From NCBI RefSeq assembly GCF_014205015.1, contig NZ_JACHMO010000001.1, positions 2,046,001 to 2,110,000 on the forward strand: DNA of 64,000 nucleotides, given 5' to 3'. The stretch is from Saccharothrix ecbatanensis. Lineage in GTDB: Bacteria > Actinomycetota > Actinomycetes > Mycobacteriales > Pseudonocardiaceae. Positions 1 through 64,000 of the stretch are shown piece after piece (position 1 is the stretch's first letter; the number at the start of each line of letters is the position of its first letter). The notes under the pieces were generated by a model. The model ran no database searches. It was not told the origin of the DNA and worked only from the letters and a program-made list of their open reading frames with translations. The position numbers and the translations under genes are program-made.

Positions 1-1
1 G

Positions 2-628
2 GCCGCGGTCCGTGCGCGGTTGCTGCACGAGGGCGCGAAGCTGGAGTTGAGCGCACCCGGCGCAGGCGAGCTGGTGGTGGACGTGGTGACGGACGGGCCG
101 ACCCAGCCGATCGACATCGAGAAGTGGCCGGGGGCCGGGATCGACCAGGGCGACGAGGTGGCGGAATGGCTGTCCGGAGCCATCGGCACGCCGGTCCGCT
201 TGATGCGCGAGCCGGCGCGGGCGAGCCGTGCCCGCGGCCCGGCCGACCCGGGCGCGCTGCTGGTCCTCTCGCTGTCCACACTGGACGGTCTGAACGCGCG
301 GATCCTGGAGCGCGGTGCGAATCCCGTTCCGATGGACCGGTTCCGGCCCAACATCGTGATCAGCGGCTGGCCCGAGCCGCACACCGAGGACCGGGTGGAA
401 CGGATGACGATCGGCGGCGCCGAGATCGGCTTCGGTGAGCCCGCCATCCGCTGCGCGGTCACCCTGGTCGACCAGTCGACCGGGATGCGTGTCGGCCCCG
501 AGCCGTTGCGCACGTTGGCCGACTACCGCCGCGTACCCGACGGCACCATCTTCGGCCTCAAAGCGTCCGTGCTTTCCCCGGGCGCCATCGCCGTCGGCGA
601 CAGCGTCACCGTCACCGAATGGCGCTGA
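2..628 (+). CDS. MOSC domain protein (5' end cut by window)
   Basis: The reading frame is open to the left window edge, so the TTG at position 20 is almost certainly internal and the N-terminus is missing. The visible ~208 residues match the C-terminal MOSC domain of molybdenum-cofactor-sulfurase-like proteins of the YcbX/YiiM type. Recognisable parts are the MDRFRPNIVI segment, the IGGAEIGFGEPAIRCAVTLV stretch with the conserved Cys, and a C-terminal beta-rich end (GDSVTVTEW). Family members bind a sulfur-carrying molybdopterin intermediate or act in Moco-dependent N-hydroxylated-substrate reduction; the exact substrate cannot be told here. It is followed by a convergent acetyltransferase gene after 48 bp. 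Confidence 0.75.
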   Translation, partial: AAVRARLLHEGAKLELSAPGAGELVVDVVTDGPTQPIDIEKWPGAGIDQGDEVAEWLSGAIGTPVRLMREPARASRARGPADPGALLVLSLSTLDGLNARILERGANPVPMDRFRPNIVISGWPEPHTEDRVERMTIGGAEIGFGEPAIRCAVTLVDQSTGMRVGPEPLRTLADYRRVPDGTIFGLKASVLSPGAIAVGDSVTVTEWR

Positions 629-676
629 CCCGCGCCCGCGCACGACCTCGCCACGTGAAGACCACGACCTGGAGCA

Positions 677-1555
677 TCACGCGTCCCGGCGTTTGTCCCG
701 GACCTCGGGGAGTGGCCGGAACCCGGCCGACTTGTACGTGGCGACCGCGCCGACGTTGGAGCTCGGGGTGCAGACCAACGCGCTGGACGAGCCCAGCTCC
801 CGCAGTGCGGCCGCCGCGGCGACGGTGATCGCCTTGCCATGGCCGTGGCCGCGATGTTCCCGGTGCACGCCCATCGGTTCGAGCAACCCGGGCTTTCCCG
901 GACCGGCCGACCACACCGTCACAGCCGCGACCGCGTTGCCCCGGTCGTCGTACGCGACGAGACAGCGGGCGTCGTCGTACGGCGAGCCTGCCGCCATCGC
1001 GTGCCAGCGTTCGACCGCGAACGTCGACCCGTCGAACGATTCCCGCTGCACGGCGGCCCGCACGTCCGCCTGCTCCGGCCCGATCACCTCGATCCGCACA
1101 CCCGGGTCCTTCAACGGCTCAGTGAGATCGAGGCGCAGCGGCGTCCACGGCTCGTCGGGATTCCAGCCGTTCTCGGACAGGAGATCGTGGAGCAGAGCGC
1201 CCAGCGGGGCTTCGACGTACACCGTGCCCTCCGGCAACACGCCGCGCTCCGGCTCGGTCACGTCCTTGGCCAGATGTCGCGCCAGCTCCTCGTCCAGCCG
1301 GGCGTCGGGCGCGATCGTCAGCCGCAACAGCGTGGGACCGTCCAGCAGCCCGACGGCGAGAACCCGGCCGTCCCGGCGCCAGGTCCGGACCGCCGCGGCC
1401 GTCGCCTCCGGACCGAACCGCCAGAACCAGCCCAGATCCCCGGGGTGCAGCTGCATCGGCGCCCCGTCGTACTGCCACTCCCGCAGCGCGTCGACGGCCT
1501 CGTCCAGCCCGTCGACTCCTGGTTCGCTCAGCGCAATCGCCATACCCCTGATCAC
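677..1555 (-). CDS. GNAT family N-acetyltransferase
   Basis: A 292-aa protein (GTG at 1555; ATG at 1543 is an equally possible start giving 288 aa). The C-terminal half carries a GNAT fold: the acetyl-CoA binding signature is MGVHREHRGHGHGKAI followed by a helix and the NVGAVATYKSAGFRP motif typical of GNAT beta6-alpha4. The N-terminal ~140 residues look like a degenerate second GNAT domain, as in mycothiol-synthase-like tandem GNATs, but no mycothiol-specific context is present. It would transfer an acetyl group from acetyl-CoA to an unknown amine in the cytoplasm. The gene is monocistronic and convergent with the MOSC gene. Confidence 0.75.
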   Translation of the reverse strand: MIRGMAIALSEPGVDGLDEAVDALREWQYDGAPMQLHPGDLGWFWRFGPEATAAAVRTWRRDGRVLAVGLLDGPTLLRLTIAPDARLDEELARHLAKDVTEPERGVLPEGTVYVEAPLGALLHDLLSENGWNPDEPWTPLRLDLTEPLKDPGVRIEVIGPEQADVRAAVQRESFDGSTFAVERWHAMAAGSPYDDARCLVAYDDRGNAVAAVTVWSAGPGKPGLLEPMGVHREHRGHGHGKAITVAAAAALRELGSSSALVCTPSSNVGAVATYKSAGFRPLPEVRDKRRDA

Positions 1556-1754
1556 ACACCACCGTCCCGACCGTCCGCACCCGGTTTTCGCGCCATGACG
1601 TCCTGGAGTCCGGGACGGTGTCCACCGGATTGGCCATGACTGTCTGACACCACCCGATCGAGTCGCCCGGAGACCCGTTCGGATGTTGTCCGGAGATGCC
1701 GCACGCCACCATCCTTTGTGCCGTCTGCCTCATCCGAACGCATGCGGAGGGTTC

Positions 1755-2315
1755 GTGCCGGTCAACGACCTGCTGAAGGCAAAGATCAACCACGGGTTCG
1801 CCCACCTGGACGTCGACGGGGACGGGCTGCTCACCGAACAGGACCACGTGCTGATGGGCAGGAGGGCCGCCGAATCCCTCGGGCACGCGCCGGACTCGCC
1901 GCAGGAGCAACGCCTCGTCGACGCCTACCTGCGGATCTGGCACGACCTGCACCTGCCGCACATCCCCGGCGGTGGCACGGCCATCTCGCGCGAGCAGTTC
2001 GTCCACTCCACCGGTTCCCTCGCCGACGACCCGCACGCCGCGCAGGCCAGTGTCGGCGCGTTGGCCGAGGCGTTCCTCGCCATCGCCGACAGCGACACCG
2101 ACGGCCGCGTGAGCCCCACCGAGTACTTCGCCTTCCAGCGCGGCCACTTCCCCGGGCTGACCGAAGCCGACGCCGCGGTGGCGTTCGAACACCTCGACGC
2201 GGACGGCGACGGTTACCTCACCGCCGAGGAGTTCACGCGGGCTTGCGTCGAGTTCTGGTCCAGCACCGACCCGGACGCCCCGGGCAACTGGTGGATGGGC
2301 CGACCCGTGGGGTGA
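1755..2315 (+). CDS. EF-hand calcium-binding protein
   Basis: A 186-aa soluble acidic protein. The start chosen is GTG 1755 because GGAGG lies at 1746-1750 just upstream and the family-like sequence begins there; the frame is open further upstream to 1683. Three canonical EF loops are visible: DVDGDGLLTEQD at about residues 19-30, DSDTDGRVSPTE in the middle, and DADGDGYLTAEE near the C-terminus. Each has Asp/Glu at positions 1, 3, 5 and 12. The region between loops 1 and 2 probably holds a degenerate fourth hand, as in calerythrin-type actinomycete proteins. It likely acts as a calcium buffer or sensor in the cytoplasm; no partner gene is adjacent. Confidence 0.85.
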   Translation: MPVNDLLKAKINHGFAHLDVDGDGLLTEQDHVLMGRRAAESLGHAPDSPQEQRLVDAYLRIWHDLHLPHIPGGGTAISREQFVHSTGSLADDPHAAQASVGALAEAFLAIADSDTDGRVSPTEYFAFQRGHFPGLTEADAAVAFEHLDADGDGYLTAEEFTRACVEFWSSTDPDAPGNWWMGRPVG

Positions 2316-2335
2316 ACCGCCCGGCACCACCCGCG

Positions 2336-3349
2336 CTATTTCCGCTTGCCGACCGAGTCGACGATGGTCCGCACCAGTTCGACGTCCGCGGGCCGCAGCG
2401 CGGTGACCGTGTCGGGTGCGTCGTAGGACGCGTTGATCGCCAGGACACGGTCACCCACGTTGATCCGCGCGCTCAGCGTCTTGGCCTCGGTGAAGAGCAA
2501 GCGGGCGCCGTCGCCGAGGTCGGGGTGGGTGATCTTGTCCGGTGCGACGGTCCACCCTCGCACCGGGTTCGGGTCGGTGACCAGGGTGACGTCGAAGCTC
2601 GCCGCGCCGCCGCTGAAGTAGCAGTTCATGCTGTCCTTCTCGGACACGACCGACCGGGCCATCACGAACTCGGCCCCGAGGGCCTTGGTGGCGGCCTTGA
2701 GGTCGATGTCCGCGCACCGGCCGTCCGGCGTCCCGTCGGGGATCGTCACCTTGTCCGGCAGCCGTTCCAGCGCCTTCACGAGGATCAACGCGGCGGCCGA
2801 GCCGTCGGCCTTGGGCATGGCGCCGCCGCTGTCCATGTAGGTGTAGTAGAGGTGTACCCCGCGGTCGCCGGAGATCGTCCTGACTTCGATGTAGTGGGTC
2901 GAGGTGCCGTTCGCCTTGTACGCCACCGCTTCGGCGCGGTCGCCCAGTTTGGGCACCTGCTTGATGTTGCGGAACTTCTTGGCGAACGGTGCGAAGAACC
3001 GCTCGGCGTCGGTGTCCGCCACCGTGCTGATCTGAAGCCCGAGCATTCCGGGCACGTCCTCCGGGAAATAGGTGCAACTGGCGCGGCGACTGCCGTCCGG
3101 CTGCGTCATCGCCGAACGGCCGGTGACGTACATGGCGTTCACGCCGATCGCCTTGGCCAGCTCGGCCGGTTCGGCCAGGCCGCACTCGTCGAACCCGGTC
3201 TTCTGCTCCTTGCCGGTGGAATCCGCGGTCTCCGAACCGGACGGCGACTCGGGGATCGCCGAACCCGTGACGGTCTTGCCGCAGCCCCCGGCCAACAACA
3301 GCACCGAGACCCCCAGCACGGCGCCCAGCTGGTGAATCCACGGCTTCAT
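2336..3349 (-). CDS. DUF3558-type lipoprotein
   Basis: A 337-aa exported lipoprotein. The N-terminus is a typical lipoprotein signal peptide with lipobox LAGGC (Cys about residue 23), followed by a Ser/Thr/Glu-rich spacer. The body has two related halves, each with a conserved Cys pair (DECGLAEPAELAKAIGV...ASCTYF and GRCADIDLKAATKALG...MNCYF), the pattern of DUF3558 proteins common in Pseudonocardiaceae. The ATG at 3349 is preceded by AAGGGG. The function of the family is unknown; location outside the cytoplasmic membrane is a firm inference. It is divergent from the ABC exporter gene and convergent with the EF-hand gene. Confidence 0.8.
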   Translation of the reverse strand: MKPWIHQLGAVLGVSVLLLAGGCGKTVTGSAIPESPSGSETADSTGKEQKTGFDECGLAEPAELAKAIGVNAMYVTGRSAMTQPDGSRRASCTYFPEDVPGMLGLQISTVADTDAERFFAPFAKKFRNIKQVPKLGDRAEAVAYKANGTSTHYIEVRTISGDRGVHLYYTYMDSGGAMPKADGSAAALILVKALERLPDKVTIPDGTPDGRCADIDLKAATKALGAEFVMARSVVSEKDSMNCYFSGGAASFDVTLVTDPNPVRGWTVAPDKITHPDLGDGARLLFTEAKTLSARINVGDRVLAINASYDAPDTVTALRPADVELVRTIVDSVGKRK

Positions 3350-3495
3350 GCATACCCCTTGTCAACGTGAGAATGACGTCAGCGCGAGACCCGCGGCGCC
3401 CCCGTTGCCGATCAGGCTAGGTGTGCCGCGGGTCCGGTGATGTCAGGTGAACGCCCTACAACGCGGCTTCCCGCCGCTCCGGGCGGTGGCGCGGC

Positions 3496-3524
3496 TTGAC
3501 ACTGCTCCTGCCGCTCCGGAGAAT
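3496..3524 (+). promoter_or_regulatory. Probable sigma-70 promoter of the ABC exporter
   Basis: A perfect -35 hexamer TTGACA (3496-3501) is followed after 17 bp by GAGAAT (3519-3524), a weak -10. The putative start site would fall inside the palindrome at 3527-3542, so a repressor bound there would block initiation. Inferred from sequence only. Confidence 0.4.
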
Positions 3525-3526
3525 GG

Positions 3527-3542
3527 TGGAAAGCGCTTTCCA
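3527..3542. promoter_or_regulatory. LacI-family operator palindrome
   Basis: The 16-bp perfect palindrome TGGAAAGCGCTTTCCA has the central CG and AAGCGCTT core typical of LacI/GalR-family operators. It overlaps the predicted start of the transcript for the ABC exporter gene, about 100 bp before that gene's start codon. No LacI-type gene is present in this window, so the cognate regulator is presumably elsewhere on the chromosome. Confidence 0.6.
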
Positions 3543-3644
3543 AGTCGTGACGAAGAGTGTTGACCGACCCGGTCCGGCCCCGCACCCGATGGGCCGCCGG
3601 GCTGGTGTCGTGCCCGATTTCCGGCGATGAAGGGAGCACCCTCG

Positions 3645-5411
3645 GTGGCCTCCTCCGAGACCCCGCGAGGTCGGCACGACCCGGGTGAAGGCGCTTTGCG
3701 CGCCCTGGGCCGCCTGTTCCGCCCTCATCGGCGGCGCTTGGGCGGTGCGCTGGTCGTCTTCGTGGTCAAGCACAGCCCGGTCTGGCTGCTTCCGCTGGTC
3801 ACGGCCACCATCGTCGACACCGTGGTGCTGCGCCTGCCGCTCGCCGGGATGTGGGTCGCCACCGGTGTGATCATGCTGATCCTGGTGGTCAACTACCCGT
3901 TGCACCTGTTCTACGTCCGTCTGTTGCACGGGAGTGTCCGGCGTGCGGGCACCGAGCTGCGGTCGGCGTTGTGCACCCGGTTGCAGGAGCTGTCCATCGG
4001 CTACCACAACCGGACCAGCGCGGGCGTGCTCCAGGCGAAGGTCGTCCGCGACGTGGAGACCGTCGAGCAGATGGTGCAGCAGACGACGGACACCGGGATG
4101 GGCGCGATCACCGTCCTGGTCGGCGGTCTGACGATCGTCGGCGTCCGCGCACCGCAGTTCCTGCCGCTGCTTGTGGTGATCGTGCCGCTGGCGTCCCTGG
4201 TGGTGATGCGCCTGCGGACCAGCCTGCGCGACCACAACGAGGTGTTCCGCCACGACGTGGAGCACCTGGCGGCCCGGGTGAACGAGATGACCCAGCTGAT
4301 CCCCGTCACCCGCGCGCACGGCCTGGAAGGCCACGCCCTGCGGCGGATGGACGACACCCTGCGGAGGGTCCTGTCTTCGGGACTGCGGCTGGACCTGCTC
4401 AACGGCCGGGTGGCCTCGTTGTCGTGGGTGTTCCTCAACATCCTGGGCGTGGTCTTCCTGACCGCCTCCGCCCTGGTCGCCTACCACGGTGTCTGGGGCA
4501 TCACGGCCGGTGACGTGGTCATGCTCAGCGCCTTCCTGACGACCGCCACCACCTCCCTGGCCACCCTGATGGCGTTGGCCCCGGTGATCTCCAAAGGGCT
4601 GGAGTCCGTTCGCTCCGCGAGCGAGGTGCTGCGCACTCCCGCCCTGGAGGACAACGAGGGCAAGGCCGAGGTCACCCGGGTCGGCGGTGCGGTGGACTTC
4701 CAGGCCGTCGGCCACGTCTACGACCAGACCGGCCGGCCGGCGGTGCGCGACTTCACCCTCTCCGTCGCCACCGGCGAGACGATCGCGCTGGTCGGCCCGT
4801 CCGGGGCGGGCAAGTCCACGGTGCTCAACCTGCTGATCGGCTTCATCCGCCCCACGTCCGGTCGGATCATGCTGGACGGCGTCGACATGGCCGGGCTGGA
4901 TCTGCGCACCTACCGGCGGTTCATCTCGGTCGTGCCGCAGGAGCCGATCCTGTTCGACGGCACGGTCCGGGAGAACGTCGCCTTCGGCATGCCCGACGCC
5001 GACGACACCGCGATCAGGGCGGCCCTGCGCGACGCCAACGCCCTGGACTTCGTGGACCACCTGCCCGACGGGCTCGAAACCTCGGTCGCTGATCGGGGCG
5101 CCCACCTGTCCGGAGGCCAACGACAACGCCTGGTCATCGCCCGCGCCCTGCTGCGCGACCCCCGCCTGCTGATCCTCGACGAGGCCACCTCCGCCTTGGA
5201 CACCCAGTCCGAGGCCTTGGTCCAGCAGGCGTTGGCGAGGCTGGTCCGCGGCCGGACCACGTTCGTGGTCGCCCACCGGCTGTCCACCATCCGCGACGCC
5301 GACCGCATCGTCGTCATGCAGGACGGCGCGATCCAGGAGATCGGCCCTCACGACGAACTGCTACGTCGTGACGGGGCCTACGCCCGGCTGCACGCGGGCC
5401 ACGTGGCCTGA
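3645..5411 (+). CDS. ABC exporter, fused permease and ATPase
   Basis: A 588-aa half-transporter. The GTG at 3645 is preferred over ATG 3627 because AGGGAG lies 8-9 nt upstream of it. The N-terminal ~320 residues form a six-helix exporter membrane domain (hydrophobic stretches from VVFVVKHSPVWLLPLVTATIV onward). The C-terminal domain has Walker A GPSGAGKST, Q-loop VVPQEPILFDGTV, signature LSGGQRQR, Walker B LLILDEATSALD and the switch His in VAHRLS. It would work as a homodimer, exporting a lipid, peptide or drug using ATP. The LacI-type operator upstream hints at sugar-linked control. The gene ends into a methyltransferase remnant. Confidence 0.9.
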   Translation: MASSETPRGRHDPGEGALRALGRLFRPHRRRLGGALVVFVVKHSPVWLLPLVTATIVDTVVLRLPLAGMWVATGVIMLILVVNYPLHLFYVRLLHGSVRRAGTELRSALCTRLQELSIGYHNRTSAGVLQAKVVRDVETVEQMVQQTTDTGMGAITVLVGGLTIVGVRAPQFLPLLVVIVPLASLVVMRLRTSLRDHNEVFRHDVEHLAARVNEMTQLIPVTRAHGLEGHALRRMDDTLRRVLSSGLRLDLLNGRVASLSWVFLNILGVVFLTASALVAYHGVWGITAGDVVMLSAFLTTATTSLATLMALAPVISKGLESVRSASEVLRTPALEDNEGKAEVTRVGGAVDFQAVGHVYDQTGRPAVRDFTLSVATGETIALVGPSGAGKSTVLNLLIGFIRPTSGRIMLDGVDMAGLDLRTYRRFISVVPQEPILFDGTVRENVAFGMPDADDTAIRAALRDANALDFVDHLPDGLETSVADRGAHLSGGQRQRLVIARALLRDPRLLILDEATSALDTQSEALVQQALARLVRGRTTFVVAHRLSTIRDADRIVVMQDGAIQEIGPHDELLRRDGAYARLHAGHVA

Positions 5412-5634
5412 CGCCACTGGCAGACGGCCCGCCACCCTGGCCCTCGCCGGGGACGTGGCGGGCCGGCGGATCCTCGACGCCGGTTGCGGAGCGGGCCCCC
5501 TGTTCGCGGCGCTGCGTGACCAGGGCGCAATCGTGAGCGGCATCGACCTGAGTGCCGGGATGGTGGAGCGGGCCCGGCGACGGCACGGCGTCGACCGGCT
5601 GTTCGCCGGGCCCGGACCCCGTGCCGCCGGGTGA
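5412..5634 (+). pseudogene. SAM-dependent methyltransferase remnant
   Basis: Directly after the exporter stop, one frame encodes about 70 residues with an intact class I methyltransferase motif I (RILDAGCGAGPLFAALRD) and post-I region (VSGIDLSAGMVERARRR), then stops at 5634. A working enzyme would need another 130-180 residues with motifs II-III, and no start with a ribosome site lies in frame except an ATG inside the exporter gene at 5368. This is best read as the truncated front half of a methyltransferase gene, once probably co-transcribed with the exporter. The regulator gene on the other strand abuts its end. Confidence 0.6.
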
Positions 5635-6351
5635 TCAGGTGGAGCGCAGCTGGGCGACCCGGACGTCGAGGTTGCGGAAGTGCTCCGCCATCGCCGCCTC
5701 GGCGCGCGCCACGTCGCGCTTGCGCAGCGCGGTGACGATGGCCCGGTGCCGGCGCACCGTCTGCATCGGGTCGGGATCGGTCACCCCGAGCCGGTGGTTG
5801 ACCCGGTGGAAGACGTCCCAGAACGCCCGCAGCAACTGGGTCACCAGCGCGTTGTCCAACGACCGGTACAGCACCTCGTGGAACTCGCAGTCCTCCTCGG
5901 CGAACGTCTCACCGGCCGTGGCCCGCTCGTGCATCCGCCGGGTCACCTCGTCCAGCACCGCGAGGTCGGCCTCCGGGATGGTCGCGGCGACCCGCCGGAT
6001 CAACGCGCCCTCCAGCGCCTCCCGCACCTCCACGATCTCCTCCATCGACCGCAGATCGCGGCCGATGTCGTGCAGCGCGCGGAAGGTCAGCCCGTCTGCG
6101 AGCGGGTCCAGGGACAGGCGGCCGACGTAGGTGCCGTAGCCGTGTCGGATCTCCACGATGTCCAGCGCCTGCAACGCCTTGAGCGCCTCGCGGATCGAGT
6201 TGCGGCTCACACCCAGCGCCTCGACCAGCTCGGTCTCGGTGGGCAACGGGTCGCCCGACTTCAGGCGACGGTTCAGGATCAGGCCGGTGATCTCGTCCCG
6301 GATGGCCCGGTTCATCCTGGTGACCAGCCGCGCGGGCTGCTGCTCCGTCAT
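5635..6351 (-). CDS. GntR/FadR-type regulator of the sialoglycan locus
   Basis: A 238-aa repressor. The ATG at 6351 has GGAGG about 5 nt upstream, which decides the start over the frame's longer version. Residues ~10-75 are a winged helix of the GntR type (LKSGDPLPTETELVEALGVSRNSIREALKALQ...VEIRHGYGTYV). The C-terminal ~150 residues are an all-helical FCD ligand domain whose metal-binding Asp/His residues are visible (ECEFHEVLYRSL with FHE; HRAIVTAL). FadR-subfamily members respond to acidic sugars or organic acids. It is the second gene of an operon after the lyase gene (25 bp gap), and the conserved operator near 7338 and 18133 is its likely target. The role resembles NanR. Confidence 0.8.
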   Translation of the reverse strand: MTEQQPARLVTRMNRAIRDEITGLILNRRLKSGDPLPTETELVEALGVSRNSIREALKALQALDIVEIRHGYGTYVGRLSLDPLADGLTFRALHDIGRDLRSMEEIVEVREALEGALIRRVAATIPEADLAVLDEVTRRMHERATAGETFAEEDCEFHEVLYRSLDNALVTQLLRAFWDVFHRVNHRLGVTDPDPMQTVRRHRAIVTALRKRDVARAEAAMAEHFRNLDVRVAQLRST

Positions 6352-6376
6352 GACGACCTCCAACATCCACGCAACC

Positions 6377-7291
6377 TTAGAGCAGACCGGCCTCGTCGAG
6401 GTGCTGCCGTACGGCCGCCCGCTCCGTGTCGTCCAGCGGGATCATCGGCTGGCTCGTCGTCGCGTTCGCGATTACTCCACGGCATTTCAGACCCTCTTTG
6501 AACGCGCCGATGGCCGACGAGTAGCGCCCCATCCGCGTGCCGCCGACGCGGATCACCTCGAACAGCCGCCGCAGCCGCGACTGCTCGGCTCGCGCGGCGT
6601 CCCAGTCTTCGCGCCGAGCGGCTTCGTAGAGCCGCAGGTAGCCGTGCGGGTCGACGTTGGCGATGCCCGGCACGAGTCCGTGCGCCCCGATGAACAGGCC
6701 GAGGTCGGCGAGCGTCTCCGAACCCGAGTAGCACTGGAACCTGGTCGGGTCGGTGCGTTCCAGCACCGCGCGAAGCCCGTCGAGGTCGCCGCTGGAGTCC
6801 TTCAACGCGGCAAGCGTGCCGTCCTCCGCGAGTTCCACCACCACGTCGGTGGGCAGCTTGGAGCCGACGGAGGCGGGGATGTCGTAGGCGATCAGCGGCA
6901 GGTCCACCGCCGCCCGGATGGCCCGGAAGTGCCCGCCGAACTCCGAGGGGTGGGTGGGCGCGTAGAACGGGGCGGTCGCCACGAGCGCGTCGGCGCCGAA
7001 GGCTTTCACCGCCTTGGCGTGCTCCACCACGCGTGGCGTGGTGGTGTCGATGATCCCGGCGAGCACGGGCACCTGGCCCGCGGCGACGCCCGCGACCACC
7101 TCCAGCGCCCGGTAGCGCACGTCGTCCGGCAGGTAGGCGACCTCACCGGTCGAGCCGGTGACGAACAGGCCGTGCACCCCCGCCTCGATCAGGAACGCGG
7201 TCAGGCGTTCCAGTGAGGGGACGTCGAGCTCCCGTTCCGGGGTGAGCGGGGTGCACACGGGTGGCACGACGCCGCCATCGAGCTGGGTCAA
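6377..7291 (-). CDS. DHDPS/N-acetylneuraminate lyase family aldolase
   Basis: A 304-aa class I aldolase. The start is a TTG at 7291 with AAGGGAGA a few bases upstream; no ATG/GTG fits between the operator and the conserved N-terminus. Family motifs are GSTGE at ~46-50 (pyruvate carboxylate binding), the catalytic Tyr in AYDIP (~136) and the Schiff-base Lys in ALKDSSGD (~164). The family splits pyruvate from sialic acid or related keto-sugars. The surrounding sialidases, importer and FCD regulator argue for N-acetylneuraminate lyase (NanA role) rather than lysine biosynthesis, but the substrate cannot be fixed from motifs alone. No NanE/NanK genes are in the window. Confidence 0.75.
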   Translation of the reverse strand: MTQLDGGVVPPVCTPLTPERELDVPSLERLTAFLIEAGVHGLFVTGSTGEVAYLPDDVRYRALEVVAGVAAGQVPVLAGIIDTTTPRVVEHAKAVKAFGADALVATAPFYAPTHPSEFGGHFRAIRAAVDLPLIAYDIPASVGSKLPTDVVVELAEDGTLAALKDSSGDLDGLRAVLERTDPTRFQCYSGSETLADLGLFIGAHGLVPGIANVDPHGYLRLYEAARREDWDAARAEQSRLRRLFEVIRVGGTRMGRYSSAIGAFKEGLKCRGVIANATTSQPMIPLDDTERAAVRQHLDEAGLL

Positions 7292-7337
7292 GAGATTCTC
7301 CCTTGCGGACCGGAATCGGTGGGAACTACGGTCGACT

Positions 7338-7357
7338 GACATCCTACGTCCTATGTC
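7338..7357. promoter_or_regulatory. Operator A, between lyase and GH42 genes
   Basis: The inverted repeat GACAT-N10-ATGTC sits in the 99-bp gap between the divergent lyase and beta-galactosidase genes. It matches a second site at 18133-18152 at 17 of 20 positions (consensus GACATNNNACGTCCTATGNC). Such sharing across 10.8 kb strongly suggests one regulator for both promoters, most likely the FCD-type GntR protein encoded in the lyase operon. Confidence 0.7.
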
Positions 7358-7390
7358 CACTCCCTTGAACCCGTGAAAGGCACGATCACC

Positions 7391-9385
7391 ATGAGTTCCC
7401 TTGTCCGGGACCGCCTCGGCGGGTTCGCGTTCGGCGCCGACTACAACCCCGAGCAGTGGCCGGAGTCGGTGTGGGACGACGACATGGCTCTGATGAAGTC
7501 CGCCGGGGTGACGATGGTGTCGGTCGGCATCTTCGGCTGGGCGGCGGTCGAGGCCACGCCCGGCAGCTACGACTTCGGCTGGGTGGACCGCGTGATGGAC
7601 CGGCTGGCCGCCAACGGGATCGGCGCGTGCCTCGCCACCATGACCGCGTCCCCGCCGCCGTGGCTCGCGCACCGGCACCCGGAGACGCTGCCCCGTCGAG
7701 CGGACGGAACCGTGCTGTCGCCCGGCTCCCGGCAGCACTTCTGCCCGTCCGGCCCGGTGTACCGCGAGCACGCGGCCCGGCTGGTGGAGGCCATCGCGAC
7801 CCGCTACGCCGACCACCCGGCACTGGCCATGTGGCACATCAACAACGAGTACGGCTGCCACGTGCCGGAGTGCTTCTGCGACGTCTCGGCGGCGGCGTTC
7901 CGGTCCTGGCTGGCCGACCGGTACGGCGACGTGGACGCGCTCAACGACGCGTGGTCCACGACGTTCTGGTCGCAGCGCTACGCCGATCTCGCCGAGGTGC
8001 TGCCACCCCGTGCCGCGCCGACGTTCCTGAACCCGGCGCAGGTGCTGGACTACAAGCGGTTCTCCTCCGACGCGCTGCTGGAGTGCTTCCTGATGGAGAA
8101 GGAGATCCTGCGCCGTGCCACTCCGACCGTGCCGGTGACCACGAACTTCGTCGGCGCGTGGCACCGGATCGACGTGACGTCGTGGGCGCCGCACCTGGAC
8201 GTGGTCTCCTACGACTCCTACCCGGACCCGAACGAGCCCGACACGGTGATCCAGGCCGCGTTCATGTACGACCGGATGCGCGCGTTGCACGGCAAGCCGT
8301 GGCTGTTGCTGGAGCAGGCCCCGAGCGCGGTGAACTGGCGTGCGCACAACGCGCCCAAGGCTGTCGGCGAGATGCGGCTGTGGAGCTACCAGGCGGTCGC
8401 GCGCGGCGCGGACGCGATCATGTACTTCCAGTGGCGGCAGTCCCGCGGCGGCGCGGAGCGGTTCCACTCGGCGATGGTGCCGCACGGCGGACCCGAGACG
8501 CGGGCGTACGCCGAGACGGCCGCGCTCGGCGCCGAGCTGGGGCGGTTGGGGCCGGTGCTCGGCAGCACGGTCGACGCGCCGGTGGCGCTGGTGAGCGACT
8601 GGTCGAGCGGCTGGGCGTTGCAGGGCAACGCGCTGCCGTCCGCCGGACTCGTGCAGGAGGAGACCGACTTCGCCCACTACCGCTCGCTGTGGAAGGCGGG
8701 CGTGGCGGTCGACGTGGTGTCGCCGTCGGTGGACCTGAGCCGGTACCGGCTCGTCGTGGTGCCCAACCTGTACGCGGTGGACCTCGACGTCGCCGAACGG
8801 CTGGTCGAGTACGTGCGCGCGGGCGGACACCTCGTGATGTCGTTCTTCTCCGGCATCGTGGACAGCGCCGAACGGGTGCACCTCGGCGGCTACCCCGGAC
8901 CGTTCCGCGAACTCCTCGGCCTCGGCGTGGACGAGTTCTGGCCGCTGCCGCCCGGCGGCACGGTCGCGCTCGACTCCGGCGGCGCCGGCACCCACTGGTC
9001 GGAGTGGATCACCCCGGCCGGCGCGGACGTGCTCGACCGGTTCGCCGACGGTGAGCTCGCGGGAATGCCCGCGATCACCCGGCACGCGTTCGGAGACGGC
9101 GTGGCGACCTACCTCGGGACACGGCCGGACGAGGCGACGATGGCCGACGTGGTCGGCCGTGCGCTCACCGCGGCGGGCGTCACCCCGGTTCTCGAAGGCG
9201 TGCCGGACGGGGTCGAGGTGGTGGAGCGCGGGGGGAACGGTCGGTGGCTGTTCCTGCTGAACCACAACAAGACCGCCGTCACGGTGCCCCTGCCAGCCGA
9301 CGCGGTCGACGTGCTCACCGGCGACGTGCTCGGTGCGGAAGTGGAGCTGGCGGGTCGGGGTGTGGTGGTGGCACGGCTGAGCTGA
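7391..9385 (+). CDS. GH42 beta-galactosidase
   Basis: A 664-aa cytoplasmic enzyme without a signal peptide (ATG 7391 with GAAAGG 11 nt upstream; GTG 7373 is an alternative). It begins with the GH42 hallmark FAFGADYNPEQWP. The acid/base Glu lies in HINNEYGC (E~153), the nucleophile in LLLEQAPSAVNW (E~308), and Cys ~118, 156, 161 and 163 match the zinc cluster of many GH42 enzymes. A trimerisation domain and C-terminal beta domain follow, giving the full family length. It would release terminal galactose from short oligosaccharides after desialylation and import. It is divergent from the lyase operon and shares its operator region, so both are probably induced together. Confidence 0.9.
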   Translation: MSSLVRDRLGGFAFGADYNPEQWPESVWDDDMALMKSAGVTMVSVGIFGWAAVEATPGSYDFGWVDRVMDRLAANGIGACLATMTASPPPWLAHRHPETLPRRADGTVLSPGSRQHFCPSGPVYREHAARLVEAIATRYADHPALAMWHINNEYGCHVPECFCDVSAAAFRSWLADRYGDVDALNDAWSTTFWSQRYADLAEVLPPRAAPTFLNPAQVLDYKRFSSDALLECFLMEKEILRRATPTVPVTTNFVGAWHRIDVTSWAPHLDVVSYDSYPDPNEPDTVIQAAFMYDRMRALHGKPWLLLEQAPSAVNWRAHNAPKAVGEMRLWSYQAVARGADAIMYFQWRQSRGGAERFHSAMVPHGGPETRAYAETAALGAELGRLGPVLGSTVDAPVALVSDWSSGWALQGNALPSAGLVQEETDFAHYRSLWKAGVAVDVVSPSVDLSRYRLVVVPNLYAVDLDVAERLVEYVRAGGHLVMSFFSGIVDSAERVHLGGYPGPFRELLGLGVDEFWPLPPGGTVALDSGGAGTHWSEWITPAGADVLDRFADGELAGMPAITRHAFGDGVATYLGTRPDEATMADVVGRALTAAGVTPVLEGVPDGVEVVERGGNGRWLFLLNHNKTAVTVPLPADAVDVLTGDVLGAEVELAGRGVVVARLS

Positions 9386-9400
9386 ACACGCCGACCGGAG

Positions 9401-9430
9401 GGGGTGGCCGCCCGAACGAGCGGCCACCCC
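9401..9430. terminator. Bidirectional terminator hairpin
   Basis: An 11-bp perfect stem (GGGGTGGCCGC 9401-9411 with its complement at 9420-9430) around an 8-nt loop lies in the gap between the convergent GH42 and sialidase genes. No T-run follows, as is usual in high-GC actinomycetes. Confidence 0.7.
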
Positions 9431-9437
9431 GCGGTCG

Positions 9438-10616
9438 TCACTGCTTCGCAAGCTTGCCCATCGGGATCCGGGTGAACGTGATCGTCTCGTACGACCCCTT
9501 CACCCCGGTCTCGTAGAGCAGACCCACCGTCGCCCCGCCGAGCTGCACGAGGTCGGAGTAGGCGGCCGGGTTGTCGGAGACCACGTGCGCCTGCCGCCAG
9601 GTCCGGCCCTGGTCGGAACTGGCCCGCACGGCCATCGAGCGGCGTGCGGTGGGGTTGGACGGCCCGGAGAACAGCAGCAGGTCGGGGCGCACGGTCTGGA
9701 GGACGCTGCCCTGCACCTTCGGCCCGGTGAGGCCCGCTTGCGGGCGGTACGGGGCGTCCAGCGTCGAGCCGCCGTCGCTGCTCGTCGCGTCGACCCGGGT
9801 CGCCTGCGTGCCCTGGTTGCGGCTGTTGAAGTACAGCCGGCCGTCCGGTAGCTGCGCCACCGTCGTCTCGTTCGACGCGATGCCGGGGTCGGTCCGGTCC
9901 TCGGAGAAGCCGATCCGCCAGGTGTTCCCGCCGTCGTCGCTGATCAGCGAGTGCCCGCCGTAGTACTTCGCCTCGGTGCCGAGGTCGGTCGAACCGGCGG
10001 GCGGCGCGCTGGAGTGGTTGGCCGGCACGACGATGCGCCCGGCGTGCGGCCCCGGTCCGTGCCGCAGCACGATCGCGTGGCCCGGAGCGGTGGCGTACCA
10101 GCGCCAGTCCGCCCGCTTCGCGACCTGGGTGATCTCCCGCTCGGGTGTCCAGGTGCGACCGTCGTCCACGCTGCGCTGGACGAACACGCGCCGTGAGTCC
10201 TCCGGTGACACCGCGCCGGTCATGATCTCCCGCTCGCTGACCCGCCCGTTGCGCGTGGTCAGCAGCACGATGTCGCCGCCGGGCAGCACGACCGGAGCCG
10301 GGTTGCCCGCGGTGGCGTCGCCGTTGTCCGACACCACCGACATCGGCCCCCACGTGCAGCCACCATCGGCGGAACGGCGCAGCACGACGTGGATCGCGCC
10401 GGAGTCGCCCGCGGACTCGACGCGGCCTTCGGCGAACGCCAGCACCTCACCCGAGGCGGCACGCACCACCGCCGGGATGCGGAACGTGTGGTAACCCTCC
10501 GTGCCGGAGGTGTACGGCACGGAGGTGCACTCCTGCGCGGCGGCGGCGAACGGCGCCGGGGCCGTGCTCAACAGGACGATCGCCAGCAGCGATGTTCCGA
10601 TACGACGCAGTCTCAC
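9438..10616 (-). CDS. Secreted GH33 exo-alpha-sialidase
   Basis: A 392-aa exported enzyme. The GTG start at 10616 overlaps the stop of the upstream sialidase gene (GTGA) and has GGGAGG upstream. A Sec signal peptide (about 25 residues, ending AAAA-QE) precedes the catalytic six-bladed propeller. The FRIP motif FRIPAVV supplies an Arg of the carboxylate triad, and four Asp-box-like repeats are visible (SADGGCTW, SVDDGRTW, SDDGGNTW, SSDQGRTW). It removes terminal sialic acids from extracellular glycans. It is the last gene of the six-gene importer-sialidase operon and lacks the lectin-like domain of its neighbour, so the two may prefer different substrates. Confidence 0.88.
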   Translation of the reverse strand: MRLRRIGTSLLAIVLLSTAPAPFAAAAQECTSVPYTSGTEGYHTFRIPAVVRAASGEVLAFAEGRVESAGDSGAIHVVLRRSADGGCTWGPMSVVSDNGDATAGNPAPVVLPGGDIVLLTTRNGRVSEREIMTGAVSPEDSRRVFVQRSVDDGRTWTPEREITQVAKRADWRWYATAPGHAIVLRHGPGPHAGRIVVPANHSSAPPAGSTDLGTEAKYYGGHSLISDDGGNTWRIGFSEDRTDPGIASNETTVAQLPDGRLYFNSRNQGTQATRVDATSSDGGSTLDAPYRPQAGLTGPKVQGSVLQTVRPDLLLFSGPSNPTARRSMAVRASSDQGRTWRQAHVVSDNPAAYSDLVQLGGATVGLLYETGVKGSYETITFTRIPMGKLAKQ

Positions 10617-12517
10617 GGTCGGCCTCCCTGAGTGGTGTGCATCCGGTCGAGCGGCAGGCGCAGCACCTGGCCCTCCGGCACGTCGGCGTTGGTCAGGCGC
10701 ACCCGGTCCAGTTCTGCAGGGGACAGCGCCCGTGTGTAGAGGCGGACTTCGTCCAGCGCGCCCTGCCAGCGCTGGCTGTTGTCCTGCCGTTGACCGATCT
10801 GGAGCTGGAACGGCACCCGCCGGCTGACCGAGCCCGCGACGTCGGGACCGGACGCGACCCGCTCGCCGTCGACCCACAGCAGCAGCTGACCGGCCGACCG
10901 CTGCAACACCACGTGGTGCCACTGCTGGTCGTCGTACGCTTGCGTGGAGACAACGCCGGCGCTGCCGTCCGCCGTGGTCATGCGAGCGACCAGCCGTTGG
11001 TTGCGGGGTTCCGCCCGCAACCACAGTTGCGGCGCGGTAGTGCCCATCCCGCCCAGCCACAGCAGCGACTGGTCGCTCTTCGACGCGCCGTAGCGGATCC
11101 ACGCGGTGTACGTCAGGTCGCCGTCACCGGGCAGATGGGCCGGGTCGTAGGGAACGCGCAGGTAGTCGTCCACGCCGTCCAGGGCGAGACCGCGGTCGAA
11201 CCGCCCCTCGGTCAACGCCGGCCCGCCGAGGACGTAGGCGTCCTTGTTCGTCGTCGACACATCGGGCGTGGTCGGGCCGACTGGGTCGCGCCACCCCAGG
11301 TACTCCTCGTTGAACCGGGCGAACCGGATCTCGTCGCGGGCGTCGACCGCGCCGCCCTCGTACATCAGCCCGATCTCCGTGGAACGCGCTGTCGGCTCGC
11401 TGATCTGCACCATGTCCGAGTAGCCGGACCAGTCGGAGGTGATGCGGGCGCCCTGCTCGGCGGAGTCCCACGTGCGGCCGTTGTCGTAAGAGGAGCGGAT
11501 CATCATCCAACGGCGGCGGTCGGTGTCGGACGGCGCGGAGAACAGGATCCGCTCGGGGTGGCCGATCCGGTCCAGCCGCAGCACCGCGCCCTGCACCACC
11601 GGCGTCACCAGGTCCGGGATCGCCTGGAACGGGGTGCTGAACGACTCGCCGCCGTCCTTGCTGATCGCGAAGCCGCGGTTGCCGATGTCCGTGCCGCCCT
11701 GATCCCGCGCGCCGGCGTAGACCGAGCCGTCGACGAGTTCGGTGACCGTGATCTCCTGCGGCTTCTGGCCGAACGTCCCACCGGCCGGGAACTCGATGGT
11801 GTCGACCGCGCCGACCTGCCACGTCGCGCCGTGGTCGTCGCTGTAGACGAGTGCGGCGGCGTTGGCGACCGACTTGGTGGCGCCGCCGTCGCTGGTCTCG
11901 CCGGACACGCCGAACACGAGCCTGCCGGCGTGCGCACCGCGGGTGAGCTGGATGCCGTGAACCGGGCCGGTGGCGTACCAGAAGTCCCACTCGGGCAACT
12001 TGACCTGCGAGCTGATGTCGACCGGGTCCGACCACGTCAGGCCGTCGTCGTCGCTGTGCTGCACGTGCGGTGTGCGGCTGCACGGCACGCCGCACGGCCC
12101 GTCGTCGGCACGGCCCGCGTTGTAGGTGGTGAACAGGAAGATCCGGCCGGTGGTGCGGTCGACGATCGGCACGGGGTTGCCGTGCGTGTCGCCCTTGCCC
12201 TCGTTCACCAGTTGCACCGGCGACCACGTCAGGCCGCCGTCCGTGGAGCGCTTGAGCACCACGTCGATATCGCCGGTGTCGCCGCAGTTGTCGACGCGGC
12301 CCTCGGCGAACGCCAGCAGCGTGCCATCGGCGCTGCGCACCACCGCGGGAATGCGGAAGCACCGGTAACCCTGTTCCTCGGAAGCCTTGAACAGGACCTG
12401 TTCCTGCAAATAGGGCGCGGCGGAACCCGATTGGGCGGGTTCGGCGGCGGAAGCTTGGGTGAGGCTGATCGCCAACACCCCGGACAACACCACGGACAAC
12501 AGCGCTGTTGCTCTCAT
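10613..12517 (-). CDS. Secreted GH33 sialidase with LamG domain
   Basis: A 634-aa exported sialidase. The ATG at 12517 (AAGGG upstream) opens a signal peptide of ~27 residues (ALLSVVLSGVLAISLTQASA). Residues ~40-400 are the propeller: FRIPAVV motif and Asp boxes STDGGLTW, SDDDGLTW, SDDHGATW, SKDGGESF and SYDNGRTW. Residues ~430-630 form a LamG/concanavalin-like jelly roll (VDDYLRVPYD...YTAWIRYG...WHHVVLQRSAGQLLLWVDGERV), a carbohydrate-binding module common in secreted actinomycete sialidases. It starts 19 bp after the ATPase gene of the importer and is translationally coupled to the second sialidase. Together they feed free sialic acid to the importer. Confidence 0.9.
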   Translation of the reverse strand: MRATALLSVVLSGVLAISLTQASAAEPAQSGSAAPYLQEQVLFKASEEQGYRCFRIPAVVRSADGTLLAFAEGRVDNCGDTGDIDVVLKRSTDGGLTWSPVQLVNEGKGDTHGNPVPIVDRTTGRIFLFTTYNAGRADDGPCGVPCSRTPHVQHSDDDGLTWSDPVDISSQVKLPEWDFWYATGPVHGIQLTRGAHAGRLVFGVSGETSDGGATKSVANAAALVYSDDHGATWQVGAVDTIEFPAGGTFGQKPQEITVTELVDGSVYAGARDQGGTDIGNRGFAISKDGGESFSTPFQAIPDLVTPVVQGAVLRLDRIGHPERILFSAPSDTDRRRWMMIRSSYDNGRTWDSAEQGARITSDWSGYSDMVQISEPTARSTEIGLMYEGGAVDARDEIRFARFNEEYLGWRDPVGPTTPDVSTTNKDAYVLGGPALTEGRFDRGLALDGVDDYLRVPYDPAHLPGDGDLTYTAWIRYGASKSDQSLLWLGGMGTTAPQLWLRAEPRNQRLVARMTTADGSAGVVSTQAYDDQQWHHVVLQRSAGQLLLWVDGERVASGPDVAGSVSRRVPFQLQIGQRQDNSQRWQGALDEVRLYTRALSPAELDRVRLTNADVPEGQVLRLPLDRMHTTQGGRP

Positions 12518-12536
12518 CTGACCCTTTCCGGGAGGT

Positions 12537-13498
12537 CTACAACTCCGGGTGGATACAGCGGTAGGTGTGCCGAGCGGAGCCGCCGGCGTCGACGAGCGCG
12601 GGCAGCTCGGCCGCGCACTCGTCGGTCGCCTTCCAACAGCGGGTGCGGAAGTTGCAGCCACTGGGCGGCGCGGTAGCGGACGGGACAGGGCCGGTGAGCA
12701 CGATCGGCTCCACGGCGTGCAGCAGGCTCGGCGTGGCCGAGAACAGCGCCCGCATGTACGGGTGGTGCGCGGCCTCGGGGACGGCCGCCGCCGGGGCCTC
12801 CTCCACGATGCGGCCCAGGTACATGGTGACGATCCGGTCGCTCATCTTCTTGACGGTCTGGATGTCGTGCGAGATGAAGACCATCGCCAGGCCGAGTCGG
12901 TCACGCAGGTCCACGAGCAGGTTGAGGATCTGGGCCCGCACCGACACGTCCAGCGCCGAGGTCGGCTCGTCGGCCACCAGCAGCGCGGGCCGCAACGCCA
13001 GCGCACGGGCGATCGCGACCCGTTGGCGCTGCCCGCCGGACAGCTGGCCCGGCACCGCGTCCGCGACGCTCTCCGGCAGGCCGACCAACGACATCAGCTC
13101 TCGGACCCGGTCCGCGCGCTGCGCCGGCGTGCCCTCGCGGTGCACGTCCAAGGGATCACGGATGATCTTGGCGACGGCCAGCCGCCGGTTCAGCGCGGTA
13201 GCGGGGTCCTGGAAGATCATGCCGACGTTGCGGCCGAACCCCGCCGCGCGTTCGGCCGACGTCATGTCCCACAACGAGTCGCCCTGGTAGCGCACCGAAC
13301 CCTCGGTGGGCTGTTGCAGCCCGACGACGACCTTGGCCAGCGTCGACTTCCCGCAACCGGACTCGCCGACCACACCGACCGTCTCGCCCGCGTTCAGCAC
13401 GAGGTTGGCGTCGGTCAGCGCGTAGACGTTGTCGTGGCCGAACAGGCGTGCCGACCGGATCCGGTGCACGACGTGCACACCGTCGAGTTCGAGCAGGT

Positions 13499-13502
<4 letters not shown>
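12537..13502 (-). CDS. Dipeptide-type ABC importer ATPase
   Basis: A 321-aa DppF/OppF-type ATPase. The ATG at 13502 overlaps the stop of the permease-ATPase fusion (ATGA). Motifs: Walker A GESGCGKST, Q-loop IFQDPATALNRR, signature LSGGQRQR, Walker B LLVADEPTSALD, switch His ISHDI, and the C-terminal OppD/F extension with Cys residues (GCNFRTRCWKATDEC...YRC) that in relatives binds an Fe-S cluster or metal. It powers the importer together with the ATPase half of the fusion. Context with sialidases suggests a sialic acid or sialo-oligosaccharide cargo, as for the SatABCD-type importer of Haemophilus ducreyi, which belongs to the same superfamily. Confidence 0.88.
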
Positions 13503-15495
<1,993 letters not shown>

Positions 15496-15496
<1 letters not shown>

Positions 15497-16452
15497 CACG
15501 AGTGGCTCCGCAGGCGCGGGTTCGCGATCAGGTAGAGGATGTCGACGATCAGGTTGACCAGCACGAAGCCGACCGCGATCGTGATCACGAAGCCCTGCAC
15601 CTTCGAGCTGTCGCCGTCGTTGACAGCCTGGATCATGTTCTGCCCCATGCCCGGCAGCGCGAACATCGTCTCGATGACCACCGCGCCGCCGAGCAGGTAG
15701 CCGAGCCGCAGACCGAGCACGGTGAGCGGGGTGACCAGTGCGTTGCGCAGCACGTTGCGCCCCACCACGACCACCGGCGGAAGCCCGCCACCACGCGCCG
15801 TGCGCACGTAGTCCTTGTCCAGTTCCTCGACCATGGACGTGCGGATGATGCGGGTCAGTTGGGCGGCCACCGGCAGCGCCAGTGACACCGCGGGCAGCGT
15901 CATCGAGTTCAGCCAGCCGGTGAACGAGTCGTTGATGCTGACGTAGCCGCTGGTGGGGAACAGCCCCTCGCCGACGGCGAGCCACTGCACGAGCAGCAGG
16001 GCGATCCAGAACGCGGGCGCCGCCACACCGGCGAGCGACACGATCCGGATGACCTGGTCGGGCCAGCGGTCCCGGAAGATCGCCGAGATCACCCCGAGCG
16101 GCACCGAGACGACGATGCCGATCACGAGCCCCATCAGGGTCAGCTGGACGGTGAGCGGCAGCGCGGTGGTGATGATGTCCGCCACCGGCTGCTTGGTGAT
16201 CACACTCGTGCCGAAGTCGCCCTGCATCAGCTGCCAGACGAACCTCACGTACTGCACGGGCAACGGGTCGAGCAGACCGTTCTCCCGCCGGAACCGGTCC
16301 AGCTGCTCGTCGGTGGCGTTGGCGCCGTCGAACGCCGCCAGCGCCGGGTCGGTCGGTGAGAACCGCATCACGACGAAGACGAACAGGGTGACGCCGAGGA
16401 GCAGTGGCACCAGGGAGAGGACGCGCCCGAGGAGCATCCGCAGGACGATCAA
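15496..16452 (-). CDS. Dipeptide-type ABC importer permease (DppB type)
   Basis: A 318-aa integral membrane protein with six hydrophobic segments starting LLGRVLSLVPLLLGVTLFVFVVMRF, the DppB family signature N-terminus. The EAA-type cytoplasmic loop is DKDYVRTARGGGLPPVVVVGRNVLRNAL. It pairs with the permease half of the following fusion. It starts 13 bp after the binding-protein stop and is coupled to the next gene by a TGATG overlap. The cargo is inferred from context to be sialic acid or a glycan fragment rather than peptide. Confidence 0.88.
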
Positions 16453-16465
16453 GCGACTCCTCCCG

Positions 16466-18079
16466 TCAGACGACCGGCTTGGCCTGGTTGAGGTTGATCC
16501 CGGGGTAGCCCTGGGCCCGTACGCCCGTCAGCGCCTTCGAATCCCACGCGGTGCCGTTCTGGGTGAAGACGACGGGGTACACGACCGCCTGCTCGGAGAG
16601 CACGTCCAGCGCCTGCTTGGTGAGCGCCTTGCGCTCGGCCTCGTCGGTCACCGATGCGGCCTGGTCCAACAGGCCGAGCAGCGCCTGCGCGTCGGGGCCC
16701 GTCCACTTGGCGTACCTGGGCGCGACGCCCGAGCCCGCGTAGTAGTAGCGGATGAGCAGGTCGGGGTCGTTGCCGAACTGCTCGGCGTTCTGCGTCGTCG
16801 CGACGACCTGGAAGTCGAACCCGCCGTCGAGCTTGGAGAACAACGCCTTGGTGTCCTGCGTGTCCAGTGTGGTCGTGACACCGATGGCGTCCCAACCCTC
16901 CTTGATCACGTTCACGCAGTCGGCGACCAGTGTGGTGTTCGTCGTGGACAAGGTGACCGCCAGGCTGGTCACACCGGCTTGGCGCAACAGGTCACGCGCC
17001 TTGTCCGGGTCGTAGACGAAGTCGTTGACGGCGGGCTGTGACGCCGCAGTCTTCGGGTTGATGAACGAGCTTCCGGCCGTGCCCTTGCCCTTCAGCCCGA
17101 CCTCGATCATCTTCTCGCTGTCGATCGCGTAGTGCAGCGCCTGGCGCACCAGTTTGTTGTCGTACGGCGCGTGCGCGGTGTTGAACATCAGCCACAGGTT
17201 GTTGCCGCCGTCGGTGAACTCGACCGTCCGGCCGTCCTTCTCCAACTGCTCGGCGTTGGCCGCGGGGATGTTCTCCACGATCTGCGCGGCGGGCTTCGCG
17301 CCGGAGATCTTCGCGACCCGCGGCGAAGCCTCCACGATCGAGTTCCACAGCATCTTCTTGTACACGGCCGGTCGCGGGCCGTTGTAGTCGTCGAACCGCT
17401 CGAACCGGGTGTGCGACAGCGGCGCCTGCTCGACCACCTTGTACGGGCCGGAGCCGACCACCTTGCCGGACACCGCGTCCTGCCACTTGCCCTCGAAGAC
17501 GTGCTTGGGCACGATCTTGACGGTCTGGAGGCGTTGCAGCACGTAGGGGAAGGGTTTGATCAGGACGAACTCGACGGTCCTGTCGTCGACCTTCCTGACT
17601 TCCTTCAGCCAGCTCGCGAGGAACGTGCGGACCAGGACGTTCTCCGTCGGGTCCAAGGCCCTGGCGTAGGTGAACACCACGTCGTCCGCGGTGACCGGCT
17701 GCCCGTCGTGCCACTTGGCGCCGTCGCGCAACTCGAACTTGAAGCTGGTGCCGTCGACGTCGGCGGGCAACTCCTTGGCCAGACCCGCGTACGGCTCGCG
17801 GCTGACCTGGTCACCTTCCACAAGGGACTCGTAGCAGTGCAGGATGGCGGCCATCGAGAACGCCGACGCCGTCTGCAACGGGTCCCACGTCTGGTTGTTG
17901 CCGTAGCCGACCACCGCGGTGATCTCCTCGGCGGAGTTGCCGGTGGAATTGGTCGAGGCGGGCCCGCCGCACGCGGCGAGCGTGGACGAGAACGCGGTGG
18001 CGACGCCGGCGAGGCCGGTGAAGCGCAACATGTCCCGCCGACTGAATGACTGACCGGATCCGGGTCGAGTCTTGGACAC
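16466..18079 (-). CDS. Extracellular solute-binding lipoprotein, family 5
   Basis: A 537-aa binding protein of the DppA/OppA (SBP_bac_5) family. The GTG at 18079 is chosen because AGGAGG sits 5-6 nt upstream (18085-18090); a GTG at 18106 would add nine residues. The N-terminus has a twin-arginine motif (SFSRRDMLRFTGL) followed by lipobox LAAC, so the protein is probably exported folded by Tat and lipidated. Family features include the EITAVVGYGNNQTWDPLQTASAF opening and the WHDGQPVTADDVVFTYARALDP segment. It is the first gene of the importer-sialidase operon and its promoter region holds operator B. Confidence 0.88.
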   Translation of the reverse strand: MSKTRPGSGQSFSRRDMLRFTGLAGVATAFSSTLAACGGPASTNSTGNSAEEITAVVGYGNNQTWDPLQTASAFSMAAILHCYESLVEGDQVSREPYAGLAKELPADVDGTSFKFELRDGAKWHDGQPVTADDVVFTYARALDPTENVLVRTFLASWLKEVRKVDDRTVEFVLIKPFPYVLQRLQTVKIVPKHVFEGKWQDAVSGKVVGSGPYKVVEQAPLSHTRFERFDDYNGPRPAVYKKMLWNSIVEASPRVAKISGAKPAAQIVENIPAANAEQLEKDGRTVEFTDGGNNLWLMFNTAHAPYDNKLVRQALHYAIDSEKMIEVGLKGKGTAGSSFINPKTAASQPAVNDFVYDPDKARDLLRQAGVTSLAVTLSTTNTTLVADCVNVIKEGWDAIGVTTTLDTQDTKALFSKLDGGFDFQVVATTQNAEQFGNDPDLLIRYYYAGSGVAPRYAKWTGPDAQALLGLLDQAASVTDEAERKALTKQALDVLSEQAVVYPVVFTQNGTAWDSKALTGVRAQGYPGINLNQAKPVV

Positions 18080-18448
18080 CGGGCCTCCTGACTGTGTGTG
18101 CTTCACCGCAGGACGATTCGACTACCCCGTAGGACATGGGACGTCCTATGACCTGCAAAACCATAGGGTGAGATCGCGAGGAGGTCAAGACCTTGGACGC
18201 ACGGACGAAACGTGCTGGTCACGCACCGGACACGGTGTCGTCGGGTGTCAATTCGCGCGCGGCGCGCAGGTGCTGGGGCCGCACCGGTGACCTGCCCAGA
18301 GGGTGCCACAGCCGTCGATGTCCCGTGGGATCAGACCTTCTCGACGTGACTGGGAGTAGTGGTGCGGTGGCAGGACGTGCAGTCCGTTGCCTGGAGCCAG
18401 TCGGGTGTGCGCGGTGACGACTGGCGGATTCCCGGGTGGGTCGGTGGG
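18080..18448. other. Intergenic region upstream of the importer operon
   Basis: This 369-bp gap holds the importer promoter region, the ribosome site at 18085-18090 and operator B at 18133-18152. Between ~18200 and 18448 I see no convincing coding frame, tRNA or strong hairpin; the short open frames there are unrelated on both strands and lack ribosome sites. Confidence 0.5.
18133..18152. promoter_or_regulatory. Operator B, upstream of importer-sialidase operon
   Basis: The site reads GACAT-GGGACGTCCT-ATGAC and agrees with operator A (7338-7357) at 17 of 20 bases. It is also embedded in a second symmetry, TAGGAC-N7-GTCCTA (18131-18149). It lies 54 bp before the GTG of the binding-protein gene, a position suited to repression. 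Confidence 0.7.
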
Positions 18449-19234
18449 TCAGCGCGGTGAGCGGCGGGCGCGTTCGACCTCGGCCAGGTCGGCCGGGGTG
18501 ACCAGGCGGACCTCGGCGGCACGGCGGGCGATGGCGAAGCGGGTGTTCTGCTTGCGGGCGGCGTCCTCGGTGGTGAAGGGGTTGGCGTCCGGACCGAAGG
18601 CGACGGCGGCGATGACGCGCAGCGCGTCGTCCACCCGCTGGGGGCGGATGAGGTTCCAGGCGTAGCCGTGCCAGGCGAGCACCCGGTCGTGGATCTCGCG
18701 GTTCGACGGCGGGCGGGGGTAGTCGTCGGCCCCCGTCAGCCAGGGCTCGCACAGGGCCAGCGCCACGTACCACTCGCGGGAGTGCCGGGGCAGCATGGGG
18801 CTCGCCGCCGTCGGGTCGCCTGCCTGCCCTCCGTGGATAGCGGGCTCGCGTGGCTCGACCGCGACCACGACGTCCACGTCGATCCGGAGATCGGCCCCGC
18901 TCTGCTTGCCGCGCAGCAGAAGCAGCTGGTTCTCCCCGGCGTCGAGGGTGACGGTCGCGCCCTTCGACACGACCACCCGCCGCGCGCCGCCCGGGGCGTC
19001 GAACAGGCTCGAGAGCTGGGCCTCGCTCGCGCCCGACCAGTGCAGCGTCGCCGTCTCGCCGGTCACCGTGAGCGTGCCGACGAGGCGGGACACGTGCGGG
19101 GCGCAGCCGGGCAGCGCCAGCGCGAGGTCACCCGCGCCGCCGACCTGGTGCGGGGCGCGGCCGAAAGCCAGCCGCCCGCCCGGGTACAGCACGGTGGTGG
19201 GGATGTCCGGGCCGCGCACGACGACGTGGAGCAT
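18449..19234 (-). CDS. FHA-like domain protein paired with kinase
   Basis: A 261-aa protein starting 3 bp after the kinase stop, so the two are co-translated. Residues ~1-115 look like an FHA-type beta sandwich, with a polar strand pattern and conserved-looking LAFGRAP and CAPHVSRLVGTL in the positions of the FHA GR and SxxH motifs. A linker with Pro follows. The C-terminal ~110 residues (NREIHDRVLAWHGYAWNLIRPQRVDDALRVIA) resemble a small helical DNA-binding or adaptor domain found behind FHA domains in actinomycete kinase operons. It is probably the phosphothreonine-reading partner or substrate of the neighbouring kinase; the DNA-binding idea is weak. Confidence 0.65.
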   Translation of the reverse strand: MLHVVVRGPDIPTTVLYPGGRLAFGRAPHQVGGAGDLALALPGCAPHVSRLVGTLTVTGETATLHWSGASEAQLSSLFDAPGGARRVVVSKGATVTLDAGENQLLLLRGKQSGADLRIDVDVVVAVEPREPAIHGGQAGDPTAASPMLPRHSREWYVALALCEPWLTGADDYPRPPSNREIHDRVLAWHGYAWNLIRPQRVDDALRVIAAVAFGPDANPFTTEDAARKQNTRFAIARRAAEVRLVTPADLAEVERARRSPR

Positions 19235-19237
19235 GGT

Positions 19238-22200
19238 TCACTCGCATCCGGTGTCGGTGGTCTCGATATCGGGGTGCTCGGCCATGATCACGCACAGCCT
19301 GGCCACGACCGCGGCCGGGTCCGTCGGGATCCGCAGCACCTCGTCACCGGCACTGGCGACCTCGGCGGAGGTGAACGCCAGCCGGGTCGGCGGAGAGCGG
19401 TGGCCCTGGACGGTGGCCAGCGGCTCCCCGCTCTCGACGTCCCACAGGCGCACGTCGGTCCGGTCGTCGGAGATCGTGGCCAGCGTGCCGCCGTCGGGGG
19501 CGAACGCCAGCGCGGTCACCGGGCCGACCGTGATCTCCCGCTTGACGTGCCCGGTCGCGGGATCGGTGAACCGCGCGGTCCCGCCCGCCGCGACGACCAG
19601 CGAGCCGCCGTGGAAGCCGATGGCGACGTCGAGCTTGTCTTCGACCCGGCCTTCCTGCTGGGTGAACGACCCGGTGTCCCAGACCCGCGACCACACGCTC
19701 ACATCGCCGACGATCTCCCCGGCCAGCCACGCGCCGTCAGGTGAGAACAGGAGGCCGCGCGCCGCGTACGGGATCTCGAAGTGCCCGCGTTCGGCGAGGG
19801 TGTCCAGTTCCCACACGCGCACCTCGTTGCCAGTGGTCTTCCCCATGGGACGCAGGGAGACGGCGATCAGGTCCGCCGACACGGCGAAGGCGATCACGGC
19901 GCTGCCGGTCGGCAGCGGGACCGGCCGTCGCGTGCCGTCGGGAGCGGTCACGGTGACCTCCTCGCCGCCGGTCGGCCTGCGGACCACGGCGCGGTGTCCG
20001 CGCGGTCCGGTCCGCACGTCGACGCCGGTGACGGGTTCGCCGTTCAGGACCTCCACCTTGCCGCGGTCGGCCGTGATCCAGACCGTGTCGTCGGCGGTAT
20101 CGGCGCCCGTGCCCGTTGTGGAGCTGTGCGGCCCGTCGAAGCGGTGCGGGTTCGGCCGCCACACGACCACGGCGTCGCCCGTCGTGGCCGCGACGGTGCC
20201 GCCCGCCGAGGCCAGGCCGATCACGGGATCCGGATTGCCTTCGTACTCGACCATGACCTCGCCGGTGGCCGGCGACAAGGCCGACAGTTCGGCCAGGTCG
20301 CTGGTCAGCACGCGGTCGCCCGCACCGAGCAGCGCCAGCCGGCCGCGGGCGGGCGCGAGTTCGCCCAGCGGTTCGGCGGTGTCCGGGTGCCAGAGCCGGA
20401 CCGCGTCGTCCACTCGTGAAGTCACCAGGTAGGACGCGGCGAACGCGACGTGGACGACGTTGCGCGAGTCGGGCAGCGCGTCGCCGTGCTCTGTGCGCAG
20501 GGCTACGCGCTCGCCCGCCGGATCCCACAGTTCGACGGCGCCGTCCTGGCGTCCGACGGCCAGCCGCAGCCCGTCGGGGCGGAACCGCAGGTCGGTGATC
20601 CACCCACCGGACCCGAACGTCCGTACCCGGCTGCCGCCGCGCCAGAGCTCGACCCGGCCCGACACGGCGACCGCGAGCGTCCCGTCAGGACTCCACGCCG
20701 CCGTGTTGCCACCGTCGATGATGTGCTCGACCGACGCCGACCCGACGTTCCAGACGGTGGTGCCAGTGCCCACACCGGACACCGCGAGCCGGGTGCCGTC
20801 GGCGGAGAACCGGACCGTGTCGATGTGCTTGCCCGACCGGCGTTCGGCCGCGAGCACGGCACGGCGTTCGGCGACGTCCCAGACCAGCAGTTCGCCGCCG
20901 AACCCGCTCACAGCGACGCGGCGGCCTTCGGGGTCGACGTCGATCGTGAGCGCGGTGGTGAACGCGGGGTGGTCCTGTTCGGTGAAGAGCACCGGGGGCA
21001 CGCGGGCCACCGCCGACAGCAGCGCCGAGCGCGCCTCCGGGGTCGTGTCCGCGTTCCAGGCGCGCAACGCGTCGCGCACCGACTGGACCGGGTCGTCCGT
21101 GGTCAGCGACTCGGTGGCGAGCTGCCGGGACAGCCGCTGGGCCGACTCGCCGCGGGCCAGCACCGCCACGGTCGCGGCGATGGCGACGACCACCACCACC
21201 GTCGCGGCACCGAACGCGGCCGCTGCCCGGCCGGCGCGGGAACGCCTGCGCGCCCGTCGGCCGGCGTCGACGTACTCCCGTTCCACCGGGGGCAGGTCGG
21301 TGCGTCCGTCGGCCAAGCTCAGGGTCGCGGCCAGGCGCGGTCCGCGCGGCAGGTCGCCGGGGTCGCGGCCCGCCTCGGCCCACCGTTGGGCGGCGTCGGC
21401 GAGGCGGCGTCGGGCCAGCAGGACGTCGCGGTCCTCGTCCACCCAGGCCCGCAACCGGGGCCAAGCCGACAGCAGCGCCTCGTGGCTGAGTTGAGCGCCG
21501 TCGTGGTCGACGGTGACGAGCCGGGCGGAGACCAGTTCGTCGAGCACCGGACCCGGCGGCACCACCGCGCGGCGGCGGGTGACCGTGCCGCTGTCCTGCA
21601 CGGCCACCATGCTCAGCACGGTCGTGCGCAGAACCGCCTGGTCGGCGGGGGAGAGGTTGGCGTGAACCTGCTCCGCGGTGCGCGCGACCGCGCCGTCGAT
21701 CCCGCCCGTGGCGAGGTATGCGGCGAGGGTGAGCGTGTCGCTCTGGCGTTGGTGCCAGGTCTCGCGCAGCGCGTGCGCCAGACGGGGCAGCGCGCCGGGG
21801 TCGTAGTCCGGTCCGCCCAGGTCGGCGATCAGGCGGGCGGGCAGCCCCGGTTCGACAGCCGCGCCCACCGCGGCGGCGGGGGCGGTGATCGCCTGGCTGA
21901 GCTCGTCGACGCTGAGCGGTCCCAGGATCACCGAACGGGTGAGCGTGCGGCGCAGCGGGGGCAGGCCGATGCAGTGCTCCACGAAATCCGCGCGCACGGC
22001 CAGCACCACCAGGCCCAGACCCGCGTCGGCCAGAGCCGCGGCGTACGCGGCACGGTCGGACTCGTCGGCGCCGTGCGTGAACAGCTCCTCGAACTGGTCG
22101 ACCACGATCAACAAGCGCTTGGTCACGTCGAGCCTGCCCGCGCGGATCCGACGGGCGAGCACGGCCGGGTCGTCCCCGGTTCGCTCGGCGACGGCGGCGG

Positions 22201-23347
22201 CCAGCGTGCCGATGGGGTCCGCGCCGGGGGTGACGATCACCCACGGCCAGTCGGCGGCAGCCGGCAGCAGCCCCGCGCGCAGGAGCGACGACTTGCCCGA
22301 GCCCGACGCCCCCATCAGGACGGTCGGCTCGGGGCGGACGAGTTGGTCGGCCAGGCGCACCAGCAGATCGGTGACCACGTGCGCGCGGCCGTGGAACCAG
22401 CCCGCTTCTTCCGTGGTGAAGCCGCGTAACCCCGGATACGGGCAGCCCTCCCCGGACGCGACCGCGGTCGTGCCGGTGGCCGATCGGATGATCGCCTCGA
22501 CGAACCACTCCTGGTCGGCGGTGCCCGCGGCGATCGTCGGGGTGCCGTTGGCCGGCATGGCGTCGGAGGCTGCGGAGATCAGCGCGGTCGCGGTGGGGTA
22601 GCGGTGGCCCGGGTCCTTGGCCAGACCGCGGGCCAGCACGGCGTCCAGGGCGGGTCCGATCCGCGGGTCGAGCCGTGACGGGGCGGGCGGCGGTTCCAGC
22701 AGGTGCGCGGCCAGCTTCGCGGCGGGTTCGGCGCCGCCGAACGGCAGTCGGCCGGTCAGACCCTCGTACAGCACGCAGGCCAACGAGTACACGTCGGCGC
22801 GGCCGTCGGTTTCGCCACCGAGCCGTTCGGGGGCGATGTAGTCCAGCGAGCCGATGAAGTGGCCCGTCCGGGTGATCGCGGTGGCCTTCGCCGACACCGG
22901 GCGCGCGATGCCGAAGTCGGCCAGGTAGGCGTGGCCCGCCCGGTCGACCAAGACGTTGGAGGGCTTGACGTCCCGGTGCACGAGCCCGGCCGCGTGCGCG
23001 GCGTCGAGCGCCTCGGCGACCTGGCCCAGCAGGGCGAGCAGGTCGTCCGGGGTCAGGCCGTCGGCCAGCAGGCGGTGCAGGTCGACGCCGTCGACGAGCA
23101 TCATGTCCAGGTAGAGCGTGCCGTCGATCTCGCCGTAGGCGTGCACGGGGACCACGTGGGGGTGGGTGAGCGCGGCGGCGAGCCGGGACTCCCGACGGAA
23201 CCGCGCCTCGAACTCCGCGTCGGCGGTCAACAGCCGTTTCAGCGCGACCGTCCGGTTGTTGGCGGTGTCGTGCGCGCGGTGCACCACCCCCATGCCGCCC
23301 CGGCCGAGCAAGGTGCCCACCCGGTACGGGCCGAACTGCTCTGCCAT
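19238..23347 (-). CDS. Ser/Thr kinase-nSTAND ATPase-WD40 fusion protein
   Basis: A 1369-aa multidomain protein (ATG 23347, GGAGGAGG upstream). Residues 1-265 are a Hanks-type kinase: Gly loop GRGGMG, ATP Lys ~37, HRDVKPSN (Asp ~126), DFG (Asp ~144). Residues ~300-690 are an nSTAND-type ATPase: entry motif CPYPGLRGF, Walker A GASGSGKSS (~346-354), Walker B LLIVVDQFEELF, and a winged-helix stretch. One transmembrane helix lies near 715-738 (FGAATVVVVVAIAATVAVLA). The C-terminal ~570 residues form WD40-like propeller blades (FSADGTRLAVSG, FRPDGLRLAVGR, FAPDGGTLATIS). The order of domains puts kinase and ATPase inside the cell and the propeller on the far side of the helix. Role: signalling, or a conflict/defence switch; the target is unknown. 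Confidence 0.88.
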   Translation of the reverse strand: MAEQFGPYRVGTLLGRGGMGVVHRAHDTANNRTVALKRLLTADAEFEARFRRESRLAAALTHPHVVPVHAYGEIDGTLYLDMMLVDGVDLHRLLADGLTPDDLLALLGQVAEALDAAHAAGLVHRDVKPSNVLVDRAGHAYLADFGIARPVSAKATAITRTGHFIGSLDYIAPERLGGETDGRADVYSLACVLYEGLTGRLPFGGAEPAAKLAAHLLEPPPAPSRLDPRIGPALDAVLARGLAKDPGHRYPTATALISAASDAMPANGTPTIAAGTADQEWFVEAIIRSATGTTAVASGEGCPYPGLRGFTTEEAGWFHGRAHVVTDLLVRLADQLVRPEPTVLMGASGSGKSSLLRAGLLPAAADWPWVIVTPGADPIGTLAAAVAERTGDDPAVLARRIRAGRLDVTKRLLIVVDQFEELFTHGADESDRAAYAAALADAGLGLVVLAVRADFVEHCIGLPPLRRTLTRSVILGPLSVDELSQAITAPAAAVGAAVEPGLPARLIADLGGPDYDPGALPRLAHALRETWHQRQSDTLTLAAYLATGGIDGAVARTAEQVHANLSPADQAVLRTTVLSMVAVQDSGTVTRRRAVVPPGPVLDELVSARLVTVDHDGAQLSHEALLSAWPRLRAWVDEDRDVLLARRRLADAAQRWAEAGRDPGDLPRGPRLAATLSLADGRTDLPPVEREYVDAGRRARRRSRAGRAAAAFGAATVVVVVAIAATVAVLARGESAQRLSRQLATESLTTDDPVQSVRDALRAWNADTTPEARSALLSAVARVPPVLFTEQDHPAFTTALTIDVDPEGRRVAVSGFGGELLVWDVAERRAVLAAERRSGKHIDTVRFSADGTRLAVSGVGTGTTVWNVGSASVEHIIDGGNTAAWSPDGTLAVAVSGRVELWRGGSRVRTFGSGGWITDLRFRPDGLRLAVGRQDGAVELWDPAGERVALRTEHGDALPDSRNVVHVAFAASYLVTSRVDDAVRLWHPDTAEPLGELAPARGRLALLGAGDRVLTSDLAELSALSPATGEVMVEYEGNPDPVIGLASAGGTVAATTGDAVVVWRPNPHRFDGPHSSTTGTGADTADDTVWITADRGKVEVLNGEPVTGVDVRTGPRGHRAVVRRPTGGEEVTVTAPDGTRRPVPLPTGSAVIAFAVSADLIAVSLRPMGKTTGNEVRVWELDTLAERGHFEIPYAARGLLFSPDGAWLAGEIVGDVSVWSRVWDTGSFTQQEGRVEDKLDVAIGFHGGSLVVAAGGTARFTDPATGHVKREITVGPVTALAFAPDGGTLATISDDRTDVRLWDVESGEPLATVQGHRSPPTRLAFTSAEVASAGDEVLRIPTDPAAVVARLCVIMAEHPDIETTDTGCE

Positions 23348-23465
23348 GCCCCTCCTCCGTGTCAGAGCCAGTCAACCGTGCGCGGGTTTGCCGCACTGGC
23401 GGTTCGTCGGACAAGGCGGAAGTTTCCGGTTCACCTTCAGCACGACGGTGGATACGGTCGCTGAC

Positions 23466-23861
23466 ATGATCGATACGAAGCAGGCGGGACCTCGGCACAA
23501 CTGGCAGACCATCACCTTGCTGACGTTGCTGACGTTGGCGAACGGGTTCGTCTTCGTGGCCCTCATCTTCGCGTGGGTGGACGACGTCGACCACGGTGGG
23601 GACTGGGGCGACAAGGAACTGAACTACATCGTCTTCGCCACCGTCTTACAGGCCGCCGCGGTCGGCGCGCTGCTCGCGGCGTGGTTCAAGCGCCTCTGGG
23701 GCGCGCAGACGTACCTGGCGATCCAGGTGCTCGCGCTGTTCATCCTGCTCGTGACCACGCCGGAGGCGTTCAGCCTCCAGAACCTCCTGTCCATCGCGCT
23801 GGGAGGCCTCCTGGTCTCGGTGTGCGGCAAGGCCTGGCGCGACAGCGCGGCGTCGCTCTGA
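23466..23861 (+). CDS. Small four-helix membrane protein
   Basis: A 131-aa hydrophobic protein with four predicted membrane helices (TITLLTLLTLANGFVFVALIF; LNYIVFATVLQAAAVGALLAAWF; TYLAIQVLALFILLVTT; LLSIALGGLLVSVCG). ATG 23466 is the natural start because the preceding in-frame sequence is polar and runs into the kinase promoter region; only a weak GGTGGA lies upstream. I do not recognise the family. It is divergent from the kinase gene and convergent with a lipoprotein gene. Confidence 0.6.
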   Translation: MIDTKQAGPRHNWQTITLLTLLTLANGFVFVALIFAWVDDVDHGGDWGDKELNYIVFATVLQAAAVGALLAAWFKRLWGAQTYLAIQVLALFILLVTTPEAFSLQNLLSIALGGLLVSVCGKAWRDSAASL

Positions 23862-23944
23862 CTGGCCAGGCCGGAAACCGAGGTCGTGCGCCGGGCCCGG
23901 CCGGTCAAGGGCCGGGGTCCAAAGCGGCGGTGACTTCGTGTCGA

Positions 23945-24409
23945 TCAGCAGTCGTCCACCCGCCACGTGCCGGACTCGCGTACCCACGGCTCGCCCCGCT
24001 GGTCCAACTCGGGCTTGGCGAAGGTGTACGTGACGCGGGCCATGTCCCCGGCGGCTTGATCCACGGTCAACGTCCGGACGTCCAGCGGCCCGTAACGCCT
24101 GCCCGCCAGTTCCACCATCTGCACGAAGTCCACGCGTGTGTGCCGCTCCCGGCAACGCTGCGACAGCAGGTCGTAGGCCTCGCCGCCGCGTCCACCCAAG
24201 AATGCCGCCGAGTAGGCCCGGACCTGAGCTTCGAGGTCGGAGGTGTCCGGCTGCGCGGTGGTGGTCGACGCTTGGCCGGCGGTCGTCGCCGGTCGGGTGG
24301 CGGAGATCGGCTGACTGGTCGGCGACTGCGGGGCGGCGGTGTCGACGGGGGTGTTCCCGCAGGCGCTCAGGGCTGTCAGGGCGGTCACCAGGATGATCGT
24401 TCGTCTCAC
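23945..24409 (-). CDS. Small lipoprotein with NTF2-like body
   Basis: A 154-aa lipoprotein from GTG 24409. The signal peptide MRRTIILVTALTALSAC ends in lipobox LSAC (Cys ~17). A ~40-residue Thr/Ser/Ala/Pro-rich linker precedes a compact domain (LEAQVRAYSAAFLGGRGGEAYDLLSQRC...VTYTFAKPE...WVRESGTWRVDDC) that has the helix-plus-curved-sheet pattern of NTF2-like/DUF4878 exported proteins. No enzymatic motif is visible. It is divergent from the subtilase gene across a region with a nested palindrome. Confidence 0.65.
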   Translation of the reverse strand: MRRTIILVTALTALSACGNTPVDTAAPQSPTSQPISATRPATTAGQASTTTAQPDTSDLEAQVRAYSAAFLGGRGGEAYDLLSQRCRERHTRVDFVQMVELAGRRYGPLDVRTLTVDQAAGDMARVTYTFAKPELDQRGEPWVRESGTWRVDDC

Positions 24410-24458
24410 AGCACGCTGATCGTGCCCGGCTGTCGATTCGCTACCGCGGCGTCCCTCT

Positions 24459-24500
24459 GACTAGTCCAGTTGCACCACTGGTGCACCAAGAGGACTGGTC
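24459..24500. promoter_or_regulatory. Nested inverted repeats between lipoprotein and subtilase genes
   Basis: An inner 15-bp palindrome TGCACCA-C-TGGTGCA (24471-24485) is enclosed by outer arms GACTAGTCC (24459-24467) and GGACTGGTC (24492-24500), complementary at 8 of 9 bases. It lies in the divergent promoter region and is a candidate double operator; it is not placed as a terminator because both genes point away from it. Confidence 0.4.
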
Positions 24501-24605
24501 GGATGCGGCATTCGGTGCTGGGCGTAGGCCCATGCGACGCATTGACCGAAAGTTAATTTCAACCATTCTCATAGGTACGAAAACATCGGACCTAGGAGAC
24601 GTTGG

Positions 24606-27600
24606 ATGCCACGGCTACCCCTGCTGACGCACCGTCACCGCCTGAGAGGCATGGCGAGACCTTCACTCGCCATCGCCACCGCCATCGGGCTGTTCGCCGC
24701 ACTGTCTCCCACCACCCAGCAACCGCTGGACGCCACCCCCGCGTCCATCGCGCCCGAACTCGTCGCACAGGTCCAGGCGACCTCCGCGGGCGAGCCGGTG
24801 CAGGCGCTGCTGATGCTCCCGAACGCCGAACTGTCCGGCGACCGCGACGAGGTCCTCGCCACCCTGCACGACCACGCGGCCGGTACTCAGGCCGAGGTCG
24901 CCGAGGCCATCGGTGAGACCGCGACCGTGGTGAACCGCTTCTGGCTCACCAACATGCTGCTGGTCGAGTTCCCCGCGGACACCGACACGCTCAACTCGCT
25001 CGCCGCCGTGCCAGGCGTGGAGCAGGTGATCCCGAACTTCACGATGACCGCGCCCGATCCCGTCACGAGCACCGCAGCCGTCACCCCGGCCGCCGAACTC
25101 ACCTGGGGTCTCCAGAAGATCGGCGCGGGCCGGGTCTGGGACGAACTCGGTGTCAACGGCAGCGGCGTCCGCATCGCCACGCTGGACACCGGCGTCGACG
25201 TCAGCCACCCCGACCTCGTCGGCAAGATGGTGACCGACAACGCCGGCGACCCCAAGTACCCCGGTGGCTGGATGGAGTTCGACACGACGGGCAACCGCGT
25301 CGCCTCCGCGCCGCGCGACTCCGCCTACCACGGCACCCACGTGGCGGGCACCATCCACGGCGGCGCGACCTCCGGCACCGCGATCGGTGTCGCACCCGGC
25401 GCCGAGATGATGCACGGCCTGGTGATCCCCGGCGGTAGCGGCTCGTTCGCACAGGTCGCCGCGGGCATGCAGTGGGCCGTCGCGCCGGTCGACGCGGCGG
25501 GCAACCCCGCCGGACGGCAGGCCGACGTGGTCAGCATGTCGTTGGGCGGCAACGGTTTCCACGCCGTGATGATCCAGCCGACGCGCGCGATCCGCGCACT
25601 CGGCTCGTTCCCCGCCTTCGCCATCGGCAACAACTGCGGCACGTTCGGCACGGCGAGCCCCGGCAACGTGTACGAAGCGGTCGCCGTCGGCGCCACCGAC
25701 AGCTCCGACAGCGTCGCGTCGTTCTCCTGCGGCGCCGTCGTGCGCAAGGACCAGTGGACCAGCCCGCCCGCCGACTGGCCCGCCACCTGGGTGAAGCCGG
25801 ACATCTCCGCACCCGGTGTCGACGTGCACTCGGCGTCGCCGGGCGGCGGTTACCGGACCCTGTCCGGCACCTCGATGGCCACCCCGCACACCGCGGGCGC
25901 CGTCGCGCTGATGCTGTCGGCCGCCGGCGACATGCCCGTGTCCGACGTGCTGAACGTGCTGGCGGACACGGCCTTCTGGGACGACCGCTACGCCGGCGCA
26001 CCGCCGGACACCCGGTTCGGCAAGGGCCGGATCAACGCCTACGAGGCGACGCGGTTCGTCGCGCTGAACTCGGGCGTGCAGGGCAAGGTCACCAACGCCG
26101 CGTCCGGCTCGCCGGTCTCCGGCAGCACCGTCCGGATCGAGCCTGGTGGCCGCACCGTCACCACCGGCGCGGACGGCACGTTCACCAGCAGGCTCGAACC
26201 GGGTGACTACACCGTCGCCGTCGAGGCGTTCGGGTTCGAGAAGGCCACGGCGAACGTCACGGTCGCGCCCGATTCCTTCGCCACGGTCGACGTCGTGCTC
26301 ACACCGGCGCCCTTCGGCCGCGTCACGGGCGCCGCGAGCCTCGACGTGTCCGGCGCCGGCATCCCCGGTGTCGCGGTCAAGGTGCTCGGCGTGCCGACGG
26401 ACCTCTCCGCGGTGACCGGCGCCGACGGCAAGTACACGATCAACAACGTGCCCGCGGGCACCTACCGGATCAGCGCGTCGTACCCGGCGTTCCGGTCGCC
26501 CGGCGAGGTCGAGGTGACCGTCGTCGCGGGTGAGGCGGCCACGGCCGACTTCGCCTTCGGCGCGCCGCCGCGCACGGTGGCGATCGTGGACAGCTCCGAG
26601 TCGCGGGCCAACCAGTACCGCGACGTCGTGTTCGCGCCACGCGGTATCGCGACGGCCTACTACAACTGGACCGAGCTGGACAAGGCGGCGCAGCACGCGA
26701 CCGTCGTGCTCGGCTACGGCCTGACGTCGAACTACGACCAGGCCCGGTTCCAGGCGTTCCTCGACGCGACGGACGCCAACGGCACCGGCGTGATCTTCAC
26801 CGACCACGCCAACTCGACCGGCAACGGCATCCGGCAGCTGTCCAAGCACACCGGGCAGCCGGCGTCGACCGGGTACAACTCGGGCGGCAGCACGTCGGCC
26901 GTGTCGTACTACGAGGTGACCTCGGCGCACCCGATCTTCGACGGGTACGCGGTGGGCGACCGCATCCCGCTCGACGACAGCACGCGGGCGAAGTGGGTGG
27001 CGTGGTTCGACGGCTACTCCGGTGAGGGCAGGCAGACCATCGCCGGCCTCGGCCGGACGGTCGACGGCGTGATGGGCGGCGGCATCGGCGTCGACCAGCG
27101 GGCCAAGAACCGGCACGTGCTGCTGTCGCTGCACGGTGTGTCGGCGACCAGGGGCCCTGGCGACTGGACGACGCAGTCGACCGACCTGTTCCTCAACGCG
27201 ATCGATTGGGCGTCGCCTGCTCCGGACCCGAAGCAGCCGTACTACGCCGTGCACGACCTGAAGGTGTCGCCGGGTCTGGTGAAGGCCAGCGAGAACGTCA
27301 CGGTGACCGTCCAGGTCAAGAACGTCGGTTCGTCGGCGGGCACCTACAACGCGGTGCTCAAGGTCGGCGGCGCGGTCCACACGACCACGCCGGTGCAGTT
27401 GACGGCCGGCCAGTCGAAGACCGTCACGTGGACGGTCGACCCCGACAAGCTGGGCACGTTCGCGGTCGAAGTCGGGCACCTGACCGGCTCGTTCCGGGTG
27501 CGGGCGCCACGCGTCGACCTCGCGGTGTCCACGGTGGAGGCACCGGGCGCCGCCGCGGTCGGTCCGCTCGCCGGGGCGACCGTCGAGCTGATCAGCGGTG

Positions 27601-28874
27601 GTCAGCTCCGCGGGCTCGGGAAGACCGACGGCGCGGGCAAGCTGTCGTTCGAGATCCCGGACACGGTCGGCAGGTACACCCTCGTGGTGCGCAAGCCGAC
27701 GCCCGAAGGTGGCGGCGACGCCTACCTGCTGCACCGGGTCATCACCGTGATCGACGACGACGCGATCTCGTTCACGCCCAGGGTGTTGGCGGGCGCGCAG
27801 GCCGCGTCCATCGGCGAGAACTTCGCCGTCCGGGCGAACATCGCGCTGGACGCCGCCGACCAGCGGCACACCGGCTCGGTGTTCCTGCGGCCGTCGGGCA
27901 CCGCGCCACACGGGTACCGCTTCGAACCGGGCAAGCTGGTGGCGACCCTGGACAAGTACGAAGCGGTCACCGTGCACTCGGTGAAGCACCTCGAACAGGA
28001 CTGGTTCCTGCCGAGCACGAAGGTCGGCGGACTCGACTGGACCACCCCGTACGACGTCCCGTTCACCTTCGGCGGTCCCGCGAAGGTCTCGGTCGGCGAC
28101 GTCGTGGTCGGCGCGGACGGTCAGGCCGCGGTGGACTGGTCGGTGACCGACGCGCACGGCGTGCCGTTCGCGACGGTGATGGCCTCCGCCGTGCGGCCGT
28201 TCCTGAGCCTCCCCGAGCGGGTGGCGCTGGAGGACGTCGAGGGCCTGGTCCGGGCCGCGGCGCCGAACGAGCTGAAGCCGGTCCTGCGGCTGTTCGCGCC
28301 GGACGGCAGCCCGGTGCGGGCCGGTTCGATCAACTGGAACGCGCGGCCGTACACGTTCACGGTCGCGCCGGGGACGCCGAACGGGGCGTACCGGTTGGCG
28401 CTGGACGTGAATACCGGCGGCTACTCCGGTGACCTCACCGGTGAAGCCAAGCTCAGGGTCGGGCCGGAACCGGTGGCCAACGTGTCCGTGACGGACACGC
28501 GGGGCACGTTCGCACCGGAAACGCACACGCAGTACGACGTGCGTGCGGTCAACAGCGGCACCGCCGACTCCGGGCCCATGGCCTGGACCGTGCGGATCGC
28601 GACCGGCCACGCACTGGCGCCGAAGGACGTGGTCCTGCGGCTGAAGGTGGGCGACAAGTGGCAACGCGTGGCGCTCACCCACGACGGCGGTGCGCTGGTC
28701 GGCACTGTCGTGGCCGACGCGGCGGTGGCCGCCGGGGCCGAACACACGTGGCGGATGTCGTTGCTGCTGCGCACAGCCGGCACCTACACGGTCACTGACA
28801 CGTTCGCGGGCGGCGGCATCTCCGTCACCAACGCCGACGAACTGGTCGTGGCCGCACCGGTGGGCGTCCGGTAG
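24606..28874 (+). CDS. Large secreted subtilisin-like protease (S8)
   Basis: A 1422-aa secreted serine protease (ATG 24606, AGGAGA 6 nt upstream). After a signal peptide (ends about residue 40) comes an inhibitor I9-like propeptide (~45-145). The catalytic domain (~165-485) has Asp ~194 (ATLDTGVDVSHPDL), His ~242 (HGTHVAGT), oxyanion Asn ~342-343 (AIGNNCGTFG) and Ser ~423 (LSGTSMATPHTAG). Behind it are two carboxypeptidase-regulatory-like beta domains (~490-655), a ThuA/DUF4350-like domain (~660-875), a CARDB-like domain (~880-960) and further beta modules to the end. There is no wall anchor. It resembles bacillopeptidase-F-type actinomycete proteases and likely degrades extracellular protein, possibly glycoproteins. 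Confidence 0.88.
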   Translation: MPRLPLLTHRHRLRGMARPSLAIATAIGLFAALSPTTQQPLDATPASIAPELVAQVQATSAGEPVQALLMLPNAELSGDRDEVLATLHDHAAGTQAEVAEAIGETATVVNRFWLTNMLLVEFPADTDTLNSLAAVPGVEQVIPNFTMTAPDPVTSTAAVTPAAELTWGLQKIGAGRVWDELGVNGSGVRIATLDTGVDVSHPDLVGKMVTDNAGDPKYPGGWMEFDTTGNRVASAPRDSAYHGTHVAGTIHGGATSGTAIGVAPGAEMMHGLVIPGGSGSFAQVAAGMQWAVAPVDAAGNPAGRQADVVSMSLGGNGFHAVMIQPTRAIRALGSFPAFAIGNNCGTFGTASPGNVYEAVAVGATDSSDSVASFSCGAVVRKDQWTSPPADWPATWVKPDISAPGVDVHSASPGGGYRTLSGTSMATPHTAGAVALMLSAAGDMPVSDVLNVLADTAFWDDRYAGAPPDTRFGKGRINAYEATRFVALNSGVQGKVTNAASGSPVSGSTVRIEPGGRTVTTGADGTFTSRLEPGDYTVAVEAFGFEKATANVTVAPDSFATVDVVLTPAPFGRVTGAASLDVSGAGIPGVAVKVLGVPTDLSAVTGADGKYTINNVPAGTYRISASYPAFRSPGEVEVTVVAGEAATADFAFGAPPRTVAIVDSSESRANQYRDVVFAPRGIATAYYNWTELDKAAQHATVVLGYGLTSNYDQARFQAFLDATDANGTGVIFTDHANSTGNGIRQLSKHTGQPASTGYNSGGSTSAVSYYEVTSAHPIFDGYAVGDRIPLDDSTRAKWVAWFDGYSGEGRQTIAGLGRTVDGVMGGGIGVDQRAKNRHVLLSLHGVSATRGPGDWTTQSTDLFLNAIDWASPAPDPKQPYYAVHDLKVSPGLVKASENVTVTVQVKNVGSSAGTYNAVLKVGGAVHTTTPVQLTAGQSKTVTWTVDPDKLGTFAVEVGHLTGSFRVRAPRVDLAVSTVEAPGAAAVGPLAGATVELISGGQLRGLGKTDGAGKLSFEIPDTVGRYTLVVRKPTPEGGGDAYLLHRVITVIDDDAISFTPRVLAGAQAASIGENFAVRANIALDAADQRHTGSVFLRPSGTAPHGYRFEPGKLVATLDKYEAVTVHSVKHLEQDWFLPSTKVGGLDWTTPYDVPFTFGGPAKVSVGDVVVGADGQAAVDWSVTDAHGVPFATVMASAVRPFLSLPERVALEDVEGLVRAAAPNELKPVLRLFAPDGSPVRAGSINWNARPYTFTVAPGTPNGAYRLALDVNTGGYSGDLTGEAKLRVGPEPVANVSVTDTRGTFAPETHTQYDVRAVNSGTADSGPMAWTVRIATGHALAPKDVVLRLKVGDKWQRVALTHDGGALVGTVVADAAVAAGAEHTWRMSLLLRTAGTYTVTDTFAGGGISVTNADELVVAAPVGVR

Positions 28875-28903
28875 TCGTCCGGTAGTCGTCCGACAGGCAA
28901 GGC

Positions 28904-28949
28904 AACACGTCCGGTCCCGCGGTGCTCCTGCCGCGGGACCGGACGTGTT
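28904..28949. terminator. Strong bidirectional terminator hairpin
   Basis: A 19-bp perfect stem (28904-28922 with 28931-28949) around an 8-nt loop lies between the convergent subtilase and HTH regulator genes, ending in TTT on the plus strand. It is one of the strongest hairpins in the window. Confidence 0.85.
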
Positions 28950-29022
28950 TCCGGGACCATGTCGTCCTTCGAGCTGATCGTCGCGGACCGCGACGTGATC
29001 AGGGATCCGTGCGAGGTCGGTG

Positions 29023-29730
29023 CTACCTGGTCGCCGGGTCGAGGCGCACGCAGCAATGGCCCGCCGCGGGGGCGAGTCGGGCGGTCAGTCCGGTCGTGGC
29101 GAGCCCGTCGAGCAGGCCGTCGAGCAGGCAGAGGTTCATGCCGCACACGAGCTCGGTGTGCTGCCGGGCCAGTTTGTGGAAGGGGCAGTTGCCCAGGACG
29201 ATCGAGGTGCCGGGATCGTCGGCGCGTGGCTCGAACCCGAAGTCCTCCAGCGCCCTCATCACGGTGAGCAGGCCGTCCTCGGTGGCCGGGGTGGCGGCTC
29301 GGGCTGTCTCACCCAGGTCCTTGCCGACGTCACGGGCGCGTCGGTGCAGGACGGTGCGCGGCGGTTCGCCGGAGGTCTCGGCTTCGGCGACGGCGTCGGC
29401 CAGCAGGAGCCCGGCCAGTTCGTAGTGCCGGTCGGGCAGCGAGACCGCGATCTGTTCGGCGGACCGCCGGTACAGCTTCGCCGGCCGGCCCGCGCCGGGA
29501 CCGGTACGGCCGGTGCGCCGCTCGTGGACGACTTCCAACAGTCCTTCGGCGACCATCCGGTCGAGGTGGAACGCGACCGTGGTGCGCGGTACTCCGGTGG
29601 CCTCGGCGACCTCGTCACGGCTCGCCGGCGCGGGGTGGCGCACGACGAAGTCGTACAGCCGGCGGCGGGTCGGTTCGTCGAGCGCCGCGACGGCGGAGAT
29701 GTGCGCCATGGACTGGTCGGCCTCACCCAT
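29023..29730 (-). CDS. HTH regulator with Cys-rich C-terminus
   Basis: A 235-aa regulator (ATG 29730; an in-frame start at 29742 is less likely). Residues ~5-75 are an ArsR-like winged helix (LDEPTRRRLYDFVVRH...EATGVPRTTVAFHLDRMVAEGLL). The C-terminal third carries five cysteines in the pattern C-x13-C-x4-C ... CC (GNCPFHKLARQHTELVCGMNLCLLDG...GHCCVRL), reminiscent of the Fe-S ligands of SufR-type regulators. It may sense redox or iron state through a metal cluster; this is inference. It is divergent from doxX-folE with 77 bp between start codons, so it probably controls that operon and itself. Confidence 0.75.
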   Translation of the reverse strand: MGEADQSMAHISAVAALDEPTRRRLYDFVVRHPAPASRDEVAEATGVPRTTVAFHLDRMVAEGLLEVVHERRTGRTGPGAGRPAKLYRRSAEQIAVSLPDRHYELAGLLLADAVAEAETSGEPPRTVLHRRARDVGKDLGETARAATPATEDGLLTVMRALEDFGFEPRADDPGTSIVLGNCPFHKLARQHTELVCGMNLCLLDGLLDGLATTGLTARLAPAAGHCCVRLDPATR

Positions 29731-29807
29731 TCTAAAACCCACTTCTGTTGACGAAATCTCGCGCTGCGTTCTAAGGTTAGCCGAAGTTGTCTATAGAAGG
29801 AGGAGCC

Positions 29808-30245
29808 ATGGCCACCGAGGTGTCCGGCGTCCAGCCGGCCAGTCGAGCGTTGCGGTCCGACCCCGCCTACCAGGCGTTTCTTCTTCTGCGAACCGTGTTC
29901 ACCGTGGCGCCGGTCCTGTTCGGGCTCGACAAGTTCGCCAACCTGCTCGTGGACTGGCCGCTCTACCTGGCCCCGTGGATCGACGGGATCCTGCCCGGGT
30001 CCGCGCAGCAGGCCATGTACGGCGTGGGCGTGGTGGAGATCGTGGCCGGCGTCGTGGTGGCGGTGGCGCCGCGCTTCGGTGGGCTGCTCGTCGCGGTGTG
30101 GTTGGCCGGGATCATCGTCAACCTGCTGACCATCCCGGCCTTCTACGACGTGGCCCTGCGCGACTTCGGCCTGTTCGTCGCCGCCGTCGCACTGGCCCGG
30201 TTGGCCACGAAGTACGCGCCGGCGCGCGGTGGGAGCGCGGGGTGA
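29808..30245 (+). CDS. DoxX-like membrane protein
   Basis: A 145-aa protein with four membrane helices typical of DoxX/TQO-small-subunit-like proteins (FLLLRTVFTVAPVLFGLDKFANLL; AMYGVGVVEIVAGVVVAVAP; GGLLVAVWLAGIIVNLLTI; LRDFGLFVAAVALARLA). ATG 29808 has a perfect GGAGG upstream. The family is linked to respiratory or redox membrane complexes without a fixed reaction. Its stop overlaps the folE start (GTGA), so the two are translationally coupled. The divergent Cys-rich regulator suggests a shared redox-responsive control. Confidence 0.8.
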   Translation: MATEVSGVQPASRALRSDPAYQAFLLLRTVFTVAPVLFGLDKFANLLVDWPLYLAPWIDGILPGSAQQAMYGVGVVEIVAGVVVAVAPRFGGLLVAVWLAGIIVNLLTIPAFYDVALRDFGLFVAAVALARLATKYAPARGGSAG

Positions 30246-30880
30246 ACGGGCTCGCGCGACAGACCTCCCTCGACGCTCCGCCCGCGGGCTCGCATCGACG
30301 GCTCCAGTCGGTCCACGGGCGTGACGGCGTCGACCTGGAAGCGGCACAGCGGGCGGTGGCCGACCTGCTCACCGCGCTCGGCCGGAACCCGGGGTCGGAC
30401 CACCTGGTCGACACGCCCAGGCGGGTCGCCCACGCCTACGCGGAGATGCTCACGCCGCGCGAGTTCGACCTGACGACCTTCCCGAACGACGAGGGCTACG
30501 ACGAACTCGTTCTGGCTCGCGGCATCCCGGTCCAATCGCTGTGCGAGCACCACCTGCTGCCGTTCCACGGTGTCGCCCACGTGGGTTACCTGCCGGGGGA
30601 GCGCATCCTGGGCCTCTCGAAGCTCGCCCGCGTGGTCGAGTTGTTCGCCCGCGACCTCCAGGTGCAGGAACGACTGACCAAGCAGGTGGCGGACTGGCTG
30701 CTGGAACACCTGGCGCCCAGGGGTGTCGGCGTCGTGATCGAAGCCGAGCACCTGTGCATGTCATTGCGTGGCGTCCGCGCCACCGGCTCGCGCACCGTCA
30801 CGTCCGCCATGCTGGGCATGCTCCGTGACGACGCGCGCACGCGGCAGGAGTTCCTGGCCATGGCCGGCGTCTCGAGGTGA
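30242..30880 (+). CDS. folE: GTP cyclohydrolase I
   Basis: A 212-aa enzyme from GTG 30242, overlapping the DoxX stop, with GGGAG upstream. It has all family signatures: zinc Cys/His in SLCEHHLLPFHG, GYLPGERILGLSKLARVV, and the second zinc Cys with substrate residues in AEHLCMSLRGVRATGSRTVTSAMLG. It converts GTP to dihydroneopterin triphosphate, the first step to folate or other pterins. Because it sits with doxX and a redox-type regulator rather than with folP/folB/folK, it may be a paralogue serving a special or stress-dependent pterin supply; that is inference. Confidence 0.88.
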   Translation: MNGLARQTSLDAPPAGSHRRLQSVHGRDGVDLEAAQRAVADLLTALGRNPGSDHLVDTPRRVAHAYAEMLTPREFDLTTFPNDEGYDELVLARGIPVQSLCEHHLLPFHGVAHVGYLPGERILGLSKLARVVELFARDLQVQERLTKQVADWLLEHLAPRGVGVVIEAEHLCMSLRGVRATGSRTVTSAMLGMLRDDARTRQEFLAMAGVSR

Positions 30881-30918
30881 GCGGATCCCGGGACGCCGGC
30901 CTGCCGGAACGGACGTCG

Positions 30919-31035
30919 TCAGGCGTGCGGTCCGCGTGGTGGGTGCAGGGCGGCGCAGGTGATCACCAGCGAGGCCAGGACGACCACGGTCATGAAAACG
31001 GTGATCAGCACGTCGACGAGCCATTCGAAGAGCAT
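30919..31035 (-). CDS. 38-residue membrane microprotein downstream of TerC gene
   Basis: An ATG at 31035, two bases after the terC stop, opens a 38-aa frame: a single hydrophobic helix (LVDVLITVFMTVVVLASLVIT) followed by a short basic tail ending PPRGPHA. It would be translated by termination-reinitiation with terC. No known family is recognised. It could assist TerC in the membrane. There is no independent ribosome site, so it remains tentative. Confidence 0.4.
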   Translation of the reverse strand: MLFEWLVDVLITVFMTVVVLASLVITCAALHPPRGPHA

Positions 31036-31037
31036 GG

Positions 31038-32069
31038 TCAGTCCAGTGGTGAGGTGGTCTTGTCGCCTGGAGGGTGGGTGCGAGCGTCGGCACGTCGCAG
31101 GCTGGTCAGGCTGGTCAGCGTCACGACCGCGAGCACGACGATGATCACGGCGAGGGAGACCGGCGTGGGGATCTCCGGCACGGCCGGCCAGATCCCGTGC
31201 GCCCAGTGCAGCACCAGCTTCACCCCGATGAACGCGAGGATGATCGCCAGCCCGTGGTTGAGGTGGACGAGCTTGGCGAGCGCGGTGTGGAGCACGAAGT
31301 ACAGCGCGCGCAGCCCGAGCAGGGCGAAGGCGTTCGTGGCGAACACCAGGTACGGGTCCTCGGTGATGCCGTACACCGCCGGTACCGAGTCGACGGCGAA
31401 CACCACGTCGGTGGCGAAGACCGCCACCACCACGACCGCCAACGGCGTGAGCGCGCGTCGTCCCTGCTGACGGACGGTCACGTGGGCGCCGTGGTAGTGG
31501 TCGGTGACCGGCATCAGCCGGCTCAACAACCGGACCGACCGCATCCGGGAGACGTCCGGCTCGACCACGAGGCCGGTGATCGCGTGGTGGAGGACCTTCA
31601 CCGCCGAGGCGAACAGGATCAGGCCGAACACGAGGAACGCCCAGGTCCCGGCCGCCAGCATCGCCGCGCCGGCCGCGATGAACACGCCCCGCAGCACGAG
31701 GGCGCCGACGATGCCGTAGAGCAGGACGCGTTGCTGCACGTCGGACGGGACGGCGAAGGCGGCGAGCAGCAGCATGAACACGAACAGGTTGTCCACCGAC
31801 AGGGACTTCTCGACCACGAACCCGGTCATGAACTCCAGCGCCCGGTCGCTGCCGAAGGCGTTCCACAGCCAGGCCCCGAACACCACCGGCAGGGCGAGGT
31901 AGAACACCGACCAGCCGGCGGCCTCCCGCATCGACACCTCGTGCGGGCGGTGGGTGACCGCGAAGTCGGCGACCAAGAGCGCCACCAGGACGATGATGCT
32001 GATCAACCACAAGCCCGGCGACCCGACGGATTCCACCGAACTCGCCGGCACTGCCGCTGACAGGGGCAC
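31038..32069 (-). CDS. TerC/Alx family membrane protein
   Basis: A 343-aa membrane protein from GTG 32069 with GAGGAGG a few bases upstream. It has about nine helices and the TerC signatures EKSLSVDNLFVFMLLL and ATDVVFAVDSVPAVYGIT with buried acidic residues, then FALLGLRALYF. Relatives (Alx, MeeY/MeeF) export manganese, often to load secreted enzymes. The 5' leader contains a probable yybP-ykoY manganese riboswitch whose expression platform occludes this gene's ribosome site, supporting a manganese-export role. A 38-aa membrane microprotein frame follows directly. Confidence 0.88.
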   Translation of the reverse strand: MPLSAAVPASSVESVGSPGLWLISIIVLVALLVADFAVTHRPHEVSMREAAGWSVFYLALPVVFGAWLWNAFGSDRALEFMTGFVVEKSLSVDNLFVFMLLLAAFAVPSDVQQRVLLYGIVGALVLRGVFIAAGAAMLAAGTWAFLVFGLILFASAVKVLHHAITGLVVEPDVSRMRSVRLLSRLMPVTDHYHGAHVTVRQQGRRALTPLAVVVVAVFATDVVFAVDSVPAVYGITEDPYLVFATNAFALLGLRALYFVLHTALAKLVHLNHGLAIILAFIGVKLVLHWAHGIWPAVPEIPTPVSLAVIIVVLAVVTLTSLTSLRRADARTHPPGDKTTSPLD

Positions 32070-32103
32070 GAGACCTCCTCGAACAGTCGATGTTCGAGGT
32101 CTC
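32070..32103 (-). promoter_or_regulatory. Hairpin occluding terC ribosome site
   Basis: On the minus strand, GAGACCTCGAACA pairs with TGTTCGAGGAGGTCTC (one 3-nt bulge, 5-nt loop), burying the GAGGAGG ribosome site next to the GTG start at 32069. The 5' arm GAGACCTC is also the 3' strand of the riboswitch aptamer's basal stem, so ligand binding would free the ribosome site. This is a translational on-switch by inspection. Confidence 0.6.
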
Positions 32104-32192
32104 CTTCACCCTGGCGGGCGGCCTCCCGGGGACACCGAACGGGATGTCCGTATTGACCGGGTCGGCGCTTGGGAAGTACTCCCCTCGGGGCC
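32096..32192 (-). ncRNA. yybP-ykoY (manganese) riboswitch candidate
   Basis: The leader of the terC gene, read on the minus strand, contains GAGGGGAGTAC (32186-32176), the hallmark L1 sequence of the yybP-ykoY class. It is followed by stems, a CCGCCAGGGTGAAGGAGACCTC end, and 5' CGAGG/3' CCTCG arms that can form the basal helix. The class senses Mn2+ and typically precedes TerC/MntP-type exporter genes. The match is by eye against the known consensus, without a covariance score. Confidence 0.7.
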
Positions 32193-32281
32193 CAGTATCA
32201 GGCAGAACCGCCGTCGAGTAAAGGGTCGGTAAAGGGGCGTCGCTCGATCGGGTCGTGCCTCACGCCCCCGCTGACCGGCGG

Positions 32282-33841
32282 TCAATGATCGGCGTTCGAC
32301 AACCACCGCGACCAGTCGGTGAACTCGGTGATGCCCGGTCTGCCGGTGCGCCGGGCGCCCGCCAGGCGTTTCGGCAGCCGTCCGGCGGCTTGGAGGCGCA
32401 GCCACTGGTCCGGGTTCAGGGTGAGCGCCCGCACGTCCAGATCGGCCAACGCCCCGACGTCGTCGACATCGGCTTCGGACAGGTCCAGGTAGGACAAGGA
32501 GGGCAGCCCGGCAAGGTCGGATATGGTGACAGGGAGGCCTTTCACGGTCAGGTCCCACAGCTTCGGGTGTCCTCTGAGGACGGACAGGTCGGCTTCCCGG
32601 ACGTTGAGGTCCAGGCACTGCACGCTTTCCGGCAACCGCAGGTCCACGCTGTCGGCGCCGTTCACGAACAGCGCCCGCACGCGCGGGGTGGCGGTCAGGG
32701 CGCGCAGGTCGAGCGTTCGGCCCTCGGCGAGGAACAGTTCCTGCACGGTGTCCCGGTGGGGGATTTCGGCCAGCAAGTCCGCGAGGTCGCGGTCCTCGAT
32801 CAGGACCGTCGCTCCGTGCTCGGCGGGCCCGTCCGGCAGGGACATGCGCGGACGCCCGTCCCACTCGACGTCGCCGGCGTCCAGCTTCGAGACGACCGCT
32901 TCCAGCCGTGCGGTCAGGGATTCCGCGATGTGGCCGACAGGTCCGAAGTAGTCGGCGCCGTGGACGATCAGCTGCCCGGAGCGACCGGCCGGGCCGGGAT
33001 CGAGGTCGACGGCGCACGCGTTGCCGGCGAAGTCCTCGGCGATCACGACCCACCAGTCGTTGCGCGACACGTCCCGCACCGCGCCCGGCGGGTCTGATTC
33101 CAGGACGACCCGTGACAGGGCGAACAGTTCCTCGGTCCAGCCCCAGGCGCCGAGGGTGTCACCGGGGTAGTCGGACACGAGATAAGTGGACACGACTCTC
33201 GGCAGCGGCAGGAGGTTGAAGGGGCCCAGCAGGCGGGATTCCCGCATGTCGTCGCCGATGACGCGGTACAGCGCCCGCACGTCCTCGGGCAGTCGCAGGC
33301 CCATCTCGTCCTCGGCGGCGGCCAGTTCGGCCTCTGTGCTCGGCGTGCCGAACTCCGGTGCGCGCCCCGTCTGCCGGCGGTAGTGGTCGGTGAACCTCGT
33401 GACCAGCGCGCCGACGTGCCGCAGCACTTCGGGATCGGTCGGCTCACCTGTCGGCCGTGCCGCTGCGGGTCGTGGCATCCCTTGCAACGGGTGGTTCGGG
33501 TGTCGGTAGTCGGGGTCGAGGACGACCGTGTCCAGCGTCGCCGGGGCGGGCGTGAACAGGTGCCGGAACTCCGTGCCGCCGTGGCTGTCGCCCGACACCT
33601 CCAAGACCAGCGTCCGGTCGTCGCCGGGTGCCCGCAGCGCCTTGTCCAGTGCTTGCAGCAGCTGGGAGAACGGCTCGGTGTGCGCTTCGGGGATCTGCAA
33701 CCCGCCGTCCGGCCAGGTGCGGAAGTGCGGGATGCTGCGGTCGGGGACATGGATCTGCCACGTCCCGGCGCGTTCCGGGCCCAGCGTGCCCCGTGCCATC
33801 CGCATGAGTTCACCGACGAGCACTTCGAGATGATCGTCCAC
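32282..33841 (-). CDS. SMI1/KNR4-like (SUKH) protein with leucine-rich tail
   Basis: A ~519-aa protein. The GTG at 33841 is taken as start; no ribosome site is convincing and ATGs at ~33809 or 33803 are alternatives. The middle (~165-330) has an SMI1/KNR4 domain: TEAELAAAEDEMGLRLPEDVRALYRVIGDDMRES and the later NDWWVVIAEDFAGNACAVDLDPG segment. The C-terminal ~150 residues have leucine-rich-repeat-like strands (LRALTATPRVRALFVNGADSVDLRLPESVQCLDLNVREADLSVL...LPSLSYLDLSEADV). SUKH proteins often neutralise polymorphic toxins; no toxin gene is adjacent, so an immunity role is only a possibility. Confidence 0.65.
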   Translation of the reverse strand: MDDHLEVLVGELMRMARGTLGPERAGTWQIHVPDRSIPHFRTWPDGGLQIPEAHTEPFSQLLQALDKALRAPGDDRTLVLEVSGDSHGGTEFRHLFTPAPATLDTVVLDPDYRHPNHPLQGMPRPAAARPTGEPTDPEVLRHVGALVTRFTDHYRRQTGRAPEFGTPSTEAELAAAEDEMGLRLPEDVRALYRVIGDDMRESRLLGPFNLLPLPRVVSTYLVSDYPGDTLGAWGWTEELFALSRVVLESDPPGAVRDVSRNDWWVVIAEDFAGNACAVDLDPGPAGRSGQLIVHGADYFGPVGHIAESLTARLEAVVSKLDAGDVEWDGRPRMSLPDGPAEHGATVLIEDRDLADLLAEIPHRDTVQELFLAEGRTLDLRALTATPRVRALFVNGADSVDLRLPESVQCLDLNVREADLSVLRGHPKLWDLTVKGLPVTISDLAGLPSLSYLDLSEADVDDVGALADLDVRALTLNPDQWLRLQAAGRLPKRLAGARRTGRPGITEFTDWSRWLSNADH

Positions 33842-33900
33842 GGGCGGCAGTCTGCCGGCGAAACACCCATTCCAGACGTGAGATGCGGCGGGTGGACCAC

Positions 33901-34197
33901 ATGACAGCTGAGTTCGACCACGTGACCCGCAACGAGACGGAGATGGACTCGATCCACGAGCGGTGGCTCGGCGACCGAAACCGGGGGAGGGGCGGCCATG
34001 AGTACGAGGAGTCCTGGGCCGGCGAGCAGTGTGGTGGTTGTCGGTTCTGGGTCCCGTTGGCAGGACGCGTCGGCCACGACTACGGCGTGTGCGCGAACGC
34101 GCTGTCGCCGTTCGACGGGCGGGTGCGGTTCGAGCACGACGGCTGTGACGTGTTCGCCGACGCGGGCCGGTGGCTGATCCCGGAGGACTTCGGCTGA
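33901..34197 (+). CDS. Small Cys-rich conserved hypothetical protein (DUF3027-like)
   Basis: A 98-aa protein from ATG 33901 (GGTGGA upstream). The conserved core EESWAGEQCGGCRFWVPLAG...DYGVCANALSPFDGRVRFEHDGC contains four Cys in a CxxC...C...C layout suited to zinc binding. The pattern is common in actinomycetes (I associate it with DUF3027) and has no known function. It is divergent from the SMI1-like gene (59 bp). Confidence 0.6.
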   Translation: MTAEFDHVTRNETEMDSIHERWLGDRNRGRGGHEYEESWAGEQCGGCRFWVPLAGRVGHDYGVCANALSPFDGRVRFEHDGCDVFADAGRWLIPEDFG

Positions 34198-34255
34198 GCC
34201 GGCGCGACCGACCAGGGCTCAAGCCTCGGCGGGCCGTGGCACTGTCCACAGTGGA

Positions 34256-35524
34256 GTGTTTGCTGAGTGGGAGCTTGCGCGATCGGTGGGCGTGGTGCGA
34301 TCATCCCGGCATGTCGATTCGAAAGGGCGGGAACGCCCTCGATCTGTGAGCGGCCGGCGCCGGCGTGGCGCTGCCCGTCATGAGTTCCCCCCTCCCCGTG
34401 CAGTGCCGATCGACGCCGAGCGTTGGTGGCGTGCCGTCGCGTTGCGTGACGCGTGGCAGGCCCACGGGCTGGCCACCGGGCCTTCCGACCGTGCCGCCAC
34501 CGAGGCCGCGATCTCGGCGCTCTACCAACTCGCGGACCGGCCGCCACCCGTCTTCACCTGGGTCGACTCGCCCCGCGCGGCCCTTCGGCTGGTGCCTCCT
34601 GGACCGGTCCGACATCCCGTGCGCGACCTGTCCCGCGATGTCGCCAACGACATCGCCGACCGGTGGAGCGCGTTGCGGTGGCGGTTGGACGGGGTGTTGC
34701 CGAGCCGTCAGTGGAGCGCTTGGTCGACCGAGAACGCTCTCGACGCGTTGCGCGCCGGGCATTCACCGGCCTACATCGCGGAAACCCACCTGCTGGCGCC
34801 GCTGCTGAGCCAGGTGCGCGACAGGGTCGTGAGGTTCGTGCGCGCCGAGCTGGGGGAGACGGTCGGGTTGTGCTGGTACGGCCAGCACGAGGTCGACTGG
34901 ATCGCACGGTTCGAGGTGCACCGGCTGCTCGGCGGACTGTCGTTCACGGACGAGGACTCGGCCGAGTTGGAGCTGTGGGCGGTGCTCGCGCGTTCCTGCG
35001 GCTGGTGGTGGCCACGGGAAGGCCACTGCGTGGTGTCCGAACGGCCTGTCGTGACGCACTTCGAAGCGGGCGACGAACCGCGCCTGCACAACGAGAACGG
35101 GCCGGCGGTGGCCTACGGCGACGGGTTCGCGCTGCACTTCTGGCACGGCACCCGCGTGCCCGCGTGGGTGATCGACGACCCGACCCACGAGCGCATCGCG
35201 GCCGAGCGGAACGTCGAGGTGCGCCGCTGCGCCGTAGAACGCCTGGGGTGGCAGCGATTCCTCGACGGCGCGGACCTGGCACTCGTGGCCACCGCGCCCG
35301 ACCCCGGCAACCACGGCCACGAGCTCCGGCTCTACGACCAGCCGGCCGGGTGGGGCGCGCGTCAACGCCTCCTCGTGACCGTCAACGGTTCCGTCGAACG
35401 TGACGGCACCCGCCGCAGGTACGGCCTGCGCGTCCCCGCGTGGTTCGACGACCCCGTGGACGCCGCCGCCTGGACCTACGGCCTCACGGGCACCCAGTAC
35501 GCCCTCCTCGTCCGACGAACCTGA
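34256..35524 (+). CDS. DUF6745-type conserved hypothetical protein
   Basis: A protein of up to 422 aa; the true start is uncertain (GTG 34256, GTG 34346 or GTG 34403), and conservation probably begins near WWRAVALRDAWQAHGLATGPSDRAATEAAI. Features include a helix-rich N-terminal half, WARSCGWWWP-like aromatic clusters (LARSCGWWWPREGHCVVSERP), the LHNENGPAVAYGDGFALHFWHGTRVP strand motif and a terminal LTGTQYALLVRRT. This resembles DUF6745 proteins of actinomycetes, whose function is unknown. The next gene starts 17 bp downstream, forming a two-gene operon. Confidence 0.6.
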   Translation: MFAEWELARSVGVVRSSRHVDSKGRERPRSVSGRRRRGAARHEFPPPRAVPIDAERWWRAVALRDAWQAHGLATGPSDRAATEAAISALYQLADRPPPVFTWVDSPRAALRLVPPGPVRHPVRDLSRDVANDIADRWSALRWRLDGVLPSRQWSAWSTENALDALRAGHSPAYIAETHLLAPLLSQVRDRVVRFVRAELGETVGLCWYGQHEVDWIARFEVHRLLGGLSFTDEDSAELELWAVLARSCGWWWPREGHCVVSERPVVTHFEAGDEPRLHNENGPAVAYGDGFALHFWHGTRVPAWVIDDPTHERIAAERNVEVRRCAVERLGWQRFLDGADLALVATAPDPGNHGHELRLYDQPAGWGARQRLLVTVNGSVERDGTRRRYGLRVPAWFDDPVDAAAWTYGLTGTQYALLVRRT

Positions 35525-35541
35525 ACCCCCCAAAGGTGCTG

Positions 35542-36006
35542 ATGAAACTCTTCGAACTGCTCGACAAGACCAATCTCGACGTGCTCGACCACCTGGAACG
35601 GGAGGTGTCGGTCCCGGTGGTCGACGGCCTCCACGCCCAGGGCGACGTGCTCGTGCTGCCGTTCGACCTGGTGTCCTCGGTGGTGCGGATCGACGTGCAC
35701 GCGCTGCTGGCGGACGTTCCGCCGGAGGGGGTCGAACTCGTGCGCGGCGCCGCCGGAGGCAACCCGCACACCCTCACCGCCGATCGCAACGCGGCCCGGT
35801 GGACCGCGAGCGTGATGGACCCGCTGGGCCTGGCCGTGGCCTACGTGGAGAACACCGCGCCCGTCTACCTCGTGCACCCCGAGCACGGCGCGACCGGCAT
35901 CGCGCCTGGCCGCTGGCTCGTGCGCCGCCAGCGTGAACACGTGGCGGTGCGTCGACGGACGTCGTTCTCCTCCGGGTGGAGCGGCAGCGTGCTGGTCGCC
36001 GACTAG
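35542..36006 (+). CDS. Hypothetical protein coupled to the DUF6745-type gene
   Basis: A 154-aa soluble protein from ATG 35542 (AAAGGTG upstream). It begins MKLFELLDKTNLDVLDHLEREVSVPVVDGLHAQGDVLVLP and ends with a basic stretch RRQREHVAVRRRTSF. It is a mixed alpha/beta protein without recognisable catalytic motifs or membrane segments. It lies 17 bp after the DUF6745-type gene, so the two products probably act together. Function unknown. Confidence 0.6.
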   Translation: MKLFELLDKTNLDVLDHLEREVSVPVVDGLHAQGDVLVLPFDLVSSVVRIDVHALLADVPPEGVELVRGAAGGNPHTLTADRNAARWTASVMDPLGLAVAYVENTAPVYLVHPEHGATGIAPGRWLVRRQREHVAVRRRTSFSSGWSGSVLVAD

Positions 36007-36020
36007 CCGGCTCGACTGAC

Positions 36021-36048
36021 CAATCCGACGCGCGACCGGCGCCGAAGC
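36021..36048 (+). promoter_or_regulatory. SigK-type promoter 1 (DUF4383 gene)
   Basis: CAATCC (36021-36026), 16 bp, CGAAGC (36043-36048), 34 bp before the DUF4383 start codon. The same CAATCC-N16-CGAA layout recurs at 38014 and 39789, all in front of genes flanking sigK-rskA. Confidence 0.65.
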
Positions 36049-36082
36049 AGGACTGACAGCACAATCACCTGCGGAGGAAATC

Positions 36083-36496
36083 ATGTCTCGCTCGGTCAAC
36101 CAACTGGTCGGTCTCGGGTTCGGCGCGGTGTACGTCCTGGTCGGTCTGCTCGGGTTCGTCGTGTCCGGTGACCACGCGTTCGCCGGCTCCCACGGCGGTC
36201 ACCTGGTCGGCGTCTTCGCCGTCAACGGCCTGCACAACGTCGTGCACCTGCTCGTCGGCGCGGGCTTGATCGGCGGCGCGGTCCTCGGGCACGAGGTGTC
36301 GAAGAAGGTGAACACCGTGGTCGGGGCGGTGTACCTGCTGGTAGGTGTCCTCGGCCTGGTCATCGGTGGTTCGCAGCTGAACGTCCTGGCGCTCAACGCC
36401 GCGGACCACGGCCTGCACTTCGCCAGCGCGCTGCTGCTGATCGCCGTCGGTGTGGCGGCGGACCGCAGCCGGGGCGGTGCCTACGCCACGAGGTGA
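36083..36496 (+). CDS. DUF4383 membrane protein
   Basis: A 137-aa protein with four membrane helices (FGAVYVLVGLLGFVVS; LHNVVHLLVGAGLIGGAVLG; VGAVYLLVGVLGLVIG; LHFASALLLIAVGVAA) and the His-containing NGLHNVVHLLVG and AADHGLHFASA motifs of DUF4383. ATG 36083 follows GGAGG. The family has no known reaction. A SigK-type promoter lies directly upstream, so it probably belongs to the SigK stress regulon encoded next to it. Confidence 0.8.
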   Translation: MSRSVNQLVGLGFGAVYVLVGLLGFVVSGDHAFAGSHGGHLVGVFAVNGLHNVVHLLVGAGLIGGAVLGHEVSKKVNTVVGAVYLLVGVLGLVIGGSQLNVLALNAADHGLHFASALLLIAVGVAADRSRGGAYATR

Positions 36497-36583
36497 CGGG
36501 CAGCGCGGCGCGTGGCCGGGACAGTGCCCGTCCACGCGAGCGCGATGTCGTGAACGAGCAGTCGGCCGATCGGAAGGGACACG

Positions 36584-37189
36584 ATGGCAGGGCGTGAGCG
36601 CAAGCTCCAAGCCGTCTCGGCCGCCGGAGCCGGTGACACCGGCGACGCCACGGCCGAGACGTTGCTGTGCATGGTCGCGCGCGGTGACGAGAAGGCGTTC
36701 GAGCGGTTGTACGACGTGGTGGCGGGCAAGGTGCTGGGCCTGATCGTGCGGATCCTGCGGGACCACGCGCAGTCGGAGGAGGTCGCCCAGGAGGTGCTGG
36801 TCGAGGTGTGGCGCACCGCCGGCCGCTACGACCCGCAACGGGGCAGCGCCCTGGCCTGGGTGATGACGATGGCGCACCGCCGCGCCGTGGACCGGGTGCG
36901 CTCGGCGGAGGCGGCGACCAGGAGAGAGGACCTCGCCGCCCGCCGTGACGTCGAGACGCCGTTCGACGCGGTCAGCGAGCAGGTCGCCGCGCGGGTCGAA
37001 CGCCGGCAGGTGCAGCGGTGCCTGTCGGCGTTGACCGAGTTGCAGCGGGAGTCCATCCTGCTGGGTTACTTCCAGGGCTACACCTACCCGGAGACGGCCT
37101 CCTTGCTGGGCATCCCGCTGGGCACGGTGAAGACCAGGATGCGTGACGGACTGATCAGACTCCGAGACTGCCTGGGGGTGACCCGATGA
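36584..37189 (+). CDS. sigK: ECF RNA polymerase sigma factor SigK
   Basis: A 201-aa ECF sigma factor. Region 2 is GDEKAFERLYDVVAGKVLGLIVRILRDHAQSEEVAQEVLVEVWRTAGRYD followed by the -10 reading helix SALAWVMTMAHRRAVDRVR. Region 4 is LTELQRESILLGYFQGYTYPETASLLGIPLGTVKTRMRDGLIRLRDCL. Its sequence and its rskA partner identify the SigK group. It is overlapped by rskA (ATGA), so sigma and anti-sigma are made together. Its probable targets are the three CAATCC-N16-CGAA promoters nearby. No such site is seen before sigK itself, so autoregulation is not obvious. Confidence 0.9.
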   Translation: MAGRERKLQAVSAAGAGDTGDATAETLLCMVARGDEKAFERLYDVVAGKVLGLIVRILRDHAQSEEVAQEVLVEVWRTAGRYDPQRGSALAWVMTMAHRRAVDRVRSAEAATRREDLAARRDVETPFDAVSEQVAARVERRQVQRCLSALTELQRESILLGYFQGYTYPETASLLGIPLGTVKTRMRDGLIRLRDCLGVTR

Positions 37190-37992
37190 CCGACAACACC
37201 GCCCGCTCCGAAGCCCACACGCTGATCGGCGCCTACGCGCTCGACGCCGTCTCCGAGGCAGAGCGCCGCCTCTTCGAGGAGCACCTCGCGGTCTGCTCGG
37301 ACTGCGCGCAGGAGCTCGCCGAACTCCGCGAGACCACCGCGCTGCTGGCCGGCGCGTCGACCGTCGAGCCTCCGGCGCACCTCCGCGACCGGGTGTTGGC
37401 CGCCGTCGCCGACACGCGCCGGCTCCCGCCGGAGACCGGCGGCGGCGCGACGTTCATCGGAACGAAGACCGGGTCCCGACCGGACGAACGGCCCGCAGTT
37501 ACGGGTCCGAAGCTGTGGTTGCGCCGGACGGCCGCGCTCGCCGCCGCGGCGGGCATCGCGGTCGCCGTGACGCTGGGCATCCAGGGCGTGGACACGAACC
37601 GCCGGCTTGAGCGGGACCTGCATGCGCTGCAACAGGCCAACGCCCAGAACAGCCGGGTCGCCGAGCTGCTGTCCGCGCCGGACGCCAAGCTCGTCCGCGG
37701 TGAGGTGGCCGGCGGCGGCACGGGCACGGTCGTCGCGTCCTCGACCGAGGGAGCGGTGGTGTTCCTCGCCCAGGGCCTGGCGCGGCTGCCCGAGGACCGC
37801 GCCTACCAGATGTGGTTGATCGGTCCCGACGGTCCACGTTCGGCCGGGCTGCTCACGGCCTCCGACGATCGGATCGAGCCCTTGCTGGCGGGCGGTTTCA
37901 CCGGCAAGGAGGCCGTGGGGCTCACGGTGGAGCCGCAGGGCGGGTCCCCCCAACCCACGACCCCGACCGTGGTGGTCCTCCCGCTCGTCTGA
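37186..37992 (+). CDS. rskA: Anti-sigma-K factor RskA
   Basis: A 268-aa transmembrane anti-sigma factor. The N-terminal ~90 residues carry a ZAS-type motif His33-x3-Cys37-x2-Cys40 (EEHLAVCSDCAQEL). One membrane helix lies at ~107-128 (AALAAAAGIAVAVTLGIQGV). The extracytoplasmic domain (~130-268) has the RskA signature AYQMWLIGPDGPRSAGLL. It would hold SigK at the membrane until regulated proteolysis (Rip1-type) frees it. Its ATG overlaps the sigK stop. Confidence 0.9.
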   Translation: MTDNTARSEAHTLIGAYALDAVSEAERRLFEEHLAVCSDCAQELAELRETTALLAGASTVEPPAHLRDRVLAAVADTRRLPPETGGGATFIGTKTGSRPDERPAVTGPKLWLRRTAALAAAAGIAVAVTLGIQGVDTNRRLERDLHALQQANAQNSRVAELLSAPDAKLVRGEVAGGGTGTVVASSTEGAVVFLAQGLARLPEDRAYQMWLIGPDGPRSAGLLTASDDRIEPLLAGGFTGKEAVGLTVEPQGGSPQPTTPTVVVLPLV

Positions 37993-38013
37993 GGAACAGC
38001 ACGGGAGCAAGAG

Positions 38014-38041
38014 CAATCCGCTGGGCGATCGGTGGCGAATA
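38014..38041 (+). promoter_or_regulatory. SigK-type promoter 2, giving a leaderless mRNA
   Basis: CAATCC (38014-38019), 16 bp, CGAATA (38036-38041). The GTG start codon of the oxidoreductase is at 38048, only 6 bp after the -10, so the transcript should begin at or next to the start codon. Confidence 0.65.
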
Positions 38042-38047
38042 CCTGGT

Positions 38048-39745
38048 GTGAACGCAACCACACACAGGCAGAAATCCGATCCCGGGGTGCCGCGGCTGCC
38101 GCTGTGGGCGGCCGCCGCGGCGGGTCTGATCGCGGTAGGGGCGGCGTTGGCCGCCGGGCACCTCGTCGCCGCGCTCATCGACCCGTTCGCCTCTCCGTTC
38201 CTGGCGGTGGGCAACACCGCCATCGACCTGACACCGCACCCGGTCAAGGACTTCGCGATCCGCACGTTCGGCGAGGACGACAAGCTCGTCCTGCTGGCGG
38301 GCATGGCGTTCGTCATCGCCGCCGCGGCGGTCGTCGCGGGACTGCTGTCCCGCCGCAGCCCGGCGCCGGGCACGATCCTGGCCGTCGGGTTGGGCGTCGT
38401 CGGTGTCGCGGCGGTGCTCGCGCGGCCCACGTTGGGCACGATCGCCGTGCTCGCGCCGTTGGCCAGTCTGGTCGTCGGTGTGGTGGTCTTCAGGTGGCTG
38501 CACCGGCTCGCGCGCCGTTCGCCGGCGGGCGGAACGCGGCCCGTCGAGGACACTGCGGACACACCCGCGACGGACACACCCGCGACGGACACACCCGCGA
38601 CGGACACACCCGCGACGGACACACCCGCGACGGACACACCCGCGACGACGCGGTCGGTGGACTGGGCTGTCCCCGGCCTGGGACGCCGCCGCTTCCTGAT
38701 CACCTCCACCGCCGTCGCAGCCGCCGCGGGAGCGACCGCGGCGGCGGGGCAGTTCATCGGCGGCCGGGTCGACGTCGAGGCCTCCCGCCGTTCCATCCGG
38801 CTGACCCCCGGGGTGACCGCACCGCCGATCCCGGCGGGCGCGGACTTCGCCGGTGACGGAACGCCGACCTTCATGACCTCGAACGCCGACTTCTACCGCG
38901 TGGACACCGCGTTGTCGGTGCCGAAGACGCGGGCGCAGGACTGGCGCTTGCGCGTGCACGGCATGGTGGACCGCGAACTCGTGCTCACCTACGACGACCT
39001 GCTGAACCGGCCACTGGTGGAGAAGACGATCAGCCTCTGCTGCGTGTCCAACGAGGTCGGCGGTCCCTACATCTCCACCACGAACTTCATCGGTGTGTCC
39101 CTCAGCGACATCCTCGCCGAGGCGGGCGTCCGACCCGGCGCGGACCAGCTCGCTACGCGCAGCGTGGACGGTTGGACCTGCGGCACTCCCATCGACGACA
39201 TCATGAAGCCCGGCAGCGACGCGTTGCTCGCCATCGGCATGAACGGCGAACCGCTCCCCGCCGAGCACGGCTTCCCCGTGCGCATGGTCGTCCCCGGCCT
39301 GTACGGGTTCGTCTCGGCGACCAAGTGGCTGGTCGACGCTGAAGTGACCACTTTTGCCGACTTCGACTCGTACTGGGTCAAGCGGGACTGGGCGCAACGC
39401 GCCCCGATCAAGACCATGTCCCGCGTCGACCGGCCCAAGGCCTTCGAACGGGTGCCCGCAGGGAAGTTCGTCGCCGCCGGTGTGGCCTGGGCGCAGCGAA
39501 GGGGCGTCGAGAAGGTCGAGGTCCGCGTCGACGGCGGGTCTTGGCAGGCCGCGACGCTGAGCGAGGAGGTCAACATCGACACCTGGCGGATGTGGCGCGT
39601 CGAGCTGGACCTGCCCACCGGCTCGCACACCCTGGAAGTGCGGGCAACGGACCGGACCGGCTACACCCAGACCAGCGAGCGGGCCGAGCCGATCCCGGAC
39701 GGCGCCTCCGGATGGCACACGATCGTGTTCACCGCACAGCCTTGA
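38048..39745 (+). CDS. Membrane-anchored molybdopterin oxidoreductase
   Basis: A 565-aa protein from GTG 38048, which has no ribosome site and fits a leaderless transcript. Four membrane helices occupy ~15-150. A repeat linker of six DTPAT units (~170-199) follows, then an RRRFLI segment with another hydrophobic stretch. The catalytic region (~270-470) is of the sulfite-oxidase/YedY fold, with the Moco-ligand Cys in SLCCVSNEVGG and the GFPVRMVVPGLYGFVSATKWL motif. A C-terminal Mo-co dimerisation domain (~470-565) completes it. It probably reduces or oxidises small sulfur-containing groups outside the membrane. It lies 55 bp after rskA with its own SigK-type promoter. Confidence 0.88.
   Translation: MNATTHRQKSDPGVPRLPLWAAAAAGLIAVGAALAAGHLVAALIDPFASPFLAVGNTAIDLTPHPVKDFAIRTFGEDDKLVLLAGMAFVIAAAAVVAGLLSRRSPAPGTILAVGLGVVGVAAVLARPTLGTIAVLAPLASLVVGVVVFRWLHRLARRSPAGGTRPVEDTADTPATDTPATDTPATDTPATDTPATDTPATTRSVDWAVPGLGRRRFLITSTAVAAAAGATAAAGQFIGGRVDVEASRRSIRLTPGVTAPPIPAGADFAGDGTPTFMTSNADFYRVDTALSVPKTRAQDWRLRVHGMVDRELVLTYDDLLNRPLVEKTISLCCVSNEVGGPYISTTNFIGVSLSDILAEAGVRPGADQLATRSVDGWTCGTPIDDIMKPGSDALLAIGMNGEPLPAEHGFPVRMVVPGLYGFVSATKWLVDAEVTTFADFDSYWVKRDWAQRAPIKTMSRVDRPKAFERVPAGKFVAAGVAWAQRRGVEKVEVRVDGGSWQAATLSEEVNIDTWRMWRVELDLPTGSHTLEVRATDRTGYTQTSERAEPIPDGASGWHTIVFTAQP
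38557..38646 (+). repeat. Six tandem copies of a 15-bp unit
   Basis: Six identical head-to-tail copies of GGACACACCCGCGAC, in frame inside the oxidoreductase gene, encode DTPAT repeats in a linker between the membrane part and the catalytic domain. Perfect identity implies recent expansion and likely copy-number variation between strains. Confidence 0.95.
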
Positions 39746-39788
39746 CACGGTCGGTCCGGAAACAGCGCCAACTTTCTCCCCGATCCAC

Positions 39789-39816
39789 CAATCCGATGCG
39801 ACACCTGTGTCGAACC
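39789..39816 (+). promoter_or_regulatory. SigK-type promoter 3 (fasciclin gene)
   Basis: CAATCC (39789-39794), 16 bp, CGAACC (39811-39816), 57 bp before the fasciclin ATG. The three extra identical bases around the -35 (ACCAATCCGA) are shared with promoter 1. Confidence 0.65.
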
Positions 39817-39873
39817 ACCTGTGACAAGCCGGGAAACACAGTTCCGGTAACCGTCCTCAAAGGAGTGACTTCC

Positions 39874-40527
39874 ATGCGCAGCACCCGGCTCGCCTCCGCG
39901 ATCGGCGTCCTCACCGCCGCCTTGATCTCCGCCACCGCCTGTAGCAGCGGTGGGCAAGCAGCCTCCGACGCCCCGGCTTCGGCGGCTGCCACCACGACCA
40001 CCACCACGACGACCAGTGCGGCGATGAGTGACGGTGTCACCACGACAGGGGACGTGTTCGGCGCGGGTTGTGCGAGTCTGCCGAAGGACACGGAGGGTTC
40101 GCTCGACGGGATGGTCGACGACCCGGTGGCGACCGCGGCGAGCAACAACCCGTTGCTGAAGACGCTGGTGGCCGCGGTGCAGGCCGCGGGCCTGGTGGAC
40201 ACGTTGAACAAGACCGACGCCAAGTACACGGTCTTCGCGCCCTACGACCCGGCGTTCGAGGCCCTGGGTCAGGAGACGCTGAACGCGGTGCTGGCGGACA
40301 AGGCGAAGCTGACCGGCATCCTGACCTACCACGTCGTGCCGCAGCGCATGGACAAGGACGGCATCCTGTCCTCGGCCAGCCTGCCCACCGTGCAGGGCGG
40401 GACGTTGAAGGTCGAGGGCTCGGGTGACAACGTGACCGTCAACGGCGCGAAGGTGCTGTGCGGCAACATCCCGACCGCCAACGCCACCGTCTTCGTCATC
40501 GACAAGGTCATGATCCCCACCTCCTGA
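39874..40527 (+). CDS. Fasciclin-domain lipoprotein (MPT70/MPT83-like)
   Basis: A 217-aa lipoprotein from ATG 39874 (AAAGGAG upstream). The signal peptide ends in lipobox TAC-S (Cys ~23), followed by a Ser/Ala/Thr-rich linker. Residues ~80-217 are one FAS1 domain with H1 (YTVFAPYDPAFEAL) and H2-like (TATVFVIDKVMIP) boxes and YHVVPQRM between. The protein closely parallels mycobacterial MPT83, whose gene is part of the SigK regulon. Here too a SigK-type promoter precedes it and sigK-rskA is next door. It probably acts in cell-surface adhesion or wall stress. A strong terminator follows. Confidence 0.88.
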   Translation: MRSTRLASAIGVLTAALISATACSSGGQAASDAPASAAATTTTTTTTSAAMSDGVTTTGDVFGAGCASLPKDTEGSLDGMVDDPVATAASNNPLLKTLVAAVQAAGLVDTLNKTDAKYTVFAPYDPAFEALGQETLNAVLADKAKLTGILTYHVVPQRMDKDGILSSASLPTVQGGTLKVEGSGDNVTVNGAKVLCGNIPTANATVFVIDKVMIPTS

Positions 40528-40548
40528 CCCGCACTCGCACCTCCCCAG

Positions 40549-40588
40549 CGAAGGGATCGCGGCCCACTCAGCGGCCGCGATCCCTTCG
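40549..40588 (+). terminator. Terminator after the SigK regulon
   Basis: A 16-bp perfect stem (40549-40564 with 40573-40588) around an 8-nt loop follows the fasciclin stop by 21 bp and ends the SigK-controlled block. Confidence 0.85.
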
Positions 40589-40646
40589 TCGTCGGGCGGG
40601 GTTAGCCTGGAGGACCGTCGTGGAGTGGATCCGGGGGGTATCTCGC

Positions 40647-41717
40647 ATGGGCAAGGGCCGCACGCTCGCTCAGGTGTACCGGCAGTTCGGCGAGGTCGAC
40701 GCCGCCGGGACATCGCCGTTGTACGAGCGCGTCGCCGTCGTCCTCAGCGAGTCCGAGGAGGCGTTGCGCGCGATCGAGGCGGCACCGGCGCGCAAGCGGC
40801 ACCCCACGCTGATCCTCGCCGCGCTGCACGACCTCGCCCTCGCCGGACGTGCCCCGGAGCTCGCCGCGGCCTATGCCGCCGGGGACGTCGACGCTGCTGC
40901 CAGTGCGGCGATCGACACGTTGCTGAGGATGACCGACTCGGTCGTGGACATCGCCGTGCGCCGGCGGACGCGGACCGACGAGGCCGGGCACGCCGCCGTG
41001 CTGTACCCGGCCATTGCCGAGGTGGCACGACGGGTGGGCGCGGAGGCGGTCGGGTTGATCGACGTGGGCTGCTCGGCCGGGTTCAACCTCAACGTCGATC
41101 GCGTCGGCATCACGTACGGCAACGGGCAGTCGCTGGGCGACCCGTCGTCTCCCGTGCAGCTGTCGGCGTCGGTCGTGGGGGACCGGCCCATCCCGACGCG
41201 AGCGATGCCCGAGGTCGTCGCCAGGATCGGCGTGGACCTCGATCCGGTCGACGTGACCGACGCGGACGACGCCCGGTGGCTGCGCGCATGCCTGTGGCCG
41301 GACCAGCCGGACCTGTCGGAACGGCGCGCGCGGCTCGACGCTGAGATGGCGTTGGCGGCGACGGCACCACCGCAGCTGCTGCGGGGTGACCCACTCGAGG
41401 TGCTGCCCGACGCCTTCGCCCGGATGCCCTCGGACGTCCTGCCTGTCGTCACCACGACGTGGGCGCTGTCCCGCTTCACGCTCGAAAGCCGCCTGCGCTT
41501 TCTGCACCGCCTGGACGAAGCGGCAGCGGGCCGGGCGGTGGCATGGGTGTCGGTGGAAGGGGTCGGAGTCGCGCCGTCCATCCCGACGTTCGGCGACCGC
41601 CGCGCCTCCGGCCACAGCATCATCGGCTTGGCGGTGTTCGACGGGTCGGCCATGCGCGCCGAGGCCGTCGGCCGCTGCTGGTCACGGGGCCGCCTGTTGG
41701 CGTGGCTGGCGGACTAG
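40647..41717 (+). CDS. DUF2332 family protein
   Basis: A 356-aa cytoplasmic protein from ATG 40647 (GGGGGG stretch upstream). The sequence matches DUF2332: SPLYERVAVVLSESEEALRAI, HPTLILAALHDLAL, and a Rossmann-like core VGLIDVGCSAGFNLNVDRV, which has a methyltransferase-like glycine-rich loop. Later HSIIGLAVFDGSAM. The function of the family is not established; a methyltransferase-like fold is inferred from the GCSAGFNL loop. It stands alone between the SigK block and the SARP gene. Confidence 0.8.
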   Translation: MGKGRTLAQVYRQFGEVDAAGTSPLYERVAVVLSESEEALRAIEAAPARKRHPTLILAALHDLALAGRAPELAAAYAAGDVDAAASAAIDTLLRMTDSVVDIAVRRRTRTDEAGHAAVLYPAIAEVARRVGAEAVGLIDVGCSAGFNLNVDRVGITYGNGQSLGDPSSPVQLSASVVGDRPIPTRAMPEVVARIGVDLDPVDVTDADDARWLRACLWPDQPDLSERRARLDAEMALAATAPPQLLRGDPLEVLPDAFARMPSDVLPVVTTTWALSRFTLESRLRFLHRLDEAAAGRAVAWVSVEGVGVAPSIPTFGDRRASGHSIIGLAVFDGSAMRAEAVGRCWSRGRLLAWLAD

Positions 41718-41730
41718 GCGTTAGGCGCGG

Positions 41731-42516
41731 TCAGGCGTTGCTCGACAACCGCTCGAACACCGCACGCGCCTCACCGCCGGGCCTGATACCCAGGTCCGCG
41801 TCCAGCACCCGCCACAGGCGCCGGTAGACGTTGATCGCGCCGACGCGGTCGCCCAGGTGGGCTAGCGCACGCATCAGCAGCACCTGCAACGACTCACGGG
41901 TGGGGTGGGCGGACGCGTGCGGCGCCAGCAGGTCGGCCGCCTCCTCCCACGCCCCCAGCGCCACCTTCGCGGTCGCCAGGTGTTCCACGGCGGCGATCCG
42001 GCGTTCCCGCCACAACGCGACCACCGCCGTGGCCGGAGCCGAGGGCACCAAGCCGGCCAGCCCGTCGACCGGCCACCGCGACAGCGCGGTGGTCAACGAC
42101 GTGACGGCACTGAGCGGATCGCCCTGGCGCAGGCAGGCCACCCCACGGCGGAGCAACCCGCCCGCGCACAGCACGTCCACGTCCTGCGCGGGCACGTCCA
42201 GCCGGTAGCCGTGACCGACGTGGGCCAGCAGGCGGGAGAGGCCGGCGTTCGCGGTGTCCAGGCAGCGACGCAGCCGTGACGCGTACAGCTGGAGGTTCTT
42301 GAGCGCGCTGCGCGGCGGTTCCCGCTCCCACAGGTAGTCCATCAAGCGTTCGGTGGACACGGCCGCACCGGCGTCCAGCGCCAGCGCGACCAGCAACGTC
42401 CGCGTCTTCACCCCGCCGGGCACCACGTCGACCGCCCTCGGCCCGCTCACCGAGGGCCCTCCTAACAGCCGGATGTCGACTTCCAGCCGCACCTGCGACG
42501 TCGAACGGATCGACAC
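41731..42516 (-). CDS. SARP-family regulator (AfsR/DnrI type)
   Basis: A 261-aa regulator. GTG 42516 is preferred because GGGGAG lies 6 nt upstream; the frame opens at 42531. Residues ~10-100 are an OmpR-like winged helix (IRLLGGPSVSGPRAVDVVPGGVKTRTLLVALALDAGAAVSTERLMDYLWEREPPRSALKNLQLYASRLRR). The rest is a bacterial transcriptional activation domain with TPR-like helices (HPTRESLQVLLMRALAHLGDRVGAINVYRRLWRVLDADLGIRPG). SARPs activate antibiotic clusters by binding 11-bp-phased direct repeats. Such a repeat pair lies at 42624-42641 in the gap to the thiopeptide precursor gene, so this is the likely pathway activator. Confidence 0.88.
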   Translation of the reverse strand: MSIRSTSQVRLEVDIRLLGGPSVSGPRAVDVVPGGVKTRTLLVALALDAGAAVSTERLMDYLWEREPPRSALKNLQLYASRLRRCLDTANAGLSRLLAHVGHGYRLDVPAQDVDVLCAGGLLRRGVACLRQGDPLSAVTSLTTALSRWPVDGLAGLVPSAPATAVVALWRERRIAAVEHLATAKVALGAWEEAADLLAPHASAHPTRESLQVLLMRALAHLGDRVGAINVYRRLWRVLDADLGIRPGGEARAVFERLSSNA

Positions 42517-42845
42517 CCCGGATCTCCCCACGTCGAACCCGATCAGTCACCGCACACGGTAGGTCGTGGCGACGGGTGTGCGGAGGGCGGCCGAATGCCG
42601 CGAACCACCGGACGGCGCAACGCATACCGGACGTATACCGGCAGGTGGGAGCGTGCGGCTCGACGCCCGCACCGTGGGGAGGCACCGGATGATCCCGCAC
42701 GATCCCGATTCGGGGAACCGCACCGCGCGCGGTGCGGTCCGGTCGCCGCGGCGGGGCCGGGGACGATCCCAGGCGGGTTGATCAGCACCACCCGACGCGG
42801 CGCGCCGACCGGTCCCGCCGCACCTCTCCAGAAGGGACGTGACCG
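42517..42845. other. Regulatory gap between SARP and thiopeptide precursor genes
   Basis: No coding frame is supported in these 329 bp. The region holds the heptamer repeats (42624-42641), a 22-bp perfect palindrome (42717-42738, centre GCGCGC) that could be an operator or a leader hairpin, and the precursor's ribosome site GAAGGGA (42831-42837). No clear -10/-35 pair is visible, consistent with activator-dependent promoters. Confidence 0.6.
42624..42641 (+). promoter_or_regulatory. SARP-type direct heptamer repeats
   Basis: Two identical heptamers ATACCGG (42624-42630 and 42635-42641) are separated by 4 bp, an 11-bp period that puts both on one helix face, as SARP activators require. They lie between the divergent SARP and precursor genes. 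The -10 they would serve cannot be assigned. Confidence 0.55.
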
Positions 42846-43007
42846 ATGGACCTGACCTTCGACGACTCGGAACTCGACCTCGGCGACCTGGCCGTCACCG
42901 CGATGCGTGACGCCGTCGCGCTGCCCGAGACCGGCGCCTCGGCGCAGGCGTGCTCGTGCAGCAGCACCTCGTGCTGTTGCTGCCAGGTGCCGCAGCTGCC
43001 GGCGTAG
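42846..43007 (+). CDS. Lactazole-type thiopeptide precursor peptide
   Basis: A 53-aa peptide (ATG 42846; GAAGGGA 8 nt upstream). The acidic leader (1-31) contains LDLGDLAVTAMRDAVALPE and ends TGA; from memory it closely resembles the lactazole precursor leader (LSELTVTSLRDTVALPENGA). The core begins at Ser32: SAQACSCSSTSCCCC (32-46), then a seven-residue Gln/Pro/Leu tail ending in PA. The S-x3-CSC pattern matches lactazole, with Ser32 and Ser42 (followed by Cys43) as the plausible pyridine-forming pair. Six Cys can give thiazoles, and Ser/Thr can give dehydro residues or azoles. The run of four Cys is the distinctive feature. All modification enzymes follow in the operon. Confidence 0.92.
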   Translation: MDLTFDDSELDLGDLAVTAMRDAVALPETGASAQACSCSSTSCCCCQVPQLPA

Positions 43008-43019
43008 TTCTGAGCCGAA

Positions 43020-43049
43020 CCGGGGGCGTTCGCGTGCGGACGCCCCCGG
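43020..43049 (+). terminator. Attenuator-like hairpin between precursor and enzyme genes
   Basis: A 10-bp perfect GC stem (43020-43029 with 43040-43049, 10-nt loop) sits 12 bp after the precursor stop and 22 bp before the first enzyme gene. It probably allows partial read-through, so that precursor mRNA exceeds enzyme mRNA, as is common in RiPP operons. Confidence 0.55.
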
Positions 43050-43071
43050 CCCACACCACGGGGAGCACCGG

Positions 43072-45486
43072 ATGGCCAGTGACCGCACCACCACCGAACT
43101 CGCGCCGTACGCGCTGGTCCGGGTGGCCGCGCTGCCGCACCCCCGACCAGTCCCCTCCGACTTCCGGCAAGGCTTGGACGCGGTGGTCGCGGCCGAGGCC
43201 CGGATCGCCGCGCTGGCGCCGGATCTCGCCGACGCCCTGCACGACAGCGCCGCCGGCCACTCGACCTTCTTCCACCACAAGGTCGTGCTGCCGCTGCGCC
43301 GCGATGTGCACAACGGCCGCGTCCCGCGTCCTACGGCGTTGGGCACGTTGCCGGAACGGGTGCCGCTGCTGGGGGAGTGGTTGGCAGCGCATGAAGAGCT
43401 GGCACGAGCGGTGGACGCGGTGCTGGCCGCGTGGCCGCACGACCTCGCCGAGGCCCGCAAATGGCTCGCGGAGGTGTGCGCGACCGACGCGCTGCGCCGC
43501 GCGAGCGTGCTGACCGGCCCGGACCTGTTGCACGGCTTGGACCGCACCGCACGGGGACGGGGTGAGCCCGACCGCAAGGCGCGCAAGGCGGAGCCGACGG
43601 TGCTGCGGTACGCGTTGCGCGCGACTTCCAAGACCAGCCCGCTGTCCTGGTACACGCACGTCGGCTGGGGCGTGTGGGGCGAAGGGCCGTGGCCTGCGGC
43701 TGAGCCGGTGTCACATCCGGCGGTGCACCGACTGCTCGTGACGAGGCTGGTCGACGCCCTGAGCCTGCGGATGCCGCACCGGCTCGCGCCCGCCCTCAGG
43801 GAACGCGAAGGCCGCCTGCTGTTCCGCCGTGACGTCCCGGTCGAGGGCGTCGGTCGCGCTGCGGTGGTCCGCGAGGAAGAGGTGAACGTCGCCGCGTCAC
43901 GCCCCTTGCGATTCCTGATCGAGGTCGTGCGCGAGGCGGGGCCGGACGGGCTGTCACTGGACCGGATCGCCGGGGCGCTGGCGGCCAAGCTGACCACTCC
44001 GGACGCGGACCGCACGGCACGCGCGTTCGTGGCGAAGACGCTCGACCTGGGCCTGCTGGTCCCGGTGTCCCCGATCCACCCCCAGGACCCGGACGCGGTC
44101 GGCTCGCTGGCCTCCTGGCTGGCGCCGACCGACGACGACACCGCCCGCAGGCTGACCACTCTCGCCACGACCACCGCCGCGTTCGCGACCGCCGACCCGC
44201 CGACCCGCGCGGCCGTCCTCGCGGAGCTCTCCGAGGGCTGGCGTGACCTGGGCGAGCGGGTCGGCGCGGACCTGACCGGCGTGACCCCGGTGGTCGAGGA
44301 CGTGCTGCTGCCCGAACCGGTGCCCGTGCCGCCGGGTGCCGCGCCCGCGTTGACCCGCCTCACCCCGCTGCTGGTGGCGTTCGACCAGCACGTGTTGCTG
44401 AGGCGGCTGATCCGGGCCAGGTTCGTGGAACGGTTCGGTGAAGGTGGTGTGGCGACGTTGGCCGACTGCTCCGCGCCGCTGTCACAGGCGTGGCAGGAGT
44501 CCATGAACGTCGATGAGGTGGACGACCCGGACATCCGTGCCGTCATCGGGATGCGTGACAAGCTGGCCGGGCAGGTCCACGACGGCGTGGTGACGGACGA
44601 CGTGCTGGCGTCCGCCGCCGACCTGCTGCCCGCGTGGGCTACCCGCCGCACCGGCTCGTACGGCTTCTTCGCCCAACCGACCCACGACGGTCGGCTGGTG
44701 GTCAACCGCGTCTACGCCGGGTTCGGCAAGTTCACCAGCCGCTTCCTCGACCTGCTGCCCGGCGCGCGCGACGCCGTGACCCATCAGGTGCGCCGCCACA
44801 CCACCAACCCAGTGCAGTTCCGCCCGGTGCAGGGCTTCAACGCCAACCTGCACCCGTTGCTCGGCGCCCGCGAGGTCGGCGAGGACGCCCGGTGGGCCGA
44901 CCTGGTCGCCGACGAGTTGGACGTGCGGCACGACCCGGTGACCGACGAGGTCCGGGTGACGCACCGAGGTGTGCCGCTCGACGTGCTGTACCTGGGTTTC
45001 CTGATCCCGCTCGCGCTGCCGGACCGACAGGTGCCGCTGTACTCAGATCTCGCCTGCGGCTGGGTGGACCTCGACCGGCTGCGCGCCGCCACGACGGACG
45101 GCGAGGTGACCACTCGGGGCCGGTTGACGTACGGGGATGTGGTGCTGGCACGTCGTTCCTGGGACTTCGCCGTGCCGCCGTCGGTCGGCGCGGAGGAACG
45201 GTCGGCGCTCGACGTGGCACGGTTGCGCGCCCGGCACGGGCTGCCCGAGCACGTCTTCGTCGGGCCGGACCGGGGGCCCGTGTCGGCCGACGCCTACCAA
45301 CGCGCGCTCACGGCGGGTAAACCGCAGTACGCCGACCTGGGCGACCCGCTGCACCTGCGCTGCCTGCCGCGTCTGCTGGCGCGGTTCCCGGACGGCGTGC
45401 GGCTGACCGAGGCGTTGCCCGTGCCCGGTGTCGGGGACAGCCGGGTGGTCGAACTGATCGCGGAAACGTACTGGAGGGCCTCGTGA
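43072..45486 (+). CDS. LanB-type glutamylating dehydratase (LazB/TbtB-like)
   Basis: An 804-aa protein from ATG 43072 (GGGGAG upstream). It matches the N-terminal (glutamylation) part of class I LanB dehydratases that is a stand-alone protein in thiopeptide clusters: ALRATSKTSPLSWYTHVGWG near 185-205 and YGFFAQPTHDGRLVVNRVYAGFGKFTSRFL (~530-560), with RPVQGFNANLHPLLGAREV. It transfers Glu from glutamyl-tRNA(Glu) to core Ser/Thr hydroxyls. The elimination step is done by a separate SpaB_C-type domain. It overlaps the next gene (GTGA). The nearby atypical tRNA-Glu (54774) is of interest because that tRNA type is its co-substrate. Confidence 0.88.
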   Translation: MASDRTTTELAPYALVRVAALPHPRPVPSDFRQGLDAVVAAEARIAALAPDLADALHDSAAGHSTFFHHKVVLPLRRDVHNGRVPRPTALGTLPERVPLLGEWLAAHEELARAVDAVLAAWPHDLAEARKWLAEVCATDALRRASVLTGPDLLHGLDRTARGRGEPDRKARKAEPTVLRYALRATSKTSPLSWYTHVGWGVWGEGPWPAAEPVSHPAVHRLLVTRLVDALSLRMPHRLAPALREREGRLLFRRDVPVEGVGRAAVVREEEVNVAASRPLRFLIEVVREAGPDGLSLDRIAGALAAKLTTPDADRTARAFVAKTLDLGLLVPVSPIHPQDPDAVGSLASWLAPTDDDTARRLTTLATTTAAFATADPPTRAAVLAELSEGWRDLGERVGADLTGVTPVVEDVLLPEPVPVPPGAAPALTRLTPLLVAFDQHVLLRRLIRARFVERFGEGGVATLADCSAPLSQAWQESMNVDEVDDPDIRAVIGMRDKLAGQVHDGVVTDDVLASAADLLPAWATRRTGSYGFFAQPTHDGRLVVNRVYAGFGKFTSRFLDLLPGARDAVTHQVRRHTTNPVQFRPVQGFNANLHPLLGAREVGEDARWADLVADELDVRHDPVTDEVRVTHRGVPLDVLYLGFLIPLALPDRQVPLYSDLACGWVDLDRLRAATTDGEVTTRGRLTYGDVVLARRSWDFAVPPSVGAEERSALDVARLRARHGLPEHVFVGPDRGPVSADAYQRALTAGKPQYADLGDPLHLRCLPRLLARFPDGVRLTEALPVPGVGDSRVVELIAETYWRAS

Positions 45487-46556
45487 CGGACGTCGTCTGC
45501 TACTACCACGACCCGGTGAAGGCGCCGCTGCTCCGCGATGCCGTCCTGCCGGCGCTCGCGGAGGCGGAACGTGCGGGCGCGACCGGGCACGTGGAGCGGC
45601 ACTGGTTGCACGGGCCGCACGTGCGGGTGCGGCTGGACGGGCCGGACCAAGCCGCTCTCGTCGCCTCGCGCATCCGTGCATACCTGGCGATCAATCCGTC
45701 CACTGTGGACGCCGATCACGACATGCTGCTCGCGCAGGCCAAGCAGAACGGGATCGCCGAGCTGGTTCCGCCGCCGTACGAGCCGATCCGCCCGGACAAC
45801 ACCGTGGTCGTCGAGCCGACCGACCTCACGACTCTGCGGCAACTTCTGGTGTCCGACGCACTGGTCGACCTGCGCACCCGGTGCCTGAGGCTCGGCGTCC
45901 CCGCGATCGCCGACGCTGTGGCCGTGGACGGCACCAGCCAGTCACGCGTGCGGCTCGCCATGATCGCGATGACGGCGCACGCGAGCAGGTTCCCGGCGGG
46001 CCTGGTCAACGGGTACCACTCGTTCCTGTCGCACCTGGAAGGCTTCCTGCTCCACAGTGACCCGGACGGCGTCCTGCGCGCCCGGTTCGACGCGGTGTGG
46101 CAGCGGAATGCCGATCAGGTGGTCGAGACGGTCCGGGGTGTCGCCGAGGGCGCGGTCACCACGCCGTGGGTGACGTGGACGGACGGCACCCGTGCGGTGA
46201 TCGAGGAGGCGTTCGACCAGGGCGAACTGCCCACCGAGTATTCGACGCAGCTCGGCGAGCGCGCGCTGGAGATGGGTGAGGACGAGGCGATCCGGCGCTG
46301 GCACCGCGACTCCACCGACCGGATCAGCGACTACCACGTCAGGTTGCGGGAGGTCGACTTCGACCACCCGGACTACCAGCGGCCCGTCACCGTCTACCGC
46401 TTCGGGACGAACATGCTCTACCAGCTGCTGTCCGTGTGCGACGTGACGCCCGTCGAGCGCTACCTCGCCGCGAGCCTGGTCGTGCGGGCGGTGCAGCGGA
46501 TCACCGGCATCGGGTGGTCGGAGCACGTCGCGCAGATGGCGAAGGTGATCCGTTGA
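45483..46556 (+). CDS. Thiopeptide pyridine synthase-like SpaB_C protein (LazC/TbtD-like)
   Basis: A 357-aa protein from GTG 45483. It opens VCYYHDPVKAPLLRDAVLPALAEAERAGATGHVERHWLHGPHVRVRLDG, the start typical of thiopeptide-type bacteriocin biosynthesis (SpaB_C) proteins, and continues with NGYHSFLSHLEGFLL and YRFGTNMLYQLLSVCDVTPVERYLAASLVVRAV. Two SpaB_C units exist in this cluster. This stand-alone one most likely performs the formal [4+2] cycloaddition of two dehydroalanines, releasing the leader and closing the macrocycle, because the other is fused to a dehydrogenase as in LazF. The assignment of which does what is inference from architecture. Confidence 0.82.
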   Translation: MTDVVCYYHDPVKAPLLRDAVLPALAEAERAGATGHVERHWLHGPHVRVRLDGPDQAALVASRIRAYLAINPSTVDADHDMLLAQAKQNGIAELVPPPYEPIRPDNTVVVEPTDLTTLRQLLVSDALVDLRTRCLRLGVPAIADAVAVDGTSQSRVRLAMIAMTAHASRFPAGLVNGYHSFLSHLEGFLLHSDPDGVLRARFDAVWQRNADQVVETVRGVAEGAVTTPWVTWTDGTRAVIEEAFDQGELPTEYSTQLGERALEMGEDEAIRRWHRDSTDRISDYHVRLREVDFDHPDYQRPVTVYRFGTNMLYQLLSVCDVTPVERYLAASLVVRAVQRITGIGWSEHVAQMAKVIR

Positions 46557-48124
46557 GCGCGGTGTTGTTGCGGCTGCGGCCGATCGTGCACGCCACGCCC
46601 ACGGCGACCGGTCTGCACGTGCGGGGGTGGCGTTCCAGCTTCACGCTCGACGGCGGCAAGGGGCTGTGGACGATCTGGGAGCGCTTGGCCGGTCCGCTGG
46701 CCGACGGCGTGCCGCCGGAGCAGTTGGCCGTGCCGGAGAACGCGTCGCCGGCCGTGGCGCGTGCGTTGGAACTGCTCATCGGCCAGCTCCACGAGCACGA
46801 CATGCTGGTGGAGGTGCCCGCCCAGTGGAGTGAAGGACAGTGGGGTGAAGCACAGTCGGGTGACGACGTGCCTGCCGACATCGCGAGCTGGCTGGAATCC
46901 GTCGCGCCGTCACCGCTTGAGGCGTGGCAGCGGCTCCGGTCGGCGATGGTCGTGGTGACTGGTGAGGGTGCCTTGGCAGCTCACGCCCACCGTGCTCTCG
47001 TCGCCGTGGGCCTGGACGTCACGCTGCGGCCCGGTGCCGGTCTACTCCTGGTCGGCGGCGCGCACGCCGTAGCCGCCGGGTGCGCCGCCGACGCCGGTTT
47101 CGTGGTCGCGCCGGGTTCGGTCGCGGACGTGCAGGCCGACGCGGTGGCGGTGGCGGAACGGTTGGCGGGCGCGTCGGGGCCACCGCCGGAGGTATTGGCC
47201 GCGCTGGTCGGATCGGCTGCGGCGCACCGGCTCGTGTGCGCGGTGGGCGGGCTTCCCGACCCGTCCACCGAGGTGGTGGACATGTGGAGCGACGTGCCGC
47301 CGACCGGGCCGCCGCACCAAGCCGTCCTCGTGGCCCGGCTCGACCCGCTGCACGCCGAGTACCACCCGTGGCTGTCTCCGGTCCGGCCACAGGAGCCGAA
47401 CGGCACGGTGCTGGACGTGTTGGGCGATCGGGAATTGGGGCCGGTGCCGACTCCGCTGCCCGGTGAGCTGCCGCAGTTGCCGGTCAAGCTGGCCGCGTCC
47501 GGTGACGTGGTCGGGTTCGGCACCACCGAGCACGCCGCCCGGCTCGACGCCCTGCTCCGCTCCGCACGTTCACTTGCACCGGACGGCGTGGTGCTCGGCG
47601 CGGATCAGGTGCACGCACTCGGTTTGGCCCTGCGCACGGCCGTTCGGCACCTCGACGGCACAACGGTCGAAGAGGACGAGTGGGCCGCCGACCCGACCGC
47701 CCGGCGTTGGTGGAAGGCCGTGACGCTCCGGTTCGCCCTGCCCGCCGTGGTCGAGGTGACCAGGCTCGGTCCGCGGGTGGTCCGTGCGGTGGTGCGGGCC
47801 GACGGTGAGGAGCTGTCCTGGGCGGTCGAAGCGTCACCGGCGGACGCCGTCGCGTTCGCCGCGATGGCCGCCGCCGGACGGGCGCAGGCCGGGGTCACCG
47901 GAACAGTCGTGCTGTGCGGTGCCGCGCCCTTCGCCGAACCCGATGGGGCCGCCGCACCGTGGACGAACCGGGACTGGTACTGGCCGTATGGCCTGCGGGA
48001 CGGCGAAGAGGCGTTCCAGGACGACCTGCGGGCGCTCGCGGCGGACGTCAAACCGGTGCACCTCGGTCCCGTGCTGGAGGCGGCGGGCCTGGTGGCGTTC
48101 GCGGTTCAGGAGGACGGCCGGTGA
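46553..48124 (+). CDS. ThiF-like cyclodehydratase partner protein (LazD/TbtF-like)
   Basis: A 523-aa protein. TTG 46553 overlaps the upstream stop (TTGA); GTG 46562 is an alternative. Residues ~1-95 form a small winged-helix-like peptide-binding (RRE) domain, where precursor leaders dock. The centre has a degenerate E1/ThiF Rossmann region (SAMVVVTGEGALAAHAHRALVAVGLDVTLRPGAGLLLVGG). The C-terminal ~200 residues are another beta-rich domain. It should present the leader peptide to the YcaO enzyme encoded next. The gene overlaps that one by GTGA. Sequence similarity to Ocin-ThiF-like proteins is judged by pattern only. Confidence 0.78.
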   Translation: MSAVLLRLRPIVHATPTATGLHVRGWRSSFTLDGGKGLWTIWERLAGPLADGVPPEQLAVPENASPAVARALELLIGQLHEHDMLVEVPAQWSEGQWGEAQSGDDVPADIASWLESVAPSPLEAWQRLRSAMVVVTGEGALAAHAHRALVAVGLDVTLRPGAGLLLVGGAHAVAAGCAADAGFVVAPGSVADVQADAVAVAERLAGASGPPPEVLAALVGSAAAHRLVCAVGGLPDPSTEVVDMWSDVPPTGPPHQAVLVARLDPLHAEYHPWLSPVRPQEPNGTVLDVLGDRELGPVPTPLPGELPQLPVKLAASGDVVGFGTTEHAARLDALLRSARSLAPDGVVLGADQVHALGLALRTAVRHLDGTTVEEDEWAADPTARRWWKAVTLRFALPAVVEVTRLGPRVVRAVVRADGEELSWAVEASPADAVAFAAMAAAGRAQAGVTGTVVLCGAAPFAEPDGAAAPWTNRDWYWPYGLRDGEEAFQDDLRALAADVKPVHLGPVLEAAGLVAFAVQEDGR

Positions 48125-49779
48125 CCGTGCGGGTGGTGGAGCTGGCCGACTACACGATCGGTGACCTGGACGGCATCGGTCCCGTGCTGCCGGTGCGGTT
48201 CGACGGCGCTCTGGTGCTGATCGGGCCGGTGTCGGACGGGGTGTGCGTGGGCTGTGCCGAGGACGCACGGCTGGCCACGCTCGGCTCGTCCGTGCCGCGT
48301 GGGGATCGGCGGATGCGGTTGGGAGGCTTGGCGTCTCCGGCGTTGCGACCGTTGGTGACAGTGCTGGTCGACCGGGTGCTGGCCGATCCCGCTGCCTACC
48401 GCGACAAGGTGGTCGCGTTGCGGACCGACCTGGCGACGGTGGGGGAGCACCGGGTGCGCCCCCGGCCCGGTGGCTGCCCGACGTGCGGCCCTCTGCCCGA
48501 GGATTCACCGGAGACGGTGGTCCGCGAGCCCGTCCCGGTGGTTCCCGGCACGTTGCGCGGGCCGAACCCGCTCACCGAGGGCGACGCCCTGCGGCGTGAG
48601 CTGTTCGACCTCAGGCACGGTCCGGTCGGCGGGATGTACCGCATCGGTGACCTGACCGTGGCGGCGGTGAGTGCCGAGCTGGGTGGTGGGCAGGCCGGGT
48701 TCGGCCGCACCGCCGACTACGCCGAGGCCGAACGGGTCGCGCTGTACGAAGCCGTGGAACGGCACGCGGGCATGCGTCCCCGGCGCGTCACCACGGTCGT
48801 GGAGGCGTCGTACGCGGAGCTGGGCGATCGTGCGCTCGATCCGACGCGGCTCGGCCTGCCCGACCACGAGTCGCCGCACGTCGTGCCGTACCACCCGGAC
48901 GTGCGGACCCGGTGGGTGCACGGTTGGTCGTACACCCACGGGCGGCCGGTCCTGGTGCCCGAGCACGTGGCGTACTGGGGGTACGGTGAAAGGCGGTTCG
49001 TGGACGAGACGTCCAACGGGTGCGGCGCCGGCAACAGCCTCACCGAAGCCGTGCTGTACGGGCTGTTCGAGGTCGCCGAACGGGACGCGTTCCTGATGGC
49101 CTGGTACCAGCGGACGCCGTTGCGGAGCCTGCGCGTGCGCGACGACGTCACCGCGCACATCGCGGACCGGTTGGCACAGCTCGGCTATCGGCTGGAGCTC
49201 TACGACGCCACCAACGACCTGGGTGTGCCGTCGGTGCTGTCGCTCGCGCGTTCTCCCCGGCAGCCGCACGCCTTCTTCGCCGCCGGTGCCGGGCTGGACC
49301 CGGACGCGGCGATGCGGTCGGCGGCGGCCGAGGTGGTGATGGACGTGGAGGCGGGCGCCAAGCGCTACCGCGTCGAGCCCGGTGACTACGACACGGACCG
49401 GCTGCGGCGACTGCTCCGCGACCCCCGGCTGATCCGGGGCATGGAGGACCACGTGAACGTCAACGGCCTGACGGAGGCCGTCGAGCGGCACGACTTCCTG
49501 GTGCCGGGACCTGAGGTGGATCTGCGGGTGCCGGACGTGCCGCGCGACGACCTGGACGCGTTGCTGGAGCACTACGTGCGCAAGTGGGCGGGGTTGGGGT
49601 TGGAGGTGATCGCGGTCGACCAGAGCGACCCGGTGGTGCGTGACCGGCTCGGCCTGCACTCGGCGAAGGTGATCGTGCCCGGCACCGTGCCGATGACGTT
49701 CGGTGAGCTGAACCGGCGCACGCAAGGCATACCGCGGCTGCGCCTCGCTGGTCCTCCGCTGCCCCATCCGTTCCCGTGA
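48121..49779 (+). CDS. YcaO azoline cyclodehydratase (LazE/TbtG-like)
   Basis: A 552-aa protein from GTG 48121. Two CxxC pairs in the N-terminal part (VCVGC and GGCPTCGP) suggest a structural zinc. The YcaO domain (~165-552) shows the ATP-binding Glu/Arg signatures ERVALYEAVERHAG and SLTEAVLYGLFEVAERDAFLMAWY, the TSNGCGAGNS loop, and the C-terminal PxPxP-type end (PPLPHPFP) of azoline-forming YcaO enzymes. With the ThiF-like partner it converts core Cys (and perhaps Ser/Thr) to thiazolines using ATP. The six core cysteines are its expected sites. Confidence 0.9.
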   Translation: MTVRVVELADYTIGDLDGIGPVLPVRFDGALVLIGPVSDGVCVGCAEDARLATLGSSVPRGDRRMRLGGLASPALRPLVTVLVDRVLADPAAYRDKVVALRTDLATVGEHRVRPRPGGCPTCGPLPEDSPETVVREPVPVVPGTLRGPNPLTEGDALRRELFDLRHGPVGGMYRIGDLTVAAVSAELGGGQAGFGRTADYAEAERVALYEAVERHAGMRPRRVTTVVEASYAELGDRALDPTRLGLPDHESPHVVPYHPDVRTRWVHGWSYTHGRPVLVPEHVAYWGYGERRFVDETSNGCGAGNSLTEAVLYGLFEVAERDAFLMAWYQRTPLRSLRVRDDVTAHIADRLAQLGYRLELYDATNDLGVPSVLSLARSPRQPHAFFAAGAGLDPDAAMRSAAAEVVMDVEAGAKRYRVEPGDYDTDRLRRLLRDPRLIRGMEDHVNVNGLTEAVERHDFLVPGPEVDLRVPDVPRDDLDALLEHYVRKWAGLGLEVIAVDQSDPVVRDRLGLHSAKVIVPGTVPMTFGELNRRTQGIPRLRLAGPPLPHPFP

Positions 49780-50885
49780 AGGCCGTTCCCGTGAACGCCG
49801 AGGCCTTGCGCGCCGCCTACACCCACGGGCCGGGGCGGGTGGTCGAGCCGGGGACGTCGCCGCGCACGGCCGCTCCGGAGGGGCCACGCGTGCCGCTGAC
49901 CTCGTTGCGCGGACGCTTCGGAGCGGCGTTGGCCCGGCTGCTGACCGACGTGGCGACCCCGCTGCGGTGGGAGCCGTGGAACCAGTACAACGACCACCGC
50001 GCGTACCCGTCGGCACGGGCCGCGTCCACCGTCGACCTGGTGGTGGAGGGCCGGTGGCTGCTTGATCCGGTGCGCCGGGTGCTGGTCGGCGAAGGAACTC
50101 CGGTGATCGACGGGCCGGTGCGGGTCGAGCTGGTCCGCCGCCGCGATCGTCTCTCGCCCGGATACCGCGAGTTCGGTGACGTGCTCACGGAGTTGGAAGT
50201 CGGGCACGTCGCGGGGGCGTTGGTCGAGCACGCGGCACGGCTCGGTCTCGACGCGCGGGTGTCCGGGCTGACCGTCACGGTGGCGTTCGAAGGCGTTGCC
50301 GACCCGGCTCCTGTTCCGCTTCGAAGTTCGGGAGTGGGTCCGCGTGGTGTCGCGGCCGATCCCCGGCCATTGCCTTTGAGCGTGCTGCAAGCGGTGGTCG
50401 AGGCTCTTGATCACCCGCCCGCCGGGTCGCCTGTGCGGGACGACCTGCGGCACCGGCTCGGCGTGCGGAACGTCGTGGGTGTCGACGATGGCTGGTACGC
50501 CGTGGACGGTGGGCTGCGGCTGGTGTCACCGGGGCCGGCCGTGGCGGGGTTGCAGCCGGTGTTCGGCCATCCGCCCGGGACGATCCACGTCGCCTCGATG
50601 AACCTCGCGCTGGTGACGACCGGTGACCCGGCCGCCGCCGTGGCGTCCGACGGTCCGGACGGCTACCGGGCGCTGCTGCGTGCGGCCGGTGCGACCGCGC
50701 AGCACGTGTGCACGGCGACGGCGCGCTCCGGGGCGTTCTGCCGGCCCGCGCGCAGCACCGACGACGGACCGCTGGAGGCCATGGTCGGCGCGCCCGCGTC
50801 GCACACGCTGCTCTACCTGCTGCTCGTCGGCCGCCCGCGTGGCACGGGCTTCACCTACGACCTCACCCCACTGGAGACGTCATGA
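49776..50885 (+). CDS. Extra nitroreductase-like protein in the thiopeptide operon
   Basis: A 369-aa protein from GTG 49776 (GTGA overlap; GTG 49791 is an alternative). Its first half has the SagB-type opening HRAYPSARAASTVDLVVEGRWLLDPVRRVLVG, and the C-terminal part has ATAQHVCTATARSGAFCRPARSTDDGPLEAMVG and THTLLYLLLVGRP-like strands, where complete SagB enzymes bind FMN. The usual Arg/Ser FMN motif at the N-terminus is not evident, so it may be a non-catalytic partner or a diverged second dehydrogenase. The six-gene lactazole cluster, as I recall it, has no counterpart. The four-Cys run might need it. Confidence 0.6.
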   Translation: MKAVPVNAEALRAAYTHGPGRVVEPGTSPRTAAPEGPRVPLTSLRGRFGAALARLLTDVATPLRWEPWNQYNDHRAYPSARAASTVDLVVEGRWLLDPVRRVLVGEGTPVIDGPVRVELVRRRDRLSPGYREFGDVLTELEVGHVAGALVEHAARLGLDARVSGLTVTVAFEGVADPAPVPLRSSGVGPRGVAADPRPLPLSVLQAVVEALDHPPAGSPVRDDLRHRLGVRNVVGVDDGWYAVDGGLRLVSPGPAVAGLQPVFGHPPGTIHVASMNLALVTTGDPAAAVASDGPDGYRALLRAAGATAQHVCTATARSGAFCRPARSTDDGPLEAMVGAPASHTLLYLLLVGRPRGTGFTYDLTPLETS

Positions 50886-52411
50886 CGTGGACCAGCCTGC
50901 ACGTGCGGCTGTCGTGGGCGGTCGAGGACGTCGACGCGTTCATCGCCGACGTCCTCGCACCCGAGTTGGACGGGCACCGTGCGGCGGGACGTGTCGCCGA
51001 CTGGTTCTACGTGCGGTACTGGGAGGCCGGCCCGCACCTGCGCGTCCGGGTGCGTGACGCGGCCGTGGACCTGGCCGATCGGTTGCGTTCGCTCGTCGCG
51101 GGGGCTGATCGCCCGGTGGTGGTCTCGTCTCCCGACTGGCTGCCGCACGGTGACGTCCGCGAGATGCCGTACGTGCCCGAGGTGGAGCGGTACGGCGGGC
51201 CGGAGTCGCTACCGGTCGCCGAGGCGGTGTTCTGCCGCAGCACCGAGGTGGCGGTGGCCGTGCTGCGGTCGGCGGGGTCGAAGTTCACCGCAGCCGTGGA
51301 GCTGGTGATGGCCACGACGATCGCGGTGAAGCTGGACCGGGTGGAGGCGGCGTCGTGGCTGCGTTCCCTGGCGACGGGGTGGCGGCAGGCGCGCGAGCCC
51401 GTCGCCCCGCCGGGGATGCGTTCCCACATCGCCGCGCGGACGTTGCACGAGGCACGTGCGACCCACCTCGCCGCCCGGTGGGACCGGCTCGAATCACGCG
51501 CGACGGGTGCGGTGGGGTACTGGGCGGACCAGGTGCGGGCGGTGGACCTGCCGCGTTACGTCTGGGCCTCGCAGCTGCACATGCTGTTCAACCGCCTGGG
51601 TCTCGGCCCGGAGGAGGAGCGCACCGTCTGCCGGCTGGTGGCGATGACGGCCGAAGCTCCGGACGGGCCGACGCCGTTCCACGAAGACGGCGCGACGGCA
51701 GCCGACCGGCGTTACCTGGCGGCCAGCAAGTTCCACTCGGGCGTGCCGGACCAGGGTCCGCTCAAGGTAGAGGTCACGTCGCCGACTCTGCCGTGGTGGC
51801 CGGACGTGCCGCTGCCCGACGCCGCGCCCGTGTCCGGTGCCCTGGCCGACGCGTTGCTGGCCCGGCACACCGCCCGTGGCCCGGAGCTGTCCGGCCCGCT
51901 GGACGCCAGGCAGTTGGCGACCCTGCTGTGGACGGCGCAGGGTGCTCTCCCGGACGGGCGCAGGCCGTACCCGAGCGCGGGAGCACGGCACAGCGCGAGG
52001 CTGCGGGTGGTGGCGTTGCGGGTGACCGGGCTGGAGCCGGGCGTGTACGAGGTGGACGAGGTGCGGCGGACGCTGGTCCACGTCGCGCCCGCGCCGCCGG
52101 TGGACGACGTGCGCGCGTCCTCGATGTGGTTCGGCGAGGGGGAGGGAAGGGTGGACCCGGCCACGACGCCCGCCGTGCTTGCCCTGTACACGCGGATTGG
52201 TGAGTTACGGGCGGCGTACGGCCTGCGGGCGCTGCGGTTGGCGTTCACGGAGGCCGGGCACCTGGCGCAGAACCTCGCGCTGGTCGCCGCGTCGTCGGGG
52301 CTGGCGCTGGGCATGATCGGCGGCTTCTACGACGACATGGCGCACGACGTGCTGTGCCTGGACGGCGTGGACGACACCCTGGTCTACCTGATGCCGCTGG
52401 CGTCCGTCTGA
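50882..52411 (+). CDS. Fused SpaB_C eliminase and azoline dehydrogenase (LazF-like)
   Basis: A 509-aa bifunctional protein from ATG 50882 (ATGA overlap). Residues ~1-290 are a second SpaB_C domain (WTSLHVRLSWAVEDVDAFIADVLAPEL...WFYVRYWEAGPHLRVRVRD; SQLHMLFNRLGLGPEEERTVC), expected to remove glutamate from glutamylated Ser/Thr to leave dehydro residues. Residues ~310-509 are a SagB-type nitroreductase fold (RPYPSAGARHSARLRVVALRVTGLEPGVYEVD...AGHLAQNLALVAASSGLALGMIGGFYDD), which oxidises thiazolines to thiazoles with FMN. This same fusion is the hallmark of the lactazole group. It is the last gene of the operon. Confidence 0.85.
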   Translation: MTWTSLHVRLSWAVEDVDAFIADVLAPELDGHRAAGRVADWFYVRYWEAGPHLRVRVRDAAVDLADRLRSLVAGADRPVVVSSPDWLPHGDVREMPYVPEVERYGGPESLPVAEAVFCRSTEVAVAVLRSAGSKFTAAVELVMATTIAVKLDRVEAASWLRSLATGWRQAREPVAPPGMRSHIAARTLHEARATHLAARWDRLESRATGAVGYWADQVRAVDLPRYVWASQLHMLFNRLGLGPEEERTVCRLVAMTAEAPDGPTPFHEDGATAADRRYLAASKFHSGVPDQGPLKVEVTSPTLPWWPDVPLPDAAPVSGALADALLARHTARGPELSGPLDARQLATLLWTAQGALPDGRRPYPSAGARHSARLRVVALRVTGLEPGVYEVDEVRRTLVHVAPAPPVDDVRASSMWFGEGEGRVDPATTPAVLALYTRIGELRAAYGLRALRLAFTEAGHLAQNLALVAASSGLALGMIGGFYDDMAHDVLCLDGVDDTLVYLMPLASV

Positions 52412-52426
52412 CCTGCTGTTTTACCG

Positions 52427-52705
52427 TCAGGCGTCGCCACGCATCGAGCGGCGGATCTCTTCGAGCTTGTCGAGCCCGGCCTGCCGACGTGCCTCGAACT
52501 GGTCCTCGACCGCCTTGGCCTCCGGGGTGGCCTCCGCGAGCTCCTCGGTCCCGATGCCGGTGGCGACCCGGCTCTCAATGCGGTCGCGGACGTGCTCGAA
52601 GGTCGGCACACCGCCCTCGCTGTAGTCACCGGCCGGCACCGCGGTCGGCGGCGCCTGCTCCTCGACGATCTCGGCGTCGATCACCGGTTCGTGGTTCTCG
52701 TTCAT
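52427..52705 (-). CDS. Short acidic coiled-coil-like protein
   Basis: A 92-aa protein from ATG 52705 (GGGAG upstream). It is strongly acidic at the N-terminus (NENHEPVIDAEIVEEQ) and ends in a charged helix (AEATPEAKAVEDQFEARRQAGLDKLEEIRRSMRG) that could form a coiled coil. I do not recognise the family, though it resembles PspA-associated small actinomycete proteins. It ends 15 bp from the thiopeptide operon on the opposite strand and lies 40 bp after the MFS gene with the same orientation. Confidence 0.6.
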   Translation of the reverse strand: MNENHEPVIDAEIVEEQAPPTAVPAGDYSEGGVPTFEHVRDRIESRVATGIGTEELAEATPEAKAVEDQFEARRQAGLDKLEEIRRSMRGDA

Positions 52706-52745
52706 CGCCCAACTCCCGTTCGTCGTGACTCCCGAGGCTACCGCC

Positions 52746-53972
52746 TTACACCGATTGGGTGACTCGGTGACGGCGGTTCCGAACGTGGGCGATCACCTTC
52801 ACCATGAGCGCGGACACCGCGACGCAGTAGACGCCCAGCACGACGACCTGGTGCGGGTAGCCGACGCCGCCGTCGATCAGCAGGCCGCTCAGCCCTGGAC
52901 CGGCGGCCGAGGCGAAGACCAGGATCGCCACCACCACCGAACGGATCGCGCCAAGGTGGTCCACGCCGTAGATCTCCGGCCACGTCGCGCCGAACAGGCT
53001 GAGTGACAGGCCGTTCGTCACGCCGTAGAGGGCCATGAAGGCGAACAGGCCCCACTGGGCCTCCGTCAGGCCCAGCACCAGCAGCCCGCCGCCGAGCGGC
53101 AGCAGGAAGAGCGGCACCAGGCGCAACGCGGTCAGCCGGTCGACCAGGTGACCGCCGATCACGTTGAACACCACCGTCGACACCGCGTACACCGTGAACG
53201 CCGTCGCCGTCACCTGGAGCGGCCACCCGCGCAGGTCGGCCAGGTGCACCTGGTTGAAGAACACCGTGTTGCCGATCAGCGCGGGCGCGCCCATGGCCAG
53301 GCAGACGAGGTAGAAGTACGGATCGCGCAACGCCTGCCGTCTGGTCCAGCTCGGCGTGGACACGCGAGCGCTGTGCACGGCGTCCGGCGCCGGCATGCGT
53401 TCACGGCGGAACAGCGCGGCCACCGCGAAGGCCGCGACCAGGAGGACGACCGCGCCGAGCCACCACACCTGGCGCCAGCCGGCCGCTGCCACCATGAGCA
53501 CCACCAGCAGCGGGAACAACGCCTCACCGGCGTTCAGGCCCAGGGTCGACACCGACATCGCCCGACCGCGCTCGCCGGTGAACCAGCGGCCCACCACGGT
53601 GAACGCGATGTGGGTCATCATGCCCTGCCCGAAGAAGCGCAGCAGGACCACGGCGGCGAACAGCACGATCACGTGGCCGGACGCAGCCATGGCGAACGCG
53701 CCCAGCGCGAGCATCGGCACGGCCACCAGCACGACGTGCCGCGCCGGGTACCGGTCGACCGCCGGGCCGGCTTTGGTCAGCACGAGGGCGCTCACCAGCG
53801 TCGCCGCCATGTACAGGCCGCCGAACTGCCCGTGGGACAGGCCGTGCTCGGCGCGGATGTCGTTGCCGAACAGGGAGATGAAGAACGTCTGGCCGAAGCA
53901 GGACAACAGGAACAGCAGGAAACCCCCGGACAGCCAGCGTTTGTCGCGGCGGAGGAAGTCGACGGTGCTCAT
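52746..53972 (-). CDS. MFS transporter
   Basis: A 408-aa transporter with 12 predicted helices and the MFS layout: loop 2-3 region KAGPAVDRYPARHVVL and GRWFTGERGRAMSVSTLGLNAGEAL, a central loop RRERMPAPDAVHSARVSTPSWTRRQALRD, and HLVDRLTALRLVPLFLLP in the second half. It resembles monocarboxylate/oxalate-formate-type or small-molecule exporters. Being the only transporter beside the thiopeptide operon, it is a candidate for product export, but it is on the other strand, so the link is uncertain. Its start overlaps the stop of the truncated flavoenzyme gene (ATGA). Confidence 0.85.
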   Translation of the reverse strand: MSTVDFLRRDKRWLSGGFLLFLLSCFGQTFFISLFGNDIRAEHGLSHGQFGGLYMAATLVSALVLTKAGPAVDRYPARHVVLVAVPMLALGAFAMAASGHVIVLFAAVVLLRFFGQGMMTHIAFTVVGRWFTGERGRAMSVSTLGLNAGEALFPLLVVLMVAAAGWRQVWWLGAVVLLVAAFAVAALFRRERMPAPDAVHSARVSTPSWTRRQALRDPYFYLVCLAMGAPALIGNTVFFNQVHLADLRGWPLQVTATAFTVYAVSTVVFNVIGGHLVDRLTALRLVPLFLLPLGGGLLVLGLTEAQWGLFAFMALYGVTNGLSLSLFGATWPEIYGVDHLGAIRSVVVAILVFASAAGPGLSGLLIDGGVGYPHQVVVLGVYCVAVSALMVKVIAHVRNRRHRVTQSV

Positions 53973-54433
53973 CGGCGGGTCTCCAGGGTCAGCTCGGCGT
54001 GCGCGCGGGCGTGCGCGCGGGCGTGCGTCGCCCAGTTCACGTCGCGGTGCGCGGACATCATGTGCAGATCGCGCCAGTGCCGTGCGATCGGGTGGTCTTC
54101 GAAGTGGGCGGCGGTGCCGGACAGCTCCACCAGCCGGTGCACCGCCCGCACGCAGAGCCGGGCGAGGTAGGCGCGGTCACGCCCGACGGTCGCCGCTTCC
54201 AGCGCCGTGAGCGGGCGGCGTTCGAGCCCGGCCGAGTGCAGGGTGTCGCACACCGAGTCGTACAGCCACCGCCCCGACACGACGACGCCACCCGGCACCG
54301 CGGTCACCCGTCCGCCGGACGCCGTTGCGAACAGCGGGCGGCACCCGGTGAACATCAGGTCCGCAGCCGACATCCGTCCGACGACGATCTTACGGGGGAG
54401 TTCCCGTGCCGGGCCATCACGCGGAAAAGCCAT
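53969..54433 (-). pseudogene. Internally deleted acyl-CoA dehydrogenase/flavin monooxygenase remnant
   Basis: A 154-aa frame. It joins a piece of the middle beta domain (GGRVTAVPGGVVVSGRWLYD) directly to the C-terminal helical domain (RAYLARLCVRAVHRLVELSGTAAHFEDHPIARHWRDLHMMSAHRDVNW), the ending typical of HpaB/acyl-CoA-dehydrogenase-type-2 monooxygenases. Intact members have ~380-400 residues; the N-terminal domain and about half of the middle are missing. The frame is still open and overlaps the MFS start (ATGA), so it may be expressed as a small protein, but flavin catalysis is unlikely. Confidence 0.65.
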
Positions 54434-54462
54434 TGCGGTAATGCGCGCCGTGCCCGCATACT
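54433..54462 (+). promoter_or_regulatory. Promoter of the 46-aa small gene
   Basis: TTGCGG (54433-54438) and CATACT (54457-54462) are separated by 18 bp. The predicted start falls near 54469, leaving a ~27-nt leader with a ribosome site. Confidence 0.4.
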
Positions 54463-54495
54463 CGAATCACACCGCGAGACGAGGGAGTCGGAGTC

Positions 54496-54636
54496 ATGAC
54501 GAGCATGGGAAAGCGAGGTTCGCAGCGCTTGCCGCAAAGCACCGCGATCGCCGCCACGTGCCCGTCCGTCGATGAACGCAGTGCTCTCCCGCTCCAGCGG
54601 GAAGAGCTTCTGGCCTGCGCGGACTCCCTGCCCTGA
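54496..54636 (+). CDS. Putative 46-residue small protein
   Basis: ATG 54496 is preceded by GAGGGAG and TCGGAG and opens a 46-aa frame (begins MTSMGKRGSQRLPQSTAIAA, contains two Cys, ends ACADSLP). It has its own likely promoter and a very strong terminator 22 bp after the stop, so it looks like an independent small transcription unit. No family is recognised. It has no leader-like match to the thiopeptide precursor. It may be a regulatory or signalling peptide or simply a non-coding transcript. Confidence 0.45.
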   Translation: MTSMGKRGSQRLPQSTAIAATCPSVDERSALPLQREELLACADSLP

Positions 54637-54658
54637 CCTGATCTGGTCACGTGGACAG

Positions 54659-54694
54659 GGAGCCGCCCATCGGGAAACCGATCCGGGCGGCTCC
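54659..54694 (+). terminator. Terminator after the small gene
   Basis: A 10-bp GC stem (54659-54668 with 54685-54694) is stacked on a 5-bp stem capped by a GAAA tetraloop (54669-54682), with a 2-nt bulge, followed by ACTATTT. It separates the small gene from the tRNA pair. Confidence 0.85.
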
Positions 54695-54773
54695 ACTATT
54701 TCGGGCACCGGAAATCACTTTTCGAATGCCGTTCATCACCGGATTCGATGTGTCGGTTGACAATTTATTGCAG

Positions 54774-54845
54774 AGCGCGTTGGTCCAGCGGAACGGACAC
54801 CGGACTTTCACTCCGATGACGCGGGTTCGACTCCCGTACGCGCTA
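54774..54845 (+). tRNA. Atypical tRNA-Glu(UUC)
   Basis: A 72-nt cloverleaf: acceptor AGCGCGT/ACGCGCT (7 perfect pairs), D stem GTCC/GGAC, anticodon loop CTTTCAC (anticodon TTC, Glu), T arm GCGGG-TTCGACT-CCCGT, discriminator A73; CCA is not encoded. Odd points are a C27-A43 mismatch, a 4-nt variable loop, and an acceptor stem unlike the usual GCCCCC of actinomycete tRNA-Glu. It keeps U72 and A73, which were reported as important for recognition by an actinobacterial LanB enzyme (MibB). It lies 2.4 kb after the thiopeptide operon in a locally AT-richer patch. Confidence 0.85.
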
Positions 54846-54889
54846 CGACCGGGGTGCCTGGCGCCCCGACTGCCTCTTCAGCTCAGCAC

Positions 54890-54962
54890 GCCCCTGTAGC
54901 CCAACGGTAGAGGCAACGCGCTCAGAACGCGTTCGGTCCAGGTTCGAATCCTGGTGGGGGCA
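54890..54962 (+). tRNA. Atypical tRNA with CAG anticodon, class I body
   Basis: A 73-nt cloverleaf: acceptor GCCCCTG/TGGGGGC (two wobble pairs), D arm GCC/GGC, anticodon stem ACGCG/CGCGT with loop CTCAGAA (anticodon CAG, reading Leu codon CUG), 5-nt variable loop, T arm CCAGG-TTCGAAT-CCTGG, discriminator A73. Bacterial tRNA-Leu always has a long variable arm, which is missing here, so the charged amino acid is doubtful. It follows the atypical tRNA-Glu by 44 nt and may be co-transcribed. Confidence 0.75.
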
Positions 54963-54971
54963 CGTCCGGCA

Positions 54972-55727
54972 CTATTTCGCCTTGTCGTAGCGATCGACCA
55001 TCGCCTGGTAGGCGTTCACCATGGTGACCTCGCGGAAGTGCTTCGCGGCCTTGTCCCAGGTCCACGTCAGGTGGGGCCCGTGGTACTTCATGTCCACACC
55101 ACCGAAGGACAGTCGGAGCATGAAGTCGCGCTTGGTGTCCACGATGAAAGCACTGAGAGTCGTACCGGTGCCGGTGTCCCCCAGGAGGACGATCGCCTTG
55201 TCCCACGGGCCGTCCACGGCGCGCTCGGCAACGTTGCCCTCGCTCCCATAGTTTTTGCGCATGAGTTGCAGCGTCAGGTCGTAGCGCCCGGTCGGCGTCT
55301 TGTACTTCTCCTCGTGATAAAGATCGCGCTCCATGTTGGCGCGGCCGAACCCGATCTCGATCAGCCCCTTGGCATCGCTGCTCTTGTGCTTGGGGTCCTC
55401 GTAGAAGAGGGCGCGCCCCTCGCAGTTCCGGACCCCGGCGGTGATGGAACCGTTCCCGCTGGCCAGCTCGTCGGTGAACTTCTTGTGGTCGAGGAACTCG
55501 GCGAGCTCGCGCACGTGGTCGGCGAACATGTCGCAGGCGCGCCAGCTCTCGATGGTGGCGGCCCTCACCTCTTCGAGCGACTTGAGGCTGGGGGGAGTCG
55601 GAGGAGTCGGAGTCATGCCCCCACCGCCGCCGCCTCCGCATGCGGAGAGCAGGAGACCAGCGGCGAGGACCGCCGCAAGGCCCTTGCCCAGCCTTCGCCG
55701 GCGACCGGTTGTCGATGGGGTGGTCAC
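54972..55727 (-). CDS. Secreted lipoprotein of unknown function
   Basis: A 251-aa lipoprotein from GTG 55727. The signal peptide carries a basic start (TTGRRRRLGKGLAAVLAAGLLLSAC) and lipobox LLSAC (Cys ~30), followed by a Gly run and a Pro-rich linker. The mature part is soluble and alpha/beta (LEEVRAATIESWRACDMFADHVRELAEFLDHKKF ... LTWTWDKAAKHFREVTMVNAYQAMVDRYDKAK) with no enzyme motif. Similar C-terminal layouts occur in DUF3558-like secreted proteins of Pseudonocardiaceae. It is convergent with the tRNA pair, ending 10 bp from the second. Confidence 0.75.
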   Translation of the reverse strand: MTTPSTTGRRRRLGKGLAAVLAAGLLLSACGGGGGGGMTPTPPTPPSLKSLEEVRAATIESWRACDMFADHVRELAEFLDHKKFTDELASGNGSITAGVRNCEGRALFYEDPKHKSSDAKGLIEIGFGRANMERDLYHEEKYKTPTGRYDLTLQLMRKNYGSEGNVAERAVDGPWDKAIVLLGDTGTGTTLSAFIVDTKRDFMLRLSFGGVDMKYHGPHLTWTWDKAAKHFREVTMVNAYQAMVDRYDKAK

Positions 55728-55832
55728 GCCACATCCTCCAGGGTTGTCGATCAGTGGGTCTGTCGCCTTGACGGCACGCGTGCGCCGATGCCACAGCTGA
55801 TCGTCACGTTATGAGGTCGGTGGCTCCACTGG

Positions 55833-55852
55833 TGTCCGGTGAACACCGGACA
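55833..55852. repeat. 20-bp perfect palindrome
   Basis: Inverted repeat TGTCCGGTG-AA-CACCGGACA between the lipoprotein start (55727, minus strand) and the GH43 end (55911, minus strand). It lies about 105-125 bp upstream of the lipoprotein start codon, so it may be an operator for that gene or a second terminator hairpin behind GH43. Confidence 0.4.
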
Positions 55853-55868
55853 TGTGCGGCTCCGGCCG

Positions 55869-55899
55869 GCCCGCTCCCGGTCGATCTTCGGGAGCGGGC
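55869..55899 (-). terminator. Terminator of the GH43 gene
   Basis: An 11-bp perfect stem (55869-55879 with 55889-55899) and 9-nt loop lie 11 bp after the GH43 stop in its direction of transcription. Confidence 0.7.
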
Positions 55900-55910
55900 T
55901 GAACCAGTGC

Positions 55911-57590
55911 TCAGCGGCGGGGCAGCAACGGGATCGTGAGCTGGACGGGAACGTTGTGGTGCGGTCCGGTGTTGGCTGTGTCGTGGTAAGTGCCGTCGGC
56001 TCGCTGACGCTGGTACACGACGGTGAGCCGGGCCGGACTGTGAGCAGTCGCGGTGATCTGGTTGCCGCGGACGACGACTGTGCCCGCGTCGGCGGGATGC
56101 AGCTCGGCGCGGATGCGGTTTTGCGGGTTGGTCAGCGTGAACTCGGCGCCGTGGGCGCTGGTCACGTGGACGGTGGTGGTCGCGGGGCCGTTCGGGCGGG
56201 GACGCAGGACGCGGTCGTCGGCGCGGATTCGCAGTGGTCCTACGCCGGACGGCACGAGCTGGTCCTTTGTGGACGCTTCGATGGACAGGTCGTCGCCGAG
56301 GTGCAGGCGCGAGGTGTACAGCGCGCGGGACGAGGTGGTGGACGGGCGGCCGTGGTGGACGTAGTAGAGCTGCGTGCCGTCCGGTGAGTCGATGATGCTG
56401 CCGTGTCCGGTCGAGTACAGGCCCTGCGCCGGGTCCTGGGACAGCACGGGGTTCGCGGAACTCTTGTGCCACGGCCCGAGTGGGCTGGTGGCGGTCGCGT
56501 AGCCGACGCCGTAGAACTCGTTCTCGTAGTTGTTGGCCGAGTAGGTCAGGTAGTAGCGGGGATTCCCCTGCGAGTCGACGGTCCGGATCGTGGTCGAGCC
56601 CTCGGCCCACCGGCGGTCCTTCTTCTGGCCACCGGACTTCGCGTAGTCGTGGACGTGCGCGTTCTCCCACGCCTGCTTGTCCGAGCCGTAGTCCAGGACG
56701 GGGACATAGCCGTCCTTGCGGACACCGGGCGGATCGTTCGGCGCACGGTTGCTGTTGACGTACGCGGGCGCGATGGTCGGCATGGTCCGGCCGGTGGGGT
56801 CGCGCCACCAGTCGCCGGTCAGCTCGACGGCGTAGATGTTGGACTCCTCGATGTACTTGCCCAGGTCGTCGTCCCACACCCAGTTCCGGTAGGCGTTGCG
56901 GGAGAAGTACAGGTAGATCCGTCCGTCGGCGTCGAAGTACACGTTCGGGTCGATGTAAGGGATGTAGGTCCCGAGCGGGGCGGTCCGGCCCTCCTCCAGC
57001 GTGGCGGGCGGCTTCTTCTGCGCGGCGTCCATGATGAGGTTGACGTCGTGGTAGGTGGGGTCGTAGGGGGAGTAGTCCAGCGGCGCTTCGGCGATGTCGT
57101 GGAACGGCCCGGCCGGCGAGCGCGACACCGCGACGCCGACCTTGCACGGCTCTTCGAAGTCCGCGTGCCGGAAGTGCTCGGCCACGCCGCGGTTCATCCT
57201 GGCGGCGTAGAACAGGAAGTACAGGCCGGTTTCCGGGTTGTGGTAGACCTCGGGCGCCCAGAACCAGTCGTGCGCCCAGTCGCCGTCCTGCCCCGCCCGC
57301 AGCGCGCCACCGGGCAGGTGCTCCCACGTGGCGAGGTCGGGGGAGCGGTAGATGCCGAAGTGGTGGCCGGGGTCGGCGCCCTCCGTGGAGTACGCGTAGT
57401 AGTAACCGCTGGGGCGGTCGAACAGCACGAACGGGTCCGCGCCGGGGGTGGCGGCGTCGTTGTGGAAGGTCGCGTCGGTCGCCCGGACGGGGTGGGCCGG
57501 TTGGGCCGGTTGGGCCGAGACCGGTGCGGGCACGAGGCTTAAGGCCGCGATCGCGGCGACGAGCAGGGTGGTACGTCGCATACCTCTCAT
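55911..57590 (-). CDS. Secreted GH43-family glycoside hydrolase
   Basis: A 559-aa exported enzyme (ATG 57590; ATG 57581 is equally possible). A signal peptide of ~27 residues ends PAPVSAQPAQ. Residues ~40-430 form a five-bladed GH43-type propeller: the catalytic-base Asp in ATPGADPFVLFD, the blade motif IYRSPDLATWEHLPGG, WAPEVYHNPETGLYFLFY, YIDPNVYFDADGRIYLYFSRN and the acid Glu in WAEGSTT. The C-terminal ~120 residues are a beta-sandwich accessory domain. It likely removes arabinose or xylose residues from plant polysaccharide outside the cell. It is monocistronic, with a terminator behind it. Confidence 0.88.
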   Translation of the reverse strand: MRGMRRTTLLVAAIAALSLVPAPVSAQPAQPAHPVRATDATFHNDAATPGADPFVLFDRPSGYYYAYSTEGADPGHHFGIYRSPDLATWEHLPGGALRAGQDGDWAHDWFWAPEVYHNPETGLYFLFYAARMNRGVAEHFRHADFEEPCKVGVAVSRSPAGPFHDIAEAPLDYSPYDPTYHDVNLIMDAAQKKPPATLEEGRTAPLGTYIPYIDPNVYFDADGRIYLYFSRNAYRNWVWDDDLGKYIEESNIYAVELTGDWWRDPTGRTMPTIAPAYVNSNRAPNDPPGVRKDGYVPVLDYGSDKQAWENAHVHDYAKSGGQKKDRRWAEGSTTIRTVDSQGNPRYYLTYSANNYENEFYGVGYATATSPLGPWHKSSANPVLSQDPAQGLYSTGHGSIIDSPDGTQLYYVHHGRPSTTSSRALYTSRLHLGDDLSIEASTKDQLVPSGVGPLRIRADDRVLRPRPNGPATTTVHVTSAHGAEFTLTNPQNRIRAELHPADAGTVVVRGNQITATAHSPARLTVVYQRQRADGTYHDTANTGPHHNVPVQLTIPLLPRR

Positions 57591-57700
57591 CCTGCCGCCG
57601 ACCTACTCGGCGTGGAATGCCGTGGACCGTACTGATTCCGGTATCGAACGAAGCGGGAAATGCGATACGCCAAGGAAGGACTGATAGAGGGGATCACGCG

Positions 57701-59605
57701 ATGTCACGATTACGCCGTTCCATCGGCGCGTTGATGTTGACGGTCGTCGTCTGCGCGGGGGCGTCGGCGGGACCTGCGTTCGGCGACACCTCGGCACCGG
57801 CCGAACCCGCCGCAACCCAGCCCGTCGCAACAGAACCCGTAGCCACCGAGCCCGCAACGACCGAACCGCCTGCCACCGAACCGCCTGCCACCGAGCCGCC
57901 CGCGACCGAACCGACTGAAACCCAGCCGATCGAAACCCAGCCGACCGAGACTCCACCGACCGAGACCTCGAACCCGGTCGAGCCCACGAATGCCGAACCC
58001 CCGGCCCCGGCCGAACCGTCCCCGACCGAACCGATCACGATCACGACCACCACCCCGGTCACGCCCACCGATCCGGCAGCCGCGGAACCCGTTGCGCAGT
58101 CGGTCGATCTGACGATCTCGGTCACCTTCGACAAGCCGGTGTACTTCGCCGACGAAGAGGTCACCGTGCGGGCCGGCGTGACGAACGTCGGAACCGCGTC
58201 CGCGACCAGGGTGTTCCTGGACTCGACCGGGAACCTGTCGAGCCATTACTGGTCCGGGTTCGGCTACGGCGGCTCGCCGCCGATCGGCCCCGGAGAGACA
58301 GCGGAAGGCACGCTCTCCGCGCGGATCACCGCCGCGGACGACTTGCTGACCCTCGTCGTCACCGCCAGATCCGACATCGAGCCGGACGTGAACCCGGCCG
58401 ACAACACGGTCACGGTGTCCGTCCCGATCACAGTGGTCCGCGGCACCTTGACGGGGACCGTTTACGGCGACAGCGACGGCAACGGTGTGATGGGCGCGGA
58501 CGAGGCGCTCGCGGACCTTGAAGTCACCGTCCGCGGCGGCCGCCCTTACGCCGACTACACCGCCACCACCGATTCGGCCGGCCGCTTCACGTTCCCCGAC
58601 CTGCCCCGCGGCCGTTACGAGGTCAAGTACGCGAGCGACACGTGGTGGTCCCCGCACCTGGAGGTAGACGTCGACGGTGTGGACGACCCGGACCTGCTGA
58701 TCCGCGGCACCCCGTTGGCCAACCGGGTCCTCACCGTCACCGGGGCACTTGACCGGTCGACCTACCAACTGGGCGACACAGCCCGCTTCGCGTTGACCCT
58801 GGCCAACAGCGGACCGATGCCACTCACGGGTATCACGGCGGCGTGCTGGTCGAACGGCAACGCTCCGCTCGATCTCGGCGAGCTGGCACCCGGAGGCCCC
58901 GGCGTCACCCTGCCCGCGAACGCGAGTCGGGACCTCGTGGTGCCGATCCCCATCGACAGCCGCATGGTCGACACCGGGAACCTGCAAGCGGATTGCACGT
59001 TCGGCGCGCCGCCCCACTACAACGGAAATGTCGTCGTCAAGGTGCTCGCGCGCGTGCCGGGAGGCCGAGCCCCGAAGGTCGCCGGCCTGGTGGCGTTGGA
59101 GCGCCCCAGGTCGGGGACAGCGCCACTGGGGCCTCCGGTGCCCGGCGCACCGGTGCCGAACCTGAAGGTCTACCTGAAGGACCAGTTCACCGGCGCGGTC
59201 TTCGTCCGTGCGACGACCAACGCTTCAGGCGTGTTCGAGTTCTTCGACGTGCCTGCCGGAACGCACCAGTTCGGCGTCGTCGGGCCGTGGGAGATCGTCC
59301 ACGGTGGCCCGGTGTTCCCGGTCACGGCAGGTGACAACGGCTCGCCGTCGAACCACCTCGTGCTCCTCGTCCCCGGCACGGACAAGCCGGACCCCGATCC
59401 GGCGCCCCGGCCCAACGACCCGTCCCCACCACCAGGCACCGCACCACCAGGGGCCGCACCACCGGGAACGGGGCCGGCGCAACAGCCCACAGCGGCACAA
59501 CTCGCCGCGACGGGCGTGAACGTGACGTGGCTCGCACTGGGCGGGTTGCTCACGCTGCTGGCGGGCATCGGCCTGCTGACGCGCACCGGCCGAAGGCGGA
59601 TCTGA
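57701..59605 (+). CDS. Surface protein with Pro/Thr/Glu stalk and LAXTG sorting signal
   Basis: A 634-aa exported protein from ATG 57701 (AGAGGGGA upstream). After a signal peptide (~27 residues) come ~105 residues of imperfect TEP/PATEP/TETQP repeats, an extended stalk. Then follow CARDB-like and SdrD-B-like beta domains (VDLTISVTFDKPVYFADEEVTVRAGVTNVG; GTLTGTVYGDSDGNGVMGADEALADLEVTVRGG with a likely Ca2+ loop; a third YLKDQFTGAVFVRATTNASGVFEFFDVPAG). It ends in a Pro-rich spacer, LAATG and a hydrophobic tail plus RTGRRRI, matching the LAXTG motif used by class E sortases. Likely a wall-anchored adhesin or structural protein. Confidence 0.85.
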   Translation: MSRLRRSIGALMLTVVVCAGASAGPAFGDTSAPAEPAATQPVATEPVATEPATTEPPATEPPATEPPATEPTETQPIETQPTETPPTETSNPVEPTNAEPPAPAEPSPTEPITITTTTPVTPTDPAAAEPVAQSVDLTISVTFDKPVYFADEEVTVRAGVTNVGTASATRVFLDSTGNLSSHYWSGFGYGGSPPIGPGETAEGTLSARITAADDLLTLVVTARSDIEPDVNPADNTVTVSVPITVVRGTLTGTVYGDSDGNGVMGADEALADLEVTVRGGRPYADYTATTDSAGRFTFPDLPRGRYEVKYASDTWWSPHLEVDVDGVDDPDLLIRGTPLANRVLTVTGALDRSTYQLGDTARFALTLANSGPMPLTGITAACWSNGNAPLDLGELAPGGPGVTLPANASRDLVVPIPIDSRMVDTGNLQADCTFGAPPHYNGNVVVKVLARVPGGRAPKVAGLVALERPRSGTAPLGPPVPGAPVPNLKVYLKDQFTGAVFVRATTNASGVFEFFDVPAGTHQFGVVGPWEIVHGGPVFPVTAGDNGSPSNHLVLLVPGTDKPDPDPAPRPNDPSPPPGTAPPGAAPPGTGPAQQPTAAQLAATGVNVTWLALGGLLTLLAGIGLLTRTGRRRI

Positions 59606-60001
59606 CCGCGTGGTCGGCGGGTCGAGCACCGGGCCTTCAGCGCCAGGCGCTCGACCTGCCACCGCCCTCGTGGTTCATCCGCATGGAGCGTGCCCCCGCG
59701 TCGGACGTCGGGCCGGGACTCGGCTGCGATCGGTCCGTCACGTCGGTGGGCCGCGCGGTCCAGTCCGCGCCCAGCCTGGTCCGGCGAGGGTTGGCGACCG
59801 CCCTTCCGAAGTCTGTCTCGTGCATCGTCCCTCCAGGTCGACTACCTGTACCCCGATAGTTGCCGGCCGGCCGCACCGGCCAAACGATGAGGTACGTCAC
59901 GCGCCACGCCACGACCCCCGCCGGTGGTGCGTGGCGGGGGTCGTGGCGGTTGCGGTCCGGCGCGGTGTCACCCGGCCCCGTGCGGTGTCACCGAGGGGTG
60001 G
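59606..60001. other. Intergenic region between convergent surface-protein genes
   Basis: This 396-bp stretch contains the terminator at 59908-59947 and an imperfect direct repeat of GCGGTGTCACC around 59963-59991. No frame has a ribosome site with a plausible protein. I see nothing else in it. Confidence 0.5.
59908..59947. terminator. Bidirectional terminator
   Basis: A 15-bp perfect stem (59908-59922 with 59933-59947) with a 10-nt loop lies between the convergent surface-protein and beta-helix genes. Confidence 0.8.
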
Positions 60002-60862
60002 TCACCCTGTGCAGTTGGGGACCGCGGGAGTGCTGCCGACGCAGTTGTTCGGCGTGTTGGCGGTGATGGGGGAGTTGGTGGTGGTCATCGTGCCGCCTTG
60101 GCGGTACACGCCGCCGGCGCCCAGGAGCAGCGCGTGGTTGTCGGTCACGGCGGTCTGGGTGAGGGTCGTCGCGGTGGACTGGATCGCGGAGATGCCGCCA
60201 CCGCGCCCCGCGGTGTTGCCGGTGATGAACAGCGGGCTGCCGGAGACACCGGTGACCGTCAGCGTGCCGCGGAGACCGTTGTAGATGCCGCCGCCGTCGC
60301 CAAGGGTGACGTTGCCGGACACCGGGCTGTTGGTGAACGTCGCGGCGGGTGCGGTCCCGGACGGGGTGTCCGCGTTGGCGAGACCGCCGCCGTCGCCCGA
60401 GGCGGTGTTGCCGGTCAGGGTGCTCCCGGTGAGGGTGACCGCGCCGCGGTTGAGGATGCCGCCGCCGTCGCCGAGCACGTTGCCCCGGGTGAACGCCACC
60501 CCGGTCGTCAGCGTCAGGCTGCCGGTCGGGCTGACCTCGGCGATCCGGAACAGGCCGAGGCCCAGCGGCGAGTCGTTGGTGACGGTGGCGGGACCGACCA
60601 TCTCGATCGGCGTGGTGATCACCGGCAGCGCGTTCGACGGGCCACCGTGCGCGGTGGTCATCCGGTACGTGCACCCTCCCGCCAGCGCGAGGGTGTCCGA
60701 GGTGGCCGTGGAGTTGGCCAGGTTCACCGCCGCGACCAGGGCGTTCTCGGTGCAGGCGACGGGGATGGTGATGGCCTGGGCCATCGGTGGGAAGGCGACC
60801 AGACCCCCGGCCATGATGGTGGCGCCGAACAGGGCTTGGACTGTGGTGCGGATGCTGCGCAT
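60002..60862 (-). CDS. Exported parallel beta-helix protein
   Basis: A 286-aa secreted protein from ATG 60862 (AGGAAA upstream). The signal peptide ends PPMAQA. The mature protein opens ITIPVACTENALVAAVNLANSTATSDTLALAGGCTYRM, the entry seen in polymorphic-membrane/right-handed beta-helix proteins. It then has repeated strands with GDGGGILN, GDGGGLAN, GDGGGIYN and GRGGGIS turns, which mark coils of a parallel beta-helix. No catalytic residues of pectate lyases can be assigned. Probably an extracellular adhesive or carbohydrate-binding protein; four Cys may form disulfides. Confidence 0.75.
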   Translation of the reverse strand: MRSIRTTVQALFGATIMAGGLVAFPPMAQAITIPVACTENALVAAVNLANSTATSDTLALAGGCTYRMTTAHGGPSNALPVITTPIEMVGPATVTNDSPLGLGLFRIAEVSPTGSLTLTTGVAFTRGNVLGDGGGILNRGAVTLTGSTLTGNTASGDGGGLANADTPSGTAPAATFTNSPVSGNVTLGDGGGIYNGLRGTLTVTGVSGSPLFITGNTAGRGGGISAIQSTATTLTQTAVTDNHALLLGAGGVYRQGGTMTTTNSPITANTPNNCVGSTPAVPNCTG

Positions 60863-60995
60863 GACGACTTCATTTCCTGGAGCACGATTGTGGATGACCT
60901 TGGCGGCACGCCGGTGGCAAAAACAATGCGGATGGCGTGCGCGTGCATCAGCACGATTCGAGTGGTGCTGTTCAGCCAATGATGTTCATCCATGC

Positions 60996-61057
60996 AAAAG
61001 ACCTCGGTAGTGCGAATCCTCCGCGATCGAAACGGGAGGACTCATGCCACCGAGGTC
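60996..61057 (-). terminator. Rho-independent terminator of the hydrolase operon
   Basis: On the minus strand, arms at 61057-61049 and 61008-61000 (GACCTCGGT type, 9 bp) enclose a second stem (GTCCTCC/GGAGGAT type), and the hairpin is followed by TTTT (60999-60996). It closes the GH3-EEP/serine hydrolase operon, whose stop codon is at 61156. Confidence 0.75.
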
Positions 61058-61155
61058 CTGGGTAACTCCTTTCAACCTATACCTTCGTCGGATCGACCGA
61101 TACCGTAGTCGCCCGAATGGGCGTAACTGCTCGGCGTTCCCGAAAGTATTCCACG

Positions 61156-63186
61156 TCAGCGGTCCAGGAGGGCCCTGGCCAGGTCGTCCGCCACGGCGTG
61201 CCGGTACGGGTTGGTCGCGGGACCGGCCGCGGTCGGGTGCACGCGGTTGGTCATCAGGAGGACGAAGGCACGGCTGTCCGGGTCGATGACCAGCGACGTT
61301 CCGGTGTACCCGGTGTGGCCGATCGTGTAGGGCGTGGCGAGCATGCCCATGAACGCGGGCTTGTTCAGGTCGAGGCCCAGCCCGCGGTCGGCGCCGGGAA
61401 TGGCGGCGTTGCCGTTCCTGGTCATTTCCCGGACGCTTTCCGGCCGCAACACGCGCCGGTCGCCGTACTGGCCGCCGTTGAGCAGCATCTGGGCGAACAC
61501 CGCGAGATCGTGGGCGGTGGAGAAGACGCCGGCGTGCCCTGCCGTTCCACCGAGGTACCAGGAAGTGGAATCGTGCACCTCGCCCCAGATCAGCCCGCGC
61601 GAACCACGCACGTACTGGGTGGGCGCGATGCGTGGACGCAGGTGCGACGGCGGGTTGTACATGGTGTCGTGCAGGGAAAGCGGCTCGGTGATCTCCGTTG
61701 CCACGAGCTCCGGCAGTGACCGCCCGGTGACCCGTTCCAGCACCTTGCCGATCACGATGAGGCTCAGGTCCGAGTAGACGTACCGCGTCCCCGGCTGCGC
61801 CCGCAGTGCCACCGCGTAGATCGCCGCCAGCCGCTGCTCGACCGTCGGGTACGACCCGATCGCCAGACCCGCGGGGAGACCGGAGGTGTGGGTCAGCAAC
61901 TGCCTGAGGGTGACGTCCTGCTTGCCGTTCTGGCCGAACTCGGGCAGGTAACGGGCGGCGGGCGCGTCGAGTTCGATCAGGCCGCCCTCCACCAGCCGCA
62001 GGGCGACCACGGTGGTGAACAGCTTCGAGATCGACGCCACGTCGAAGATGGTGTCCTCGCGCATGGGGATCCGTTGGTCCGGCGGCAGTTCCGCGCCGTC
62101 GGTCCCGAAGCGCAGCGCGTCACCCACCGCCGCGTGTTCGACGATCACACCGTTGCGCGCGGCCAGCACCACACCGCCCGGGTACGCCTGCGGGGCGGCC
62201 GTCACGCCCGCCTCGACGTCGGGCACCAGCCGTTCCACGTGCTCGGCGGCCAGCCCGGCCTGGTGCGCCGGGCCGTACCGCAAGCGCTGGTGCGGGAGCG
62301 CCCCGTCCCACGGTGACCCGTGCCGCCGCGAGATGGCCAACTCGGCCAGCACCGGCAGGTGGTCCGACGCGTCGGTCGTGATCACCCGCGTGTCGCGGAC
62401 CCGCGCCGGGTAGCCCGCGGCGACGTAGTCGATGCGCTTGGTGGGCGCCTGCGCCGGGTACGTCATGCCCGGCGACGCCGGATCGGTCATCGCCCACGCG
62501 TCGACCAGTTCCGTCCACAGTGGAGCGAGTTCCGGTGCGGTCGGGATCGCGTTGAAGTCGCCGAGCAGCACCCTCGCCTTGCCCCGATCCTCGGCCATCA
62601 CCCGCAGCATGTCGGCGACCTGCGCCCGGCGCACCGCCGGATCGGCGCGGTAGTCGAGGTGCGTGTTGTAGACGTGCACGCGTTCACCGCGCACGTTCAG
62701 CTCGACCTCGGGGAAGCCCGGCGCCGGCTCGGGCGTCGGGTTCGGCACCTGTGTGGACAGCCGGGTGATCGAGTGGTTCTCCGCCGCGACGATCGGGTGC
62801 CGGCTGAGCACCGCCACGCCGAACTGCCGCCGAGGCTGGCCCGGCTCCACCGGGTCGAGGTCGTAGATCGGCGCGAAGTAGACGTCCATGCCGACCGCCG
62901 CCGCCAGTTCCGCCGCCTGGTCCCGCCACTCGCTGCGGGCCATCCAGTGGACGTCCACCTCCTGCAACCCGACCACGTCGACGTCGGCCGCCTTGATGTC
63001 CGCGGCCACGCGTGCCAGGTCGAGCCTGCCGTCCACGCCGATTCCGGTGTGGATGTTGTAGGACATCACGGTCAGCGGCACCGACGGCAGGCCAGGGGCA
63101 GTGCCCTCTTGGCCTACTGCGGACGGACTCGTGACCAGCAGCCCGCACAGGGTGGCGGTCAGCAGTCGGCGGACGGCGTGGCGCAT
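61156..63186 (-). CDS. Exported fusion of EEP nuclease/phosphatase and serine hydrolase
   Basis: A 676-aa protein with signal peptide (ends ~25, AVGQE). Residues ~35-290 are an endonuclease/exonuclease/phosphatase domain with the usual motifs: MSYNIHTG, LQEVDVHW (metal Glu), YNTHLDYR, LLGDFNAIPTAPE (Asp/Asn) and DASDHLPVLAEL (Asp-His). Residues ~310-676 are a class C beta-lactamase-like serine hydrolase: nucleophile motif SISK in DVASISKLFTTVV, YSD (YxN-like), and HTG-type third motif in IGHTGYTGTS. Both active sites look intact. The gene starts 4 bp after a NagZ-like GH3 gene, similar to the nagZ-amiE neighbourhood of Bacillus. Extracellular cell-wall or nucleotide recycling is inferred. Confidence 0.85.
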   Translation of the reverse strand: MRHAVRRLLTATLCGLLVTSPSAVGQEGTAPGLPSVPLTVMSYNIHTGIGVDGRLDLARVAADIKAADVDVVGLQEVDVHWMARSEWRDQAAELAAAVGMDVYFAPIYDLDPVEPGQPRRQFGVAVLSRHPIVAAENHSITRLSTQVPNPTPEPAPGFPEVELNVRGERVHVYNTHLDYRADPAVRRAQVADMLRVMAEDRGKARVLLGDFNAIPTAPELAPLWTELVDAWAMTDPASPGMTYPAQAPTKRIDYVAAGYPARVRDTRVITTDASDHLPVLAELAISRRHGSPWDGALPHQRLRYGPAHQAGLAAEHVERLVPDVEAGVTAAPQAYPGGVVLAARNGVIVEHAAVGDALRFGTDGAELPPDQRIPMREDTIFDVASISKLFTTVVALRLVEGGLIELDAPAARYLPEFGQNGKQDVTLRQLLTHTSGLPAGLAIGSYPTVEQRLAAIYAVALRAQPGTRYVYSDLSLIVIGKVLERVTGRSLPELVATEITEPLSLHDTMYNPPSHLRPRIAPTQYVRGSRGLIWGEVHDSTSWYLGGTAGHAGVFSTAHDLAVFAQMLLNGGQYGDRRVLRPESVREMTRNGNAAIPGADRGLGLDLNKPAFMGMLATPYTIGHTGYTGTSLVIDPDSRAFVLLMTNRVHPTAAGPATNPYRHAVADDLARALLDR

Positions 63187-63190
63187 CGGT

Positions 63191-64000
63191 TCAGTTCTCC
63201 CAGGTCAGGCCGTGGCCGAACGGGTACAGCGCGGTCGAGGGGTCGCCCGCGACCGGGATGGTGACGGGCAGTTTCCCGACCGGCGCGTTCTCCCCGTAGA
63301 GCACCCGCACCGCGGACTCCACCGAGACGGCCGTGTACGAGTAGGTGGCGAGGTAGGTCGGCGCGTCGGGGAAGTGCGCGATGTCGTACGGGTCCCGGAC
63401 CGCGATGACGACGACCGGCTTTCCGGTGCCCAGCAGCGCTTTCACGAGGTTCTGCTGGCCGACGTCGGTCCACGCCTTGTTGGTGGCGACGATGGTCAGG
63501 TCGGCCGCGCCCGCACCGGCCACCGCCCGGTCGATCGTGGCCCGGTTCGGGTTCGCGCCGGTGACCAGCGAGGTCGTCGTCGCCGAACGCTGGCCGACCG
63601 CCGTGGCGAGCCGTTGCGGCACGGGATCGGCGGTGGTTCCCCAGCCGGTGGTGAAGACCGATGCCGGGCGGGTGGTCAGCGGGAGGACGGCGGCGGAGTT
63701 GCGCACGAGCGTCGTGGTCCGGTCCGTGATCTGCTGCGCGGTCCGCTTGTTGTGCTCGGTCCCGACCACGTCAGGCAGCACGGCCGGATCGGCGAACTGG
63801 CCGCCGAACAGCCCACGTCCGGCCTTCATCCGCAGGATCCGGGTGACCGACTGGTCGATGCGGTCCTCGGTCAGCTCGCCGCCGCGCACCGCCGCCAGCA
63901 CCGCGTTGTACGCGACGTCGATGTTCGGCGGCATCAGCAACTGGTCGACGCCCGCCTTCAGCGCCAGCACCGGAACGCGGTCGTCGCCGTACTTCTGCCG
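63191..64000 (-). CDS. GH3 beta-N-acetylglucosaminidase-like protein (5' end cut)
   Basis: The frame is open to the right window edge, so only the last ~269 residues are seen; the GTG at 63970 is internal. The visible part begins in the end of the GH3 catalytic barrel (ALKAGVDQLLMPPNIDVAYNAVLAAVRGGELTEDRIDQSVTRILRMKAGRGLF) and continues with the C-terminal alpha/beta sandwich (RNSAAVLPLTTRPASVFTTGWG...VIAVRDPYDIAHFPDAPTYLATYS), ending in YPFGHGLTWEN. This two-domain form is the Gram-positive NagZ/NagA type that cleaves GlcNAc from peptidoglycan fragments. The catalytic residues lie outside the window. It is the first visible gene of the operon with the EEP-hydrolase fusion. Confidence 0.8.
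   Translation of the reverse strand, partial: RQKYGDDRVPVLALKAGVDQLLMPPNIDVAYNAVLAAVRGGELTEDRIDQSVTRILRMKAGRGLFGGQFADPAVLPDVVGTEHNKRTAQQITDRTTTLVRNSAAVLPLTTRPASVFTTGWGTTADPVPQRLATAVGQRSATTTSLVTGANPNRATIDRAVAGAGAADLTIVATNKAWTDVGQQNLVKALLGTGKPVVVIAVRDPYDIAHFPDAPTYLATYSYTAVSVESAVRVLYGENAPVGKLPVTIPVAGDPSTALYPFGHGLTWEN

Follow-up and report, generated by a model that had tools for sequence, protein, structure and literature searches.

Within the window, a 64,000-nucleotide stretch of the Saccharothrix ecbatanensis genome, a thiopeptide gene cluster comprises a short precursor gene and, on its 3' side, six co-directional enzyme genes (43072-52411), all of them open and overlapping or adjacent (Table 1). 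The divergent SARP/BTAD gene likely encodes the pathway regulator; of 14 Saccharothrix/Actinosynnema stretches compared, two pairs of which share a contig, 12 have it upstream with 63-94% identity. The MFS transporter gene downstream (52746-53972) was rejected as a cluster member, being present in only one of the 25 stretches compared (L051).

Table 1. Features of the thiopeptide cluster, in window coordinates.
Feature	Position	Strand	Evidence
SARP/BTAD-family regulator, divergent from precursor	41731..42531	-	PF03704, 101.2 bits
Precursor gene, 53 aa	42846..43007	+	PF19409 and NF033400 above curated cut-offs; codon-position variation
Leader	42846-42938	+	ends ...VALPETGA
Core SAQACSCSSTSCCCCQVPQLPA	42939-43004	+	putative boundary, from the lactazole-like motif LPETGA followed by S
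LazB-like glutamylation domain of split LanB dehydratase, 804 aa	43072..45486	+	PF04738, 79.6 bits
LazC-like pyridine synthase, 357 aa	45483..46556	+	NF045556 TbtD_PbtD_pyrid; PbtD/TbtD structures
LazD-like E1-like / RRE (ocin-ThiF type) partner, 523 aa	46553..48124	+	structure model
LazE-like YcaO cyclodehydratase, 552 aa	48121..49779	+	PF02624, 259.8 bits
ORF5, tandem nitroreductase fold, predicted azoline dehydrogenase, 369 aa	49776..50885	+	fold predicted by model
LazF-like fusion of glutamate-elimination and single FMN-dependent dehydrogenase-type domain, 509 aa	50882..52411	+	PF14028, 128.6 bits; PF00881, 41.8 bits

The precursor exceeds the curated cut-offs of both Pfam PF19409 Thiopep_pre (45 bits against 23.5) and NCBIfam NF033400 thiazolyl_B (59.2 against 30), which bears out the 53-residue reading frame of the original prediction. 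The accompanying remark that routine gene calling would miss so short a frame is only partly right, as 2 of 3 database relatives of the peptide already carry the NCBI name 'thiazolylpeptide-type bacteriocin'. Among 12 distinct orthologous sequences of 138 nt, variable sites number 3, 1 and 25 at codon positions 1, 2 and 3, and the 26 variable codons alter the residue at only 4 places; the frame is therefore conserved in related genomes and under strong purifying selection across the genus. Together with the six open, overlapping or adjacent enzyme genes, this selection makes a decayed or silent cluster that yields no product very improbable, even though the related cluster of Lentzea atacamensis is visibly truncated.

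The leader, described earlier as resembling that of lactazole, matches lactazole-like precursors at E 3e-11, a value obtained for one genome against two clusters with the core SWGSCSCQGSSSC; these belong to one other genus of the same family, one of them being that of Amycolatopsis xylanica (L081). Before the first Ser of the core, lactazole-like Streptomyces loci read ..TSMRDT.ALPEGGA, whereas the window reads VTAMRDAVALPETGA. The core opens with S-x3-CSC and carries four consecutive Cys residues, as predicted, and the 11-residue spacing foreseen between Ser32 and Ser42 of the precursor is correct, these being core Ser1 and Ser11; the stretch QVPQLPA lies C-terminal to the four Cys. The four-Cys end is, however, no one-off. 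It is kept across Saccharothrix/Actinosynnema, where relatives are already named in public databases, and is a family trait found also in Kibdelosporangium, Actinocrispum and others.

The enzymes are of the kinds expected in a thiopeptide pathway: alongside a thiazolylpeptide-family precursor there are a YcaO protein, a split LanB dehydratase, a dehydrogenase and a pyridine synthase. The LazB-like protein, a Lant_dehydr_N member, is 38% identical to a Streptomyces protein (L111) and 84-94% identical to those of eight close Saccharothrix stretches. The LazC-like protein is a Lant_dehydr_C member that matches NF045556 at E 5.8e-45, its 154 bits lying below the model cut-off of 325, and in a sequence search against structures it matches PbtD (E 1.7e-15) and TbtD (E 4.5e-12). 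The LazE-like protein scores above the cut-off of the SagD-family model TIGR03604. The anticipated eliminase-dehydrogenase fusion is present as PF14028 and PF00881 in one protein, with the motifs R-x-[ST]-x-R and YG...GGF. The LazD-like protein, whose uncertain TTG start was picked by gene overlap, matched no family in sequence profile searches of Pfam and NCBIfam. Its predicted fold (model m72b2df86b042, pLDDT 88.8) resembles the E1-like enzyme MccB and the heterocyclase 4v1v (E 1.2e-7) and, weakly, the RRE of the ocin-ThiF-like PbtF (8t19; E 0.024, TMt 0.76), so that the proposed ThiF-like partner is upheld by the model but not by a sequence-family match.

The lactazole A cluster (lazA-F) of Streptomyces lactacystinaeus has the same LazB-C-D-E-F order, the same fusion and the same start of the core. 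Lactazole, however, uses five Laz enzymes (PMC7210931) and one dehydrogenase, whereas the window has a sixth gene for a tandem nitroreductase-fold protein that is also missing from the lactazole-like clusters of Streptomyces. The second pyridine Ser is Ser12 in lactazole, for a 32-membered ring, and Ser11 in the window, for a 29-membered ring if paired likewise; it is preceded by Ser11 in the former and Thr10 in the latter, and the single Cys13 of lactazole is replaced by CCCC. A tree of LazB, LazC and LazE separates the clade of the window from that of the Streptomyces lactazole clusters. The label lactazole-type suits the leader, the gene order, the fusion and five of the enzymes, but not ORF5, the Ser1-Ser11 spacing or the separate clade, and the minimal enzyme set envisaged is right in its order and one enzyme short. 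PMC9120177 lists lactazole-like clusters of low similarity (4-25%) in Lentzea genomes, and genome-mining tools therefore already flag part of this family. No description of the family was found in a literature search that left most subscription papers outside its reach.

ORF5 sits between the YcaO gene and the LazF fusion, inside the overlapping operon, and has no counterpart among the five lactazole enzymes. A mis-called reading frame was rejected, given a coding-like codon-position GC of 0.81/0.55/0.85 and 86 homologues. The window protein matched no SagB/nitroreductase or flavin-dehydrogenase profile in Pfam or NCBIfam, and a single-sequence search of the PDB gave no match; a profile search reached 3eo7 at E 7.4e-6, PF00881 is carried by 2 of the 86 relatives, and the model has the nitroreductase fold expected of a SagB-type dehydrogenase. 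The dehydrogenase domain of LazF aligns to each of the two halves of ORF5; the second half keeps the R-x-S-x-R motif in part (RSSG..PR), and ORF5 lacks the GGF of LazF.

The missing GGF and partial R-x-S-x-R, beside strong conservation of other residues (34 columns are invariant when ORF5 of the window is aligned with 60 of the 86 homologues), might be expected if ORF5 were a diverged partner of LazE and LazF, a scaffold or substrate clamp that holds the Cys run in register, rather than a dehydrogenase. We consider this unlikely. In loci L139, L140 and L144 a tandem protein is the sole dehydrogenase detected, and there too RPxR[SA] replaces GGF, so the absence of GGF need not mean lost catalysis; the idea that ORF5 is a plain pseudo-enzyme for want of the LazF flavin motifs is weakened in the same way. 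These tandem proteins share with ORF5 the motifs R-x-EP...NDHR-x-Y-[PA]-S-x-R and LExG, and keep R-x-[SA]-G-R, which ORF5 does not do fully. Their cores contain CC or CCCC, and their elimination protein is separate, whereas in the window one protein combines elimination with a second dehydrogenase domain. TbtE of thiomuracin is presumably of this same stand-alone tandem type. Since ORF5 is related to the only dehydrogenase detected in some other thiopeptide clusters, the cluster probably encodes two azoline dehydrogenases, ORF5 and the LazF domain. The order LazB-C-D-E-tandem-LazF recurs with CC cores in family f19 (L142, L157, L161, L163), a far branch on the LazE tree whose leader and core (e.g. 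..VPETGATSGSSSCTSTSCCGSSSCCSGGSCG) are distant from those of the window.

The presence of ORF5 tracks that of adjacent Cys residues. Among 53 named loci with LazE and a readable core, adjacent Cys occurs in 17 of 17 with ORF5 and 0 of 36 without (29/29 against 0/51 per core), where L108, with a 35-bit ORF5-like match, counts as ORF5-less and cores were found by a motif filter that misses some, such as a second CCCC precursor in L063. Several further stretches are on the same contigs as named loci (L033/L052, L036/L059, L132/L078, L145/L106 and others). These loci come from 62 found via LazC, of which 54 hold LazE; eight without LazE (including L085, with ORF5 and CC) and one without a core were left out. 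A tandem-type gene does not in itself imply CC, since such genes accompany cores lacking adjacent Cys in L047, L096, L099, L108, L145, L151, L152 and L165; L096, L099, L108 and L106 (on the contig of L145) have one and are among the 36 ORF5-less loci. In the genus of the window, ORF5 is present in 16 of 25 genomes, the same genomes that match the precursor except for one E 0.005 match in G056.

Every readable cluster of the ORF5 clade has ORF5 at the expected position except those of Lentzea. In nine Lentzea clusters LazE and LazF are separated by 12-18 nt with no ORF5 between, and the core ends in CSSC where likely sisters have CCCC. All 24 genomes of the Lentzea genus group gave no ORF5 when 83 of the 116-156 candidates per genome were scored, and neither did any of the 10 precursor-bearing genomes of that group in a deeper look, which recovered the gene from 6 of the 10 other-genus genomes; the genome searches scored 5 to 100 candidates per genome, which leaves such absences incomplete. 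Two ORF5 relatives, P0062 and P0073, come from strains named Lentzea whose cores are unread.

The LazB+C+E tree holds 56 rows: L046, L047 and L049 and the window itself, together with 52 loci of the 62 named, the remaining loci having no LazB or LazE of sufficient length. A more careful tree retains 35 of the 56, without L046 (long branch, discordant), L086 (no core) and 19 near-duplicates. The discordance of L046 in the larger tree, where it has adjacent Cys and is labelled ORF5-less, comes with a more distant tandem dehydrogenase. The careful tree includes six of the nine Lentzea clusters and nests them within the ORF5 clade with support 100/100, and a single clade of ORF5-bearers was rejected (p-AU 1.8e-46), a hypothesis named after the tree had been seen. 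ORF5 changes state only twice, and an independent-pairs sign test of ORF5 against adjacent Cys on the 56-row tree gives p 0.5, so that shared ancestry could explain the correlation. On the LazE tree, on which no count rests, labels for the dehydrogenase and the core were assigned manually: 'both' was given to L070 and L078 though no LazF adjoins ORF5 in those stretches, L155 and L158 had only one dehydrogenase domain detected, and L156 is labelled noCC though no core was found there.

On the established genes, their order, homology and conservation, and the association of ORF5 with adjacent Cys, we favor, with a probability of about 0.6, a lactazole-lineage thiopeptide cluster whose sixth enzyme, the predicted tandem dehydrogenase, likely oxidizes the unbroken run of thiazolines in the CCCC tail. 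A plain lactazole-type cluster with a new core, in which ORF5 is incidental and LazF alone oxidizes all azolines, is clearly the less probable account. It would fit the lactazole-like character of the leader and five of the six enzymes, the retention of the LazF flavin motifs in all 16 ORF5-bearing rows aligned, and the sufficiency of LazDEF for the four azoles of lactazole in vitro (PMC7210931). It sits poorly with the place of ORF5 within an overlapping operon in each readable cluster of its clade outside Lentzea, with its invariant columns, and with the Lentzea clusters read, which have neither ORF5 nor adjacent Cys.

If ORF5 does act as a dehydrogenase, a pathway can be proposed in which each chemical step and the product are drawn from published lactazole biochemistry. 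The LazD-like partner would bind the leader, and LazE would cyclize Cys5, 7, 12, 13, 14 and 15, perhaps also Thr10. The LazF dehydrogenase domain and ORF5 would oxidize the azolines, the run after Ser11 being assigned to ORF5, while LazB and the LazF elimination domain may convert Ser1, Ser11 and some of Ser6, 8 and 9 to dehydroalanines. LazC would then join Ser1 and Ser11 into a pyridine, with the leader expelled as an amide, to give a 29-membered thiopeptide ring with an oligothiazole tail linked to the pyridine. For the full tail, six thiazoles and a methyloxazole at Thr10, the calculated [M+H]+ is 1965.584, 1947.574, 1929.563 or 1911.552 at 2 to 5 dehydrations, counting those of the two pyridine Ser residues; six thiazoles without the methyloxazole give 1985.610 to 1931.579. 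Applied to a lactazole core of 16 residues, the calculation yields 1400.39, in agreement with the published m/z 701.20 if that ion is [M+2H]2+. This pairing of Ser residues may not hold throughout the family, as some paralogous cores (e.g. SNSCSCGSCCCC) have Gly directly before the second Ser, and lactazole needs an azole there (PMC7210931).

More tentatively, and a little short of even odds, azoline oxidation may be divided in general, with the LazF-fused domain serving isolated azoles and the tandem enzyme contiguous thiazoles. Lentzea and, separately, the lactazole lineage would then have lost the tandem enzyme and with it the capacity for cores other than those with isolated Cys, and the natural rings of the family would range from 20 to 35 atoms, with tri- or tetrathiazole tails attached at the pyridine. 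Cyclothiazomycin likewise derives polythiazoles from a Cys-rich core, and its macrocycle and gene set differ from those of the window. Polythiazole thiopeptides are already known, cyclothiazomycin being called a 'polythiazole-containing peptide' in a title cited in PMC3917276.

Artificial thiopeptides are made in vitro on a platform built from the lactazole enzymes (PMC7210931). If ORF5 permits contiguous thiazoles, its addition would open that platform to polythiazole tails, and the azole pattern set by each kind of dehydrogenase would be easier to explain. Natural precursors of the family are spaced for 20-, 23-, 26-, 29-, 32- and 35-membered rings, provided that Ser1 pairs with the Ser preceding the run of Cys, and this variety in ring size comes beside closely related enzymes.

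The cluster in the window varies the lactazole plan by adding a predicted tandem dehydrogenase and a tail made of a Cys run. Its class and its kinds of gene are already known, and the precursor family is already named in public databases; lactazole-like matches in Lentzea are reported at low similarity in PMC9120177. No description of this cluster family was found in the literature searched, most subscription papers being outside its scope. The window genome is a single contig of 9.69 Mb, and the closest named relatives of the cluster are in Saccharothrix and Actinosynnema. The short ORF originally predicted as a thiopeptide precursor is matched by curated models, and is followed on its own strand by six enzyme genes, each from 45483 onward overlapping the preceding gene by 4 nt. 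A SARP/BTAD regulator is upstream in 12/14 compared Saccharothrix/Actinosynnema stretches (two pairs share a contig).

Features of the thiopeptide cluster in the window
Feature	Coordinates	Strand	Remark
SARP/BTAD regulator	41731-42531	minus	divergent from precursor
Thiopeptide precursor	42846-43007		53 aa; basis: curated models
LazB-like (glutamylation)	43072-45486		
LazC-like (pyridine synthase)	45483-46556		
LazD-like (E1-like/RRE partner)	46553-48124		start uncertain
LazE (YcaO)	48121-49779		
ORF5 (predicted tandem azoline dehydrogenase)	49776-50885		
LazF (elimination-dehydrogenase fusion)	50882-52411		

The precursor frame is conserved beyond chance: across 12 distinct orthologous stretches of 138 nt, the first, second and third codon positions hold 3, 1 and 25 variable sites, and although 26 codons vary, the peptide differs at just 4 residues. 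A family-wide search gave precursor matches at E <= 0.01 in 36/390 genomes, the weakest of which are probably chance.

Lactazole is made by five enzymes, LazB-F, and its efficient maturation requires Ser1, Ser10, Ser11, Ser12 and Cys13, with azoles at positions 5, 7, 11 and 13 (PMC7210931). The core SWGSCSCQASSSCA, found in Streptomyces loci L092, L109 and L111, is consistent with the residue positions given there; the L111 enzymes share 38-48% identity with those of the window where the two align best, which for LazD is a stretch of only 87 residues. As first noted, S-x3-CSC is retained and common to both cores; the window core continues as SST-S-CCCC, where Ser9, Thr10, Ser11 and Cys12 fill the positions of lactazole Ser10-Cys13 and the spacing is one residue shorter. 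At three atoms per residue minus four, by which the 12 residues of lactazole give 32 atoms, Ser1-Ser11 pairing would produce a 29-membered ring. EF-Tu-binding thiopeptides include 29-membered rings (PMC3917276), a likeness to the predicted product in ring size alone, and rings of 14 to 62 atoms have been made in vitro (PMC7210931). In Streptomyces, clusters of the lactazole type frequently encode, next to the lactazole-type precursor, another one of the form SNG[GA]SSCSC[GS]SSSCA.., spaced for a 35-membered ring (for example L079, L082, L089, L109, L111 and L112).

Scanning with LazC found 62 named loci, and in 53 of them YcaO is present and the core could be read; ORF5 was called at over 100 bits. 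Adjacent Cys residues occur in 17/17 ORF5-bearing loci, and ORF5 is missing from all 36 loci without them (per core, 29/29 and 51/51). In a careful 35-row LazB+C+E tree, the ORF5 clade spans Catellatospora/Hamadaea via Streptosporangiaceae to Pseudonocardiaceae. Nested inside it (support 100/100) are six Lentzea rows, sister to Kibdelosporangium and Actinocrispum (88/93); the Kibdelosporangium core is STVGSSCSCGSSSCCCC, and Lentzea cores are SGGASSCSCGSSSCSSC or SGAPSSCSCGSSSCSSC. The LazE-LazF gap is only 12-18 nt in nine Lentzea loci, and ORF5 was not found in 24/24 genomes of the Lentzea genus group (83 candidates scored per genome), nor by a deeper look in the 10 precursor-bearing genomes of that group. 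ORF5-bearers as a single clade, a group named after the tree was seen, were rejected (p-AU 1.8e-46).

Against the association count just two changes of ORF5 state on the tree, with a sign test on independent pairs of 0.5. Two ORF5 relatives from strains named Lentzea, their cores unread, were also counted against it. L046, discordant in an earlier LazB+C+E tree, was later found to hold a more distant tandem dehydrogenase. The two-dehydrogenase architecture recurs, since four loci of the distant family f19 (L142, L157, L161, L163) show the order LazB-C-D-E-tandem-LazF with CC cores. Tandem-type dehydrogenases also exist without CC cores (L047, L096, L099, L108, L145, L151, L152, L165), and the rule is therefore one-directional only.

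By analogy with the step order for lactazole in PMC7210931, azoles would be formed first by LazD/E with LazF and ORF5, followed by dehydration by LazB/F, and finally pyridine formation and leader release by LazC. A natural control for the LazC step is offered by two clusters of the window's genus, L049 (genome G058) and L135 (G064): within the fetched stretch, LazC is missing from both, although LazB, LazD, LazE, ORF5 and LazF are there. The precursors of these clusters, ending ..GGAGAASCSCCS.. and ..VASTACSCCSS.., lack the LPETGAS leader-core junction, which suggests that a thiopeptide pathway has given rise here to linear peptides with azoles and dehydroalanines.

In Saccharothrix obliqua (L038/L057) a single enzyme set follows five tandem precursors, whose core spacing would fit rings of about 20 to 26 members; known thiopeptide rings are given as 26-35 (PMC7210931). 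The cluster of Lentzea atacamensis (L040/L110) has an apparent deletion that begins in the middle of LazC and reaches into the end of LazF; its precursor and LazB are intact. In Microtetraspora and Streptosporangium (L070, L078) two LazC/D/E sets adjoin in opposite orientation, and no LazF adjoins ORF5 in the stretch read. Saccharothrix sp. NRRL B-16348 (L058) has a solitary LazC and a precursor with core SQGSGSCGSSCCC; the other enzymes were not found around it in the fetched stretch, and a different cluster of that genome may supply them in trans. The window genome itself holds a second thiopeptide-like locus (L165, C1:3553000-3572500), with matches to YcaO, tandem dehydrogenase, elimination and pyridine synthase proteins and a candidate precursor ending SCNTCQCWASCVAMD.
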